Shown here piece by piece: positions 1 through 54,794 of a stretch of 54,794 bases of DNA (the first letter of the stretch is position 1; every line of letters begins with the position of its first letter). The stretch spans positions 1 to 54,794 of the forward strand of contig NZ_BJDK01000023.1 of the NCBI RefSeq assembly GCF_005405105.1, in the 5' to 3' direction. A program made the position numbers and the translations under genes. Below the pieces are notes generated by a model, which did not search any database, was not told the origin of the DNA, and worked only from the letters and a program-made list of their open reading frames with translations. Source of the DNA: Lactiplantibacillus dongliensis. GTDB lineage: Bacteria > Bacillota > Bacilli > Lactobacillales > Lactobacillaceae.

Positions 1-100
1 CGGCTTTCGAGACCGTACTGTGGCTCGAAAACGCGGCCACCACGTTCCAGCCGATTCTGGCCCAACCAGAGTGGCAATTTAAGCCAACTAGCACCAAGCG
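1..100 (-). repeat. R1 structured intergenic repeat, copy A (cut by window edge)
   Basis: This is the end of an R1 element in minus orientation, truncated by the window start. A hairpin stem TTTCGAG/CTCGAAA lies at 5-11/24-30. It is followed by the palindromic CGTGG/CCACG-type block and the conserved end that finishes with CCAACTAGCACCAAGCG. The same end is found at 19527-19567 and, inverted, at 28441. The rest of the element lies outside the window. Confidence 0.8.
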
Positions 101-199
101 ACCTTTTTTAGTTACTTTCAGGTTTTAGCATCAGTCTAAGTTGCACAAACTGGGAATTTGTGTTTGAATAGTGAGCAATTATTAAAAGGAGCTGAGAAA

Positions 200-1030
200 A
201 TGCTAATGGACGGTCACACCCATACGGAATTATGTCCGCATGGCAGTGGGGAATCAACGGAAAAAATGGTACAACGGGCGATTCAATTGGGCATGCAGAA
301 GTACTGTATCACCGAACATGCCCCGTTGCCACCGACCTTTGCTACAACGTACGCTGGCGATAGTACCGGGGTTACGGAAGCCTCGTTAACGATGGCTCAA
401 GTACCGGCCTACTTAGCATTAGGCCAGCACTTGCAGCAACAATATCGTGATCAGATTGAGATTTCGGTTGGCTTTGAAGTGGATTATTTACCCGGCTTTG
501 AAGCCTGGACCCGGGACTTTTTAGCGGCGTATGGGCCATTAACGCAGGAGAGTATTTTGTCGGTGCACTTTATGCCGGGGGTCGTGAACAAAACTTGGGC
601 AATTGACTTGTCGCCAGAAAACTTTGGCGTGGCGTTTGCTGACTGGCTTGACCAGCCGCAACAGTTATTCCAAATTTATTATCAAACCGTGCTGGCATCG
701 GTCCAGGCAGACTTGGGACCGTATGCCCCGCAACGAATTGGCCATATGAGTCTGGTGCGTAAATATCAGGATTATTTTGGATTGACGGCACCATTGTCAG
801 CTGAAAATCTAAAATTAGTCGATCAGATTTTGGACTTGTTGGTCAGTCAGCAACGTGAATTAGATTTAAACCTGGCAGGACTATATAAACCATTTTGTAA
901 TGACTTTTACCCAGGTGACCAGATCATTCAACGGGCTCAGCAGCGCGGTATTCCGCTGATTTATGGCTCGGATGCACATGATATTGTCAGCGTCGGTCGT
1001 GGTCAACATTTAATCAAAAAATTAATTTAA
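200..1030 (+). CDS. hisK: Histidinol-phosphatase, PHP family (HisK)
   Basis: This 276-aa PHP-domain phosphatase should dephosphorylate L-histidinol phosphate, the step before HisD. The N-terminal metal-binding HTHT motif is at residues 6-9 and a C-terminal GSDAH motif is at about 256-260, both typical of the family. I chose ATG 200 because an AGGAG at 187-191 sits 8 bases upstream. An in-frame ATG at 158 lacks a site, and ATG 206 is also possible. The gene precedes the his T-box, so it is not under that attenuator unless a longer transcript reads through. Its presence explains why hisB encodes only the dehydratase. An inverted repeat CACAAA/TTTGTG at 144-162 lies just upstream; its role is unknown. 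Confidence 0.9.
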   Translation: MLMDGHTHTELCPHGSGESTEKMVQRAIQLGMQKYCITEHAPLPPTFATTYAGDSTGVTEASLTMAQVPAYLALGQHLQQQYRDQIEISVGFEVDYLPGFEAWTRDFLAAYGPLTQESILSVHFMPGVVNKTWAIDLSPENFGVAFADWLDQPQQLFQIYYQTVLASVQADLGPYAPQRIGHMSLVRKYQDYFGLTAPLSAENLKLVDQILDLLVSQQRELDLNLAGLYKPFCNDFYPGDQIIQRAQQRGIPLIYGSDAHDIVSVGRGQHLIKKLI

Positions 1031-1033
1031 TGG

Positions 1034-1062
1034 TTGACAAGTGCCATGAAAGTCACTAGAAT
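1034..1062 (+). promoter_or_regulatory. Promoter of the his operon leader
   Basis: TTGACA (1034-1039), a 17-base spacer and TAGAAT (1057-1062) form a near-consensus vegetative promoter directly after hisK. The expected start is near 1069, just ahead of the T-box. Confidence 0.8.
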
Positions 1063-1068
1063 GAGTTT

Positions 1069-1351
1069 TAAATTAAATAACTAATCGAATTTTAATAAAC
1101 GGTTGTGATTAGAAAAAGTAATTAATAATTTCCTCATCCAGAGAGTCCGGGTAGCTGCGAACCGGGCAGACATTATTAATGAACCCACATCTATGAACTG
1201 CTAAGGTGAACCTGTCTGATTAGCCTTAGTCGAATGGCATCGTTAGCCAAGTTGACTCTTTGTCAACATGAGGTTGCCAGTGTGAGCTGGCAACGAATTA
1301 AGGTGGAACCACGTTCAAAACGTCCTTTTAGCAATTTTGCTAAAGGGGCGT
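1069..1351 (+). promoter_or_regulatory. T-box leader, predicted histidine (CAC) specifier
   Basis: The conserved T-box sequence AAGGTGGAACCACG is at 1300-1313 and is followed by a terminator. Stem I is visible as ATTAATAAT pairing with ATTATTAAT. Its specifier loop has an AGTA on the 5' side and GAACCCACATC on the 3' side. CAC followed by A reads as a His specifier, which fits the downstream genes. Uncharged tRNA-His should stabilise the antiterminator and switch on hisZGDBHAFIEC. The specifier assignment is inference from position and context. Confidence 0.88.
1319..1351 (+). terminator. T-box-controlled terminator of the his operon
   Basis: An ACGTCCTTTTAGC-type arm pairs with GCTAAAGGGGCGT, followed by a run of nine T. 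The 5' arm can instead pair with the T-box sequence. Confidence 0.88.
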
Positions 1352-1396
1352 TTTTTTTTAATCAATAATCCAGTAAACGTTAAGGAGGCGTTGGCA

Positions 1397-2548
1397 ATGT
1401 TAAGTAATCTTTTACCACTCGGTACGCGTGATGAGTTCGGACGACAGGCTGCCACGAAGCAACAACTAATCTCGGTGATCCAAGCCCATTTTAAGCAGCG
1501 GGGGTTGGCACCGATTGCGACGCCGTTGTTAGAGAATCAGGCGGTCTTTGATCCGTATCAAATGGGCAACACCCAATTGTATCGGTTGCTTGATCCGGAA
1601 GGCCAGACCTTAGTGTTGCGGCCAGATATGACGTTACCGATTGCCCGCTTCTTGAGTGCCACGAAAGTCCCATTGCCGCAAAAGTTCAGTTACGTTGGCG
1701 ATATCTTCCGGGTGAGTCGTCGTTTGTCGGGGTCGTATAACCAGATGACCCAAGCGGGCGTTGAATTGATTGGGTATCCCTCGTTAAAAGCAGAGCTGGA
1801 ATGTTTAGCAATCGCTAATCAACTCAGTGCCGAACTGATTGATGATGAAGTGGAGATTGAACTTGGTGACGCGCAATTTGTTCAGCAGGTCGTTGCGACC
1901 TTAACGGCTGACGCCGCTGAACAAACGGCAATCAAGCAAGCACTGTTCAACAAGCAAGTGCCACAATATGAAGCTTTGATTGCGGCGTATCAAGATCAAG
2001 CTTTATATCCATTCTTACAACAGTGGCCACGGTTGTTCGGCAATCCAGCTAGAATCTTTAAGCAATTAGCGGCCGCTTCGTTACCAACCGCCGTGGATAA
2101 TGCAATTGCCCGGTTGAAGACGGTCGTGCGTTGGATGCAGACCACCATGCCAGAGCAGGCGGTTTCGATTGATCTGAGCAGCCAAGCACCGCAGAAGTAT
2201 TACACCGGTTTGACCTTTCGCGGCTATTCGCAAGCCGGCGCTGGGTATTTATTCAGCGGAGGGCGTTATGACCAATTACTGGCGAACTTTCAAGCGACTA
2301 GTGAACCGGCAGTAGGGATGGGCTTAGATCTGGACTTGTTGACTGAATTAGCGCTCAAACAAGCCGTACCAACTCCGCGCCAGTTGATCTACTTTCGACC
2401 AGCACAATGGTCACAAGCAGAACGGTTGTTGTTGAAATACCAACAGGCTAGTTTGAGCTTAGCGGATAACGTGGCGGCCGCAAAACAAGAAGCCGCGCAG
2501 ATGGGCGCCACTTTGATTGATTTGACGGAAGGTGACTTAGATGAGTGA
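1397..2548 (+). CDS. hisZ: ATP phosphoribosyltransferase regulatory subunit HisZ
   Basis: This 383-aa class II aminoacyl-tRNA-synthetase-like protein is the partner of short-form HisG. It is needed for activity and histidine feedback in species with a 200-220-aa catalytic subunit. It resembles HisS in its core (a motif-2-like LRPDMTLPIAR segment), but it lies in a biosynthetic operon and lacks the C-terminal anticodon-binding domain expected of a true HisRS. The start is ATG 1397, with AAGGAGG at 1382-1388. An in-frame ATG at 1337 lies inside the terminator and is rejected. The 3' end overlaps hisG by 8 bases. Confidence 0.92.
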   Translation: MLSNLLPLGTRDEFGRQAATKQQLISVIQAHFKQRGLAPIATPLLENQAVFDPYQMGNTQLYRLLDPEGQTLVLRPDMTLPIARFLSATKVPLPQKFSYVGDIFRVSRRLSGSYNQMTQAGVELIGYPSLKAELECLAIANQLSAELIDDEVEIELGDAQFVQQVVATLTADAAEQTAIKQALFNKQVPQYEALIAAYQDQALYPFLQQWPRLFGNPARIFKQLAAASLPTAVDNAIARLKTVVRWMQTTMPEQAVSIDLSSQAPQKYYTGLTFRGYSQAGAGYLFSGGRYDQLLANFQATSEPAVGMGLDLDLLTELALKQAVPTPRQLIYFRPAQWSQAERLLLKYQQASLSLADNVAAAKQEAAQMGATLIDLTEGDLDE

Positions 2549-3203
2549 ACCACGATTAAAAATCGCTTTAACCAAAGGACGAGTTGAGACGCAAGTCTTA
2601 CCACTATTAGAACAGGCCGGGGTGGATTGTTCGCTAGTGCGGCACAAACAACGCCGGTTGATCTTCGATTCTACCACTCAACCGTATGAATTCATTCTCG
2701 CAAAAGGACCGGATGTGACGACGTTTCTCGAACGGGGGGCCGCTGACATCGGCATTGTGGGCAGTGACATTCTGGTTGAACATCAAAGCACGCAATATGA
2801 ATTATTAGATTTAGGGGTTGGCCAATGTCAATTTGTCTTGGCTTCGACCGCGGCCTTCGACCCACAGGCCCCCCAACGTAAGATTATTGGGACCAAATAT
2901 CCGTTAATCACGAAACGTTACTTTGACCGGTTGGGCCAAGACGTGGAGATTATCAAGATTGAAGGGTCGGTGGAATTGGCGCCGTTAACCGGTTTAGCGG
3001 ATGCCATCGTTGATATTACTGAAACTGGCACGACGATTCGGGAGAACCACTTACAGATTTATGACTATCTACAACCGGTTTCTACCCGGTTAGTGGTCAA
3101 TCGACTGGCGCTCAAGCAACATCAAACCGCCATCTTCTCATTAGTCGATCAACTAGCCGCCGTCGTGAATGCCAATGCAGAAAAGGAAGTCTCGCAATTA
3201 TGA
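2541..3203 (+). CDS. hisG: ATP phosphoribosyltransferase catalytic subunit, short form
   Basis: HisG condenses ATP with PRPP, the first committed step of histidine synthesis. At 220 aa it is the short form, which lacks the C-terminal regulatory domain and works with HisZ encoded just upstream. A GIVGSDIL segment (71-78) and the PRPP-binding DITETGTTI segment (158-166) are visible. It overlaps hisZ by 8 bases and hisD by 4, so the genes are probably translationally coupled. Control is through the T-box upstream. Confidence 0.95.
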   Translation: MSEPRLKIALTKGRVETQVLPLLEQAGVDCSLVRHKQRRLIFDSTTQPYEFILAKGPDVTTFLERGAADIGIVGSDILVEHQSTQYELLDLGVGQCQFVLASTAAFDPQAPQRKIIGTKYPLITKRYFDRLGQDVEIIKIEGSVELAPLTGLADAIVDITETGTTIRENHLQIYDYLQPVSTRLVVNRLALKQHQTAIFSLVDQLAAVVNANAEKEVSQL

Positions 3204-4486
3204 AAATTATTAATGAAGATTTAGCGACTTTAAAAAAGTTAGTCCAGACTAAAACGCAACAATTGACCGATACTAACGTGGTCACCGCCGTCCAAAAGAT
3301 TATCGCCAATGTGATTGAAAATGGAGATGCCGCTTTAAAAGCTTATGAACAACAATTCGATAACGTTGAGATTGATCAATTCAAGCTCGACCAAGCCACG
3401 ATTGATGCGGCTTATGAGCAATTGGATCCAGCAGTTAAGCAAGCGTTATTATTGGCGAAACGTAACATTACCAGCTTCCACGAAAAGGAAAAGGCGACAG
3501 GCTTCATTGATGCCGAACAACCAGGGGTCTTGCGGGGCCAAAAATTATTACCACTAAAGCGCGTCGGGTTATATGTGCCAGGTGGGACGGCCGCCTATCC
3601 GTCAACGTTATTAATGAGTGCCTTACCGGCTAAGATCGCTGGTGTTGATGAGGTTATTATGGTGACGCCACCGCAGCCGGATGGGATTAATCCTGCCGTG
3701 TTAGCCGCCGCTAAAATCGCCGGTGTCGATGCGATCTATCAAGTTGGCGGCGCCCAAGCAATTGCGGCTTTGGCATACGGGACGGTCTCAATTCCACAAG
3801 TTGATAAGATTATCGGTCCTGGAAATATCTTCGTGGCGACGGCGAAGAAGCAAGTCTTTGGTCAAGTTGCCATTGATATGGTCGCTGGCCCTTCAGAGAT
3901 TGGGATTATTGCCGATGATAGTGCTAATCCGCGCGAACTGGCCGCCGACTTATTGAGCCAAGCAGAGCATGACAAGTTGGCGCGGCCCATCTTAATCACC
4001 GATAGTCCCAAGTTAGCCCAAGCGGTGAGCGACAATGTGACTTCACAGTTGAGCGTTTTGCCACGAACGGCAATTGCCACGGCGTCAGTTAATGAAAAAG
4101 GGTTTATTGCGGTCGTTGACCGAGTTGAGGACATGTTTGAGTTGATGAATACGGTCGCCCCAGAACATTTAGAGGTTCAATTAGCCAATCCGACGCAATA
4201 TTTAAACTTGATTCGCAATGCGGGGTCGGTCTTCTTAGGCCGTTATGCTTCCGAACCATTAGGTGATTACGTTGCTGGTCCCAATCACATCTTACCCACC
4301 AGTGGGACGGCACGATTTAGTTCACCATTGGGCGTTTATGATTTTGTTAAACGCACGTCCTTTATTCAATATACAAAGCCAGCCTTAGCCAAGGAAGCTA
4401 AAGCTATCACCACCTTAGCACGGGTGGAAGGTCTCGAAGGTCATGCCCGTGCGATTGAAGCTCGTTTTGATACGTATTACGACTAG
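3200..4486 (+). CDS. hisD: Histidinol dehydrogenase
   Basis: HisD catalyses the last two NAD-dependent oxidations, from L-histidinol to L-histidine, and requires zinc. Its 428 aa match the usual length. The GPGN (207-210), QAEHD (zinc and substrate region, His257), PEHLE (Glu322/His323, catalytic pair) and GPNHILPTSGTARF (360-373) segments are conserved. Its ATG overlaps the hisG stop, and hisB follows after 12 bases. Confidence 0.96.
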   Translation: MKIINEDLATLKKLVQTKTQQLTDTNVVTAVQKIIANVIENGDAALKAYEQQFDNVEIDQFKLDQATIDAAYEQLDPAVKQALLLAKRNITSFHEKEKATGFIDAEQPGVLRGQKLLPLKRVGLYVPGGTAAYPSTLLMSALPAKIAGVDEVIMVTPPQPDGINPAVLAAAKIAGVDAIYQVGGAQAIAALAYGTVSIPQVDKIIGPGNIFVATAKKQVFGQVAIDMVAGPSEIGIIADDSANPRELAADLLSQAEHDKLARPILITDSPKLAQAVSDNVTSQLSVLPRTAIATASVNEKGFIAVVDRVEDMFELMNTVAPEHLEVQLANPTQYLNLIRNAGSVFLGRYASEPLGDYVAGPNHILPTSGTARFSSPLGVYDFVKRTSFIQYTKPALAKEAKAITTLARVEGLEGHARAIEARFDTYYD

Positions 4487-4498
4487 GAGGTCCCGCTT

Positions 4499-5083
4499 AT
4501 GCGCCAAGCAACGATTAAACGCGTCACACAAGAAACGCAGATTGAGATTAGTTTGAACTTAGATGAACAGAGTGGCATTGAGATTGATACGGGGATTGGC
4601 TTTTTAAATCACATGCTGAACTTATTCGCCAAGCACGGTCGCTTCGGCCTTATCGTCAAAGCACACGGTGACTTAGACGTTGATCCTCACCACACTACCG
4701 AAGATACCGGGATTGTCTTAGGGGAGTGCTTCAAAAAGGCACTGGGCGATAAAGTCGGTATTGAACGCTACGGGACGGCATTTGTGCCGATGGATGAGAC
4801 GCTTGGTCAGGTCAGTGTCGACTTGAGTGGCCGCTCGTACTTAGTTTTTGATGCTGAGTTGACCAATCCACGCTTAGGCGGACTGGATACGGAAACGGTT
4901 GAGGACTTCTTCCAAGCGGTTGCTTTTGCGGCCGAGATGAACTTACATGCGCGGATTCTTTACGGCCGGAATACTCACCACAAAGTTGAAAGCTTATTCA
5001 AAGCGTTGGGTCGTGCGATGCGGGCGGCCGTCACGGTTAATCCCGACATTATCGGTGTGAACTCGACGAAGGGCGTGATTTAG
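4499..5083 (+). CDS. hisB: Imidazoleglycerol-phosphate dehydratase
   Basis: This 194-aa single-domain HisB dehydrates imidazole-glycerol phosphate to imidazole-acetol phosphate. It carries the HHTTED manganese motif (64-69) and a second HHKVE-type motif near 160, each half of the metal site. No phosphatase domain is fused, so histidinol phosphate must be handled by HisK. AGGAGG ends 8 bases before ATG 4499. The stop codon abuts the hisH start. Confidence 0.96.
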
Positions 5084-5710
5084 ATGTTTGCAATCGTGGA
5101 TTACGATACCGGGAACACCCGTAACTTGCAAAAAGCATTTGCTTATTTACAAGTGCCAACGACCTTGACGGCTGATCCAGCGGTCTTGGCGCAAGCTGAT
5201 GCGGTTATCTTACCAGGGGTTGGCGCCTTTGCCGCGGCGATGACCGCCTTGCAAGACCGACAACTAGTTCCCGTCTTGCAACAATTGGCGCAAGCGGGCA
5301 AGCCAATGTTGGGGATTTGCTTAGGGATGCAATTATTGTTCGAACGCAGTAGTGAATACGGCGATCACGCGGGGCTCGGCCTATTGCAAGGCCAAGTGAC
5401 TGCGATTCCTAGCGATTTAGGTGTAAAAGTGCCACAGATGGGTTGGAATGAAAATGAGCTGCAACAGCCTGATAGTTCCTTCGCCAGCATTGATGGTGCG
5501 TATACGTATTTTGTCCATTCGTACTATGCCGTCAGTCCAGTTGAGCAGATTGTCGCGACTGTCCAGCACGGGGTGGCGATTCCAAGCATTGTTCAACGGC
5601 AAAACGTTGTTGGGATGCAGTTCCATCCGGAAAAAAGTGGGCAAGTCGGGTTACAGCAACTAGCAAGTTTTAAGGAAATGGTGAGTGCCAATGATTTTTC
5701 CAGCAATTGA
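5084..5710 (+). CDS. hisH: Imidazole glycerol phosphate synthase, glutaminase subunit
   Basis: HisH is the class I glutamine amidotransferase that feeds ammonia to HisF. At 208 aa it shows the nucleophile in GICLGMQ (Cys79) and the His181-x-Glu183 pair in HPEKS. It starts directly at the end of hisB, and its 3' end overlaps hisA, which is consistent with tight coupling in the operon. Confidence 0.95.
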   Translation: MFAIVDYDTGNTRNLQKAFAYLQVPTTLTADPAVLAQADAVILPGVGAFAAAMTALQDRQLVPVLQQLAQAGKPMLGICLGMQLLFERSSEYGDHAGLGLLQGQVTAIPSDLGVKVPQMGWNENELQQPDSSFASIDGAYTYFVHSYYAVSPVEQIVATVQHGVAIPSIVQRQNVVGMQFHPEKSGQVGLQQLASFKEMVSANDFSSN

Positions 5711-6410
5711 TTTAAAAGCCGGCCAGAGTGTCCGGTTATACCAAGGTGATTTCAGCCAAGCCACGTTAATTAATGCGGACCCAGTCGTCCAAGCGCAACA
5801 AATTAATGCAGCCGGCTTACAACAATTACATTTAGTTGATTTAGATGGTGCGAAATCCGGCCGACCAGAAAACTGGGCCACGGTGGCCGCGATTCGGGCG
5901 GCCTTTACCGGAACTTTAGAATTGGGCGGCGGGATTCGCAGCTATGACTTAGCGGCTCGTTACTTAAAATTAGGCGTCGATCGCTTAGTTATTGGTTCCG
6001 CGGCCTTGACTGACCCGGCATTAGTGAAGCGGTTATTAACGACATTTGGCGGTGAGCGGATCGTGATTGGTGTTGATGGTCAACACGGACAAGTCGCGAT
6101 TAACGGTTGGTTGGAACAATCGCAGACCAAGATGAGTACCCTGATCCAAACGATGATGGCGAGTGGCGCTAAGCACTTTATCGTGACCGATGTCGCTCGC
6201 GATGGCACCATGCAAGGCCCTAACTTGAATTTGCTCGGCCAGTTACACGCCCAATTGCCGCCAGCTCAGCTTGTTGCTAGCGGTGGCATTCGCGATGTGG
6301 CTGATCTACAAACCTTGCAGACGATGGGGATTACCGATGCCATTATCGGTAAGGCCCTGTATGAAGGGACTGTCACCTTGGCAGAATTGGCGGAGGTGAC
6401 GACATGTTAG
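5691..6410 (+). CDS. hisA: Phosphoribosylformimino-5-aminoimidazole carboxamide ribotide isomerase
   Basis: HisA is the (beta-alpha)8 isomerase that makes PRFAR. The N-terminal MIFPAIDLK holds the first catalytic Asp, and the [12 protein letters not shown] and ASGGIRD phosphate-binding segments are visible. I give ATG 5691, which yields the usual N-terminus. A GTG at 5685 is in frame and has better spacing from AAGGA (5672-5676), so the true start may be two codons earlier. It overlaps hisH by 20 bases and hisF by 7. Confidence 0.94.
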
Positions 6411-7162
6411 CTAAACGCATTATTCCTTGTCTAGATGTGGCCGATGGGCACGTCAAGAAGGGGGTGAACTTTGTGCACTTAACTGATGTCGGTGATCCAG
6501 TGGCGATTGCGGCAGCTTACCAGCAGCAAGGTGCCGATGAATTAGTCTTTCTAGACATTTCGGCGACCAATGAGCAGCGCAAAACGATGGCGGCGTTAGT
6601 CGAACAAGTTTCCGCACAAGTCTTTATGCCGTTAACGATTGGCGGCGGTATCAGCAGTGTGGCTGATATGCAGCGGTTATTAAAAGCCGGGGCTGATAAA
6701 GTCGCGATTAATTCGGCCGCCGTCGCTGACCCGGCCTTGATTCAAGCCGGGGCGGAAAAGTTCGGCAATCAGTGTATCGTGGTTGCCATTGACGCTGCTT
6801 GGGATGCTACGGCCCAACAGTATCGGGTGTATACCCATGGCGGTCGTCAAGCCACTGACTTAGATGCGATTGCTTGGGCTAAGCAAGCCGTGGCGTTGGG
6901 CGCTGGCGAATTATTGGTAACGAGTATGGATCGTGATGGGACCAAAGCCGGTTTTGACCTAAGTCTCTATCAAGCTTTGGGGGCAGCGGTCAAAGTGCCC
7001 ATCATTGCGTCTGGTGGGGCTGGTGGGTTAGCTGACTTCGTGGCTGTCTTCCAACAATCTCCAGTAGATGGGGCGTTGGCGGCCTCCGTGTTCCATTATG
7101 GTGAGCTAACCATTAGTGATGTTAAGCAAGCTTTACGGCAAAAGGCGGTGGTCGTGCGATGA
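6404..7162 (+). CDS. hisF: Imidazole glycerol phosphate synthase, cyclase subunit
   Basis: HisF, 252 aa, is the cyclase half of the HisHF complex. It produces IGP and AICAR. The two catalytic Asp residues are in IPCLDV (Asp11) and in the VVAIDAAWD segment near 130. GGGIS and ASGGAGG phosphate-binding loops are present. It overlaps hisA by 7 bases and hisI by 4. Confidence 0.96.
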
Positions 7163-7476
7163 GTGAACAACCTGATTTTGAAAAAGGGGCCGGGCTAGTG
7201 ACAACGGTCGTGACGGATGCGCAGACCAAGGCCGTGTTGATGGTTGCCTGGATGAATGCAGAAAGTTATCGGCGGACATTAGCGAGCGGACAAACCTGGT
7301 TCTGGTCACGGTCGCGTCAAGAACTGTGGCATAAAGGCGCGACCAGCGGTAATTTACAAGATGTGGTCAGTATTAAGCTCGATTGCGACAATGACACGTT
7401 GCTCATCGCGGTGACGCCGCATGGGCCAGCTTGTCATACCGGCCATACCAGTTGCTTCTTTAAGACAGTCAAATAA
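7159..7476 (+). CDS. hisI: Phosphoribosyl-AMP cyclohydrolase
   Basis: HisI opens the adenine ring of PR-AMP. This 105-aa stand-alone form carries the DCDND metal-binding segment and a CHTGHTSCF zinc-ligand segment near the C-terminus. It is not fused to HisE, which is the next gene. Its ATG overlaps the hisF stop. Confidence 0.95.
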
Positions 7477-7492
7477 GAGAGGATCATCACTT

Positions 7493-7813
7493 ATGCAAAA
7501 CATGGAAGACTTATATCAATTAATCGCTCAACGGCAACAAAATCCGAAAAAAGGGTCATATACCGACTATTTATTTACCGAAGGACTCGATAAAATTTTG
7601 AAAAAAGTCGGTGAAGAATCGACGGAGGTGGTCGTGGCCGCCAAAAATCCCGATGATGACGCCTTAGTCTACGAAACGGCCGACTTGTTCTACCACGTCT
7701 TAGTGCTACTAGTTGAACGCGGGGTTAGCTTTGATCAGATTAAGGCTGAACTTGCTAAGCGGGAAGGTAAAATGAGTGACTTTAAGGACCGCCCAGAAAT
7801 CAAGAATTTATAG
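7493..7813 (+). CDS. hisE: Phosphoribosyl-ATP pyrophosphatase
   Basis: HisE hydrolyses PR-ATP to PR-AMP, the second pathway step. At 106 aa it is an all-alpha MazG-like domain, with the glutamate-rich metal motif in [10 protein letters not shown] and a YETADLFYH helix. The start is ATG 7493, preceded by AGAGAGGA. An upstream in-frame ATG within hisI is rejected because it lacks a site and adds a non-homologous tail. Confidence 0.94.
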
Positions 7814-7825
7814 GGGGACACTTAT

Positions 7826-8896
7826 ATGAAGGAAAGCATTCAAAAGTTAACGCCGTATGTGCCCGAAAAGCCGTTAGCAACGCTCAAATCAGAGCTTGGA
7901 TTAGACCGACTAGTACGGTTGTCAGCCAATGAGAATCCTTATGGGACCTCGCCAAAAGTTGCCCTAGCGGTGAAGAACTGGGATTTTAATCAAAGCAACC
8001 GCTATCCAGATGGCGATGCGACTGCTTTGCGGCAAGCGATTGCGACGCAACAACAAGTTGATCCGGCACAATTAGTTTTTAGCGTTGGGCTAGATGAAAT
8101 GATCGTGATGGTCTCACGGACATTTTTAGCCCCTGGTGATCAAGTCCTAGTCTCAGCGCCAACCTTTTCAGAGTATGGATTGCATGCAGAGATTGAAGGC
8201 GCCCGCCTAGTGTCGGTTCCAACCTTAGCTAATGACCACGTGGACTTTCAAGCGTTAGCGCAAAAGTTGACGCCGGCAGTCAAGATGGTTTGGTTATGCA
8301 ACCCGAACAATCCAACGGGGACGGTTGAAACTTTAGTCGACTTAGAAGCCTTTGTGCAACAAGTTCCCGCGGAGACGATGGTGCTCATTGATGAAGCCTA
8401 TCTTGACTTTGTGCCGAATGCCGCGGCCGTTTCGGCGCTGCAGTTACCGCGTCGCTATCCGAATGTGGTGGTCATGCGGACCTTTTCCAAGGCTTATGGG
8501 TTAGCCAACTTTCGCGTGGGGTATGCAGTCTTTTCTAAGCGGTATGCGCCAATCATGCAGTCAGTGCGGTTACCTTATAATTTGAATTCATTGACGCAAG
8601 TCGCGGCATTAGCGGCTGTACAAGATCAAGCTTTTGTTCACCAGACGGTCGCTAAAAATGCGGCTGAGCGCGACAATTGGCAACAGTTCTTTCAAGCGCA
8701 GGGGATTCAGGCCGATGAGTCCGCCGCTAACTTCATCTTCTTTCACTATCCGCAAGCGGATCAATTGGCGGATTACTTGTTACATCACGGCTATAGTTTA
8801 CGAACGGGGTTGCGACCAGATTGGCTACGGTTGACGATTGGTACTGCCGCGGATGGAGCGCAGTTGCGGGCGTTGATTAAGGCCTATGCAGAGTAG
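7826..8896 (+). CDS. hisC: Histidinol-phosphate aminotransferase
   Basis: HisC is a PLP enzyme of fold type I that transaminates imidazole-acetol phosphate with glutamate. At 356 aa it shows SANENPYG near the N-terminus, CNPNNPTGT (158-166), DEAYLDF (189-195) and the PLP lysine Lys222 in TFSKAYGLA. GGGGGA precedes ATG 7826. It is the last gene of the his operon; a hairpin follows at 8926. Confidence 0.94.
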   Translation: MKESIQKLTPYVPEKPLATLKSELGLDRLVRLSANENPYGTSPKVALAVKNWDFNQSNRYPDGDATALRQAIATQQQVDPAQLVFSVGLDEMIVMVSRTFLAPGDQVLVSAPTFSEYGLHAEIEGARLVSVPTLANDHVDFQALAQKLTPAVKMVWLCNPNNPTGTVETLVDLEAFVQQVPAETMVLIDEAYLDFVPNAAAVSALQLPRRYPNVVVMRTFSKAYGLANFRVGYAVFSKRYAPIMQSVRLPYNLNSLTQVAALAAVQDQAFVHQTVAKNAAERDNWQQFFQAQGIQADESAANFIFFHYPQADQLADYLLHHGYSLRTGLRPDWLRLTIGTAADGAQLRALIKAYAE

Positions 8897-8925
8897 GAAT
8901 CGAATTGAAAAAATTAATAGAGGTT

Positions 8926-8956
8926 AAAAACGGTCGCCGGTTGGTTGGCCGTTTTA
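8926..8956 (+). terminator. Probable his operon terminator
   Basis: AAAACGG (8927-8933) pairs with CCGTTTT (8949-8955) around a GC-rich loop. The T run is short, so termination may be partial. Confidence 0.6.
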
Positions 8957-9014
8957 GTGTGTTAAGCGGTCAATTGGCTAAGATCCAGATCATTAGGCGT
9001 TGTGATAACTCAAG

Positions 9015-9043
9015 TTAGATATTTTTCTCACAAGGCGTATAAT
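9015..9043 (+). promoter_or_regulatory. Probable promoter of the terC gene
   Basis: TATAAT (9038-9043) lies 17 bases after TTAGAT, a weak -35. It is 38 bases ahead of the start codon. Confidence 0.5.
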
Positions 9044-9081
9044 TAAAATTATATGAAATAAGTAGAAGGGGGACCACCGGG

Positions 9082-9840
9082 ATGCATTTTATTGAACAAC
9101 TTTACGCGCCATTTTTCAGCCTTGAAAATTGGCGCCAGATTATCGCCACTCCTGATGACTGGATCATTATCTTGTCATTAGCCTTGATTGAATGTTTGTT
9201 GTCCGTGGATAATGCTGTCGTCCTAGCCGCTCAGACCCAAAGTTTAGATTCTGTAAAGGATCAAGAGAAATCATTGTTTTATGGGTTGTGGGGGGCTTAT
9301 ATCTTCCGCTTCATTGTTATCGGGATTGGAACCTATCTGATTGGTTTCTGGGAAATCAAGATTTTAGGGGCTGGTTATTTAATTTACTTAGTTTACCAAT
9401 TCTTTACGAAAAAACAGCAGACGACGGCGAAGCCGAAAAAGCAACGGCGATTCTTAGGCATGAGTCAATTCTGGTCGGTTGTGGTCCAGATTGAGTTAAT
9501 GGATATTGTGTTCTCAATTGACTCTGTGTTAGCGTCGTTAGCGATTTCGAAGAATCCCGTGATTGTGTTGATTGGTGGGATGATCGGGATTGCAGCCATG
9601 CGGGGGATCGCCGAAATTATCATGCGGTTAATGAAAAAAATCCCAGAGTTGGAAACAATGGCCTATTGCTTAATTGCCGTGATTGCGCTTAAACTATTCC
9701 TATCAATTCCATCAATTGATATTGAAGTTCCCGCGGTAGCCTTTGGTTTGATTGTTTTAGGGGCCGTGGTGGTCACGTTAATCATTCATTTTGTGCGGCA
9801 AAGTCGTAAAACGGCGCCGGACAAAAATCAGAAAGGATGA
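9082..9840 (+). CDS. TerC-family integral membrane protein
   Basis: This 252-aa polytopic protein has about seven membrane segments and the two acidic TerC signatures, LIECLLSVDNAVV near 35-47 and ELMDIVFSIDSV near 140-151. TerC/YceF/YkoY relatives in Bacillota are linked to manganese efflux and metalation of exported enzymes. The exact ion is not readable here. A short lysine-rich cytoplasmic loop (near 110-125) separates the two halves. GGGGGA precedes the ATG. The stop is 6 bases from the next gene, suggesting a two-gene unit. Confidence 0.85.
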   Translation: MHFIEQLYAPFFSLENWRQIIATPDDWIIILSLALIECLLSVDNAVVLAAQTQSLDSVKDQEKSLFYGLWGAYIFRFIVIGIGTYLIGFWEIKILGAGYLIYLVYQFFTKKQQTTAKPKKQRRFLGMSQFWSVVVQIELMDIVFSIDSVLASLAISKNPVIVLIGGMIGIAAMRGIAEIIMRLMKKIPELETMAYCLIAVIALKLFLSIPSIDIEVPAVAFGLIVLGAVVVTLIIHFVRQSRKTAPDKNQKG

Positions 9841-9846
9841 CTCATA

Positions 9847-10707
9847 ATGAAACTTGGTTTAATTGGTACTGGTGTGATGGGGGCCGCGATTGCGCATAAT
9901 TTGATGGCTGCCGGTTATGAGATGACGGTCTATAATCGCACGAAACGTAAAGCCGATGCCCTCGTGGCTGAAGGCGCGGTCTGGGCGGATACCCCAGCTG
10001 CTGTGGCTGCAGTTAGTGATGTGGTCTTGACGATGGTCGGGTTCCCAAAGGATGTGGCTCAAGTTTATTTTGGTGACGATGGCATTTTTACAAGCCTGCG
10101 ACCAGATAAAACGGTGATTGATATGACGACTAGTCAGCCTAAGTTAGCGGCGAAAATTGCGGCTTATGCTGATGCTCACGGCTTTCATGCCTTAGATGCC
10201 CCTGTGTCCGGCGGTGATATTGGCGCTAAAAAGGCGACGTTAACGATTATGGTTGGTGGTGATACCGCGACTTATCAAGCGATGCAGCCGATATTTAAGG
10301 TGATTGGACATCGCGTCAATCATTTTGGTGCGGCGGGTACAGGTCAGCATGCCAAGATGGCTAACCAGATTATGATTGCCGGGACGATGACTGGCTTAAC
10401 TGAAATGTTGCTTTACGCTAAAGCTGCAGGGCTTGATACCGAAAAAGTTTTGGCGACGCTTTCCAGCGGCGGGGCGGATAATTGGAGTATGGATAATTAT
10501 GTACCGCGTATTTTGAAAAATGATTACACGCCCGGTTTCTTTGCCCGGCACTTCTTAAAGGATTTGCGCATTGCATTGACGGAAGCCGATGCGATGGGTT
10601 TAGACTTAGTCGCCACGGCACAAGCTAAACGGTTATACGAAGTGATGGTTGATGTTAAGGGTCTCGGTGATCAAGGGACTCAAGGCTTGATTAATATTTA
10701 CAAGTAA
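9847..10707 (+). CDS. 3-hydroxyisobutyrate dehydrogenase-family NAD(P) oxidoreductase
   Basis: This 286-aa beta-hydroxyacid dehydrogenase has an N-terminal Rossmann motif GLIGTGVMG, the substrate-binding DAPVSGGDIGAKK near 118-130, and the catalytic Lys in GTGQHAKMANQ. The family covers tartronate semialdehyde reductase, 3-hydroxyisobutyrate and glyoxylate/succinic semialdehyde reductases; sequence alone does not tell which. It follows terC by 6 bases and ends at a strong terminator. I leave the symbol blank because garR, mmsB and similar names cannot be told apart. Confidence 0.85.
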   Translation: MKLGLIGTGVMGAAIAHNLMAAGYEMTVYNRTKRKADALVAEGAVWADTPAAVAAVSDVVLTMVGFPKDVAQVYFGDDGIFTSLRPDKTVIDMTTSQPKLAAKIAAYADAHGFHALDAPVSGGDIGAKKATLTIMVGGDTATYQAMQPIFKVIGHRVNHFGAAGTGQHAKMANQIMIAGTMTGLTEMLLYAKAAGLDTEKVLATLSSGGADNWSMDNYVPRILKNDYTPGFFARHFLKDLRIALTEADAMGLDLVATAQAKRLYEVMVDVKGLGDQGTQGLINIYK

Positions 10708-10717
10708 AGTTAAAGCT

Positions 10718-10748
10718 AAAAAAAGACGTCCATTTGGGCGTCTTTTTT
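10718..10748 (+). terminator. Intrinsic terminator after the dehydrogenase gene
   Basis: AAAAAAGACG...CGTCTTTTTT forms a strong hairpin with A and T runs on both sides. Confidence 0.85.
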
Positions 10749-10767
10749 ATTGGTAATTTGATCAAGC

Positions 10768-11053
10768 TTGCCACTCTGGTTGGGCCAGCATCGGCTGGAA
10801 CGTGGTGGCCACGTTTGAAAGCCAAAGTGCGGTCTTTCAAGCCGGGGGTTATCTAAGTTGGAAAATCACCGACTTAGATAAACGACACCACTGAGCCAAT
10901 GCTGGCCCGCCCGGCGTTAGCTAACAGGAATTAAATAATTAACGATTAGTTTAGTTGGATAGCTGTTAATTTGGCTTCAAAATGGTCCATGGTGTTTTAA
11001 CGTTTTTGAAATCAACCGACAGGCGGCAATTTTGACTAGTATTAAGTGTATGA
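10768..11053 (+). repeat. R1 structured repeat, copy B (decayed composite)
   Basis: The first half (10768-10920) has an outer stem GGGCCAGCAT/ATGCTGGCCC, a CGTGG/CCACG hairpin, a stem TTGAAAG/CTTTCAA (10815-10821/10834-10840), and a stem TTATCTAAGT/ACTTAGATAA (10849-10858/10872-10881). The second half (about 10968-11053) matches the right end of copy H, including GGCGGCAATTTTGACTAG. I see no gene in the whole 10749-11400 interval; 11054-11231 holds nothing I recognise. Confidence 0.8.
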
Positions 11054-11231
11054 ATCTGTTCAAAAGTTAGGGCCCTAAAATACGGTTTGTAGAGTGCTTT
11101 TTAGTTAAAAGTCACATTTTAAAGGGTATCCAGTTAAACGTCTTGATACGGCAAAAATGGTAGTTTCGACGACTTGAGCTAAATCAGTCTTAAGTTGTAA
11201 CCAACTCAACAAACAACCAGTTAATTAGCGC

Positions 11232-11391
11232 AGGACGGCCTGGATGATGCTCAGTGGTGACATTTCACTTGGCTGGTGATTTTTCCAGCCTAGTGAAAGC
11301 CCGGCTTTCGAGACCGATTTTTGGCTCGAAAACGTGGCCACCACGTTCCAGCATCAATCCAGGCCGTCCGGAGCGGTAATTTAAACTAGAT
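11232..11391 (-). repeat. R1 structured repeat, copy C
   Basis: This is a minus-oriented R1 element beside the 3' end of the NADH oxidase gene. The outer stem is GGACGGCCTGGA (from 11233) with TCCAGGCCGTCC (to 11369). That differs in most base pairs from the GGGCCAG/CTGGCCC stem of other copies, yet it pairs fully. Inner stems are TTTCACT/AGTGAAA (11263-11269/11292-11298), GGCTGG/CCAGCC (11271-11276/11285-11290) and TTTCGAG/CTCGAAA (11306-11312/11325-11331). Confidence 0.8.
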
Positions 11392-11400
11392 TAGTCATCC

Positions 11401-12756
11401 CTATTTCAAGGAATCAATCGCTTTTTGCGCTGCAATATTCATGATATTCCAAGGCCGGTCGAAGCCAGGTTGGAAGAAAAAGTCGGTATAAGCTAAGTCA
11501 TAAACGGTTAGCTTAGCTTGAACAGCTAGTGAAATCGTATTGATATTCGCCGTGACATCCTTTTTCGACATAATTTGAGCGCCAAGAATGCGACCGTCTG
11601 CTGGGTCAAAAGTGAGCTTGAACCAGACTTTAGCATTACCGGCGGCGTCTGGGACAAAGGCCGGTTGGGCGGTATCGGTAACTAGGACTGACTGGCTCTT
11701 AACGCCTAGCTTTTCACTAGTCCCAGCTTTAATTCCAGTTGAAGCGAAGTGATAGTCAAAGACTGATAACGCTGACGAGCCGGAGACTGTTGGCATGGTG
11801 ACCTGGTCACCGAAGATGTTTTTGGCGGCAATCCGGCCTTGACGCCGTGCATTCGTCGCTAAAGCAATCCGGTTTGGTTGGCCGGTCGGGGCGAATGGGA
11901 CAAGCGTGGCATCGCCCACGGCATAAATATTGGGGTCGCTGGTTTGGAGGTAATCGTTAATCTTGATTAAGCCATGATCATCTAAAGCCACCACGTCTTT
12001 TAAGAAGCCCGTATTAGCCCGAATCCCAGCTGCAGAAATAACTAGATCAGCGGGGTACTCGCCTTGGTCAGTGATCAGCTTGGTGACTTTACCGTGCTTA
12101 CCTTCAAAGGCTTTGACACCTTGGCCAGTGGCAGCTTGAATCCCATGGTCAGCCATCGTTTGGGTCAGGGTGTCGGTGAATTCAGCATCCAAATACAGAC
12201 TCAGTAGGCGTGGTAGCATATCGACAACGGTGACGTGTTTGCCAGCTTTGGCGAAGACTTCCGCGGCTTCAATCCCAATATAGCCAGAACCAATCACAAC
12301 GACGTTCTTGATAGCTGGATCAACGGTTTTTGCCTTAAGTTTGATGGCCCAGTCGCGACCGCGCATTGCGTAGACATTTTCTAAGTCATGCCCGGGAACG
12401 GGTAAGTCGAATGGTACCGCCCCAACTGCCAAGACGAGCTTGTCATAGCCTTCATCTCGTTCTTCACCGGTCGCGTGATTGACCACGTGGACGGTCTGCC
12501 GATCAGGATGAACGGTCGTGATCTCTTGTTCCGTATAGACATGGACGCCCTGTGCCCGCATCCCAGCTGGGGTAGCATAGCTAACGGCGTTAACATCTTT
12601 AACCGTGCCTTCCAAGTAGAGCTGCATCCCGCAAGATAAGAAGGACAAAAAGTCGCCTTTTTCGTACCACTGAATCTCAGTTTCGGGATGGGCTGCTAAA
12701 ATCCCACGAACTGTTTCGTAACCACCATGTGAAGACCCCACAACGATAACTTTCAT
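11401..12756 (-). CDS. NADH oxidase/peroxidase-type FAD flavoprotein
   Basis: This 451-aa member of the pyridine nucleotide-disulfide oxidoreductase group has an FAD motif at the N-terminus (VVGSSHGG), the single redox cysteine of the Nox/Npx/CoA-disulfide reductase subgroup (Cys42 in SFLSCGM), an NADH motif VIGSGYIGIEAAE near 155, a second FAD motif IYAVGDA near 280, and a C-terminal dimerisation domain. Members reduce O2 to water, H2O2 to water, or CoA disulfide; which applies cannot be read with confidence. The start is ATG 12756, with GGAGG 8 bases upstream. A palindrome at 12782-12798 suggests redox or regulator control. Confidence 0.88.
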   Translation of the reverse strand: MKVIVVGSSHGGYETVRGILAAHPETEIQWYEKGDFLSFLSCGMQLYLEGTVKDVNAVSYATPAGMRAQGVHVYTEQEITTVHPDRQTVHVVNHATGEERDEGYDKLVLAVGAVPFDLPVPGHDLENVYAMRGRDWAIKLKAKTVDPAIKNVVVIGSGYIGIEAAEVFAKAGKHVTVVDMLPRLLSLYLDAEFTDTLTQTMADHGIQAATGQGVKAFEGKHGKVTKLITDQGEYPADLVISAAGIRANTGFLKDVVALDDHGLIKINDYLQTSDPNIYAVGDATLVPFAPTGQPNRIALATNARRQGRIAAKNIFGDQVTMPTVSGSSALSVFDYHFASTGIKAGTSEKLGVKSQSVLVTDTAQPAFVPDAAGNAKVWFKLTFDPADGRILGAQIMSKKDVTANINTISLAVQAKLTVYDLAYTDFFFQPGFDRPWNIMNIAAQKAIDSLK

Positions 12757-12781
12757 AATAACTGCCTCCAATAAATTTTAG

Positions 12782-12798
12782 ATTAGAACTGTTCTAAT
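12782..12798 (-). promoter_or_regulatory. Palindrome upstream of the NADH oxidase gene
   Basis: ATTAGAAC-T-GTTCTAAT is a perfect 17-base palindrome about 26 bases upstream of the start codon. It is placed like an operator. The regulator is unknown. A second, imperfect palindrome (AATTGTRYACAATT-like) lies near 12818-12831. Confidence 0.5.
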
Positions 12799-12870
12799 AT
12801 CTAAGGTAACACTAATTGTACACAATTAAAAAGAAAACAACTTATTTATTTTTTGAGGATTCAACCAATT

Positions 12871-12909
12871 AAAAAGTGGACTAGAATCAGCTGAGATTCT
12901 AGTCCACTT
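12871..12909 (-). terminator. Terminator of the ABC transporter operon
   Basis: AAAAGTGGACTAGAATC pairs perfectly with GATTCTAGTCCACTTTT just after the ATPase gene on the minus strand. Confidence 0.88.
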
Positions 12910-12914
12910 TTGAG

Positions 12915-13694
12915 CTATTCGATAGTATCAAAGAAACTTAAGAGCTTATCTTTGGTTAAGGCGGCTTTTTCAGCGCCACGCACATCATATTTGATCTGGC
13001 CTTGATCTAGTACAATCAACCGATTGCCGTACTTTAAGGCGTCATCTAAATGGTGGGTAATCATTAAGCAGGTTAGCTTTTCTTGGGTAACCCGTTGATT
13101 GGTTTGCGTCATTAATTCGGCACTAGTCTTGGGATCTAGCGCTGCCGTATGTTCATCCAACAAGAGTAAGTCGGGATGCTGTTCGGTTGCCATGAGAAAG
13201 CTCAACGCCTGACGTTGGCCACCAGAGAGACTTTCGGTGGCAGTGCTTAAGCGTTCTGATAAGCCGTTATTCATGGTTGCCGCTAATGCTTTAAAGTGAG
13301 GTAGCGATTGCTTTAAGCGCCGCAAACGTAAGGTGCGCCGTTTGCCACGCTGACTAGCTAATAGTAAGTTTTCAGCGACTGTCATCCGTGGGGCGGTGCC
13401 CATCTTGGGATCTTGAAAGACACGGGCTAGAAAGGCCGTCCGTTTTTCGACGGATAGATGGGTAATGTCGTGATCTTTGAGTTGGATGCGGCCATCGTTA
13501 ACTGGCAATTCACCACTAATCGTATTGAAGAGGGTCGACTTGCCGGCACCGTTGGAACCAAGGACAGTAATGAAGTCACCTGCGTAAATATCTAAATTCA
13601 AGTGCCGTAAAATCATCACTTCGTTTGGCGTGTTGACGTTGACTTTAGTCACGATATTCTTTAATGAAAGTAATGGGGTTTCAGTTTTCGTCAT
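12915..13694 (-). CDS. ABC transporter ATP-binding protein (TrpZ-like)
   Basis: This 259-aa ATPase has Walker A GSNGAGKST (46-54), signature LSGGQRQ and Walker B LLLLDEHTAALDP. It completes the importer encoded with the permease and substrate-binding protein upstream. This COG1101-type ATPase regularly partners COG4120 permeases and COG2984 binding proteins. It begins inside the last codons of the permease gene (14-base overlap). The start is ATG 13694, with AAAGGTG upstream. Confidence 0.9.
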   Translation of the reverse strand: MTKTETPLLSLKNIVTKVNVNTPNEVMILRHLNLDIYAGDFITVLGSNGAGKSTLFNTISGELPVNDGRIQLKDHDITHLSVEKRTAFLARVFQDPKMGTAPRMTVAENLLLASQRGKRRTLRLRRLKQSLPHFKALAATMNNGLSERLSTATESLSGGQRQALSFLMATEQHPDLLLLDEHTAALDPKTSAELMTQTNQRVTQEKLTCLMITHHLDDALKYGNRLIVLDQGQIKYDVRGAEKAALTKDKLLSFFDTIE

Positions 13695-14586
13695 ATTTAG
13701 CCACACCTTTCTTTAGGACTTGGTTTAAATGCAACTTTTTGCTGAGTTGCGGTAACATCAGGCAGACCGCCAAGATAATCGCGGACAATAAGTTCAGGTC
13801 GTTAGTGCTGAAGCCTAATTGCAAGACGATTAAGAGGACGAAACGATACAAGATACTGCCTAAGGTGACGGCGACTAACCGTTGATTCAAGGTCAATTCG
13901 CCAAAGACAACTTCGCCAATAATAATCGAGGCGAGGGCGATAACGATAATCCCAATCCCCATATTCACATCGGCATAACCGTTATTTTGGGCAATTAAGG
14001 CGCCGCCCATCCCAATCATACCGTTGGAGACCATCAAGCCCATCATGGTCATGTTGTCCGTGTTAATCCCAATTGACCGCGCCATGATCCGGTTATCACC
14101 AGTGACGATAAAGGCTTGGCCGAGATTGGTCTGTAGGAACAAGATAAGTAGGACGGTAACAATCAAAATGACCACTAAGCCAATGAAGACACTGTCAAAG
14201 TATTTCGGTAGTGATTGTAAGAAGTGTCCTGAGAAAATGGTTTGCTTGCCAAGTAAGGAAACGTTGGCACTGCCCATAATTCGTAAGTTAACGGATAAAC
14301 AGGCGGTCATCACTAAAATACCGGCTAAAAGAATCGGAATCTTGCCTTTCGTGTAGAGCAGGCCGGTAATTAACCCGGCCGCAGCCCCCGTCACAAAGGC
14401 GAGTAACGTCGCCGCATACGGATTCATCCCGTGGGCAATCGCCGTAACAGCAGTGGCCGCCCCGAGTGGGAACGTGCCTTCAACCGTCATATCTGGGAAA
14501 TCTAAAATTCTAAATGTTAAGAATAAGGCAATCCCTAAAATGGCCCAGAGTAAGCCTTGTCCAATACTCGATACAATCATGCTCAT
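13681..14586 (-). CDS. ABC transporter permease (TrpY-like)
   Basis: This 301-aa membrane protein has eight or more hydrophobic segments and is of the branched-chain-type permease family (BPD_transp_2), COG4120-like. GRILDFPDMTVEGTF-type residues near the N-terminus (here FRILDFPDMTVEGTF) are typical of this subgroup. It overlaps the binding-protein stop by ATGA and the ATPase start by 14 bases. The substrate is not certain; streptococcal relatives are proposed tryptophan transporters (TrpXYZ). Confidence 0.88.
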   Translation of the reverse strand: MSMIVSSIGQGLLWAILGIALFLTFRILDFPDMTVEGTFPLGAATAVTAIAHGMNPYAATLLAFVTGAAAGLITGLLYTKGKIPILLAGILVMTACLSVNLRIMGSANVSLLGKQTIFSGHFLQSLPKYFDSVFIGLVVILIVTVLLILFLQTNLGQAFIVTGDNRIMARSIGINTDNMTMMGLMVSNGMIGMGGALIAQNNGYADVNMGIGIIVIALASIIIGEVVFGELTLNQRLVAVTLGSILYRFVLLIVLQLGFSTNDLNLLSAIILAVCLMLPQLSKKLHLNQVLKKGVAKYDEN

Positions 14587-15590
14587 TTGAAGATTTCCCC
14601 TTTCTGTTTGGCTTCTTTAATCACACTAGCTGGGAAGGTAATCCCGAGCTTCTTTGCTTCGGTCAGGTTTAAGGTCATCTCACCTTTGGTAATTAACTTA
14701 ATCGGATAGTTGGCGGGTGACTTGCCTTTTAAGACTTTAGCGGCCATTTCACCGGATAATTTACCAAGTTCAAATTGATTAACGGATAAGGTGGCTAAAC
14801 CGCCATCTTTGACCATCGTATCAACCGCTGGAATAACCGGCACGTTGGCTTTGTTAGTGACTGAAATCAAGGTCTTCATCGCACTAGCAACCCCGTTATC
14901 TTGTGGGGCGTAGACGGCGTCAACTTGTGAGGCCATCGTTTCAGCAACTTGTTGCATATCATTAGTTGACGAAATCGTGTAAAGCTTGTAAGCAACGCCT
15001 TCCTGTTTACAAATCTTGGCGAACTTTTTGGCGTTATATTCGCCACCGTGGTCAGAAGTCGTGTAGATAATCCCAATCTTTTTGGCTTTCGGGACGAGTT
15101 GGCGTAATAGATCTAAATGGGATTTTAATGGCGATTCGCCAGACGTTCCAGTCACGTTGCCGCCGGGATGTTGATTACTTTTAATCAAGCCGCCGCCAAC
15201 GGGATCAGTAATCCCAGCTAAGATCACAGGAGTATCTTTACCCGCGGCATTCGCCAAGGCTTGTGCGGACGGGGTTGCAATGGCAATCGTTTCATCAGCG
15301 TTTTCGTTGATGAACTTTTGACTCATTGTCTTTAAGTTACTTTGGTCACCTTGGGCATTTTGATAATCAATCTTGATAGTCTTACCAGGCGTATAGCCGC
15401 CAGCTTTCAGTCCGGCGATAATGCCACGATGAATGGCGTCTAAGGCCGGGTGGGTCTGGAGTTGGAGAATCCCAACTGTTGGTACTTTTTTGGTACTAGT
15501 CGTTTTGGTAGTGGTCGAATTGCCAGTCATGAAAAAGGCAATGCCGAGAAAAACGATAAGTGCGCTAATAAATGCAAGCATTCTTTTCAA
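14583..15590 (-). CDS. ABC transporter substrate-binding protein (TrpX-like)
   Basis: This ~335-aa extracytoplasmic binding protein is of the ABC_sub_bind family (PF04392, COG2984). A single N-terminal hydrophobic segment (LAFISALIVFLGIAFF) has no lipobox cysteine, so it is probably membrane-anchored. The mature part starts near VPTVGILQLQTHPALD. I chose TTG 15590, which lies about 5 bases after AGGTGA; ATG 15581 is an alternative with a long spacing. It is the first gene of the operon. A ~550-nt leader with a terminator and two R2 repeats lies upstream. The ligand may be an aromatic amino acid by analogy with TrpX, but this is inference. Confidence 0.85.
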   Translation of the reverse strand: MKRMLAFISALIVFLGIAFFMTGNSTTTKTTSTKKVPTVGILQLQTHPALDAIHRGIIAGLKAGGYTPGKTIKIDYQNAQGDQSNLKTMSQKFINENADETIAIATPSAQALANAAGKDTPVILAGITDPVGGGLIKSNQHPGGNVTGTSGESPLKSHLDLLRQLVPKAKKIGIIYTTSDHGGEYNAKKFAKICKQEGVAYKLYTISSTNDMQQVAETMASQVDAVYAPQDNGVASAMKTLISVTNKANVPVIPAVDTMVKDGGLATLSVNQFELGKLSGEMAAKVLKGKSPANYPIKLITKGEMTLNLTEAKKLGITFPASVIKEAKQKGEIFK

Positions 15591-15649
15591 TTTGGTCACC
15601 TCGTATAATGAATTGTGTTTGGGTTGGAGCAGGTGGATTGTTGTTGGGC

Positions 15650-15894
15650 CGAAACGTGTTCGCTTGGGCAGTTTCTTCCGCTTAGCTACGCTTAACAACC
15701 ATATCGGAAAACCGCCGATATAATTGTTAAGCTAGGCTAATGCTCGTAAACTCCCGCCCTCGCTCACAGGCTTGTCGAAACGTGTTCGGCAAGCCTGCTT
15801 CTTCCGCTTGCTACGCCAGTCAACTATCCGAAAGACCACCGAATAATTGACTAGCTAGGCAATGCTCAGCAACACCCGACTTACCTCACACTCT
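15650..15894 (+). repeat. R2 structured repeats, two tandem units
   Basis: Two ~120-base units lie head to tail (about 15650-15772 and 15775-15894). Each begins with GAAACGTGTTCG and ends near CTCAC. Unit 1 has an outer stem GGGC-AGTTT with AAACT...GCCC (15666-15674/15748-15759) and a central hairpin CTTAACAA/TTGTTAAG (15691-15698/15724-15731) plus ATATCGG/CCGATAT (15701-15707/15715-15721). Unit 2 keeps AGTCAA/TTGACT (15818-15823/15847-15852). They lie antisense to the ABC operon, inside its 5' untranslated region. Confidence 0.8.
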
Positions 15895-15901
15895 GGAATA
15901 C

Positions 15902-15937
15902 AAAAAAGGGCAAACCAGTAAGCTCTGGTTTGCCCTT
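15902..15937 (-). terminator. Terminator in the ABC operon leader
   Basis: On the minus strand AAGGGCAAACCAG pairs perfectly with CTGGTTTGCCCTT, followed by six T. It lies about 310 bases before the first gene and about 230 bases after the promoter. This suggests an attenuator or the end of a separate small RNA. Confidence 0.9.
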
Positions 15938-16138
15938 TACGGAACCGAAGCCTGCTGTGTCTAAAACCCATGCAGACTTCTTTGGATATCAAAGTTAGCC
16001 GGCACAGATACAAACTGTTTGCCAGATTGTATCCGTGTGGCGGAATTACAATCTGAATCGCCGGCTTTGCCATGAACTATTCAAGTTGCGCTGTGCTAAC
16101 TTTGTCATCCTTGGTTCCTCACTTTCCGTTAATTGATT
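15938..16138 (-). promoter_or_regulatory. Structured leader of the ABC operon, class unknown
   Basis: Read on the minus strand, GGAACC near the 5' end can pair with GGTTCC just before the terminator, closing a multibranched fold. AAAGTTAGC (near 16103) pairs perfectly with GCTAACTTT (near 15990). A hairpin GATACA.../...TGTATC and a GGCG...CGCC hairpin lie inside. I found no T-box sequence and no match to SAM, FMN, TPP, lysine, cobalamin, purine, THF or ykkC consensus elements that I know. It may be an attenuator working with the leader peptide at 16046-16108, or a separate ncRNA. Confidence 0.55.
16046..16108 (-). CDS. Putative 20-aa leader peptide of the ABC operon
   Basis: ATG 16108 opens a 20-codon ORF, MTKLAQRNLNSSWQSRRFRL. 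A GAGG sits 8 bases upstream, and the ORF begins about 30 bases after the predicted transcription start. It contains one Trp codon, and arginine codons CGG, CGA and AGA in a cluster near the end, followed by a TAA. Its coding sequence includes the 5' arm of the AAAGTTAGC stem, so translation would disturb the leader fold ahead of the terminator. This is typical of ribosome-mediated attenuation, but expression is unproven. Confidence 0.45.
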   Translation of the reverse strand: MTKLAQRNLNSSWQSRRFRL

Positions 16139-16144
16139 GAATTC

Positions 16145-16173
16145 AGTATAGGCAAAGTTAAAATGTCTGTCAA
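16145..16173 (-). promoter_or_regulatory. Promoter of the ABC operon leader
   Basis: On the minus strand TTGACA (16173-16168), 17 bases and TATACT (16150-16145) give a near-consensus promoter. The start is expected near 16138. Confidence 0.85.
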
Positions 16174-16235
16174 GCCTATTATTAAAAAAACATGAGAAAG
16201 CAACAAGTGAATGATCAATAAAGTGACTGATACGG

Positions 16236-16399
16236 ATTAAATCTACCACTCTGGTTGGCCCAAAATCGGCTGGAACGTGGTGGCCGCGTTGGGAAGCCTC
16301 CAAACCGGGCTTGGGCTTCCCAATGGCTCATGGCGTTCCAGCGTTTTAGTGTCCAACCGGCAGGCGGCAATTTCAACTAGCATCAAGTGTAGATTTAAT
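16236..16399 (+). repeat. R1 structured repeat, copy D
   Basis: This 164-base copy is bounded by an 11-base perfect inverted repeat ATTAAATCTAC/GTAGATTTAAT (16236-16246/16389-16399). A central stem TTGGGAAG/CTTCCCAA lies at 16289-16296/16316-16323. The left half matches the CTCTGGTTGG...GGAACGTGGTGG end and the right half the CCGGCAGGCGGCAATTT end of copy H. Confidence 0.8.
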
Positions 16400-16608
16400 G
16401 TATTTAATGATAATTTATCGATGAATAACAAGCTTAGTAGATAGTGTAAAATATATAAATAATGTTATATTAAGTGCCTGAATGACAGCCTCGAAATTAG
16501 TGCTTTTTACCTGCTGACATCAGGAAATGTAACCGGTCGAGATGCCCCAGTTACCGGCCAGTTCCGGTTAATCCTAGATATAAATTCTTTGGTATAAAAT
16601 CATTAATA

Positions 16609-16622
16609 TTAAAGCGCTTTCA
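16609..16622 (+). promoter_or_regulatory. Candidate CcpA cre site upstream of gntR-PTS
   Basis: TTAAAGCGCTTTCA matches the cre consensus TGWAANCGNTNWCA at all but the second position. It lies about 100 bases before the GntR gene, next to TATAAT at 16625-16630. Carbon catabolite control of a sugar PTS is expected. Confidence 0.6.
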
Positions 16623-16664
16623 ATTATAATATGCTATCATTATTTGTGGGCATAAGTTTTATAA

Positions 16665-16696
16665 GGGTCCACCAATAATAATTGGGGTCTACCAAT
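16665..16696 (+). promoter_or_regulatory. Candidate GntR operator (direct repeats with inverted core)
   Basis: GGGTCCACCAAT (16665-16676) and GGGTCTACCAAT (16685-16696) are direct repeats 20 bases apart. The middle also reads as the inverted repeat CCAAT-aata-ATTGG. They lie 21-50 bases before the regulator start, which suits autoregulation. Confidence 0.55.
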
Positions 16697-16717
16697 TAAA
16701 AGAAAGGAGGCTTTCGC

Positions 16718-17428
16718 ATGTATCATGCAATTGCGCAGGACATTATCAAGGCGATTGTTGCCGGTGAGTACGAAACTAAGTTGCCCACTGAAAAAGCCTT
16801 AATGACTCAATTTGATGCCAGTCGGACGACGATTCGACGGGCCATCGATGTGGTGTTTCGGCACGGCTTATTGCGGCGCGTCCAAGGTAGCGGCAACTTT
16901 ATTGTTAAGCAGCCACAGAATTCCGCGACTGTTTTAAACTTGTCGATTGGGTTTGACCGGGCCGCGATGGTTGCTGGCGGTCCGCTAATATCAAAAGTTG
17001 TGACGTTTGATCGGATTAAGGCAGATGAACAGTTGGCGAAGCAGGGGAATATTGCGATCGGTGATGAGCTGTACCGGGTGATCCGGCTACGGTATTTACA
17101 AGATCAGCTATATGACTTGGAAGAATCTTACTTTCCGCGCGCTGTCGTACCATATCTGTCAGAAGACGGCGTTCAGCATTCCATCTTTGCTTTTTTACGG
17201 GACGCTTATGGCATCTACGGTAGTACCACAGAAAACTACGTGCACCAAGTTCGTTTGAATGCGACCCGCGCAAAGCTGGTGGGCCAACCGGTAGGCGATA
17301 AAACGATGTGTTTAGATGGGATCAACTATTTGGCTAGTGGCATCGTGTTTAACTTTTCCAAAACATTCTTTGTTTATCCAGATTTGGAATTGTATTACCA
17401 TACGGAAAATATTGATCTGCAAGACTAG
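16718..17428 (+). CDS. GntR/HutC-family transcriptional regulator
   Basis: This 236-aa protein has an N-terminal winged helix (GntR signature KLPTEKALMTQF and SRTTIRRAIDVV, residues ~20-60) and a C-terminal UTRA effector domain (~75-230). HutC-type regulators bind sugar phosphates and usually control the adjacent transporter. AAAGGAGG precedes ATG 16718. The IIC gene downstream is the likely target. Confidence 0.9.
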   Translation: MYHAIAQDIIKAIVAGEYETKLPTEKALMTQFDASRTTIRRAIDVVFRHGLLRRVQGSGNFIVKQPQNSATVLNLSIGFDRAAMVAGGPLISKVVTFDRIKADEQLAKQGNIAIGDELYRVIRLRYLQDQLYDLEESYFPRAVVPYLSEDGVQHSIFAFLRDAYGIYGSTTENYVHQVRLNATRAKLVGQPVGDKTMCLDGINYLASGIVFNFSKTFFVYPDLELYYHTENIDLQD

Positions 17429-17456
17429 TACGGGAATTATCAGGGGGGATACTGAT

Positions 17457-17495
17457 ATGACCAAGGAGTATGACTTTAGGAGAGTGCAATTATGA
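17457..17495 (+). CDS. 12-codon ORF overlapping the PTS IIC start
   Basis: ATG 17457 follows GGGGGGA by 7 bases and opens MTKEYDFRRVQL. It ends at a TGA that overlaps the ATG of the IIC gene (ATGA). It looks like a mini-ORF for translational coupling. The IIC gene also has its own AGGAGAG, so the peptide may be incidental. Confidence 0.35.
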   Translation: MTKEYDFRRVQL

Positions 17496-18856
17496 ATTCA
17501 TTTATTGAATGGCTGAACAAACACTTAGTACCAGTTGCTGCTAAAATTGGCGGTGTTCGCTGGTTAGTCGCGTTACGGGATGCGTTTATTGCAATTATGC
17601 CGGCAATGATGGCCGGATCAGTCGCCACGGTTTTGAATGCCTTAGTCCGTGATATTCCAACAAAATTCGGTTGGATGGGCATTGTTAATTCAATGCAATG
17701 GTTGATTGGGATTAACGGGATGGTTTGGACGGGAACCCTAGCCATCTTAGGATTAATCTTTTCATTTACTTTCGGGTACCAATTGGCAATCCAATATAAG
17801 GTTGAACCCGTGACCGGTGGGATTGTCACGCTGGGCACGTTCATCATGAGCTTGCCACAAAACTTTACTGGGACGTTAACTAAGAGCCTAAGCGCCGGCG
17901 CAACCAAAGTCTTAACGGATTCTGGGATGGCGGTCGCTGGTAAAAAAGTGACGGCTTGGGGTTACTTTAACTTCAATACGTACTTTGGTTCATACGGTTT
18001 CTTTACCGTCATGATCTTGGGCGCCATTGCTAGTACCTGCTATATTTACTTAATGAAGAAACATATTACGATTAAGATGCCTGACACCGTGCCACCGGCT
18101 GTTGCCAATGCGTTTACGGGGATTATTCCAGCCGCCGCGGCATTTTACGTGGTCGGGACGATCAACTGGCTCTTTAGTAACTTTGGTCAAACGACCGTTA
18201 TTGAATGGATCGCGAAAATGATTCAAGAACCGCTTTTGAACATGAGTCAAGGCTACGGTGCGGTCTTATTGATGACTTTATTGGTTCAAGTTTTCTGGTT
18301 CTTCGGAATTCATGGGTCCAATGTCTTAGCGCCAGTCTTGGATGGTATTTGGTTAACGGCACAATTAGCGAACGTGAATGCTTTCCAAGCTCACAAAGCG
18401 ATTCCTTACCTTTGGACACGGAACTGTTTTGACTTATATGCTTGGATTGGTGGGGCCGGGTCAACCTTGCTCTTACTGATTGCCATTCTGATGTTTAGTA
18501 AACGTGATGATCAACGTTCAGTGGCGAAGTTAGCGATTGGACCAGGCTTCTTTAACATTAACGAACCCGTGATGTTTGGGTTACCAATTGTCTTAGACCC
18601 AATTTACTTTATTCCGTTTATCTTGGCACCAGTTGTTACCGTTTCTATTGCCTATGCCGCGATTACGGCTGGCTGGGTGGCTCCAATTACGAATAACATT
18701 GTTTGGTCAATGCCACCAATTATGAACGCCTTAGTAGCCACCATGGATTGGCGTTCAGTGGTCTTACAAGTGGTCAATGGCTTATTAGCCTTTGCCATCT
18801 ACGTGCCATTCGTCAAAGCAGCTAACAAAATTAAACCAGAATCGATTGGAGATTAA
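17492..18856 (+). CDS. PTS cellobiose/lactose-family permease, EIIC only
   Basis: This 454-aa integral membrane EIIC belongs to the Lac/Cel family. It has about ten hydrophobic segments, the FFGIHGSNV loop near 268-276 and the GPGFFNINEPVMFGLP substrate-site motif near 350-365. No IIA or IIB domain is fused or encoded nearby, so it must share those components with other systems. TAGGAGAG precedes ATG 17492. Control by the upstream GntR protein and CcpA is likely. Confidence 0.9.
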   Translation: MNSFIEWLNKHLVPVAAKIGGVRWLVALRDAFIAIMPAMMAGSVATVLNALVRDIPTKFGWMGIVNSMQWLIGINGMVWTGTLAILGLIFSFTFGYQLAIQYKVEPVTGGIVTLGTFIMSLPQNFTGTLTKSLSAGATKVLTDSGMAVAGKKVTAWGYFNFNTYFGSYGFFTVMILGAIASTCYIYLMKKHITIKMPDTVPPAVANAFTGIIPAAAAFYVVGTINWLFSNFGQTTVIEWIAKMIQEPLLNMSQGYGAVLLMTLLVQVFWFFGIHGSNVLAPVLDGIWLTAQLANVNAFQAHKAIPYLWTRNCFDLYAWIGGAGSTLLLLIAILMFSKRDDQRSVAKLAIGPGFFNINEPVMFGLPIVLDPIYFIPFILAPVVTVSIAYAAITAGWVAPITNNIVWSMPPIMNALVATMDWRSVVLQVVNGLLAFAIYVPFVKAANKIKPESIGD

Positions 18857-18863
18857 TGAACTC

Positions 18864-19052
18864 ATGAAGACCTTAAAGCAGAGCTTACTCATTGGCATGA
18901 ACCTCGCCTTACTTGCAGTGGTATTAAGTCCGCTAGCCGGCAGTATCGGCCAGTGGGTAACCCTGGGATTAGGGTTAGGTGTTAGTGCCGGCTTGTTCGT
19001 CTTATATCGCCATGTTGGTCAACTGGAAAGGAGCCAAAAACATGCAAATTAA
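18864..19052 (+). CDS. Small membrane protein, 62 aa
   Basis: The product has two hydrophobic stretches (about 7-27 and 31-50) and a charged C-terminal tail, RHVGQLERSQKHAN. It starts 8 bases after the IIC stop at ATG 18864 (GGAG 14 bases upstream) and overlaps the DUF3284 gene. I do not recognise a family. Its position between a PTS IIC and a DUF3284 gene suggests a role with that system. Confidence 0.65.
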   Translation: MKTLKQSLLIGMNLALLAVVLSPLAGSIGQWVTLGLGLGVSAGLFVLYRHVGQLERSQKHAN

Positions 19053-19461
19053 AGTAACTTTGAAGGCCCCGGTTGATTATATCTATCGCCAATTGTTGGA
19101 TTCAGCACAGGCCGATATTAAGCAACAGACCGGTCATCCGGCACCACGCCAGAGCTTGCAAGGGTATCGGTATACGAAGAAGTGGGCCAATGGGCTGAGT
19201 GGACAGCTTACGATTACCCACGCCGAACCCGGCCGGCGTTATGCGTATGAGTTGGAGACACCGCGGGATCATTATGGTGTGGATTATCAATTTACCAGTA
19301 CTGATGCCAATCAAACGGTTTTGGCATACGCCGAAACGTTTTTGGGGAAAGACAAGAAAACGCAGGCCAATAACCGAATTGGGGTCATGTTACTAGGTTG
19401 GTTCCGTAAGCGCCGCTTTAAGAAAATGATGAGTCAAATGGCTGCTTCATATTATGAATGA
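19042..19461 (+). CDS. DUF3284 / SRPBCC-like protein
   Basis: This 139-aa soluble protein starts MQIKVTLKAPVDYIYRQLLDS and resembles DUF3284, a helix-grip-like fold often encoded beside cellobiose-family PTS genes in lactobacilli. Its biochemical role is unknown. AAAGGAG sits 9 bases before ATG 19042. It is the last gene of this unit, ahead of a strong terminator. Confidence 0.75.
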   Translation: MQIKVTLKAPVDYIYRQLLDSAQADIKQQTGHPAPRQSLQGYRYTKKWANGLSGQLTITHAEPGRRYAYELETPRDHYGVDYQFTSTDANQTVLAYAETFLGKDKKTQANNRIGVMLLGWFRKRRFKKMMSQMAASYYE

Positions 19462-19467
19462 ATACTC

Positions 19468-19507
19468 AAAAACGTCCGCAATCTTAGTTGGTTGCGGGCG
19501 TTTTTTC
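19468..19507 (+). terminator. Intrinsic terminator after the PTS/DUF3284 unit
   Basis: AAAAACGTCCGCAA pairs with TTGCGGGCGTTTTTT. Confidence 0.88.
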
Positions 19508-19526
19508 TTCGTTCCGACCGAGTCTA

Positions 19527-19567
19527 GGCCAACCAGAGTGGCAATTTAAGCCAACTAGTACCAAGCG
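19527..19567 (-). repeat. R1 remnant, copy E
   Basis: Only the terminal ~41 bases of R1 remain (GGCCAACCAGAGTGGC... ending CTAGTACCAAGCG), nearly identical to the same end at 60-100. Confidence 0.75.
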
Positions 19568-19609
19568 TGCAGCTATATTAATGTCGGTAATAAAAGATTG
19601 AAAACTGAG

Positions 19610-19638
19610 TTGACAATTAAAAAAGATGGTGTTAGATT
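19610..19638 (+). promoter_or_regulatory. Promoter of the methionine operon leader
   Basis: TTGACA at 19610-19615, 17 bases, TAGATT at 19633-19638. Confidence 0.7.
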
Positions 19639-19644
19639 AATAGT

Positions 19645-19937
19645 ACATTAGAAAATGATTAAGACGTTGAAGAGAAGAGTAGCGTTGTGACCAACTCCCC
19701 AGAGAGCTTCGAAGTGGTGTGAGAAGCAGTTGTGAGCAAAGTGAAGATGAGCTTGGAGTCATGATTCGGGTCGTAAGGCTACGAATGCGGTGGCAACCGA
19801 TATATTGCGGAGTATCCCCATTTGGCGGGGTACTTGTCGAGGTTATCATTGTGAGATGGTAACGAATCACGGTGGTAACGCGAAAGCTTTCGTCCGGTAG
19901 TTTCCTTAGGGAGACTATTGGACGGGAGCCTTTTTTT
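19645..19937 (+). promoter_or_regulatory. T-box leader, predicted methionine (ATG) specifier
   Basis: The T-box core CGGTGGTAACGCG is at 19870-19882, followed by a terminator hairpin (GTCC..TAGT..TTCC pairing with GGGA..ACTA..GGAC, 19892-19923) and a T run. The specifier loop has AGTA on the 5' side and GAAG-ATG-A on the 3' side, giving Met. This matches the metA-metY-hom genes downstream. T-box control of Met genes is established for Lactobacillales; the specifier reading is mine. Confidence 0.88.
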
Positions 19938-19940
19938 GTA

Positions 19941-20108
19941 GAGTGTGATGCCCAACGGGTTGCTCCTGAGCATTGCCTAGCTAAGGCAATGATTCCGGTG
20001 GGTTTCCGGAATGGTTGACTTAGCGTAGCAAGCGGAGGGAGCAGTTGGACCGAACACGTTTCGGCAGACTAAATGCGGAGGAAGCTGCCCGAACGAACAC
20101 GTTTCAGA
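19941..20108 (-). repeat. R2 structured repeat between Met T-box and metA
   Basis: This is a full R2 unit in minus orientation (about 19941-20065), with part of a second (to 20108). The outer stem is CCAAC...TGCTCC with GGAGCA-GTTGG (19952-19966/20038-20048). The central hairpin is GCTAAG/CTTAGC plus ATTCCGG/CCGGAAT (19980-19985/20019-20024; 19992-19998/20006-20012). It lies in the metA 5' untranslated region, antisense to the operon. Confidence 0.8.
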
Positions 20109-20156
20109 AAAACCTACATAGCACCCAAAAACCAACTAAAGAGAGGAAGTCATCAA

Positions 20157-22312
<2,156 letters not shown>

Positions 22313-22342
22313 GCAACAACAATCAGAAAGGCGTGATTAAAA

Positions 22343-23635
22343 ATGACAACGACAATTGCAGTGGGCATGTTAGGACTCGGAACAGTGGGCAGCGGTGTTG
22401 TGATGCGGTTAACGCAAGCGGCTCGTAAAATTGAACAGACTCAAGGTCTCCGGTTGCGACTAGCAGCGGTTGCCGTGCATCATTTGAATGCGCCGCGGGC
22501 CGTAACGTTACCCATCGGTACCCGCTTAACCGATTCTATCGAGGCGGTCGTGACTGACCCTAAGATTCAACTCGTGATTGAGGTTATGGGAACGTTAAAG
22601 ACCGCGGAACGCGCCATCGTCACGGCGCTACAGCATGGTAAATCAGTGATCACCGCCAATAAAGATCTGATGGCCACAGCGGGGGAACAGTTAACAGCGT
22701 TAGCACAACGCCAACATTGTGACTTGTTCTATGAGGCTAGTGTTGCGGGTGGAATTCCAATTCTGCGGACGTTGACGGATAGTTATGCGACGGATCAAGT
22801 CACGGCGGTCGCTGGAATTATTAATGGGACCGCTAACTACATCTTAAGTGCCATGACAGCTGGTAAAACTTATTCACAGGCGTTAGCCGCCGCACAGCGG
22901 GCTGGTTATGCGGAAGCTGATCCAACGAACGATGTCGGTGGTCTAGATACGACTTACAAATTAATGATTTTAAGCCAGTTTGCTTTCGGCCAGCAGTTGA
23001 CGATTGATCAACTTGCACCGCAAGGCATTACGCAATTAACCGCTGAAGCGTGTCAACAAGCCGCTCAAGCTGGCTGGCAAGTTAAATTACTGGCCCAAGC
23101 ACAACGCTTTGGCGACCAGTTGGCTTGTCGAGTTGCACCGGTGGCTGTGCCGCAGACGACGGCTTTGAGTCAGGTTAAGGGGGTACAGAATGGTGTGGCG
23201 GTCACGAGCCAGGCGATTGGTGACAGCTTATACACCGGTCCGGGTGCTGGCAGTACCGCCACGGCCAACAGCGTCTTGAACGATGTCATCGTGGCAGCTC
23301 AGCAATTAGTCCGCCAGACGTGTGGCCGGGCCTTTAATCAAAATCATGCTGACTTGACGGTCACACGCTTAGCCGATTTATCACAACGTTACCTCATCTT
23401 CACGGACAGTTCAGTTCTAAAGCTACAACGTGCCGCTAATGAAGGAGATTTCTCATTACAACGCCATACCGCTGATTGTTATGAGACTAGTGTCTTAACC
23501 ACTGCTCAATTACGACAATTGGCCGTTGATTTAGCAAGTGATGGCCGCGAGTTGACCGCGCTACCAATTGCATTTTCAACCGTTACAACGACGACTGCGA
23601 TTAAAACGACGCAACCAGTTCACGTTGCGATTTGA
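22343..23635 (+). CDS. hom: Homoserine dehydrogenase
   Basis: The 430-aa protein has an N-terminal NAD(P) Rossmann motif LGLGTVGSGVV, the ITANKDLMA segment, the YEASVAGGIPI substrate loop, the conserved GIINGTANYI and YAEADPTNDVGG motifs, and a C-terminal ACT-like region. It supplies homoserine to MetA. AGAAAGG precedes ATG 22343. It is the last gene of the Met T-box operon, before a strong hairpin. The gene has no fused aspartokinase. Confidence 0.94.
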   Translation: MTTTIAVGMLGLGTVGSGVVMRLTQAARKIEQTQGLRLRLAAVAVHHLNAPRAVTLPIGTRLTDSIEAVVTDPKIQLVIEVMGTLKTAERAIVTALQHGKSVITANKDLMATAGEQLTALAQRQHCDLFYEASVAGGIPILRTLTDSYATDQVTAVAGIINGTANYILSAMTAGKTYSQALAAAQRAGYAEADPTNDVGGLDTTYKLMILSQFAFGQQLTIDQLAPQGITQLTAEACQQAAQAGWQVKLLAQAQRFGDQLACRVAPVAVPQTTALSQVKGVQNGVAVTSQAIGDSLYTGPGAGSTATANSVLNDVIVAAQQLVRQTCGRAFNQNHADLTVTRLADLSQRYLIFTDSSVLKLQRAANEGDFSLQRHTADCYETSVLTTAQLRQLAVDLASDGRELTALPIAFSTVTTTTAIKTTQPVHVAI

Positions 23636-23681
23636 AAAAAGACGCTGACGTACAGTATACTGTATGTGAGCGTCTTTTTTT
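23634..23681 (+). terminator. Terminator of the methionine operon
   Basis: AAAAAAGACGCT pairs with AGCGTCTTTTTTT, with a TACAGTATACTGTA palindrome in the upper stem. Confidence 0.9.
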
Positions 23682-23722
23682 GTGGCGTTATTCGCTAGTA
23701 GTGTCATGATTGTGGTGCTGCT

Positions 23723-23970
23723 GAAACGTGTTCGGGCCAGCTGCGACTTGTGCTTGCGACGCTATCTTAGCTACTCGGGAAATTCATCGAGTAATTAAGA
23801 TGGTTAGGCAATGCTTGGCCGTAATCCGTTGGTCTTCACACTCTTGGCTGAAACGTGTTCGGGCCAGCTGCGACCTGTGCTTGCGACGCTATCCGGACAA
23901 CTCGGAAAATTCACCGAGTTATCCGGATAGCTAGGCAATGCTCAGTCGCAACCCGCTGGCCCTCACACTC
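23723..23970 (+). repeat. R2 structured repeats, two tandem units upstream of degV
   Basis: The units at about 23723-23845 and 23848-23970 both open with GAAACGTGTTCGGGCCAGC and close with TCACACTCTTG. Unit 1 has a central hairpin ATCTTA/TAAGAT with ACTCG/CGAGT. Unit 2 has TATCCGGA/TCCGGATA with ACTCGG/CCGAGT, and an outer stem GGGCCAGC...GCGAC with GTCGC...GCTGGCCC (23861-23874/23945-23962). They run in the same direction as degV and end 20 bases before it. Confidence 0.82.
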
Positions 23971-23989
23971 TTGAATTGGAGTGAAATAA

Positions 23990-24889
23990 ATGAAAATTGC
24001 GGTAGTCACCGATAGTTCCGCGAGCTTGTCTGCCCAAGCGGCGCAAGATTACAAAATTACCGTGGTGAATGATCCGATTATGTTTGGTAATCATGTCTAC
24101 CATGAGAACGTGGATATTAATGCGGATCAATTTTACCGATTATTAAAAGTAGAAAAAGATATTCCAACGATTTCCCAGATTTCGATGCCGGAAATGCAAG
24201 TGGTCTTTGACCAATTACAAGCTGCTGGTTATGATCAAGTGCTGGTGGTTGGCTTGAGTAGTGGGATTAGTGGTTATATTAATAATCTTAAGACTTACGC
24301 GCCGTCCGTCAGAGGTTTGGCCGTGGAGGTCTTTGATTCACGGACCGCCTGTGCTGGGACCGCGAATATGGTGAAGTTGGCAGCGGCGATGGCGTTAGCT
24401 GATTATAGTATGGCTGATATTTTGGCCCAACTGGATCTTTTGCGCACGACCACCCAGACTGTTTTGATCGTTAATAGCATGCGCCATCTCGTTAAAAACG
24501 GTCGTATCTATAATAACAGCAGTCTAGCTGGGACGATGGTTTTACGTAATAAACCGATTATTACTTTTAACGAGCATGGCAAGATTCAAGTACTCGGTAA
24601 AGAACGCACGTTAAAAAATGCGCAACAAGCCGTACAAGATGAGTTTAACCGCTTCGTGATTACGAGTGAACAGCCCGTTCGCTTAGATATTATTAATGCC
24701 AATGACCCGCAGATTGCGGAAGATTGGGCCAGCGAACTTCGTTATCAATTCCCAGCGGTCCGGGTTAAGACTGGTGAGATTGGCCCATTAATGGGTGTCT
24801 TAACGGGGGAACATGCGCTAGGCATGATCTGGTCGTATGATTGGAAACCATTGTTAAATACGCTTAATCAGCAGCGTGTGGTCGATTAA
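23990..24889 (+). CDS. DegV family fatty-acid-binding protein
   Basis: This 299-aa DegV/EDD-fold protein begins with MKIAVVTDSSASL, has the TSQISMPEM and GLSSGISGY segments, and an SMRHLVKNGRI segment typical of the family. Relatives (FakB) carry fatty acids to the kinase FakA; this is established for staphylococci and inferred here. TTGGAGTG lies upstream of ATG 23990. I see no clear promoter other than within the R2 repeats. Confidence 0.9.
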   Translation: MKIAVVTDSSASLSAQAAQDYKITVVNDPIMFGNHVYHENVDINADQFYRLLKVEKDIPTISQISMPEMQVVFDQLQAAGYDQVLVVGLSSGISGYINNLKTYAPSVRGLAVEVFDSRTACAGTANMVKLAAAMALADYSMADILAQLDLLRTTTQTVLIVNSMRHLVKNGRIYNNSSLAGTMVLRNKPIITFNEHGKIQVLGKERTLKNAQQAVQDEFNRFVITSEQPVRLDIINANDPQIAEDWASELRYQFPAVRVKTGEIGPLMGVLTGEHALGMIWSYDWKPLLNTLNQQRVVD

Positions 24890-24967
24890 GAAAGTTAAGT
24901 CTCGACCGTGATTAACTGGCTGATAATGGGGCGCTTGATTAAGATTCAATCGTGACCTGATAAATGG

Positions 24968-24996
24968 TTGACAGACCGGCTAAATGATATTATGGT
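24968..24996 (+). promoter_or_regulatory. Promoter of the orphan T-box
   Basis: TTGACA (24968-24973), 17 bases, TATGGT (24991-24996). Confidence 0.65.
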
Positions 24997-25002
24997 TATA
25001 AC

Positions 25003-25272
25003 ATTAAAACTTGATGAAAAAGCCAGAATGATTTGAAGGAGTCGTTAGCTTGACATGCGAAGCAAGCACCGGTCGCTGGGAAGGTGTCATGGCAAGTTAA
25101 TCAAAGCTCAATCATGGCGTGAACTTTTCGAGGTTCACTGGGAGCACCCATTAGCGTGCATGCGTTTAGTGAGACTGAACGTACCGAGGAATCGTGAGTG
25201 ATTACGATTCAAACTAAGGTGGTAACCCGTGTGAAACGTCCTTTGGATTTTAAATCCATTGGGCGTTTTTTT
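25003..25272 (+). promoter_or_regulatory. T-box leader with predicted leucine (CTC) specifier, no cognate gene
   Basis: The T-box core AAGGTGGTAACCCG (25216-25229) is followed by a hairpin (AAACGTCC..GGATTT with AAATCC..GGGCGTTT) and seven T. The Stem I base ATGATT/AATCAT encloses a loop whose 3' side reads AAG-CTC-A. This is the same register as AAG-ATG-A in the Met T-box, so Leu (CTC) is predicted. The next 550 bases hold only an R1 repeat and a terminator, and the next gene is a PTS permease. Confidence 0.8.
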
Positions 25273-25358
25273 CGTTGAGTTGAACACATAAGTTAGTTGA
25301 ACCATTCACATAGCAGTTTCACATAGCGTTATGATTAAGGCTTTCATTACACATAAAG

Positions 25359-25577
25359 TATACGCTTGGTGCTAGTTGAAATTGTCGCCTGCCGGTTGGG
25401 CCAGAATTGGCTCAGTGGTGTCGTTTATCTTGGTCGGTGATTTTCCGACTTAGATAAAGCCCGGCTTGGAAGACCGAACTTTGGCTTCCAAACGTGGCTT
25501 CCAAACGTGGCCACCACGTTCCAGCCGATGCTGGCCCAACCAGAGTGGTAAGTTTGATCCAACTAACACCAAGTATA
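25359..25577 (-). repeat. R1 structured repeat, copy F (complete, with terminal inverted repeats)
   Basis: The left end CGCTTGGTGCTAGTTG (25363-25378) is mirrored by CAACTAACACCAAG at the right (25560-25573), and both ends abut TATA. The outer stem GGTTGGGCCAG.../...CTGGCCCAACC encloses TTTATCT/AGATAAA with GTCGG/CCGAC, then TTGGAAG/CTTCCAA. A 13-base tandem duplication CTTCCAAACGTGG lies at 25485-25510. The element is ~219 bases. It looks like a non-autonomous mobile or dispersed element. Confidence 0.82.
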
Positions 25578-25649
25578 TAAAGTGCCATTATTTATGGTTT
25601 TAGTCACGAGGCTCTGTCAGCTGATAGGGTTAAATTTAAATTATTTATG

Positions 25650-25680
25650 AAAAGTTCTGAATTTTTTCAGAACTTTTTTC
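25650..25680 (+). terminator. Intrinsic terminator between orphan T-box and PTS gene
   Basis: AAAAGTTCTGA pairs with TCAGAACTTTT and is followed by T-rich sequence. No ORF precedes it, so it may be the end of a lost gene's transcript. Confidence 0.75.
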
Positions 25681-25708
25681 ATTTTTTAAAAAACCGATTT
25701 AATCGTAA

Positions 25709-25722
25709 TGAAAACGGTTATT
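25709..25722 (+). promoter_or_regulatory. Candidate cre site upstream of the PTS IICBA gene
   Basis: TGAAAACGGTTATT fits 12 of 14 positions of the CcpA consensus TGWAANCGNTNWCA. Confidence 0.45.
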
Positions 25723-25727
25723 GTAAT

Positions 25728-25750
25728 ATTGGTCTATACATAAATGGACC
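25728..25750 (+). promoter_or_regulatory. Candidate GntR/NagR-type operator
   Basis: ATTGGTCTATACATAAATGGACC contains TGGTCTATAC, close to the TGGTCTA-type half-sites bound by NagR/DasR-like GntR regulators. GGTC and GACC form an inverted pair. It sits about 75 bases before a GlcNAc-type PTS gene, which suits amino-sugar control. The regulator is not encoded here. Confidence 0.45.
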
Positions 25751-25825
25751 CGAGACACTTTTATCTAAACAACTGCTGTGCTAGTATTTAGAACGTGTTA
25801 GAAAAGATGACAGGGAGAAATTGGT

Positions 25826-27829
25826 ATGAAGACATATTTTCAACGGATTGGGCAATCTTTAATGTTGCCGATTGCGACGTTACCCGCCGCAGCAATTCTA
25901 GTCGGGATTGGTAACTATTTACCAAAGGCTTGGATTTTATCACGATTCTTAATCAACGGCGGTGACGTCGTTTTAAATAATTTAGCCTTATTGTTTGCGG
26001 TCGGCTTAGCGGTTGGCATGTCGGCGAATAAGGATGGGGCGGCAGCGATTGCCGGGGTTGTGGCCTACTTAGTGCCAACGACGATGCTGACGCCAACTGG
26101 TGCAATCGGGTTAGCAAACTTGTTAGCTGTGAAGACGACTGCTATTAAATCAGCGTTTAGTGCGATTACGGGGAATGTATTGATTGGGATTTGTGCCGGC
26201 TTAATTGCCGCGGCCCTTTACAATAAGTTCCATGAAGTAAAATTACCGATGGCGTTGTCCTTCTTTAGTGGGAAGCGGTTAGTGCCAATTTTAGCGGCAT
26301 TTGTCATGTTGATTTTTACCGCAGTGATGTATTTTGTTTGGCCGTTCTTCTATGATGCCATCGTGTTATTTGCCACGAGCATTTCAAAACTAGGCTTTGT
26401 TGGGGCTGGATTATACGGCTTTTTCAACCGGTTATTGATTCCAACTGGCTTGCACCATGCGTTGAATTCAGTATTCTGGTTCAATGTCGCTGGGATTAAT
26501 GATATTGGAAATTTCTGGGCCAGCAAGGGGATCAAAGGGATTACCGGGATGTATGAAGCCGGCTTCTTCCCGATCATGATGTTCGGGTTACCCGCGGGAG
26601 CCTACGCGATTTATCGCAATGCGTTACCAGAACGGAAAAAAGAAACGGGATCATTAATGTTGGCGGGGGCCTTTGCCTCCTTCTTTACCGGCGTCACTGA
26701 ACCCTTGGAGTTCTCATTTATGTTTGTCGCTTGGCCATTATACGTGTTGCACGCTGTTTTTATGGGCTTATCATTGGGCTTTGCAGCTTTGATGCACTGG
26801 ACAGCAAGCTTTTCATTTAGTGGCGGGTTAGTCGATTATTTATTAAGTTTCCGAATGCCACTAGCCAATCAGCCTTACATGTTGATCGTGCAAGGGATTA
26901 TAATGGCCGGTATTTATTATTTTGGATTTGATTTTGCTATTAAAAAATTTGATTTAAAGACGCCAGGTCGCGAACCACTTGCAGAACCCGCTGAAGACGC
27001 GCCTGCAGTGGCAACAGCTGACAGTGACGATAAGTATATGAAGCAAGCTAAACGTATCTATGCAGCGATTGGCGGGCACGATAATATTAGTGTCATTAAC
27101 AATTGTACGACGCGGCTGCGGCTGCAATTAAAAGATACCGGTAAAGTGGATCAAGCTGCCGTTAAAGCAGCGGGCGTGCCCGGATTAAATATCTTGGATG
27201 TGCATAACATTCATATTGTGATTGGAACGGAAGTGCAATTCGTAGCCGAAGCCTTACAACAATTAGACGATGGTCGTGTGAGTGCATCACCACAACCGGA
27301 ATTAGCTTTAGCTGGTGCTGCTGAATCCACTGGTACCACCGCGACAGTTGAACAACCAAGTGTCGCGACCGTTGCTAAAACAACGATCTTGCATGCACCG
27401 GCGACTGGTGAACTCATGCCAATTAGTGACGTCGCTGATGATACGTTTGCCCAAAAACTGTTGGGGGATGGCTTTGCGGTTGAACCAAACAACAATGAAG
27501 TGGTCGCACCAGTGAGTGGTGAAGTGACCAGTATCTTCCCAACTAAGCATGCGCTTGGTCTGAAGACGGCCTCAGGGTTAGAGATTTTGCTTCATATGGG
27601 GATTAACACGGTTGAAATGAATGGGACGCCATTTGACTTGCACGTGGCGACCGGTGATCAGATTGCTGCTGGTAGTGCGATTGCCACAGTTGATCTGGAT
27701 GCTATTAAAGCGGCAGGAAAAGCGACAACGATGATGGTCGTTATCACGAATATGGATCAAGTTGAACACTTTGAAATGAACCAAACTAAGACGGTTGCCG
27801 CCGGTGATATTATCGGGGCAGCGGAATAA
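25826..27829 (+). CDS. nagE: PTS N-acetylglucosamine-type permease, EIICBA
   Basis: This 667-aa three-domain permease has a membrane IIC (1-375), IIB (~405-480, phosphorylated Cys427 in NNCTTRLRL), an Ala/Pro linker and IIA (~515-660, active His590 in EILLHMG). The IIC N-terminus YFQRIGQSLMLPIATLPAAAIL and the domain order C-B-A resemble NagE more than PtsG. It imports and phosphorylates the sugar with phosphate from HPr. GlcNAc is the best guess; glucose or GalNAc remain possible. CAGGGAG precedes ATG 25826. A strong terminator follows. Confidence 0.85.
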   Translation: MKTYFQRIGQSLMLPIATLPAAAILVGIGNYLPKAWILSRFLINGGDVVLNNLALLFAVGLAVGMSANKDGAAAIAGVVAYLVPTTMLTPTGAIGLANLLAVKTTAIKSAFSAITGNVLIGICAGLIAAALYNKFHEVKLPMALSFFSGKRLVPILAAFVMLIFTAVMYFVWPFFYDAIVLFATSISKLGFVGAGLYGFFNRLLIPTGLHHALNSVFWFNVAGINDIGNFWASKGIKGITGMYEAGFFPIMMFGLPAGAYAIYRNALPERKKETGSLMLAGAFASFFTGVTEPLEFSFMFVAWPLYVLHAVFMGLSLGFAALMHWTASFSFSGGLVDYLLSFRMPLANQPYMLIVQGIIMAGIYYFGFDFAIKKFDLKTPGREPLAEPAEDAPAVATADSDDKYMKQAKRIYAAIGGHDNISVINNCTTRLRLQLKDTGKVDQAAVKAAGVPGLNILDVHNIHIVIGTEVQFVAEALQQLDDGRVSASPQPELALAGAAESTGTTATVEQPSVATVAKTTILHAPATGELMPISDVADDTFAQKLLGDGFAVEPNNNEVVAPVSGEVTSIFPTKHALGLKTASGLEILLHMGINTVEMNGTPFDLHVATGDQIAAGSAIATVDLDAIKAAGKATTMMVVITNMDQVEHFEMNQTKTVAAGDIIGAAE

Positions 27830-27838
27830 GATGATTGA

Positions 27839-27877
27839 CTCAGCGTTAGCGTGGTGACACGTTAGCGCTGATTTTTT
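27839..27877 (+). terminator. Terminator of the PTS IICBA gene
   Basis: CAGCGTTAGCGTG pairs with CACGTTAGCGCTG, followed by six T. Confidence 0.9.
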
Positions 27878-27891
27878 GTAGTTGGATTAAG

Positions 27892-28036
27892 TTGCCACTC
27901 TGGTTGGCCCAGCATCGGCTGGAACGTGGTGGCCACGTTTTTGAGCCATGGTGCGGTCTCGCAAGCCGGGCTTTATCTAAGTCGAAACCCGATAAACGAC
28001 ACTACTGAGCCAATTCTGGGTCGCCCGTCGTTAACT
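27892..28036 (+). repeat. R1 structured repeat, copy G (eroded)
   Basis: The element starts GCCACTCTGGTTGGCCCAGCATCGGCT and ends AGCCAATTCTGGGTCGCC, the outer stem of R1. The inner hairpins are shortened (GAG/CTC only; TTTATC with GATAAA). No other feature is seen between 28037 and 28214. Confidence 0.78.
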
Positions 28037-28214
28037 AACACATATTTTGGAATAAGATTGTTAAGTCATAGGGAGTGGGGTATTATAAGAATAATGATTT
28101 ACGGGTACATTAAGAAGCTGGTTGTTCAGGCCAGATATAAAGCTGATTGTGAGTCAAGATTGGCACAATGAGCATTAATTAATTTGTGAGACGTTAGATT
28201 TGGAGGGGACTTTC

Positions 28215-28415
28215 GTGCAACTGTTCGGTGACATCGTGGTATTTATTTATCTTATGTTAGCGTTATGTGTGGGCGTTTACCATTTATTGAAGCATGTCCA
28301 TAATCATAGTGGTTGGGTCCTAGTGACTGCGGATACGACTTTAACGGTTGCGACGATGCCAATGTTATTTATCTTTGGCATGTTAGTGTTGACGGATTTG
28401 CAGTTGTTGAGCTGA
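28215..28415 (+). CDS. Small membrane protein, 66 aa
   Basis: GTG 28215 follows GGAGGGGAC by about 6 bases. The product has two hydrophobic segments (about 5-25 and 36-62) and an HLLKHVHNHS linker between them. I do not recognise a family. It stands alone between two R1 repeats and has no clear terminator. Confidence 0.65.
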   Translation: MQLFGDIVVFIYLMLALCVGVYHLLKHVHNHSGWVLVTADTTLTVATMPMLFIFGMLVLTDLQLLS

Positions 28416-28436
28416 GGAAAGCTTTAGGGTGCATTT

Positions 28437-28834
28437 TATACGCTTGGTGCTAGTTGGTTTAAATTGTCACTCTGGTTGGTCCAGAATCGGCTGGAACGTG
28501 GTGGCCACGTTTGTGAGCCGAAGAGCGGTCTCACAAGCCGGGCTTTGACTAACCCGGAAAAATCACCGGCTAAGTCAAACGACACCACTGAGCCAATTCT
28601 GGCCTGCCCGCCGTTAGTTAGTCGATATTTATAAAATGTTCAATCAACATATTTAGCCGAGAGGTTGGTTCCTAAAATGTTCAGCCGTGTCGTTGGCCTT
28701 AGTGCGAGTGGTCTGCTCGGAACTTAGGCCACGGCCAGTTTTGAAGACCGCGCTTTGGCTTCAAAATGGCCCATGGCGTTCCAGCGTTTTAGGAACCAAC
28801 CGGCAGGCGGCAATTTTAGCTATCACCAAGCGTA
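28437..28834 (+). repeat. R1 structured repeat, copy H (full composite, ~400 bp)
   Basis: The left end TATACGCTTGGTGCTAGTTGG and right end ...TATCACCAAGCGTA form terminal inverted repeats. The first lobe holds TTGTGAG/CTCACAA (28511-28517/28530-28536) and TTTGACT/AGTCAAA with CCGG/CCGG. The second lobe is closed by GGTTGGTTCCTAAAAT with GTTTTAGGAACCAACC and holds TTTTGAAG/CTTCAAAA (28739-28746/28759-28766). This is the longest copy and appears to be the parent form of copies B and D. Confidence 0.82.
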
Positions 28835-28865
28835 ATCTACTATATAAAGTTCAACAATGTAAAGA

Positions 28866-28904
28866 AAGACCCGGATTAACATTAACTTGTTAATCCGGGC
28901 TTTT
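28866..28904 (-). terminator. Terminator of the VOC protein gene
   Basis: CCCGGATTAAC pairs with GTTAATCCGGG just downstream of the minus-strand gene. Confidence 0.8.
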
Positions 28905-28906
28905 GC

Positions 28907-29287
28907 TTACTTGTAATTACTAATCTCAATCAAATTATTATCAGGGTCACGTACATATAAGGAAGTTAACTGGCCGTGCGCCCCAGTTCGTTCAACTGGA
29001 CCTGCCACGACGTCCACAAAGTAACTCTTTAAATGATGTTGAATCACCTCAATATCATCACGCGCAATCAAGCATAAGTCAGCGCTACCTGGCGTTGGCT
29101 TAGCCGCAATTGGCGTATGTGGTTCGTCAATCGTTTGAAAATTAATTTTTTGTTTACCGACGAGGACTGCTTTACGGTCACCATCAAAAGTGATGATGGG
29201 TAAATCAAAGACTTCATGGTAGAACCGGAGTGACCGGGCGATGTCGGTGACGGTTAGAACGATATGATCAATGTCGCGAATATTCAC
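28907..29287 (-). CDS. VOC (glyoxalase/bleomycin resistance) family protein
   Basis: This 126-aa single-VOC-domain protein has the IDHIVLTVTDIARSLRFYHEVF N-terminal beta-alpha unit and a C-terminal RDPDNNLIEIS metal-ligand strand. The substrate is unknown; relatives in lactobacilli are annotated virulence-type or glyoxalase-like proteins. GTG 29287 is 9 bases after AAAGGA and gives the usual N-terminus. An upstream in-frame ATG (29305) overlaps that site and is less likely. It is divergent to the GNAT gene. Confidence 0.82.
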   Translation of the reverse strand: MNIRDIDHIVLTVTDIARSLRFYHEVFDLPIITFDGDRKAVLVGKQKINFQTIDEPHTPIAAKPTPGSADLCLIARDDIEVIQHHLKSYFVDVVAGPVERTGAHGQLTSLYVRDPDNNLIEISNYK

Positions 29288-29402
29288 AGACTCAAATCCT
29301 TTCAAAATGAATTCGGTTACTAGTATACCACGGGGTTCGTGAATTTTGACATCGTCGACGATTCATAGTAAGGTATTAATTACTAAGATAGGAGGACTAT
29401 TT

Positions 29403-29990
29403 GTGATAACGATTCGACCAGCTGATCAGGATGACGCGGGCCAGATAGCACCGCTAATTAATATGATCTTTGATGAAATGCAACTTGAGGAACTAGACGA
29501 CATTCCAGAACCTGACTTAGAGCAGGCCATTACTGCCGCATACCGGACACCAGCTTATTTGTCCGATATGGCAACGACGGTAGTGGCCGAGGCCGATGGT
29601 CAAGTGGTCGGGGTGGCATTTGGTTACCCTGACAAAAATGAAGATGCCGTTGATGACGTGTTAGCGCAGGTCACGGCGGATAACGATGCGTTTGGCTCAG
29701 CGTTTGAAGCTGAAGCAGAAAGTTATGAGCACGAATGGTACTTGGATTCGATTGCGGTTGATCCCAATTATCAAGGCCACGGGATTGGGGGGCGCTTATT
29801 AGCAGCCTTACCAAAGTATGCACGCCAAGCCGGCCAAAAGCGGATTGGGTTGAATGTGGATATGGCTAATCCCGGTGCTAAGAAGTTATACGACCGTCAC
29901 GATTACGAAACGGTCGGGATCAAGCCAATTGGTGATCATATGTATTTCCATATGCAGTATGAGTTAGATAAAGAGTTAGTCATGGCATAG
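29403..29990 (+). CDS. GNAT family N-acetyltransferase
   Basis: This 195-aa acetyltransferase has the acetyl-CoA loop in DSIAVDPNYQGHGIGGRLL (motif A, ~117-136) and NPGAKKLYDRHDYETVG (motif B) near the C-terminus. The acceptor substrate is unknown. GTG 29403 follows AGGAGG by 7 bases. It is followed by a terminator. Confidence 0.88.
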   Translation: MITIRPADQDDAGQIAPLINMIFDEMQLEELDDIPEPDLEQAITAAYRTPAYLSDMATTVVAEADGQVVGVAFGYPDKNEDAVDDVLAQVTADNDAFGSAFEAEAESYEHEWYLDSIAVDPNYQGHGIGGRLLAALPKYARQAGQKRIGLNVDMANPGAKKLYDRHDYETVGIKPIGDHMYFHMQYELDKELVMA

Positions 29991-30012
29991 CGTCACCTAA
30001 GTCTTTAATTGA

Positions 30013-30044
30013 CAGGCCTCGTTGGAATCGACGGGGCCTGTTTT
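30013..30044 (+). terminator. Terminator after the GNAT gene
   Basis: CAGGCCTCGT pairs with ACGGGGCCTG (G-T and one bulge), followed by TTTT. Confidence 0.75.
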
Positions 30045-30079
30045 GCAGAGTTAATTAATGAAAGTAGGATGAAAACAAG

Positions 30080-31633
30080 ATGGCTTTACTAGAAGTAACC
30101 GACCTCTCGCAAAGTTTCGCTGATCGTAAACTTTACGAAGACGCAAACTTTACGTTAGAACGGGCCGATCACATGGGCATTGTCGGTCAGAACGGGGCTG
30201 GCAAGAGTACCTTAATCAAGATTTTAACGGGGCAGATTTTACCCTTAGAAGGACAAATCAAATGGCAACAGCATATTCGGACCGGTTATTTAGACCAATA
30301 TGCGGACATTCCAGCCGGGATGACCCTGTATGATTTTCTGAAAACTGCCTTTCAACGGTTATATGATTTGGATGCTAAAATGCAACAATATTACGCTGAC
30401 TATGCCGAATCAATGGATGATACGTTGTTAGAAAAGGCCGGCCGGATTCAAGAAACATTGGAAGCCAATGACTTTTACGATATCGAAACGGCGATGGAAC
30501 GGGTTATTACTGGGCTAGGCTTGGATGAAATCGGGCGTGACCATGTCATTAGTGAAATGTCTGGTGGCCAACGGTCGAAGATTATCCTGGCCAAATTATT
30601 GCTGGAAGATCCAGATGTCATTATCTTAGATGAACCAACCAACTATTTGGATACGGCGCACATCGCGTGGTTAGTCGATTATTTGAATGGGTTTGAAGGG
30701 GCGGTCATGGTTATTTCCCATGATTACGACTTCTTGCAACAAGTCACGAACTGTATTTGCGACGTGGCTTTTGGCAAAATCATCAAGTATCGTGGCGACT
30801 TTAAGTCTGCGATGCGCCAAAAAGAAGCCCGTAAGGAAGCTCAATTAAAGGCCTTCGAAAAGCAACAAGTTGTAATTGATAAGGCTGAAAAGTTCATTCG
30901 TAAGAATAAGGCCGGCTCGAAGTCAACGATGGCCAAGTCACGGGAAAAGATGCTGTCGCATTTGGATCGGGTCGATCCACCGAGCGAAAATGCGCATGCC
31001 AAGTTCTCGTTCCCATACTTAGATACGGGCTCACAGAATGCCTTGACGGTGAAACATTTATCAGTCGGCTATGGCAAGCCATTGTTGGCACCGGTCACCT
31101 TTACGATGACGGGTGGCGAAAAGTTAGCCTTTAAAGGGTTTAACGGGGTTGGTAAGTCAACCTTGATTAAATCAATTCTGGGCGTGATTCCGTCACTGGG
31201 CGGAACCTCAAACTTCTCACCATCGGCTAAGATTAACTATTTCAACCAAGACTTGGAATGGGATAATCCACAATTAACGCCATTGGATACGATTCAAGAA
31301 ATGTATCCAACGATGCTGCCAAAGACGATTCGGACGAAGTTAGCGAAGTGTGGGATTAACGCCGCTAACGCGATGAAGCCGATGCATCTATTGAGTGGTG
31401 GGGAACAGACTAAGGTTAAGTTGGCACTATTGGAACTGGTGCCTAGCAACTTCTTAATCATGGACGAACCAACCAATCACTTGGATGATGAAACCAAGGA
31501 AGGCTTGAAGAAAGCCTTACAAGAATTCCCTGGTAATTTGATTCTAGTTAGTCATGAAAGTAGTTTTGTGGATGGCTGGATTAATAAACAATTGAACGTT
31601 GAAAAGTTGAGCTTAAAAGATCGGCAAGACTAG
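30080..31633 (+). CDS. ABC-F family ATPase
   Basis: This 517-aa soluble protein has two ABC cassettes and no membrane domain: Walker A GQNGAGKST (~35) and GFNGVGKST (~355), signatures MSGGQRSK and LSGGEQTK, and DEPTNYLD/DEPTNHLD. An interdomain linker rich in Lys and Arg (~250-310) is typical of translation-factor or ribosome-protection ABC-F proteins. It resembles housekeeping YbiT/Uup-like members; no drug resistance is implied. It is monocistronic, ending at the 31642 hairpin. Confidence 0.9.
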   Translation: MALLEVTDLSQSFADRKLYEDANFTLERADHMGIVGQNGAGKSTLIKILTGQILPLEGQIKWQQHIRTGYLDQYADIPAGMTLYDFLKTAFQRLYDLDAKMQQYYADYAESMDDTLLEKAGRIQETLEANDFYDIETAMERVITGLGLDEIGRDHVISEMSGGQRSKIILAKLLLEDPDVIILDEPTNYLDTAHIAWLVDYLNGFEGAVMVISHDYDFLQQVTNCICDVAFGKIIKYRGDFKSAMRQKEARKEAQLKAFEKQQVVIDKAEKFIRKNKAGSKSTMAKSREKMLSHLDRVDPPSENAHAKFSFPYLDTGSQNALTVKHLSVGYGKPLLAPVTFTMTGGEKLAFKGFNGVGKSTLIKSILGVIPSLGGTSNFSPSAKINYFNQDLEWDNPQLTPLDTIQEMYPTMLPKTIRTKLAKCGINAANAMKPMHLLSGGEQTKVKLALLELVPSNFLIMDEPTNHLDDETKEGLKKALQEFPGNLILVSHESSFVDGWINKQLNVEKLSLKDRQD

Positions 31634-31641
31634 TTAACTGA

Positions 31642-31677
31642 TAAACCACCTATGATGCGATTTGTAGGTGGTTTTTA
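31642..31677 (+). terminator. Terminator of the ABC-F gene
   Basis: AACCACCTA pairs with TAGGTGGTT, followed by TTT. A close duplicate lies at 34233-34268. Confidence 0.85.
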
Positions 31678-31700
31678 TTTGGCCTAACGTTGACGAAGTG
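31642..31700 (+). repeat. Left direct repeat flanking the TetR/MFS cassette
   Basis: These ~58 bases, including the ABC-F terminator, are repeated at 34233-34290 with about six differences and one single-base gap. Confidence 0.85.
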
Positions 31701-31712
31701 TAGTTAGTGAAT

Positions 31713-32309
31713 CTAGTAGGATTCTCTAGCTGCATTTTTTTTAAATGCGACAACTTTTAAGTCTGTCTTTTTTAAGGTGAGTAATAGGTTGTTGGCGATT
31801 TCTTCCGGTGGGACCGGGTCAGCGTGTGCTAACCAGTCATTGATAACGCTCCAATAGCCGCCCAACATAAAGGTCATTAAAAGGTTGATCTGCTCAGTAC
31901 TATCCGAATGGTGCCATGGCGCATCGAATTCTTGATATAACTGAGGAGCTTGTGCCATCACTAACGGTAATCTAGGCATAAAAAGATTCTGTTTGATGAG
32001 TAGTTGCAGTCGTTCTCGGTGTTGCCACATGAAACGGAAAAAGAGGACCACAATGTCATCAAAGGTCACCATTTTAGGATTAAGTTCCTGAAGTGCCTTA
32101 GCATAACTCGTTAAAAACTGTTGACTCAAATCATTTAAAATAGCAGGTTTATCTTTAAAAAAACGATAAAAAGTTCGACGAGAAAGCTGGGCTTGATCAG
32201 TAATTGCCTTAACCGTCAGCGTTTCGTAGTCTTGTTGTGCTAGTAACTCGAAGAAAGCATCAATAATCCAAGTCCGTGATTGTTGAGCAAGTTTAGCGTG
32301 ACCATCCAT
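31713..32309 (-). CDS. TetR family transcriptional regulator
   Basis: This 198-aa repressor has an N-terminal helix-turn-helix (TVKAITDQAQLSRRTFYRFFKDK, ~27-49) and a variable all-alpha ligand domain. The start is ATG 32309, 10 bases after AGGAGG; longer in-frame starts upstream lack a site. It is divergent to an MFS drug-efflux gene, which is the expected target. Its codon use is more AT-rich than that of the flanking ABC-F gene. Confidence 0.88.
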   Translation of the reverse strand: MDGHAKLAQQSRTWIIDAFFELLAQQDYETLTVKAITDQAQLSRRTFYRFFKDKPAILNDLSQQFLTSYAKALQELNPKMVTFDDIVVLFFRFMWQHRERLQLLIKQNLFMPRLPLVMAQAPQLYQEFDAPWHHSDSTEQINLLMTFMLGGYWSVINDWLAHADPVPPEEIANNLLLTLKKTDLKVVAFKKNAARESY

Positions 32310-32410
32310 ATTTATGAAACCTCCTGTCACATTTTTGACCATCTGTAGCACTTGTTGATAATGACTCGACATTTTGATGACTGTAAGTATACTAGGTTTT
32401 GAAAGAAATA

Positions 32411-32443
32411 TCACAGCTGTGACAATCGAGATTTGCGCAAATC
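32411..32443 (+). promoter_or_regulatory. Paired palindromes, candidate TetR operators
   Basis: TCACAGCTGTGA (32411-32422) and GATTTGCGCAAATC (32430-32443) are perfect palindromes with centres 20 bases apart. They lie between a possible promoter (TCGACA, 16 bases, TATACT at 32388-32393) and the MFS start. Confidence 0.6.
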
Positions 32444-32475
32444 ATCGACTTTCAATCTGACTGGGGGTCATTGTG

Positions 32476-34200
32476 ATGAACAAACTGAAGACCGTTTTAC
32501 CCGTACTATTGATTGGTAACTTGCTTTGTATGATGGATGTCTCAATCATGACGATTGTTTTACCGAGGATTCAAAGTGCATTCAATGTAAGTCTGAATGA
32601 TTTATCTTGGGCATTAAATATTTATACGATTTTATTTGCAACGATGATTATTCCATTAGGCCGCTTGGCAGTACGCTTTGGACGTAATCGGATGGTTCTT
32701 CTTGGTTTAATTATCTTTAGTTTAGGATCATGGATGACCGGCAATGCCGTTAATTTACCATGGATGCTGGTGGGGCGAGCGATTCAGAGTATTGGTGCAG
32801 CTAGCATTATTCCGACGAGTATGGTAATTGGTTTAGAATTGAGCACTCAGGAAAATCGGAATAAGGTCGTGGCTATGTTAGCTGGTGTGCAAGGCTTAGC
32901 GGTGGCGCTTGGACCGAGTATAGGTGGGTTCGTTGCACAGTATTTTGGTTGGCGATGGGTTTTCTTAATGAATGTGCCACTGATTATCCTTGATATTATT
33001 ATTTTTGTGATTGTCTTACCATTGAGGCATGAAGCCACTCAGCCGACTAAAATTGATTGGTTGGGAGCTGGATTAATTATGGCAACATTATTTTGTTTAT
33101 CGATGGCGTTGATTAAAGGCTATACTTGGGGGTGGACTTCATTGGCAATCCTAGGATTAGCGGGGAGCGCGCTTCTTAGTTTCGTGGGGTTTATGATACG
33201 TGAACGGCGGGCAGCTACACCAATGATTGACTTGTCGTTGTTTAAAAGTCGTAATTTTGATGGTTCAGGTTTAGCATTGGTTTTATGCAACTTCTTCTTG
33301 GGGGCATTTGCAGCATTAATGCCGACATTATTAACCAAAGTGCATGGTGAAAGCGAACTTGATGCTGCTTTAAAAATTACGCCATATTCTTTAGCGGTTA
33401 TGTTGTCGGTAATCTTAACATCCTTGTTGGTCAAGCGATTGAATAATAAATTATTGGTGGGGGCTGGTTTCGCGATGATTGCGGGAAGTTATTGGTTGAT
33501 CACGCAATTACCGGTCGCTAATCAGTATACGTCATTAATTATTGGTGAAATTTTTCTTGGGATTGGTTATGGGTTAGTTGCGGCAACTGTGAATATTTTA
33601 GTGGTGGCAGATTTTCATGGCATCAAATTGACTGACTCACAAAGTGTTGCAAATGTTTTACGGCAAGTTGGCATGATTTTATCAATTGCGGTTTTTATGT
33701 CGATATTGAGCAATAATGTTCAAACCGCTAAAAATCAAACACTAATGTATAGTCGGCAAGCTGTTTCCCGGTTAAATGTTGCCCAAGTAGTTAAAAATAA
33801 AGTTAATCGGAAACTAGCTCGCAAATTTAAACAGGCAACTAATAGTAATAGCCAAGTCAATCAGCGTGTGACTTTCGAAGGGGTGACTGTTTCAAAGGCA
33901 CAGCGTCAACAAGTAGTTCAAAAGGCAACCCGCGCCGAATTGGATAAGGTTGCCATGTTACATCAAGTTCCGGTAACTATGATTCCAGCAGTGCAACGGC
34001 GTCAAGTGCAAGCAGCAGTGACAACTGTAATTAACCGAACTATTGATCATCGTGTACGGGTCACTAATCAACAATTAAGATTAGGAATTAAGCGAATCCG
34101 GCGGCGACTAGCATGGAATTTAAATGATGCTTTCCTAAAAACGTTCCAGATCATTATTCCATTGGCCTTGTTATCAATTCTTGTTGTTATTACTTTCTAG
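32476..34200 (+). CDS. MFS drug:H+ antiporter, DHA2 (14-TM) family
   Basis: This 574-aa exporter has the MMDVSIMTIVLPRI N-terminal segment, the motif-A RLAVRFGRNRMVLLG loop and the GPSIGGFV motif C of DHA2 pumps. Between the last two membrane segments there is a ~140-residue basic, Gln/Asn-rich loop (about 414-555), much longer than is usual for the family. The last segment is at the extreme C-terminus. GGGGGTC precedes ATG 32476. It is probably controlled by the divergent TetR. Confidence 0.88.
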   Translation: MNKLKTVLPVLLIGNLLCMMDVSIMTIVLPRIQSAFNVSLNDLSWALNIYTILFATMIIPLGRLAVRFGRNRMVLLGLIIFSLGSWMTGNAVNLPWMLVGRAIQSIGAASIIPTSMVIGLELSTQENRNKVVAMLAGVQGLAVALGPSIGGFVAQYFGWRWVFLMNVPLIILDIIIFVIVLPLRHEATQPTKIDWLGAGLIMATLFCLSMALIKGYTWGWTSLAILGLAGSALLSFVGFMIRERRAATPMIDLSLFKSRNFDGSGLALVLCNFFLGAFAALMPTLLTKVHGESELDAALKITPYSLAVMLSVILTSLLVKRLNNKLLVGAGFAMIAGSYWLITQLPVANQYTSLIIGEIFLGIGYGLVAATVNILVVADFHGIKLTDSQSVANVLRQVGMILSIAVFMSILSNNVQTAKNQTLMYSRQAVSRLNVAQVVKNKVNRKLARKFKQATNSNSQVNQRVTFEGVTVSKAQRQQVVQKATRAELDKVAMLHQVPVTMIPAVQRRQVQAAVTTVINRTIDHRVRVTNQQLRLGIKRIRRRLAWNLNDAFLKTFQIIIPLALLSILVVITF

Positions 34201-34232
34201 TTTCACAATCGAACTACAAAAAGATTGCTTAG

Positions 34233-34290
34233 TAAACCACCTATGATGCGATTCGTAGGTGGTTTTCATTTGGTCTAACATTAACGAGTG
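34233..34290 (+). repeat. Right direct repeat flanking the TetR/MFS cassette, with terminator
   Basis: This is a near-copy of 31642-31700, including the CCACCTA/TAGGTGG hairpin at 34237-34263, which serves as the MFS terminator. Confidence 0.85.
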
Positions 34291-34339
34291 GTATATTTAA
34301 TTTAATTAATCAGATTATTGAACTAAGGGGTTGGCGAGA

Positions 34340-34936
34340 ATGAATAAAGGACGGGTCGAGGCGTTTACTGACGCCGTGGTGGCCATTGTATTGACGATTA
34401 TGGTGTTAGAGTTTGATGTGCCGAGTGAGCCGACATTTGCGGCGTTAGCGGAGAATGCGAGTTATTTGATTGCGTATTTAATCAGTTTCTTGTTCATCGG
34501 GGTGGCATGGTATAACCATCATTATATGTTGACATTAACGAAACATATCACGAAACGGATTTATTGGTTGAATAATGTTTGGATTTTGACGATGTCGTTA
34601 CTACCCGTGTCAACGGCTTGGGCTGGGAAGTTTATTGATCAGCCACAACCAGAATTGTTCTATTTTATTATTTTTCTGTTATGGGCCATCGCCTACGCGG
34701 TACTTTCACATGCCATCGCCCAGGCCAATGTGGATGATCATCCTAAAATTGCAGCGAAGATTCAAGCAATGCCAGCGTATCGCATTCATGCCAATGTCTT
34801 CTTCTGGATGGTTGCGGTAATTGTGGTTTTCCTGATTATCTTTGTCTGGCCACCATTATCAATGGTGTTTACGGTGATTGAACTGATTTTGATGGCGATT
34901 CGGACACCGGCTGATAGTGATAAGATTGCTGAATAG
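34340..34936 (+). CDS. TMEM175/DUF1211 family membrane protein
   Basis: This 198-aa protein has about six membrane segments. The first carries AFTDAVVAIVLTIMVLEF, the TMEM175 signature (FSD-like FTD). Bacterial TMEM175 proteins are tetrameric potassium channels; physiological roles are unclear. ATG 34340 follows AAGGGG by ~10 bases. It ends at a shared bidirectional terminator. Confidence 0.85.
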   Translation: MNKGRVEAFTDAVVAIVLTIMVLEFDVPSEPTFAALAENASYLIAYLISFLFIGVAWYNHHYMLTLTKHITKRIYWLNNVWILTMSLLPVSTAWAGKFIDQPQPELFYFIIFLLWAIAYAVLSHAIAQANVDDHPKIAAKIQAMPAYRIHANVFFWMVAVIVVFLIIFVWPPLSMVFTVIELILMAIRTPADSDKIAE

Positions 34937-34939
34937 TCA

Positions 34940-34977
34940 AAAAAAGACGTCCGGATTAAGTTCCAGGCGTCTTTTGG
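34940..34977. terminator. Bidirectional terminator between TMEM175-like and ndh genes
   Basis: AAAAGACGTCC pairs with GGCGTCTTTT (one mismatch) between convergent genes. Confidence 0.8.
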
Positions 34978-34980
34978 GGT

Positions 34981-36183
34981 TTAATGATAGAGGTCAAAGC
35001 GCCCCTTGTGGAAGACGGTGCTCAAATGGGCACTTTCAAGTAAGGAGCGGTCAGTGATTACTTTCTTCAGCGCAGAAGCGGGATAACCATGGACTGGCCG
35101 TTGCTTGCTGAAGATTTCGCCAATACCGTCGCGGTCGCTAAGTGAAGCAACGGTACCGCTAGATTGATAATAGAATGCGTCAGTAGTTTGGCCGCGGCGT
35201 AACGCACCGATATTCTTAGCAGCTTGTTCACCCGCAGCGAGAGCAATCTGAGCTGTTGTCGGATAGGGGCGTTTGCCAGTAGGGTCCATTACGGCCGCCA
35301 CGTCACCGACAATGAAGACTTCGGGATGGTCGGCTAATGAGAGATCCGCCTGCACGACGACCCGATTGCGACGTTGCTCGAAGCCGGAATCAGCGATGAC
35401 TTGCGAACCACTCACCCCGACAGTCCAAATAATGGTATTAGCATCGAACTGATGGGCTTGCTTGTCGGCATCCTCGTAAATAACCGCGGTTGGCGTGACT
35501 TCAGTAATGCTGGCGCCCAGGCGCATCTCAACATCATGCCTCGCCATGAAGTTCAGGGCATAATCACGTAATGGTTGGCCAAACATTGGCAAGATCGATG
35601 GCATGCGTTCTAGGCACACCACTTTAACGGCTGGTGTCTGGTATTTAGCTTGCAGCTTGGGTAAGGATTGGGTTAATTCGCCCAAGAGTTCGATACCCGT
35701 AAAGCCAGCCCCGCAAACGGCGATTTTTAAATCGTTGCGGTCTTTAGTTTCGGCGTAGTACTTTAACTTGGATTCAATATGATGATAGACCGTCTTGGAT
35801 GTTGCTAAATCATCCATTGGTAGGGCATTGTCATCAACCCCTTTGATGCCGAAACTTTCAGATTGAAAGCCTAATGCAAGCACCAAGTAATCGTAGGTCA
35901 GTGGTGAATGTTTAGCTAATGTTACTTGCTGGTCATTGACACTCACATTAGTGACGCGATCTTGAATAAAGGTGACCCGCTTGCCAATGACACTCGGAAT
36001 GTCATAAGTAATCTTGGCTGGATCAATTGTCCCAGCTGCGACCTCGTGTAAGTTTGTCTTTTCCGTGTGGAGACTGGATTGATCGACTAAGATCAAGTTA
36101 TCCTCGGCCAAAGCCGTTTTTTGTAAGAATTTGATGGCACGCATCCCCGCATAGCCGCCACCGAGTACTAAAATTGTTGCCAT
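34981..36183 (-). CDS. ndh: Type II NADH dehydrogenase
   Basis: This 400-aa FAD protein has a first Rossmann motif LVLGGGYAGMRA, a second NADH motif VCGAGFTGIELLGEL (~165), FIVGDVAAV for FAD (~275) and a C-terminal basic amphipathic region that should bind the membrane face. It passes electrons from NADH to menaquinone or demethylmenaquinone, as known in lactic acid bacteria that respire with heme. ATG 36183 has GGGGT 7 bases upstream. It is monocistronic. Confidence 0.88.
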   Translation of the reverse strand: MATILVLGGGYAGMRAIKFLQKTALAEDNLILVDQSSLHTEKTNLHEVAAGTIDPAKITYDIPSVIGKRVTFIQDRVTNVSVNDQQVTLAKHSPLTYDYLVLALGFQSESFGIKGVDDNALPMDDLATSKTVYHHIESKLKYYAETKDRNDLKIAVCGAGFTGIELLGELTQSLPKLQAKYQTPAVKVVCLERMPSILPMFGQPLRDYALNFMARHDVEMRLGASITEVTPTAVIYEDADKQAHQFDANTIIWTVGVSGSQVIADSGFEQRRNRVVVQADLSLADHPEVFIVGDVAAVMDPTGKRPYPTTAQIALAAGEQAAKNIGALRRGQTTDAFYYQSSGTVASLSDRDGIGEIFSKQRPVHGYPASALKKVITDRSLLESAHLSTVFHKGRFDLYH

Positions 36184-36332
36184 GAAGCTGACCCCATTTC
36201 TATATTTAAGCTAGTTTTAAATGAATTAACGTAATCCGGGATTATACATGACCAGTTTAGCAATCATTAACTGGCTATATCGTACACTGTTTAGCTGAAA
36301 AATGCAGGTAAAACGGCATTAAAATTATCGAC

Positions 36333-36379
36333 ATAAACAAACGGTCAACCGTTTAATTGTTGGTTGACCGTTGTTTATA
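36333..36379 (-). terminator. Terminator of the Lrp/AsnC gene
   Basis: ATAAACAAACGGTCAACC pairs with GGTTGACCGTTGTTTAT (one bulge). It lies between the Lrp stop and the ndh promoter region (36184-36434), where I see nothing else definite. Confidence 0.85.
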
Positions 36380-36434
36380 GGGTGAATAGTTGTTATCACG
36401 CTAGTTGAAGCCGCATCGATTTAGACGATCCAGA

Positions 36435-36899
36435 TTATTCCACGATATTGCTGATGTCGTGGTCGTCTGGTAAGACCATGCCGCGGCTAGAGACGCTGGT
36501 TGAGAAGACAATCTGGGTGCTGGTCTTGCCAAAGGTCTGAATCTTGTTGACAAATTCATCGAGGGCTTGCGTCGACTCAAAGACGACTTTCATAATCTGG
36601 GAATATTCTCCGGTGACGCAATCGCACTCTAAGACGTTTGGAATGCTGGCAACGTACGGATAGAAGCGTTCCTTTTGGGTCGGTTCTAGTTGCAGCTGAA
36701 TATAAGCTTTGATGTGATAGTTGAGTTTTTCATAATTGAGATTGGCCTGATAGTCGCGAATAATGCCGGCCGTTTTAAGCCGCGCAATCCGGGCTGAAAT
36801 TGCGGGTGAGGAGATAAAGCACTGATCCGCCAAAGCTTTGAGCGAAATCCGCGCATCCGCTTGTAAGGCGTTCAGAATCTTCAAATCAGTTTTGTCCAT
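36435..36899 (-). CDS. Lrp/AsnC family transcriptional regulator
   Basis: This 154-aa protein has an N-terminal winged helix (DLKILNALQADARISLKALADQ, then SPAISARIARLK) and a C-terminal RAM ligand domain with YIQLQL and CDCVTGEYSQIMKV. Members bind amino acids and regulate transport or metabolism genes. It is divergent to the NlpC/P60 gene. GGGAGG lies 11 bases before ATG 36899. Confidence 0.9.
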   Translation of the reverse strand: MDKTDLKILNALQADARISLKALADQCFISSPAISARIARLKTAGIIRDYQANLNYEKLNYHIKAYIQLQLEPTQKERFYPYVASIPNVLECDCVTGEYSQIMKVVFESTQALDEFVNKIQTFGKTSTQIVFSTSVSSRGMVLPDDHDISNIVE

Positions 36900-36928
36900 C
36901 TTAAAAAACGCCTCCCTGAGTAATTATT

Positions 36929-36944
36929 AGTATGATAGCATACT
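36929..36944 (-). promoter_or_regulatory. Inverted repeat in the Lrp/NlpC intergenic region
   Basis: AGTATG-atag-CATACT is a perfect 6-4-6 inverted repeat 30 bases upstream of the Lrp gene. It is a candidate autoregulatory site. Confidence 0.45.
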
Positions 36945-37067
36945 TTCACAGTAATTTTTAATTTTACAGTTAACTTTATCAAGAAAAGATAACAACTTAA
37001 CTGGCAGCCTTAAGTTCAGCTGAAAAAAGGGTATGATAGAATTGACTTAAAAAGATGGGGAGGTTTT

Positions 37068-37970
37068 ATGATGCAAACAGCACGAGTACGCGCCGCCGTG
37101 GCTACGGTCTGGCAACGACCACAAGTACGTTCAATTGATCGAGCAGCATTATCGAATCACGGGTTACAAACTTGGCTGGCCCAGATGACGGATGCCGATT
37201 CAGTTGGTCTGGAACAACATAATATGGTTGGAACGCAGGCGTTATTCAATGACCCAGTCTTAATCGATCGTATTGTAGATGGGTGGGCCTATGTCTACGT
37301 GACGACCCAACGCGATTCAGTTCATCCACAAGGTTATCCAGGCTGGATCTGGGCACCGCAACTCTCGACTGCAGAATTACCAGTGCAGACGGGGCCAACG
37401 GTGACGATTCGGCAAGGGTTTACGCCGTTGTTGCGGGCGGATGGCAGTACCATCTTACAATTGAGTATTGGGACGCAACTGCCAGTCGTTTCGACTAAGG
37501 ACAGTCTGTATGACTTGGTTCAAACCCCATTAGGGATTGGTAAGGTGGCCAAACGAGCGACCCAGTTTGACTTTAAGACAACCGACTTAACTGCTGGTCA
37601 AACGATGGTGCAGTTAGGCAAGCGCTTCTTGGACTTACGTTATCTCTGGGGTGGTCTGAGTGGCTATGGGTTTGACTGTTCTGGTTTCGTCTATACCTTG
37701 CATCGCTGTATCGGTGTCACGTTGCCGCGTGATGTCAGTGAACAAGCATTAGGCGGCCAAACGGTGACCTTGGCTGATGCCCAGCCAGGTGACTTGTGTT
37801 TCTTCGCTCATCATCAAGGCCGTGGTGCCTTACACCATGTGGCGATGTATGCGGGGGACGGCTGGCTATTACATTCCCCGACACCGGGTAAACATGTGAC
37901 GTATCTGCAGTTGTCAGCAACTTATTTAAAAGATGAATTGGTTCAAATAAAACGTTATTGGCGTGAATGA
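37068..37970 (+). CDS. NlpC/P60 endopeptidase with SH3b-like domains (YkfC-like)
   Basis: The 300-aa product has two SH3b-like segments (about 1-75 and 85-165) and a C-terminal NlpC/P60 papain-like domain. Its catalytic Cys is in GYGFDCSGFV (~206), and His residues lie in LHHVAMY and LLHSP. No signal peptide is seen, so it probably acts inside the cell on recovered cell-wall peptides, like the gamma-D-glutamyl-diamino acid endopeptidase YkfC. GGGGAGG precedes ATG 37068. The next gene overlaps by 4 bases. Confidence 0.85.
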   Translation: MMQTARVRAAVATVWQRPQVRSIDRAALSNHGLQTWLAQMTDADSVGLEQHNMVGTQALFNDPVLIDRIVDGWAYVYVTTQRDSVHPQGYPGWIWAPQLSTAELPVQTGPTVTIRQGFTPLLRADGSTILQLSIGTQLPVVSTKDSLYDLVQTPLGIGKVAKRATQFDFKTTDLTAGQTMVQLGKRFLDLRYLWGGLSGYGFDCSGFVYTLHRCIGVTLPRDVSEQALGGQTVTLADAQPGDLCFFAHHQGRGALHHVAMYAGDGWLLHSPTPGKHVTYLQLSATYLKDELVQIKRYWRE

Positions 37971-38842
37971 GGCGAAAGTTAGTGAGAATGAGACGTTGGT
38001 TAGGGTTAATGCTAGTATTAGTTGCCGTTTTAGGTGGCTGTGCCAAAGTTAATCATCAGAGTCAGCAAAAAAGTCGTCAGCGTAGGCAACCACAGTCTGC
38101 GTACGTGAATAGTCAGCGACCGACCTTTTATCTGCATGGGTTTCAGGGCAGTGCGAAGTCGACGAACACCTTGATTAGTCATGCTGAAAAGGCCGCGCAT
38201 GCCCATAAAGTCTTAGTGGCAACGGTTAGTGCGGGTGGCACGGTGACTTTAAGTGGGCATTGGGCGGATAAGACGCGGAATCCGATTATTCAGGTGGTCT
38301 TTAAGAATAACCTGGCGCAATATAACCAGCAGAGTACGTGGTTAGCTCATGTGATCACCACGGTTCAACAAGTGCACGCGTTTAAGTCGTATAATCTGGT
38401 GGCCCATTCGGCAGGGTGTGTGGCGAGTGTCAACATGTTAATGACGCCGCAAGTGAGTGGGTTTCCAAAAGTCAACAAGTTGGTGACGATTGCTGGTCCG
38501 TTCGATGGGGTCGTAGGTGAAGACGATGTTGCCAATCAGAATTCGTTTTTGGCAACTGGTGCGCCCAAGTATCAGCACGCCGCTTATCAGTTATTAGCCG
38601 CTAAACGGACGGCCTTTCCAACTGGCGTGAAGCTGTTGAATATTGTCGGTGACTTAGACGATGGTAGTCACTCTGATAGCTTGGTAACGAACGTGTCTGC
38701 GCGGTCGATTAAATACTTGTTGCGCGGTCGTGAAGTGGTTTACACAGAGCATGTTTTCCATGGCAAACATGCTCAGCATAGTCAGTTACATGAAAATGCC
38801 AAAGTAGCGTTAGCGGTTGATCGTTATTTGTGGTATCGCTAA
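37967..38842 (+). CDS. DUF915 alpha/beta-hydrolase, predicted lipoprotein
   Basis: The 291-aa product has a basic N-terminus, a hydrophobic stretch and a lipobox VLGGC (Cys near residue 25), so it should be lipid-anchored outside the membrane. The hydrolase core shows FYLHGFQGS (oxyanion region), VAHSAG (nucleophile Ser) and a GDLDDGSHSD acid region. DUF915 proteins are uncharacterised esterase-like hydrolases. ATG 37967 overlaps the previous stop (ATGA); ATG 37988 is an alternative start. Confidence 0.8.
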   Translation: MRRKLVRMRRWLGLMLVLVAVLGGCAKVNHQSQQKSRQRRQPQSAYVNSQRPTFYLHGFQGSAKSTNTLISHAEKAAHAHKVLVATVSAGGTVTLSGHWADKTRNPIIQVVFKNNLAQYNQQSTWLAHVITTVQQVHAFKSYNLVAHSAGCVASVNMLMTPQVSGFPKVNKLVTIAGPFDGVVGEDDVANQNSFLATGAPKYQHAAYQLLAAKRTAFPTGVKLLNIVGDLDDGSHSDSLVTNVSARSIKYLLRGREVVYTEHVFHGKHAQHSQLHENAKVALAVDRYLWYR

Positions 38843-38852
38843 AATGACCGAT

Positions 38853-38889
38853 AAAAAAGCAGTTCGGCAAACTTACCGGACTGCTTTTA
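38853..38889 (+). terminator. Terminator after the DUF915 gene
   Basis: AAAAAAGCAGT..CGG pairs with CCG..ACTGCTTTT. It may serve the 38900-39010 gene on the other strand too. Confidence 0.85.
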
Positions 38890-38899
38890 GTCACTGGGC

Positions 38900-39010
38900 T
38901 TACATCAAGAATAAAAAGTAAGCTAACCGTAATAAATGATAGAGGGCATAAAGTGCCACTAAATAAACGGCCGTAATGCCCCCATAGGTTAGATATTTAT
39001 AGCTATGCAT
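38900..39010 (-). CDS. 36-aa membrane peptide
   Basis: On the minus strand, AGGAGG lies 9 bases before ATG 39010. The ORF encodes MHSYKYLTYGG, then a continuous hydrophobic stretch with Tyr, Leu and Phe, ending LFLM. A promoter TTGTGA, 17 bases, TACACT lies just upstream and a hairpin follows. It is a single-span small protein of unknown function. Toxin-like or regulator roles are only speculation. Confidence 0.6.
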   Translation of the reverse strand: MHSYKYLTYGGITAVYLVALYALYHLLRLAYFLFLM

Positions 39011-39041
39011 CCGGAACCGCCTCCTAACTTTGAATACCTTA

Positions 39042-39070
39042 AGTGTACGGCGACGATGCTGAAATCACAA
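39042..39070 (-). promoter_or_regulatory. Promoter of the 36-aa membrane peptide
   Basis: On the minus strand, TTGTGA (39070-39065), 17 bases, TACACT (39047-39042). Confidence 0.6.
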
Positions 39071-39310
39071 CGGTAACCGCTTGCGATTTTATTAAAAGCC
39101 TTAATAATAAGGAAAAAAGAGTCAAAGCATTAGCTTAAAGTGGTGGGATGTGTTAAAGTTAATACTTGGTTTGGGAGCTGTGGATAATCCAAACCCAATT
39201 AAGCATCTCAGATTTTGAATAAATAAATTGAAGACTCAAATACTTGACCCAGTATGAGTACCCAGAATTATTTGCAAAATTTCCTGAGCGTTAGGAAAGG
39301 ACGTAATTAA

Positions 39311-39472
39311 ATGCGAGTAACGATTAATAAAGGTCATGAGGTTTATCAGAACATTCCTTTAATGACAGCTAGACAGCGCTATATCAAGGCGGATGTCTGG
39401 GAAATCAAAAAAGCAATCATCGAAAAGTCAGCCATTAACGGCTGGACGGTGCAAGCTTTACAACAACTTTAA
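39311..39472 (+). CDS. Hypothetical 53-aa protein
   Basis: ATG 39311 has AAAGGA 9 bases upstream. The product is soluble, MRVTINKGHEVYQNIP..., and predicted to be largely helical in its second half (KADVWEIKKAIIEKSA). A terminator follows. I do not recognise it. The preceding 39071-39310 is AT-rich, with no clear promoter. Confidence 0.6.
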   Translation: MRVTINKGHEVYQNIPLMTARQRYIKADVWEIKKAIIEKSAINGWTVQALQQL

Positions 39473-39487
39473 AATCGACTATTTCGG

Positions 39488-39517
39488 CCACGACGCAAAC
39501 TGTCGTGGCCTTTTTGT
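39488..39517 (+). terminator. Terminator after the 53-aa gene
   Basis: GGCCACGAC pairs perfectly with GTCGTGGCC, followed by five T. Confidence 0.88.
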
Positions 39518-39532
39518 AAGGAGGCGGTTAGG

Positions 39533-40300
39533 ATGACGACAGCACCCGTAGTCAACCGACCATTAATCAGTATTACGAATATTATTTGGAGCTTTGATCA
39601 AGCGACGCAACAGTTGCAGCTATTGTTACTTCAACGTTCGGAAGCGCCATTTCAATCAACCTGGGGCTTACCAACGACGTATTTGCGCGCGGATGAAAGT
39701 GCAGATGACGCCTCGTTGCGGTTAGTTCGCGAAAAGCTAGGCGTCACGTTGCCGAAAGTTCATACGGAACAGCTAGGCACGTTCTCTGATCCGCATCGGG
39801 GCCCCGGTGAACGCGAATTAGCGTTAGCGTACATGGTTTATTTACCGGTCAAACCAACCTTAGTGCCCGGTTATGGCGCTAAAGCCGTCCAGTGGTTCGC
39901 GGTCACACCGACCAAAGCGGCTTATCAATTAGCTGCCGGTAAGTTAGTCTTTCCAACGTTGCCAGCTACCGTTAGTGCAAAAAAGTATTATCAAGACCAA
40001 ACCCCGTATGTGACCACCAGTGGTCTAACTGCTGATCACACGTTAATTTTGCGGACGGCATTTACCCGACTGCGCAATCGGCTAGACTATGCGCCTACGA
40101 TTTTGCTCGTGTTAGGGACTGGTTTTACCCTAAAACAAGCCCGTGAATTGTATGCGACGTTGCTGCGCAAACCTAGTCGTTTAATCGATAATTCGAATTT
40201 TCGTAAAACGCATGGTCATTTGTTTACTGAAACTGGTCTAGCCCACAAATCTGGCTCTGGCCGCCCAGCGAAAGTCTATCAGTTAAAAACGGTGGGTTGA
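39533..40300 (+). CDS. nrtR: NrtR-type Nudix transcriptional regulator
   Basis: This 255-aa protein has an N-terminal Nudix-like domain (~10-150) and a C-terminal winged-helix domain (~165-250, TLKQARELYATLL and NFRKTHGHLF). The Nudix box is degraded: REKLGV replaces the REUxEExGU core, so hydrolysis is unlikely. This is typical of NrtR regulators, which sense ADP-ribose and control NAD synthesis or niacin uptake. The niacin-type transporter downstream supports this. AAGGAGG precedes ATG 39533. Confidence 0.78.
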   Translation: MTTAPVVNRPLISITNIIWSFDQATQQLQLLLLQRSEAPFQSTWGLPTTYLRADESADDASLRLVREKLGVTLPKVHTEQLGTFSDPHRGPGERELALAYMVYLPVKPTLVPGYGAKAVQWFAVTPTKAAYQLAAGKLVFPTLPATVSAKKYYQDQTPYVTTSGLTADHTLILRTAFTRLRNRLDYAPTILLVLGTGFTLKQARELYATLLRKPSRLIDNSNFRKTHGHLFTETGLAHKSGSGRPAKVYQLKTVG

Positions 40301-40344
40301 CACGTTTTAGCCCCCATGGTAATCTTGTGACACCTTTTAAAGGT
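40297..40344 (+). promoter_or_regulatory. Promoter and palindrome upstream of niaP
   Basis: TTGACA (40297-40302), 17 bases and TAATCT (40320-40325) give a strong promoter overlapping the nrtR stop. ACCTTTTAAAGGT (40332-40344) is a perfect palindrome at the expected start site and is a candidate NrtR operator. Confidence 0.6.
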
Positions 40345-40399
40345 AAAAAAGACCTAAACCATTGAGTTAGGATTTAGGAATCATGGGGGAAGATTTATT

Positions 40400-41584
40400 T
40401 TGGGAACAACAGAAGTAAAGGGCAATAAGCTCTTGCTGTTAATCGGGACGGCCTGGCTATTTGATGCCTTAGACGTCGCGCTATTGTCATTTATTATGCC
40501 GGCCATCAAGACGAGTTGGCACTTATCAGCGAGCACCTTGGGGGTTGTGAGCTCGGTAACGTCACTTGGGATGTTTTTCGGGGCCATTATCTTTGGCCAT
40601 TTAGCCGATAAGATTGGGCGTAAGCCGATCATGCTGGTGACATTGCTATTATTTTCCGGCGGTAACTTACTGTTAGCGTTAACGCCGAATGTTGAATTAT
40701 TCATTTTAGTGCGTTTTATTACCGGGTTAGGACTCGGGGGCGAACTGCCGGTGGCAACGACGATTATTGCCGATCACTTTAAAGGTAAGCAACGGTCGCG
40801 GATGCTGGTCTTAGTAGATAGCTTTTGGGCGTTTGGCTGGATTTTAGCGGCCGTCTTAGCTTTTTCAGTGATGACGTATATCGGTTGGCGGGTCACGGTG
40901 TTAATTACGGCTTTAATGGGTCTCTATGTCATCTTGATTCGCCGACACCTACCAGAAACCCATACTGCCGAAGCCGCAAAGTACAGCTTTAAAGAAGCTT
41001 GGACACAAGTCTGGTCGTCGCAATATTGGCGGACGACTTTAGCGTTAGGCATTCTCTGGTTTGTGATTATGTTCGTTTATTATGGGATGTTCTTATGGTT
41101 GCCGACCGTTCTCGCAACGCGTGGCTTCCCGTTAGTTAAAAGCTACGGTTACACGGTGTTGATGAGTATCGCACAGTTACCTGGGTATTATTTGGCTGCT
41201 TGGTTAGTGGGCCGGGTATCGCGCAAGTTGGTCTTGTCGATCTACTTGTTAGGGACGATGGCTAGCGCGGCGGTCTTTGGCCTGGCAACATCGAATATGA
41301 TGATTCTAGTGAGTGGGGCTTGGTTGTCCTTCTTCACACTGGGGGCGTGGGGGATTATGATTGCCTTTACGCCAAGTCACTATGCCTTAGCTGTTCGCGG
41401 GATGGGGATTGGCGTGACTCAGTCGATTGGCCGAGTGGGCGCAATCGGCGGACCCTATCTGGTGGGGATGCTCATTAGTATTGGGTTCTCGATTCCGGCC
41501 GTGTTTGGGGTCTTTGTCGGCGCCTTGGTCTTAGGTATTTTAGTGTTATTATTTGGATTAAAAGATCACGTTGATCGTGACTAA
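40400..41584 (+). CDS. niaP: MFS transporter, NiaP-like niacin permease
   Basis: This 394-aa MFS protein of the aromatic-acid/NiaP type has AWLFDALDVALLSF in segment 1, the FGHLADKIGRKPIM motif-A loop, GLGLGGELPVATT, DSFWAFGW and YYGMFLWLP. These resemble the Bacillus niacin transporter as I recall it. It would import nicotinate or nicotinamide for the NAD salvage that lactobacilli depend on. TTG 40400 is 9 bases after GGGGGA. The upstream NrtR gene is its likely regulator. Confidence 0.8.
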   Translation: MGTTEVKGNKLLLLIGTAWLFDALDVALLSFIMPAIKTSWHLSASTLGVVSSVTSLGMFFGAIIFGHLADKIGRKPIMLVTLLLFSGGNLLLALTPNVELFILVRFITGLGLGGELPVATTIIADHFKGKQRSRMLVLVDSFWAFGWILAAVLAFSVMTYIGWRVTVLITALMGLYVILIRRHLPETHTAEAAKYSFKEAWTQVWSSQYWRTTLALGILWFVIMFVYYGMFLWLPTVLATRGFPLVKSYGYTVLMSIAQLPGYYLAAWLVGRVSRKLVLSIYLLGTMASAAVFGLATSNMMILVSGAWLSFFTLGAWGIMIAFTPSHYALAVRGMGIGVTQSIGRVGAIGGPYLVGMLISIGFSIPAVFGVFVGALVLGILVLLFGLKDHVDRD

Positions 41585-41591
41585 TGATTAG

Positions 41592-41629
41592 TTAAAGCGT
41601 CATCAGCTGTTAGTGCTGGTGGCGTTTTT
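41592..41629 (+). terminator. Terminator of niaP
   Basis: AAAGCGTCATCAGC pairs with GCTGGTGGCGTTTTTTT. Confidence 0.88.
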
Positions 41630-41701
41630 TTATGATGATTTTTAAAATTGGTCTAGTTAGATGGTGTCTTAGTTAAATTACTGAACAAAAAGCTTTTCGG
41701 C

Positions 41702-41724
41702 CAGTATTAATGATCGTAATACTG
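41702..41724 (+). promoter_or_regulatory. Distal inverted repeat upstream of adhesin 1
   Basis: CAGTATTA-N7-TAATACTG is perfect. Matching sites lie at 45072-45092 and 48452-48472. A half-site AGTATTA recurs at 41834-41840. Confidence 0.6.
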
Positions 41725-41871
41725 ACAGTGGTAAGGCTTGTTTTTAATTAAAACTGGTCATCAGTAATGATGCAATGGCTTTTAGCTGATTTAAGCTGAA
41801 AGTTAAAGTGGTTGATTAATTTGGACTGACATTAGTATTAATTATAGTTAACAATCACAATAGTTTCTCTA

Positions 41872-41900
41872 TTGAATTAATTCTATTCTGGATTTATGAT
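41872..41900 (+). promoter_or_regulatory. Promoter of adhesin 1
   Basis: TTGAAT, 17 bases, TATGAT. The same layout precedes adhesins 2 and 3. Confidence 0.7.
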
Positions 41901-41969
41901 GACTATATAAATAAAACGATTATTCAATTAATAATAAAAGGTGTTTGTGTGATCAAAGGGGAACCAAAG

Positions 41970-44954
41970 ATGACTAATCCAGAATCGAGTAAAACGCGTT
42001 TTAAATTGTATAAGCATAAGAAACTTTGGCTGGTAATGGGGATGACAACGACGATGCTGGCATTAGGGACTTTGCCAGCAACAATGGCGCAGGCGGATAC
42101 TGCAACAACGACCGGTGAAATGACTACGGTTACGCCAGCGAAGACGAGTGCATCAGCGACAGCCGCAACTTTGAGTGGGGCGACAAAGGCTAGTCCCGTT
42201 ACGTCGACGGCCTCAGTGGCGACAAGTGGTGATCGGGTTGCTAACTCTGATCAAAGTGCCGCTAGCGGCGCGGCTAACTCAACCGTCGACAATAATGGGA
42301 GCGCGAGTGGTTCTGAAAGCAGTCAAGTGAATTCAAGTACTGGTAGTACCGCACCGAGTGCCGCTAGTGCGGGGACTGAATCGGGGATGGCTAAGTCGGT
42401 TACTAGTCAAGCATCATCCGCCGCTACTTCAACGAGTACTAGCGTGGCGTCAACAGCGGTCCGTCAAAGTAGCGAACCGCGAATGATGCGAGTTGCGTCG
42501 CCAGCTGCTTTAATTAAAACGGCCGCTACCACTATGCCTAGTGATGATACCGTCGTCACGATTGCGGATACCAATCTAAGTAACGCGGTTAAACAAGGAC
42601 TTAATTTGGCAACGACTGATCAGATTACGATTGGTCAGATTAAAAATTATCCCGGTAATACCTTTACGATTGCGACGGGTGTAGATACGCCAATCAAAAC
42701 GTTGGCCGGTATTGAAAACCTGGAGTATCTGCCGGTAGGGGTACTAATTTATGCAGATCTTCAAATTGACAATGCTGCGGTAGATATTGATTTCACCCCG
42801 CTGGCACCGTTAAGATTTATCAGCTTAAGAATTCTATCAGACCATACTAGTCAGATGAACTTATTACCATTAATGGCCATTGACCCAAGTCACTTTACGG
42901 TAATGGGGATTGAACCTAATGGGGCTTCCTTTCAAGGCAATCAGTATGCGATGACTAACGAACAATTAGTGCAGCTAGCCCCTTGGCTGACTAAAATAGC
43001 CAATAATACTTATGCACGCGAATCCGGTCTTGAACTCAATAACAATTGTATTACGGACTTTTCACCATTAGCGGGGATTACCAAAAAGGGTGCTTATGTT
43101 TCTGCGATGGGGCAAGTGGCGATTGTGACTAATAATCCAGTTAATTTGGTTATTGGCCAACCCGCGACTTTTACCGGTGTTACGTTAACCGGTTTGTATG
43201 GTGAACCTATTTCCGATTCATACGGTTATTCTTGGAACACCGGTGTAGCGGGTAAGCACCCCATCAGTTCATTAGGTCAAAATCAATATTATATTGATGA
43301 TGTTCAGCAACTAACACCAGGTTACCCGTTCTTAACGTATGGCCATTTGGGGATACCTTACTCAGATCGCTGGCAGCCAGGTCGATATATTTTCAAGACG
43401 TATGCTAACGGTGTCTTGTTGCAGATGGATATCATGGTTTATCAGGTCGCTAACTGGCAAGCTCATCCTAATGTGACCGTTAAGTACGTCGATGCGAATG
43501 TTCAGCCAATCGCTGGCTTGGCTGATCAGGTCGTAAATGGTGTTAACATTGGCGATAGCTTTGATTTGAGTCCTTACTTACAAGTGGCTGGTTATCGGGC
43601 AGTTGCGACTAGTGGCCCCGTTACTGGGACATTTGGCCAAGACCCGCAAACGTTGTACGTTAAACTGATGCCAACGACGCCAGCTGGTCAAGTAACTGTT
43701 AACTATGTCGACACGGATGGTCACGTTTTAGCAACCACTGGGGCCACGTATCCAGATGGTCAGATTGTGGACCTAAGCTATACCACAGTCCAAAAAGTAT
43801 TCGATGGGTATGTTTTTAAGACGATGGCACCAGATAGTTTGGCTGCGAATGGGACGTTAACGGTCGCTGGTGGTACGGTGACGTATGTTTATACTAAAAA
43901 CGCCGCTTTGACTGGCAATGCCACCGTCACCTACTATGATGATACAACTGGTCAAATCTTGATAAACGACAGTTTAACTGGTGATCAAGGGACCGTTGCG
44001 ACTTACACGACTGCAACGAAAATTGCCAATTACTTGCAAGCAGGGTATAAGCTGGTTAATGATGATGTGCCGGCAAGCGGAATTATTTATGGGGCAACTC
44101 CAGTAACTTATACAGTTCGCTTGAATCATAAACTAACAACCATTACGGCTAGCGAGGCGTTACAAAAACAAGTCGTGCAAACGATTCAGTATCGGTATGC
44201 TGATGGGACGATGGCCGCGCCTGATAAAGTAACTGCTATTCGGTTTACTCGTACTGGTACGCGTGATGCCGTAACCAGCAAGGTGGTTTATACGGATTGG
44301 CAAAATAGCGACCGCCAGACGAGCTTTATAGCTCAGGTTTCACCAGTGATTGTCAATTATACAGCTGATCAATTAGTGATTGTTGCAGTTCCAGTTACGG
44401 CTTTGAGTACCGATATGATAACGACAGTTACTTATACGGTTAATCCAGTTAAACCAGTTGATCCAGATACTGGTAATACTGAAGCACCGACTAGCCCAGG
44501 TACTGATGATGCCAATCATACTGGTGAGATTGTAGCACCAACTGTTCCGAACACGGATAGTCAAAATGATGAGATTGCAACTGCTGATACTAATGAAGCT
44601 GATGTTGGCGATACAATTAAGAGTGTGACACCACCAATTATTGATGAACCAATTGATGTTGATAGTGGTCAGGCCGATATGATTCATAAAGGTGACACAA
44701 GGGTACCAGCCACTGAACCCCAGCAAGCTGCTGGTGAGAGAGTGACTGCTAAAGCCCAATTAGTTAAGTTAGCCACTGATAAGTCGGTTAATCAACCGAC
44801 CTCAGATTTAAAGCCGGTTTCAAGTCCTAAATTTGATAAATCAGCATTACCTCAAACCAATGATAACCAGCAGCAAGCAACGGGCTGGTTAGGATTAGGA
44901 ACATTGATTATGGCTTTATTAACAGCAGTTGGGTTTAAACAACGGAAAAATTAA
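41970..44954 (+). CDS. LPxTG-anchored MucBP-type adhesin 1
   Basis: This 994-aa surface protein has a long signal peptide of the KxYKxGKxW-related type (FKLYKHKKLWLVMG, then MATMAQADT-like cleavage region), and a Ser/Thr/Ala-rich stretch (~45-175). A leucine-rich internalin-like region (~190-370) includes LAGIENLEYL and ITDFSPLAGI. MucBP/mub-B2-like beta modules (~490-840) contain VTVKYVD, VTVNYVDTDG and TVTYYDDTTG. A Pro/Asp linker follows, then LPQTN (960-964), a hydrophobic segment and KQRKN for sortase anchoring. ATG 41970 has AAGGGG upstream. The likely role is binding to mucus or plant surfaces. Confidence 0.85.
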   Translation: MTNPESSKTRFKLYKHKKLWLVMGMTTTMLALGTLPATMAQADTATTTGEMTTVTPAKTSASATAATLSGATKASPVTSTASVATSGDRVANSDQSAASGAANSTVDNNGSASGSESSQVNSSTGSTAPSAASAGTESGMAKSVTSQASSAATSTSTSVASTAVRQSSEPRMMRVASPAALIKTAATTMPSDDTVVTIADTNLSNAVKQGLNLATTDQITIGQIKNYPGNTFTIATGVDTPIKTLAGIENLEYLPVGVLIYADLQIDNAAVDIDFTPLAPLRFISLRILSDHTSQMNLLPLMAIDPSHFTVMGIEPNGASFQGNQYAMTNEQLVQLAPWLTKIANNTYARESGLELNNNCITDFSPLAGITKKGAYVSAMGQVAIVTNNPVNLVIGQPATFTGVTLTGLYGEPISDSYGYSWNTGVAGKHPISSLGQNQYYIDDVQQLTPGYPFLTYGHLGIPYSDRWQPGRYIFKTYANGVLLQMDIMVYQVANWQAHPNVTVKYVDANVQPIAGLADQVVNGVNIGDSFDLSPYLQVAGYRAVATSGPVTGTFGQDPQTLYVKLMPTTPAGQVTVNYVDTDGHVLATTGATYPDGQIVDLSYTTVQKVFDGYVFKTMAPDSLAANGTLTVAGGTVTYVYTKNAALTGNATVTYYDDTTGQILINDSLTGDQGTVATYTTATKIANYLQAGYKLVNDDVPASGIIYGATPVTYTVRLNHKLTTITASEALQKQVVQTIQYRYADGTMAAPDKVTAIRFTRTGTRDAVTSKVVYTDWQNSDRQTSFIAQVSPVIVNYTADQLVIVAVPVTALSTDMITTVTYTVNPVKPVDPDTGNTEAPTSPGTDDANHTGEIVAPTVPNTDSQNDEIATADTNEADVGDTIKSVTPPIIDEPIDVDSGQADMIHKGDTRVPATEPQQAAGERVTAKAQLVKLATDKSVNQPTSDLKPVSSPKFDKSALPQTNDNQQQATGWLGLGTLIMALLTAVGFKQRKN

Positions 44955-44965
44955 ACTTTAGATTG

Positions 44966-44999
44966 GAAGCCTCAAACTTGGATTGGTTTGAGGCTTTTT
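44966..44999 (+). terminator. Terminator of adhesin 1
   Basis: GCCTCAAAC pairs with GTTTGAGGC, followed by six T. Confidence 0.88.
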
Positions 45000-45071
45000 T
45001 CGCGTTAATTCAAAATTGGTCTAGGTTGATTAATGAGTAACGTGAATTCCGATAGAAAAAAGTTTTGACCT

Positions 45072-45092
45072 AGTATTAGCGATTGTAATACT
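45072..45092 (+). promoter_or_regulatory. Distal inverted repeat upstream of adhesin 2
   Basis: AGTATTA-N7-TAATACT, 148 bases before the -35. A proximal AGTATTG lies at 45203. Confidence 0.6.
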
Positions 45093-45240
45093 GGTAGTGG
45101 TTCGGCTATATTTGGGCAAAAATGGTTGATAGGTAGTGACGTTAAGGCTTTTGAACGATTTATCAAAAAAGTTAAAGTGGTCAATGAATTTAAACCGATA
45201 TTAGTATTGATTATGGTTAATGATTGCAATAGTTTCCCTG

Positions 45241-45269
45241 TTGAATTAATTCATTTTTGGATTTATGAT
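45241..45269 (+). promoter_or_regulatory. Promoter of adhesin 2
   Basis: TTGAAT, 17 bases, TATGAT. Confidence 0.7.
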
Positions 45270-45339
45270 AAGAATATAAATAAAAAATAATTAATTTTTA
45301 TGATAAAAAATCGTCGGGATCACCAAGGGGGATACTAAA

Positions 45340-48300
45340 ATGGCTAATCAAGAATTGACAAAAACGCGGGTTAAAATGTATAAACACAAGAAGCTATGGA
45401 TGGTCATGGGTGTCACCTCGACGATGTTAGCACTTGGAACCATCGCAGCAACACCAGCACAAGCGGCAACTGACGATGTAGGTCAAAACAGTGTCACAAC
45501 GTCCACTAGTGCAGGGACGTCGGCCGGTTCGGCGGCTTTGAGCAACGCTGAAGTTACACCGGCGAGTGCTGAACCAGGCACGTCAGCGACAAGCGGTGAT
45601 GGTTCGACTAATTCTGGTCAAAGCGCAACCAGTGGTGAACCAGCATCCGCAACTAGTGAAGCTGGTTCTGAAGGCAGTCAGGTTGGGTCGAGTGTCGGTA
45701 GTAATGCTGCTTCAGTCGCTAGTGATGGGGTAAAGGCAACACCTTCTGCTAGTGATGCTAAATCAGTAGCAAGTCAGGCAACGACAAGTACTGCACCAAC
45801 TAATGTCAGTCCGGCGCCGGCAAACCAAGTCAAAAGTTCGCGGATGGCGGCACCGGCAGTGACGACTAAAGCCGCTGATACGACCACGCCAGATGATACG
45901 GTCGTGACGATTGCGGATGCCAACTTGAGTAATGCGATTAAAAAAGCCTTATTTGTAAATACTAGCAAAACGTTGACGGTTGGTGATATTCGTCATTACG
46001 ATAGCAGTCAGCATGGGCGGTTAACCGTTAATACTGATGCGACGCCGGTGACTACGCTCGCAGGGATTGAAAGTCTTAATTATCTGACAAGCGGGCCAAT
46101 TAGTTTGACCATTCGAATCGCAACGAGTGCGACTGTAAGTATGGATTTAAGTCCGTTAGCAGCTTTGAATTTGTATCAATTAACCATTGAATCGACTTAC
46201 CTAGGTTACGTTAATCTCAAGCCATTAACTGCAATTGATACGGATAACTTGTGGTATGTCGATATCAATCCTAATGAGTCACCTTATCAAGGACATCAAT
46301 ATGGGATGACGAATGCCCAATTAAAAGAATTGAGTGGCTGGCTAACTGCTATGGGAAATAATAAATTATCAGGTAACTATATTGGGTTAAACGGCAACTG
46401 CTTGACTGACTTTTCATCGTTAGCGGGTATTAATAAGTCTGGGGTCTTTATTGCGGCTGGTGGTCAGGTCGTCATGAAAACTAATGAGACACCGGTTAAT
46501 GTGGTCACTGGTCAATCGGCAGTCTTTACCGGGATGACGATTACTGGTGTTCAGGGTGAAACGATTAACGATGCGTTTGGCTATACGTTCAATACGGCTG
46601 ATGGCACGGAACAACGGTTAACTAATTTAGGCAATAATCAGTATCAGATTGATGATATTCAACCAATCAGTGGTTTTGATGGGTATATCGTTTATGGTAA
46701 CTTAGGTATTCCACACTCTGATAAATGGGAACCTGGTCGCTATGTAGATGTCACTTATAGCAATGGGGTATCATTCCGGACCGATATGCGGATTTTTCAA
46801 CCAGCTAATTTTCAGTCAGTGTCAACAGTTACCGTTAAATATGTGGACACTAAAGGCCAATCGATTACTGGCTTGCCTGATCAAGTTGTGAGTGGAACAA
46901 AAATCGGGGATAGCTTTGATTTAAGTCAATACATGCACGTTGCAAATTATGTGGCCTTGGCAACTAATGGCCCCATTCAAGGGACATTCAGTCAGAATCC
47001 ACAAATCTTGTATATCATGATGATTCCTAATACGCCTGCTGGCCAAGTTAACGTCGCTTATGTTGATAATGATGGTAACGTCTTAGCTACGGATACGGCA
47101 ACTTATCCAAATGGTCAAATCGTGGACTTAACTTATCAGACGACGCAAAAGGCGTTTGATGGCTATACGTTTAAAGGCATGGCTGAGGGCAGTTTGACAG
47201 CTAATGGGCGTTTAACTGTGGCTGGTGGTACGGTGACTTATGTTTATACGAAGAATGTCGTGTTGACTGGCGATGCAACGGTGACTTACGTTGATGATAC
47301 GACCGGTCAGACTTTGGCAACGGATGTCTTAACTGGTGACCAAGGCACGACTGCAGATTATACAACGGCCAATAAAGTGGCTAGTTATTTGAAAGCTGGC
47401 TATGACTTAGTTAATGATGGGGTACCAACTGATGGGATTATTTATGGCGAAGAACCCGTGACCTATAGTGTTCATTTGGCGCATCACGTGACTGCAATTA
47501 CTGATAAAGATGCGTTGCAAAAAACGATTACGCAAACCATTCACTATGTTTATAGCGATGGGACGACCGCGGCCGCTGAGAAAGTGGCGACGATTCAGTT
47601 CACGCGGACCGGCACAACGGATGCCGTTACCGGGGTAAGCACGTATACTGCTTGGGTCACTGAACAACCAACTGGCTTTGTTGCACAAGCATCACCAGTA
47701 ATTACCGATTACACGGCTGATCAGTTGGTTGTTGCCGCAGTGCCAGTAACGGCTGCTAGTGCTGACACAGTGACGACTGTGATTTATACGGCTAACCCCG
47801 TCAAGCCAACTGATCCCGATACTGGTAATAATGGTGGCGGAACCACGACACCAACGGCCCCGGATACGGATAATGACGGTGGTGGGACGACCACGACAAC
47901 CAGTCCGGATACCGATAATAACGGTGGCAGTACCACGACACCAACCACACCCGATACTGATGATAATGGTGTGGGCGACACGATTAATGTGGTAGCCCCT
48001 GAGGTTACGGCACCAGCCGATGTTGATAGTGGTCAAGCCGACCATATCCAAGTGGCACCAGTTAAAAAAGGAACGTCGTCAGCCAAGCCAACTGAGACGA
48101 AGTTGGCACCAGCTGATGATACTGTAAAAGTTGTCCCACAAGCATTAGGAACAACCAATGCTGCAGTCAAGCCCCAAGTTGTCAAAACAGCGACTAATGT
48201 TAAGGCAACTACTGATTCAAAGCCAACCACTAGTGCTTCTATGGCAAGAACCGGGCTACCACAAACCGGTGATGCACAACGCCCAACTACAGCTTGGCTA

Positions 48301-48363
48301 GGATTAGGGCTCTTGTTAAGCACTTTGTTAACGGCTGTTGGTTTTAAATCTCGGCAGCATTAA
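45340..48363 (+). CDS. LPxTG-anchored MucBP-type adhesin 2
   Basis: This 1007-aa paralogue of adhesin 1 has the same order. It has a VKMYKHKKLWMVMG signal segment, a Ser/Thr/Ala-rich stretch (~45-165) and a leucine-rich region (~185-370, LAGIESLNYL, LTDFSSLAGI). MucBP-like modules lie at about 490-563, 564-640, 641-718 and 719-823. A linker with three 15-residue repeats PDT(D/G)NNGG.TTT follows (826-870), then LPQTG (973-977), a membrane segment and FKSRQH. AAGGGGGA precedes ATG 45340. Its own promoter and terminator make it a separate transcription unit. Confidence 0.86.
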   Translation: MANQELTKTRVKMYKHKKLWMVMGVTSTMLALGTIAATPAQAATDDVGQNSVTTSTSAGTSAGSAALSNAEVTPASAEPGTSATSGDGSTNSGQSATSGEPASATSEAGSEGSQVGSSVGSNAASVASDGVKATPSASDAKSVASQATTSTAPTNVSPAPANQVKSSRMAAPAVTTKAADTTTPDDTVVTIADANLSNAIKKALFVNTSKTLTVGDIRHYDSSQHGRLTVNTDATPVTTLAGIESLNYLTSGPISLTIRIATSATVSMDLSPLAALNLYQLTIESTYLGYVNLKPLTAIDTDNLWYVDINPNESPYQGHQYGMTNAQLKELSGWLTAMGNNKLSGNYIGLNGNCLTDFSSLAGINKSGVFIAAGGQVVMKTNETPVNVVTGQSAVFTGMTITGVQGETINDAFGYTFNTADGTEQRLTNLGNNQYQIDDIQPISGFDGYIVYGNLGIPHSDKWEPGRYVDVTYSNGVSFRTDMRIFQPANFQSVSTVTVKYVDTKGQSITGLPDQVVSGTKIGDSFDLSQYMHVANYVALATNGPIQGTFSQNPQILYIMMIPNTPAGQVNVAYVDNDGNVLATDTATYPNGQIVDLTYQTTQKAFDGYTFKGMAEGSLTANGRLTVAGGTVTYVYTKNVVLTGDATVTYVDDTTGQTLATDVLTGDQGTTADYTTANKVASYLKAGYDLVNDGVPTDGIIYGEEPVTYSVHLAHHVTAITDKDALQKTITQTIHYVYSDGTTAAAEKVATIQFTRTGTTDAVTGVSTYTAWVTEQPTGFVAQASPVITDYTADQLVVAAVPVTAASADTVTTVIYTANPVKPTDPDTGNNGGGTTTPTAPDTDNDGGGTTTTTSPDTDNNGGSTTTPTTPDTDDNGVGDTINVVAPEVTAPADVDSGQADHIQVAPVKKGTSSAKPTETKLAPADDTVKVVPQALGTTNAAVKPQVVKTATNVKATTDSKPTTSASMARTGLPQTGDAQRPTTAWLGLGLLLSTLLTAVGFKSRQH
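47815..47949 (+). repeat. 45-bp tandem repeat in adhesin 2 linker
   Basis: Three 45-base units encode PDTGNNGGGTTTPTA and variants (15 aa each). This is a typical site for length variation between strains. Confidence 0.8.
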
Positions 48364-48376
48364 ACTATCATCGAAA

Positions 48377-48422
48377 AAAAACGCTGATTTAGTGCGAGAA
48401 ATCGCATTGAATCAGCGTTTTT
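48377..48422 (+). terminator. Terminator of adhesin 2
   Basis: AAAACGCTGATT..TGCGA pairs with TCGCA..AATCAGCGTTTT. Confidence 0.9.
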
Positions 48423-48451
48423 TATGTGAGTGAACAAATTAATTTACGGTC

Positions 48452-48472
48452 AGTATTAAGTTTGGTAATAAT
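48452..48472 (+). promoter_or_regulatory. Distal inverted repeat upstream of adhesin 3
   Basis: AGTATTA-N7-TAATAAT (one mismatch), 148 bases before the -35. Confidence 0.55.
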
Positions 48473-48620
48473 GCGAGGTTGATTGGCTCGCAAACGCTCA
48501 ATCAACGGTATTCGTTACTGTGAAACCGATTACGGCCAGATTTTAAATTAGTTAATTGGGTCAATCTATTTAAAGTAACATTACTATAATTTATGGTTGA
48601 TAATAGGCATTGTTAGCCTA

Positions 48621-48649
48621 TTGAACTATCAGTAGAACGGTTCTATGAT
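48621..48649 (+). promoter_or_regulatory. Promoter of adhesin 3
   Basis: TTGAAC, 17 bases, TATGAT. Confidence 0.7.
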
Positions 48650-48730
48650 AAGAGTATAAAATTAATTATTAAAGGTGATTTAATTATTCATATAGACGGC
48701 TAGTAACCATCAGCTTAGGGGGATACACAA

Positions 48731-51700
48731 ATGTTAACAACTCAAAGAACTAAAGAACACGTTAAGATGTATAAGCATAAGAAGTTATGGATGATTATGG
48801 GGATCACAACGGCGGTGATGGTGATGTCAACCACACAATTAACCGTGGCCAGTGCGAATACGAACCAGCAGGCTCCAACGGCGACTCAAGTCAGCAGTGC
48901 TGCCAGTTCATCGACTAGTCAGGCCTCAACTAGTGCCGCACCTAGCGCAACTAGCAGTGTGACCAGTGAAAGTAAAGTTAGTGGTCAATCAGCGGCGAGT
49001 GCGTCAGCTAGTGCTGGGTCTTCAGCCAGTTCGAGTGTGAGTCAAGCACCAACCAGTGTGACTAGTGGTACTTCAGCGGCGAGTGACGTTGCTAATAGCG
49101 CCACGAGTGCCGGTAATTCAGCTGCCAGCAATGCCAGTGCGGGTTCGGTAAGCTCACAAGGATCACAAGTTAAACAGGCGCAATCAGTTGCCAGTCAAGC
49201 ACGAGGCAGAATGGCGCGCAGTATGGTTAGCACGGGAACAACGACCACGACGACCACAACTACGGATGAGACAAATCCAGATGCGAAAACGCCTGATCCA
49301 GCAACTGTAGTGACGATTCCTGATGCTAATTTAAGAGCCATTATGAAAAAGGTATTTAATGTTGCTGACAATGACGAGCTGACTATTGGCACTATTGAAA
49401 AGTATCGTGGCAGCTTAAGCATTGAGACGACCTCACCTTACGTCAATAATAATCCTAATATTGCTGACACCACGATTGAAAGCTTAGCCGGAATTGAGAG
49501 TTTGCAATACCTAGCACCTTCAGTTGGGCTAACGGTACGGGTGGCCGCTGCTGATACTACAGCTGGAATTAATATTGATTTATCGCCACTGGCTAAGTTG
49601 CGGATGCAACGCTTGGAGTTATACTTGCCATATCCTGCCAAAACAAACTTAGATCCATTGAAAGCCATCGATGGTAGTGCAATCTATAACTTTGGCCTGT
49701 CACCAAGTATCGGGCAGTATCAAGGGCATCAATATGGGATGACTAATGCCCAATTAGCGTCACTGGGTCCTTGGTTAACCGCCATTGGGAATAATGGTCA
49801 TTCCCCTTACATTGGGATCGATAATAACGCCTTGTCCGACTTTTCACCATTGGCCGGAATCACTGGCAATGCTTTTATTGCGGCGGAAGGCCAAATGATT
49901 ATTAACCGAAACAACACCTTGAATCTAGTAAATGGTCAACCAGTAACGTTTACGGGTATCACGTTAACCGGACTTAAAGGAGAAACAATTAATGATGCGT
50001 TTAGGTGGAGCTTTAATACGAATGGGGCTGGACAACAAAGAATAACGTCTTTAGGCAATAATCAGTATCAAATTGACAATGTCCAACAATATCCGACCGT
50101 TAAAACATTCTTGATTTATGGCAATATTGGCTATGTTTATTCGGATTACGATTATCCGACCCCGCATGGTGACTTTGTGGAAGTAAAATATCCTGATGGG
50201 ACAACTTTGATTACTGATATGCAAGTCTATCAAAGTGCCCATTTCCAAGATCATCCTAACGTTACCGTCAAATACGTTGATCAAAACGTCAAACCAATTG
50301 CGGCATTGCCTGATCGAGTCGTCAATGGGGTTAATCTCGGTGATACTTATGATTTAAGCAGCTATATGAACGTGCCTGGTTACAAGGTGATTGCTCGGAC
50401 AGCGCCGTTGACGGGGACTTATACGTTGGACCCACAATATCTGTACTTGATGGCCGTGCCGGATGTGCCAGCTGGTGCCGTGACTGTCAATTATGTGGAT
50501 ACGGACGGCCAAGTTTTAGGAACAACGGCAGCCACTTATCCGCGTGGTCAACTAGTAGATTTGACGTATACTACGACACAAAAAGCGTTTGATGGTTACA
50601 CGTTTAGTCAAATGGGCACTGATAGCTTAGCCGCTAACGGAACTTTGACGGCAGCGGGTGGTACGGTCACTTATGTCTATACGAAGAACCCAGTTTTGAT
50701 GGGCCAAGTTACCGTGAACTATGTTGACGATACGAACGCCACAACCTTAAAAACGGTAACCTTAACTGGTGAACAGGGGAGTGCCGTGACTGATGATGCC
50801 GCGACGACCATCGCGGACTACCTGGCGGCGGGCTACGAATTAGGCCAAAATGACTTGCCAACGACGGCCTTCAATTATACCGATACGGCTCAAACATATA
50901 CGGTCCATTTTAAGCATCAGTTGACCGCGATGACGACTGCTAGTGACTTGCAAAAAGCCGTTACGCGGACGATTCATTATGTTTATGCAAACGGTAAAAC
51001 GGCGGCGGCTGACCAAGTAGCTACGGTTAACTTTATGCGGACGGGTCAAGTCGACTTGGTGACTGGTGTGAAGACTTATACCGATTGGGTCGCTGCAAAC
51101 GGCGTAACGGACTTTGCTGCCCAAGTCGCGCCAACGATTGCTGGCTATACCGCTGATCATTTGACGGTGGCGGCGATGCCGGTTACGGCTGCCAGTGCTG
51201 ATTTAGAGACAACGGTGACTTATACTGCTAATCCAGTTCAACCGACCAAGCCAACCAAACCAGCTACTAATCCTAACCAGGAGGTCACACCACCAACGAA
51301 GCCGGCGACTGATCACAATACCGGCGTGACGACGCCAGCTGAACCGAATACGGATCAGTCTGGTGCGACAATCGATCCAACTAGTCCTGATACTGGCGCT
51401 GCGGATGGCATCACGGTGACGACTGACACTAATCAGCCAGTTACGACCACGGCACCAACGGTTGTAGATGATGGTGTTGGCGACACGATTGCGCCGACAT
51501 CAACCAATGTCAATACTGGTCAACCGGTTAAATTGGCTAGTGCTAAGACAGTTGATTTGGCTCCGGATGGTGATGCTTTGAATGCGGGTGTTAGCCGGAC
51601 GACAGCTCAGGTATCGCAACCAACGACTAAAGCAGTGATTAAGACGACAACCGTTGTCCCAGTCAAAGCAGCGTTTAAACCGGTCACTAGTTCAAAGATG

Positions 51701-51823
51701 GCGACCCCGGCGTTACCACAAACTAGTGATGACAATCAACCAGCGACAGCTTGGTTGGGTCTCGGCGTCTTGCTAACTAGTCTATTAACGGCACTAGGAT
51801 TTAAAGCTCGGAAACAAGATTAG
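48731..51823 (+). CDS. LPxTG-anchored MucBP-type adhesin 3
   Basis: This 1030-aa third paralogue has a VKMYKHKKLWMIMG signal segment and a Ser/Ala-rich region to ~165. A poly-Thr run follows (~173-180), then a leucine-rich region (~195-385, LAGIESLQYL, LSDFSPLAGI), MucBP-like modules (~510-840), a Pro/Thr/Asp linker with NPNQEVTPP-type repeats, LPQTS (995-999), a membrane segment and FKARKQD. GGGGGATACACAA precedes ATG 48731. The low-complexity Ser/Thr regions may carry glycans; this is inference. Confidence 0.86.
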   Translation: MLTTQRTKEHVKMYKHKKLWMIMGITTAVMVMSTTQLTVASANTNQQAPTATQVSSAASSSTSQASTSAAPSATSSVTSESKVSGQSAASASASAGSSASSSVSQAPTSVTSGTSAASDVANSATSAGNSAASNASAGSVSSQGSQVKQAQSVASQARGRMARSMVSTGTTTTTTTTTDETNPDAKTPDPATVVTIPDANLRAIMKKVFNVADNDELTIGTIEKYRGSLSIETTSPYVNNNPNIADTTIESLAGIESLQYLAPSVGLTVRVAAADTTAGINIDLSPLAKLRMQRLELYLPYPAKTNLDPLKAIDGSAIYNFGLSPSIGQYQGHQYGMTNAQLASLGPWLTAIGNNGHSPYIGIDNNALSDFSPLAGITGNAFIAAEGQMIINRNNTLNLVNGQPVTFTGITLTGLKGETINDAFRWSFNTNGAGQQRITSLGNNQYQIDNVQQYPTVKTFLIYGNIGYVYSDYDYPTPHGDFVEVKYPDGTTLITDMQVYQSAHFQDHPNVTVKYVDQNVKPIAALPDRVVNGVNLGDTYDLSSYMNVPGYKVIARTAPLTGTYTLDPQYLYLMAVPDVPAGAVTVNYVDTDGQVLGTTAATYPRGQLVDLTYTTTQKAFDGYTFSQMGTDSLAANGTLTAAGGTVTYVYTKNPVLMGQVTVNYVDDTNATTLKTVTLTGEQGSAVTDDAATTIADYLAAGYELGQNDLPTTAFNYTDTAQTYTVHFKHQLTAMTTASDLQKAVTRTIHYVYANGKTAAADQVATVNFMRTGQVDLVTGVKTYTDWVAANGVTDFAAQVAPTIAGYTADHLTVAAMPVTAASADLETTVTYTANPVQPTKPTKPATNPNQEVTPPTKPATDHNTGVTTPAEPNTDQSGATIDPTSPDTGAADGITVTTDTNQPVTTTAPTVVDDGVGDTIAPTSTNVNTGQPVKLASAKTVDLAPDGDALNAGVSRTTAQVSQPTTKAVIKTTTVVPVKAAFKPVTSSKMATPALPQTSDDNQPATAWLGLGVLLTSLLTALGFKARKQD

Positions 51824-51828
51824 TGATT

Positions 51829-51878
51829 AAAAAATCCCCAAGATCGATGTGTACTTCACATCCACCTTGGGGATTTTA
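51829..51878. terminator. Bidirectional terminator between adhesin 3 and secreted protein gene
   Basis: AAAATCCCCAAG..GATGTG pairs with CACATC..CTTGGGGATTTT between convergent genes. Confidence 0.9.
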
Positions 51879-51889
51879 GTCGGCTAGTT

Positions 51890-53011
51890 TTAGAAACTGC
51901 CGTTAGTCTTTAAAATTTCAGCGCCTTTGTTGACCATTAAGTAACCGGCACCACTGCGATCGAATTGTAAACCTTCGAATTCACGTTGACCAGATAACTT
52001 AACGGCTTTCACGTCCTTCGCTTTCAGCTTGCCTAACTTGCTGACAGGAACGGATGAAATGCTGGAGTTGGAAACGAAATACAAGCGATTCTTTTTGGCA
52101 TTATAAGCGATTGATTGTGATTTCCAACCAGGGTTATGTCGTAAACCTTGCATGATTAAGTGGAACTTAACTGACTTCTTGTTGATCTTACCTTTGTAAA
52201 TCTTGAGGCTGTTCTTAGGGGCCCAGCCGCCATATGAGTAAGTGTAGAAGTAGGCGTTACCCTTCTTATCAAAGGTCAAGTTTTCACCCATTGCGACAGT
52301 CGACTTCAACGTGAAGTTGATCCGTTTGTTGGGCTTCAGGGTCTTGGTGCTGACACGTTGAACGTTAGCTTTGATGTTAGCACTGCCGACGAACCAAAGT
52401 TCACCATTCTTAGGATTCAGTGCTAATGATTGTCCATGACCCGCGTTAAAGGTTGGGCCAACTTGCATACAATTCAAGATGGCTTTGTCGGTGGCCGTTA
52501 ACTGATTGACACTCTTGTCATAGGTTGCCCGCCGTAATGCGGTCATGTTAGTCGTTGAGACGTGATACTTGTTGCGTAAGGTTGCCAAGTCATATTTGAC
52601 CACACGACCAGTTTGGCTAGCTTTGTTGAGCATGACTAGCGTGTATAACGTCTTACCGTTTTTAGACAAAACTTCACTTTGAGGATTACCCCAATCGCCA
52701 GAAGTGGCATAAGTAACGGGTAAGTAGAGGTTCGTCTTGAATGTTAGCTTTTTGACTGTCCCGGCTGTCCGGGTAATGGTGCCAGGTGTGGTTTGATATA
52801 AGCCACCGCGGTCATAACCAGGGGCTGATTGATAGCTGTAAGCACCTTGGTAATAATTTTTATTATTAACCGTTTTATATTTTTTGACATTATAATTCGC
52901 GAGGGCATGACCCTTTTGATTGTACGTTGCCGCAGAGACCGCGGTAACCGCGCTTAAGCCTAAGACTGTTGCAAAAATGGCAGTACCCAACTGCCGAGAC
53001 CAATTCTTCAT
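51890..53011 (-). CDS. Secreted protein of unknown function, 373 aa
   Basis: A Sec signal peptide (MKNWSRQLGTAIFATVLGLSAVTAVSA, cleavage near 27) leads into a Lys/Tyr/Asn-rich mature protein. The mature protein has repeated beta-strand-like segments (NLYLPVTYATSGDWGNPQS, SLALNPKNGELWFVGS, NLTFDKKGNAYFYTYS, SIAYNAKKNRLYFVSN), suggesting a beta-propeller. Similar proteins are common in lactobacilli and annotated only as extracellular. ATG 53011 lies 10 bases after GGAGG. No anchor motif is present, so it is released or held by charge. Confidence 0.78.
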   Translation of the reverse strand: MKNWSRQLGTAIFATVLGLSAVTAVSAATYNQKGHALANYNVKKYKTVNNKNYYQGAYSYQSAPGYDRGGLYQTTPGTITRTAGTVKKLTFKTNLYLPVTYATSGDWGNPQSEVLSKNGKTLYTLVMLNKASQTGRVVKYDLATLRNKYHVSTTNMTALRRATYDKSVNQLTATDKAILNCMQVGPTFNAGHGQSLALNPKNGELWFVGSANIKANVQRVSTKTLKPNKRINFTLKSTVAMGENLTFDKKGNAYFYTYSYGGWAPKNSLKIYKGKINKKSVKFHLIMQGLRHNPGWKSQSIAYNAKKNRLYFVSNSSISSVPVSKLGKLKAKDVKAVKLSGQREFEGLQFDRSGAGYLMVNKGAEILKTNGSF

Positions 53012-53089
53012 AACAAACATTCCTCCAAAAAGTTTTATCTTACGATATTAATATACCACTAACCGCGAACAAGAAAAATAGTTGTTGGT

Positions 53090-54418
53090 TTAAATCGTTA
53101 ACAATGGCTTGAATTTAAATTGATAGATGGCTAAGCCAATTATGAAGGTGATGAGGTCGGCGATTGGTTGTGACCAGACTACGCCTAGATAGCCAGACCA
53201 GTTATCTGCTAAGACAATCACGATTAAGAAGATTAAGCCTTGGCGAGAAATCGACATGATGAAGGCGCCAAGTGCTTGACCGGTTGATTGAAAGACGGTC
53301 GTAAAGACGAGGATTGCCCCGATAAATGGCGTCGTACTGAGCAAGCTGCGTAATAACAGGCTACCAGCTTTAACAATGGCAGGTTGTGGCATGAACCAGC
53401 TAACTAGGGTAGGCGCGACCAGCATGAGCAGACTAGCGAGGATTAGGGCTAAGCCGGCTTCAATAAATAAATCAAACGCAATAATTTTCTTGAGACGGGG
53501 GAATTGTTTGGCACCAAAGTTATAGCCGACGAGTGGTTGGACCCCAAACGCAAAGCCGACCATTAATAACATGACGACCATATAGATTTTATTGGCAATT
53601 CCGACCGCGGCGACCTGCGTGGTGCCAAAATGAGCCAAGTAGTTATTTAACAAGGCAGTCCCGAAGCTTTGCATGAGATTGGTAATCGAGGCTGGAATTC
53701 CAATGACTAGGATGGCACGAATTAAATGACCGCTAATGCGCATTTGATGCCAGTCGACGGTGTTAACTTGACATTGTTTTAAGACGAAATAGACTAAAAC
53801 GAGATCGGTCAACGCATAGCCGGTAACGGTTGCTAAGGCAGCCCCAGCGGCCCCACCGTGTAATGGAAAGATGAAGATGGGATCGAGGATAATCGTTAGG
53901 ACGGTGCCGGCAACCGTGGCAATCATGGATTGCTTAGCCAAACCTTCTGTCCGAATTAAATTACTAGGAACCAATGAGAAGATAATAAAAATCGCGCCCC
54001 AGGCCATAATGCGATAAAACTGGGCTGCATAAGGATAAGTGGCGGCCGTAGCCCCAAAGAGATGTAGAATCGGCGTCTCGAAGCTTAATAATAGCACAGT
54101 GACGACTAGCCCAGTTGCTAGGGCAATATAGGCACAGAAACTACTGACGCGCCGGCTGGTAGTTGTGTGCTTTTGGCCTAATAAGCGCGACATTAAGGCA
54201 CTGCCACCCAAGCCAAAAATGTCACCCACGGCCAGCATAAATGAAAATAACGGGGTACATAACGCCACTCCGGCGACCAGACTCGTATTCTGGGTTTGTG
54301 AGACAAAAAAGGTGTCAGCCAAGTTATAGATCATACTGGCTAACATCCCAAAGACAACGGGTAATGCTAATTGAAAATAAGCCTGTGGAATCGGCTTTTT
54401 GACGAATAATTCTTCCAT
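53090..54418 (-). CDS. MATE family multidrug/Na+ exporter
   Basis: This 442-aa protein has twelve predicted membrane segments in two related halves. The N-terminal ALPVVFGMLASMIYNLADTFFVSQ segment is typical of the bacterial DinF/NorM-like branch. It probably extrudes cationic compounds in exchange for Na+ or H+. GGGAG lies 10 bases before ATG 54418. A nested inverted repeat lies in the leader (54446-54525). Confidence 0.87.
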   Translation of the reverse strand: MEELFVKKPIPQAYFQLALPVVFGMLASMIYNLADTFFVSQTQNTSLVAGVALCTPLFSFMLAVGDIFGLGGSALMSRLLGQKHTTTSRRVSSFCAYIALATGLVVTVLLLSFETPILHLFGATAATYPYAAQFYRIMAWGAIFIIFSLVPSNLIRTEGLAKQSMIATVAGTVLTIILDPIFIFPLHGGAAGAALATVTGYALTDLVLVYFVLKQCQVNTVDWHQMRISGHLIRAILVIGIPASITNLMQSFGTALLNNYLAHFGTTQVAAVGIANKIYMVVMLLMVGFAFGVQPLVGYNFGAKQFPRLKKIIAFDLFIEAGLALILASLLMLVAPTLVSWFMPQPAIVKAGSLLLRSLLSTTPFIGAILVFTTVFQSTGQALGAFIMSISRQGLIFLIVIVLADNWSGYLGVVWSQPIADLITFIIGLAIYQFKFKPLLTI

Positions 54419-54445
54419 AATACTTGAACTCCCAACTAAAAAGAT

Positions 54446-54525
54446 AACCTGCTTTAAAGTTAAGCTTATCGTGGTGACTTTGCAAGGGGCGAATGGCAGG
54501 CTGCTTAACCAAGCTGCTACAGGTT
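54446..54525 (-). promoter_or_regulatory. Nested inverted repeats in the MATE gene leader
   Basis: AACCTG/CAGGTT (54446-54451/54520-54525) encloses GTTAAGC/GCTTAAC (54459-54465/54503-54509). It could fold in the 5' untranslated RNA. No known element was recognised. From 54526 to the window end I see no gene. Confidence 0.35.
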
Positions 54526-54794
54526 AGGTGGATCAGATGTTCATGATTTTGATAGTGCAAGTCATAGCTCAAAAACAGACTGGGCGGGTTTGATGCCTCA
54601 AGTTAGTGGCAATAATTAGGGCTCAGCGACGAATCAAATATTGAGACGGGGACAAAGTAAATCAAGATCAAGTGGGTTAATGATTTTAAACGCTTGCCGA
54701 CAAAAGTGACGTTAAAGTAGGGTCTGTTCTCAAACTATTTCAATAGAATCATGATAGCGCAGATGTATATGGTGGACAGAAAGCTGGTAGCTAG

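Follow-up and report, generated by a model that had tools for sequence, protein, structure and literature searches.

Several described families of small structured repeats stand close to the one reported here, R2; ERIC/RU, BOX, bcr1 and REPIN are likened to it by description, not by sequence alignment. ERIC/RU-1 elements of enterobacteria (about 127 bp) resemble R2 in length, stem-loop form, intergenic position and high copy number, and have been likened to MITEs (PMC2759123). They differ from R2 in sequence and phylum and in their TA ends and TA target duplications, which were not clearly seen in R2, and the available part of that source does not mention in-place stem replacement, which is a trait of R2 (PMC2759123). 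BOX, RUP and SPRITE of Streptococcus pneumoniae are likewise small structured Gram-positive repeats, some of which are concentrated around the 3′ ends of genes; BOX is built of modules, among which boxB varies in number, whereas the plan of R2 is fixed (PMC3049150, a text in which the word Lactobacillus does not occur). Among stem-loop repeats of Firmicutes, bcr1 of the Bacillus cereus group (147–167 bp) and the families in PMC2267715 are similar by description, and a single Lactobacillus, L. johnsonii (Lac-1, typed G), is met in the accessible part of that source. REP and REPIN sequences are extragenic hairpins like R2, and part of the E. coli REPs lie no more than 15 nt from a stop codon, as far as the available text of PMC12306157 goes; a REP measures 20–40 bp compared with about 124 for R2.

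R2 units are about 120–126 nt long and, like ERIC/RU-like MITEs, are non-coding imperfect palindromes with many intergenic copies (contexts from simple ORF calls). The best reading of R2 is a new family of small mobile hairpin elements, of the ERIC/BOX/bcr1 kind, that docks at stop codons and turns over its stems. Among the titles and abstracts listed for the literature on Lactobacillus repeats, MITEs and small RNAs, mostly outside subscription journals, none dealt with R2.

R2 in the window and across Lactobacillaceae

The window is a 54,794-nt stretch of the Lactiplantibacillus dongliensis genome (71 contigs, 3.1 Mb; G000). A preliminary description of it had claimed five units of a repeat with conserved ends and stems that differ by copy and still pair; all five were found within 3 bases of their positions, and the ends and stems are as described. 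An iterative profile search of 20 stretches of this genome together with the window gave 35 copies, which were aligned on the strand first read (A1, structure-free) and on the opposite strand (A2). The covariance model, named R1 (distinct from the repeat family R1), has 124 positions and 39 pairs. Strands given here for units hit by this model are those of the better fold in the R2 family.

The first two units form a head-to-tail pair on the minus strand. The leading unit, 15774..15894 (115.9 bits), has a terminator-like T run (TTTTTTGTATTCC) 7 bases ahead of it, and its identity to its R2 partner in the sister species G017 is 0.50 in the outer and 0.93 in the inner stems (array). The second, 15648..15772 (98.5 bits), is 70% identical to its G017 partner, in an array in which the pairing may be wrong. 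The third unit, 19940..20065 on the plus strand (123.4 bits), lies 5′ of a homoserine O-succinyltransferase gene (Pfam HTS match, 20157–21026) and is immediately preceded by a terminator-like T run (TTTTTTTGT). We take the sequence before it, at about 19850–19939, to be the end of a T-box-like leader (GGTGGTAACGCG and a terminator) of this gene; Rfam at its cut-off reports no T-box there. A truncated remnant consisting of a 3′ arm and 3′ end is recognizable by eye on the plus strand at about 20074–20107, where the model gives no hit.

The last two units are a tandem pair on the minus strand. The unit at 23847..23971 (130.1 bits) is the best folded of the five (−77.7 kcal/mol as RNA on the minus strand) and lies antisense to, and just upstream of, a DegV-family gene (DegV domain match). 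Its weaker neighbour, 23720..23844 (90.6 bits), folds better as RNA on the plus strand and is the sole such exception among the 35 aligned units. Two units thus occupy 23720–23971, with one at the orthologous place in G017 and remnants in several other genomes. On the strand first read, the RNA folding z-scores of the five units are −5.75, −2.02, −6.66, −3.92 and −11.06 in window order. Elsewhere in the window, three consecutive related open reading frames of about 1000 amino acids each occupy 41949–51823; a KxYKxGKxW signal and MucBP domains were identified in the first, the one scanned.

R2 is confirmed as a family, and it is larger than first described. In L. dongliensis the model gives 64 hits with E values of 0.001 or below. 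Scores exceed 77 bits in 55 of these, and the weaker hits include short, decayed or contig-end copies. The search of Lactiplantibacillus that the preliminary description had proposed found R2 in all 21 genus genomes, with 8 to 107 hits each. Family-wide, where filters were tighter and some 11 candidates per genome were scored, R2 matched in 138 of 301 genomes and 20 of 40 genera (these are not copy numbers). Class-wide, a match among 398 genomes was obtained in the L. dongliensis genome alone; of the 397 other genomes, 20 are listed, two of these from its own family.

The claim that no described family matches is borne out for Rfam, in which a match had been named as a ground for refutation. 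Two R2 stretches compared with release 15 at E values up to 10 gave matches that all lie far below the cut-off, an Rfam scan of the window returned a T-box at 1096–1330 alone and nothing at R2, and a scan of 20 R2 loci returned one L31 leader, which is not R2. On another such ground, an end sequence derived from an IS, the evidence is indirect: two R2 units used as blastn queries had no match in plasmid or phage collections, and 8 of the 21 carrier genomes lack the IS200-type transposase family.

A conserved hairpin with variable stems

The fold of R2 is a single long, imperfect hairpin whose internal loops do not vary. The outer part comprises a 4-bp base helix, a tandem GA/GA loop, an 8-bp outer helix, a GGGU bulge and a 6–7-bp helix; the inner part comprises a GA/GNA loop, a helix of GC, an A bulge and UUGC, a CUA/GUA loop, a 16–18-bp inner helix and the terminal loop. 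Units of other genera share this plan, with constant loops and variable stems. The bulge first described as ACCC is present, but reads GGGU on the opposite, better-folding strand. By eye, a small mismatch in the inner helix of L. dongliensis copies seems to shift by one base pair between units, with the total length about constant.

Covariation is strong at both scales examined. A4 has 64 rows, of which 63 are L. dongliensis units and the other is a weak match, on the reverse strand, to one of these same units. Its cells are 91.9% paired, versus 72.7 ± 0.5% in shuffles and 25–45% in slid controls; the covariation score of 0.465 (0.146 shuffled) was reached in 0 of 500 shuffles, and both sides have changed in 32 of the 39 pairs. 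A second set, of 31 rows drawn from Lactiplantibacillus and from other genera, is 94.9% paired, versus 62.1% when shuffled and 31–44% when slid, with a covariation score of 0.792 versus 0.181. The shuffles ignore relatedness, whereas the slid controls preserve it. A3 and A4 were fitted to the covariance model; on the structure-free A1, RNAalifold recovered the stem, with 21 of 31 pairs compensated. The earlier proposal of selection on the fold is therefore supported within the genome and across genera by shuffles and slid controls alike, and the lack of covariation across genomes that would have spoken against it was not seen, the score lying above all of these controls.

The better fold lies on the strand opposite to the one first read. 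The minimum free energy as RNA is lower on the opposite strand in 34 of the 35 aligned units, and in 60 of 64, 41 of 43 and 53 of 54 rows of three row sets (the 64 include the 35). In first-read orientation, A1 contains 76 A·C mispairs compared with 20 G·T, and the A·C mispairs become G·T on the opposite strand. The wobble excess is small in other genera (29 GU versus 17 AC), and we infer that the energy gap between strands stems partly from the GA/GA loops. What this asymmetry suggests is a folded single strand, be it RNA or DNA. The two forms considered earlier were RNA and a DNA cruciform; since the two strands differ clearly in how well they fold, RNA or single-stranded DNA is favoured over a symmetric cruciform.

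Docking at stop codons and T runs

Positions were counted for the first unit of each array, read on the folding strand, with the mirror arrangement as control and gene contexts taken from simple ORF calls. A co-oriented stop codon precedes the 5′ end of R2 by no more than 8 nt in 16 of 52 L. dongliensis units (mirror, 1 of 52), in 14 of 51 units of G017, mostly at the same loci (mirror, 0), and in 13 of 33 units of other genera (mirror, 0). Within 60 nt of a stop codon, docked and mirror counts are 18 versus 6, 16 versus 2 and 17 versus 2, respectively. A unit further along an array in another genus (L204:1144) is placed in mirror fashion, at 6 nt. Of the 16 docked L. dongliensis units, 11 complete the stop codon with an A or AG of their own. 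Other units follow T runs, which were called by text pattern and not each confirmed as terminators, in 18 of 52 cases in L. dongliensis, 20 of 51 in G017 and 0 of 33 in other genera. We rejected R2 itself as an intrinsic terminator: a T-tract would be expected 3′ of the hairpin, and the 3′ flanks are, by eye, mostly A-rich.

In G001, for which 51 of 56 R2 hits were examined, adjacency to stop codons is weaker (8 of 51; mirror, 3 of 51, two of these three involving open reading frames of only 80–85 codons), and of the 18 T-run calls, 10 concern units that sit inside another repeat. Fifteen R2 units of this genome lie inside copies of what is apparently repeat family R1, at one position. Family R1 is also interspersed in the window, in both orientations, at 1–100, 10751–11381, 16234–16401, 19487–19568, 25351–25568 and 27879–28834.

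Three loci show both occupied and empty R2 sites across the genus genomes. At L020, 4 of 21 genomes carry an R2 that begins at the stop codon, each with a stem set of its own. No R2 appears within the 190 nt printed for the remaining 17, of which 15 have, soon after the stop codon, a stretch resembling a ribosome-binding site and the same next gene. At L018, R2 stands at the stop codon in 2 of 21 genomes and is absent there in 19, of which G005 and G008 carry R2-like remnants farther downstream. At L076, 4 of 20 genomes have R2 behind the T run of a leader, and two may retain remnants; the leader looks T-box-like to us, and Rfam reports no T-box there. No clear target-site duplication was found at R2, and one of 1–2 nt would be hidden in the A- or T-rich flanks. 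In the flank listing and the three occupied and empty loci compared, T or TA often precedes R2, and TA does not regularly follow it. Tandem units of L. dongliensis lie head to tail with a spacing of 0–3 nt, and of 14 nt in one pair (L017).

These positions bear on the idea that R2 serves the host as an RNA element of 3′ untranslated regions or leaders, where it would block 3′ exonucleases, brake the terminating ribosome or bind a protein. Units at stop codons are oriented with the transcription strand, the better-folding strand there being the transcribed one, and the tandem GA and bulge motifs look RNA-like. E. coli offers a precedent: REPs situated no more than 15 nt from a stop codon are reported, in the available part of the source, to affect translation (PMC12306157), making a side effect of R2 on the upstream gene plausible. 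However, copies antisense to both neighbours retain their pairing and G·U excess, which weakens a pure host-mRNA function. With classes that rest on rough contexts from simple ORF calls, antisense copies are 94.2% paired (20 distinct) and same-strand copies 92.6% (54) in L. dongliensis and G017 together, with GU:AC wobbles of 35:13 and 106:23, respectively; the corresponding pairing is 92.4% (16) versus 95.0% (12) in G001 and 95.6% (7) versus 97.7% (10) in other genera. As the antisense copies fold about as well, dependence on host transcription is probably at most slight. R2 is, moreover, missing from most congeners at the three loci compared, and we regard a host RNA element as an unlikely explanation, albeit one to be taken seriously. 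Selection seems to act on the R2 element itself, which is the simplest reading, and effects on the upstream mRNA, such as REP-like braking or protection behind a stop codon, are probably secondary.

Replacement of stems in place

For 60 of the 64 L. dongliensis hits, the orthologous place was compared in the sister species G017; ties in the list were broken by R2 similarity, and tandem units may be mispaired. An R2 is present at the same place for 54 of the 60, so that new insertion is slow, which counts against a mobile element. Turnover of the paired stems far outpaces that of the DNA around them, and the folded shape is kept. Identity between orthologous units ranges from 100% down to 49%, with flanks at 78–99%, most of them above 88%. 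Outer-stem identity exceeds 0.9 in 21 of the 54 pairs, is below 0.75 in 27 and lies between in 6, compared with an average of 0.48 for unrelated L. dongliensis copies; both stem sets differ in 17 pairs, and neither in 16. Eleven of the 27 changed outer stems belong to arrays, to a swapped pair or to an internally deleted copy, in which orthologs may be mispaired, and the remaining 16 lie outside these. Stems have changed under near-identical flanks, for example at L022/L104 and L084/L139.

Stem sets also change separately. In five pairs the outer set has changed in both arms and the inner set is kept (three are in arrays, and in one the L. dongliensis copy is decayed); L005:5227 is the one clean outer-only change (outer identity 0.50, inner 1.00), and L020 (0.46 and 0.80) and the window unit at 19940 (0.46 and 0.90) are partly so. 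Within L. dongliensis, 46 pairs of copies have one stem set in common and not the other, a few of them involving a cut-off copy. A close match elsewhere in the same genome, and hence a possible donor, exists for only 9 of 28 changed outer stems in L. dongliensis and 9 of 23 in G017 (counted slightly differently from the 27 above). Fewer than 65% of outer pairs are formed in 5 of 64 rows; L017:2032 and L008:2168, with broken outer stems, look like half-exchanged units. Two facing copies, L075:1561–1810 and L125:1536–1789, are swapped between the species: identities are 0.94 and 0.90 when the copies are compared crosswise, and 0.70 and 0.65 when compared in place. This looks like an inversion whose breakpoints lie at the outer end of each unit.

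Such changes could in principle be mutational: quasi-palindrome correction by template switching copies one arm onto the other, and would produce covariation without selection. This accounts for both arms changing together, and quickly. It does not predict the wobble asymmetry between strands, however, and an unpaired bulge persists on one arm in 48 of 64, 32 of 43 and 39 of 54 rows (as scored with a simple pattern), the loops stay fixed as the stems change, and some new outer stems occur in other copies. We consider this explanation highly improbable.

The same changes recall recombination sites. Integron attC sites are bulged hairpins of which one strand is folded; their stems vary, and they lie behind stop codons in fixed orientation. 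R2 units may similarly be targets of a folded-strand recombinase that exchanges or inserts units site-specifically at existing units. This would amount to an undescribed recombination system of Lactobacillaceae, in which an enzyme, of the host or the element, reads the fixed loops and swaps stem modules (both arms) or whole units. The head-to-tail arrays with mostly 0–3 nt between units, the change in place, the fixed-orientation position behind stop codons and the inversion bounded by the outer ends of two facing units would all fit. The attC-like traits are ones of analogy only, however: neither attC boxes nor gene cassettes were seen in R2 by eye, and no recombinase was identified in a search that covered PF01797 alone. 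Because outer-only exchange occurs cleanly at one single, undecayed site, L005:5227, we hold recombinase targets to be a doubtful identification, and the recombination system as a whole to be just as doubtful; both overlap with a mobile-element reading. If such a system exists, R2 would consist of gene-less attC-like sites, located at stop codons and terminators, that keep their address as their identity is rewritten.

Alternatively, R2 might be REPIN-like and owe its movement to a Y1 transposase of the IS200/RAYT type, acting on single-stranded DNA hairpins. REPINs, in the portion of PMC3116915 available, match R2 in being strand-specific hairpins that are extragenic, dispersed, arranged in arrays and persistent. 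Unlike REPIN/RAYT systems, however, 8 of the 21 R2-bearing genus genomes have no match to PF01797, among them L. dongliensis with its 64 R2 hits. Nor do the counts track each other (8 PF01797 matches and 107 R2 hits in G007; 7 and 11 in G019). Insertion by replication strand, which was considered separately, was rejected for lack of bias in G001, in which 22 of 51 units are leading and 29 lagging, with ter placed near 1.5 Mb by GC skew; this too speaks against REPIN/RAYT, the least probable of the explanations considered here.

We lean, with moderate confidence, towards R2 units being small non-coding mobile hairpin elements of Lactobacillaceae with exchange between copies. A protein or ribonucleoprotein would recognize the loops and ends of one folded strand, either single-stranded DNA or a transcript of the element, and would move or copy the unit. 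Stems would be swapped when copies recombine at their conserved loop boxes, and units left with unpaired arms would be lost, or repaired by further exchange. A search for the mobilizing enzyme that covered PF01797 alone found none, this domain being absent from L. dongliensis and seven other carriers.

If this reading is right, an unlisted repeat family, with very strong covariation inside single genomes, is present in at least 20 genera of well-studied food and gut bacteria. The covariance model can be used for its annotation, and R2 is a possible marker for strain typing. The turnover data make it testable how bacteria preserve the fold of many dispersed hairpins through stem replacement, and whether exchange takes place in units of one folded single strand.
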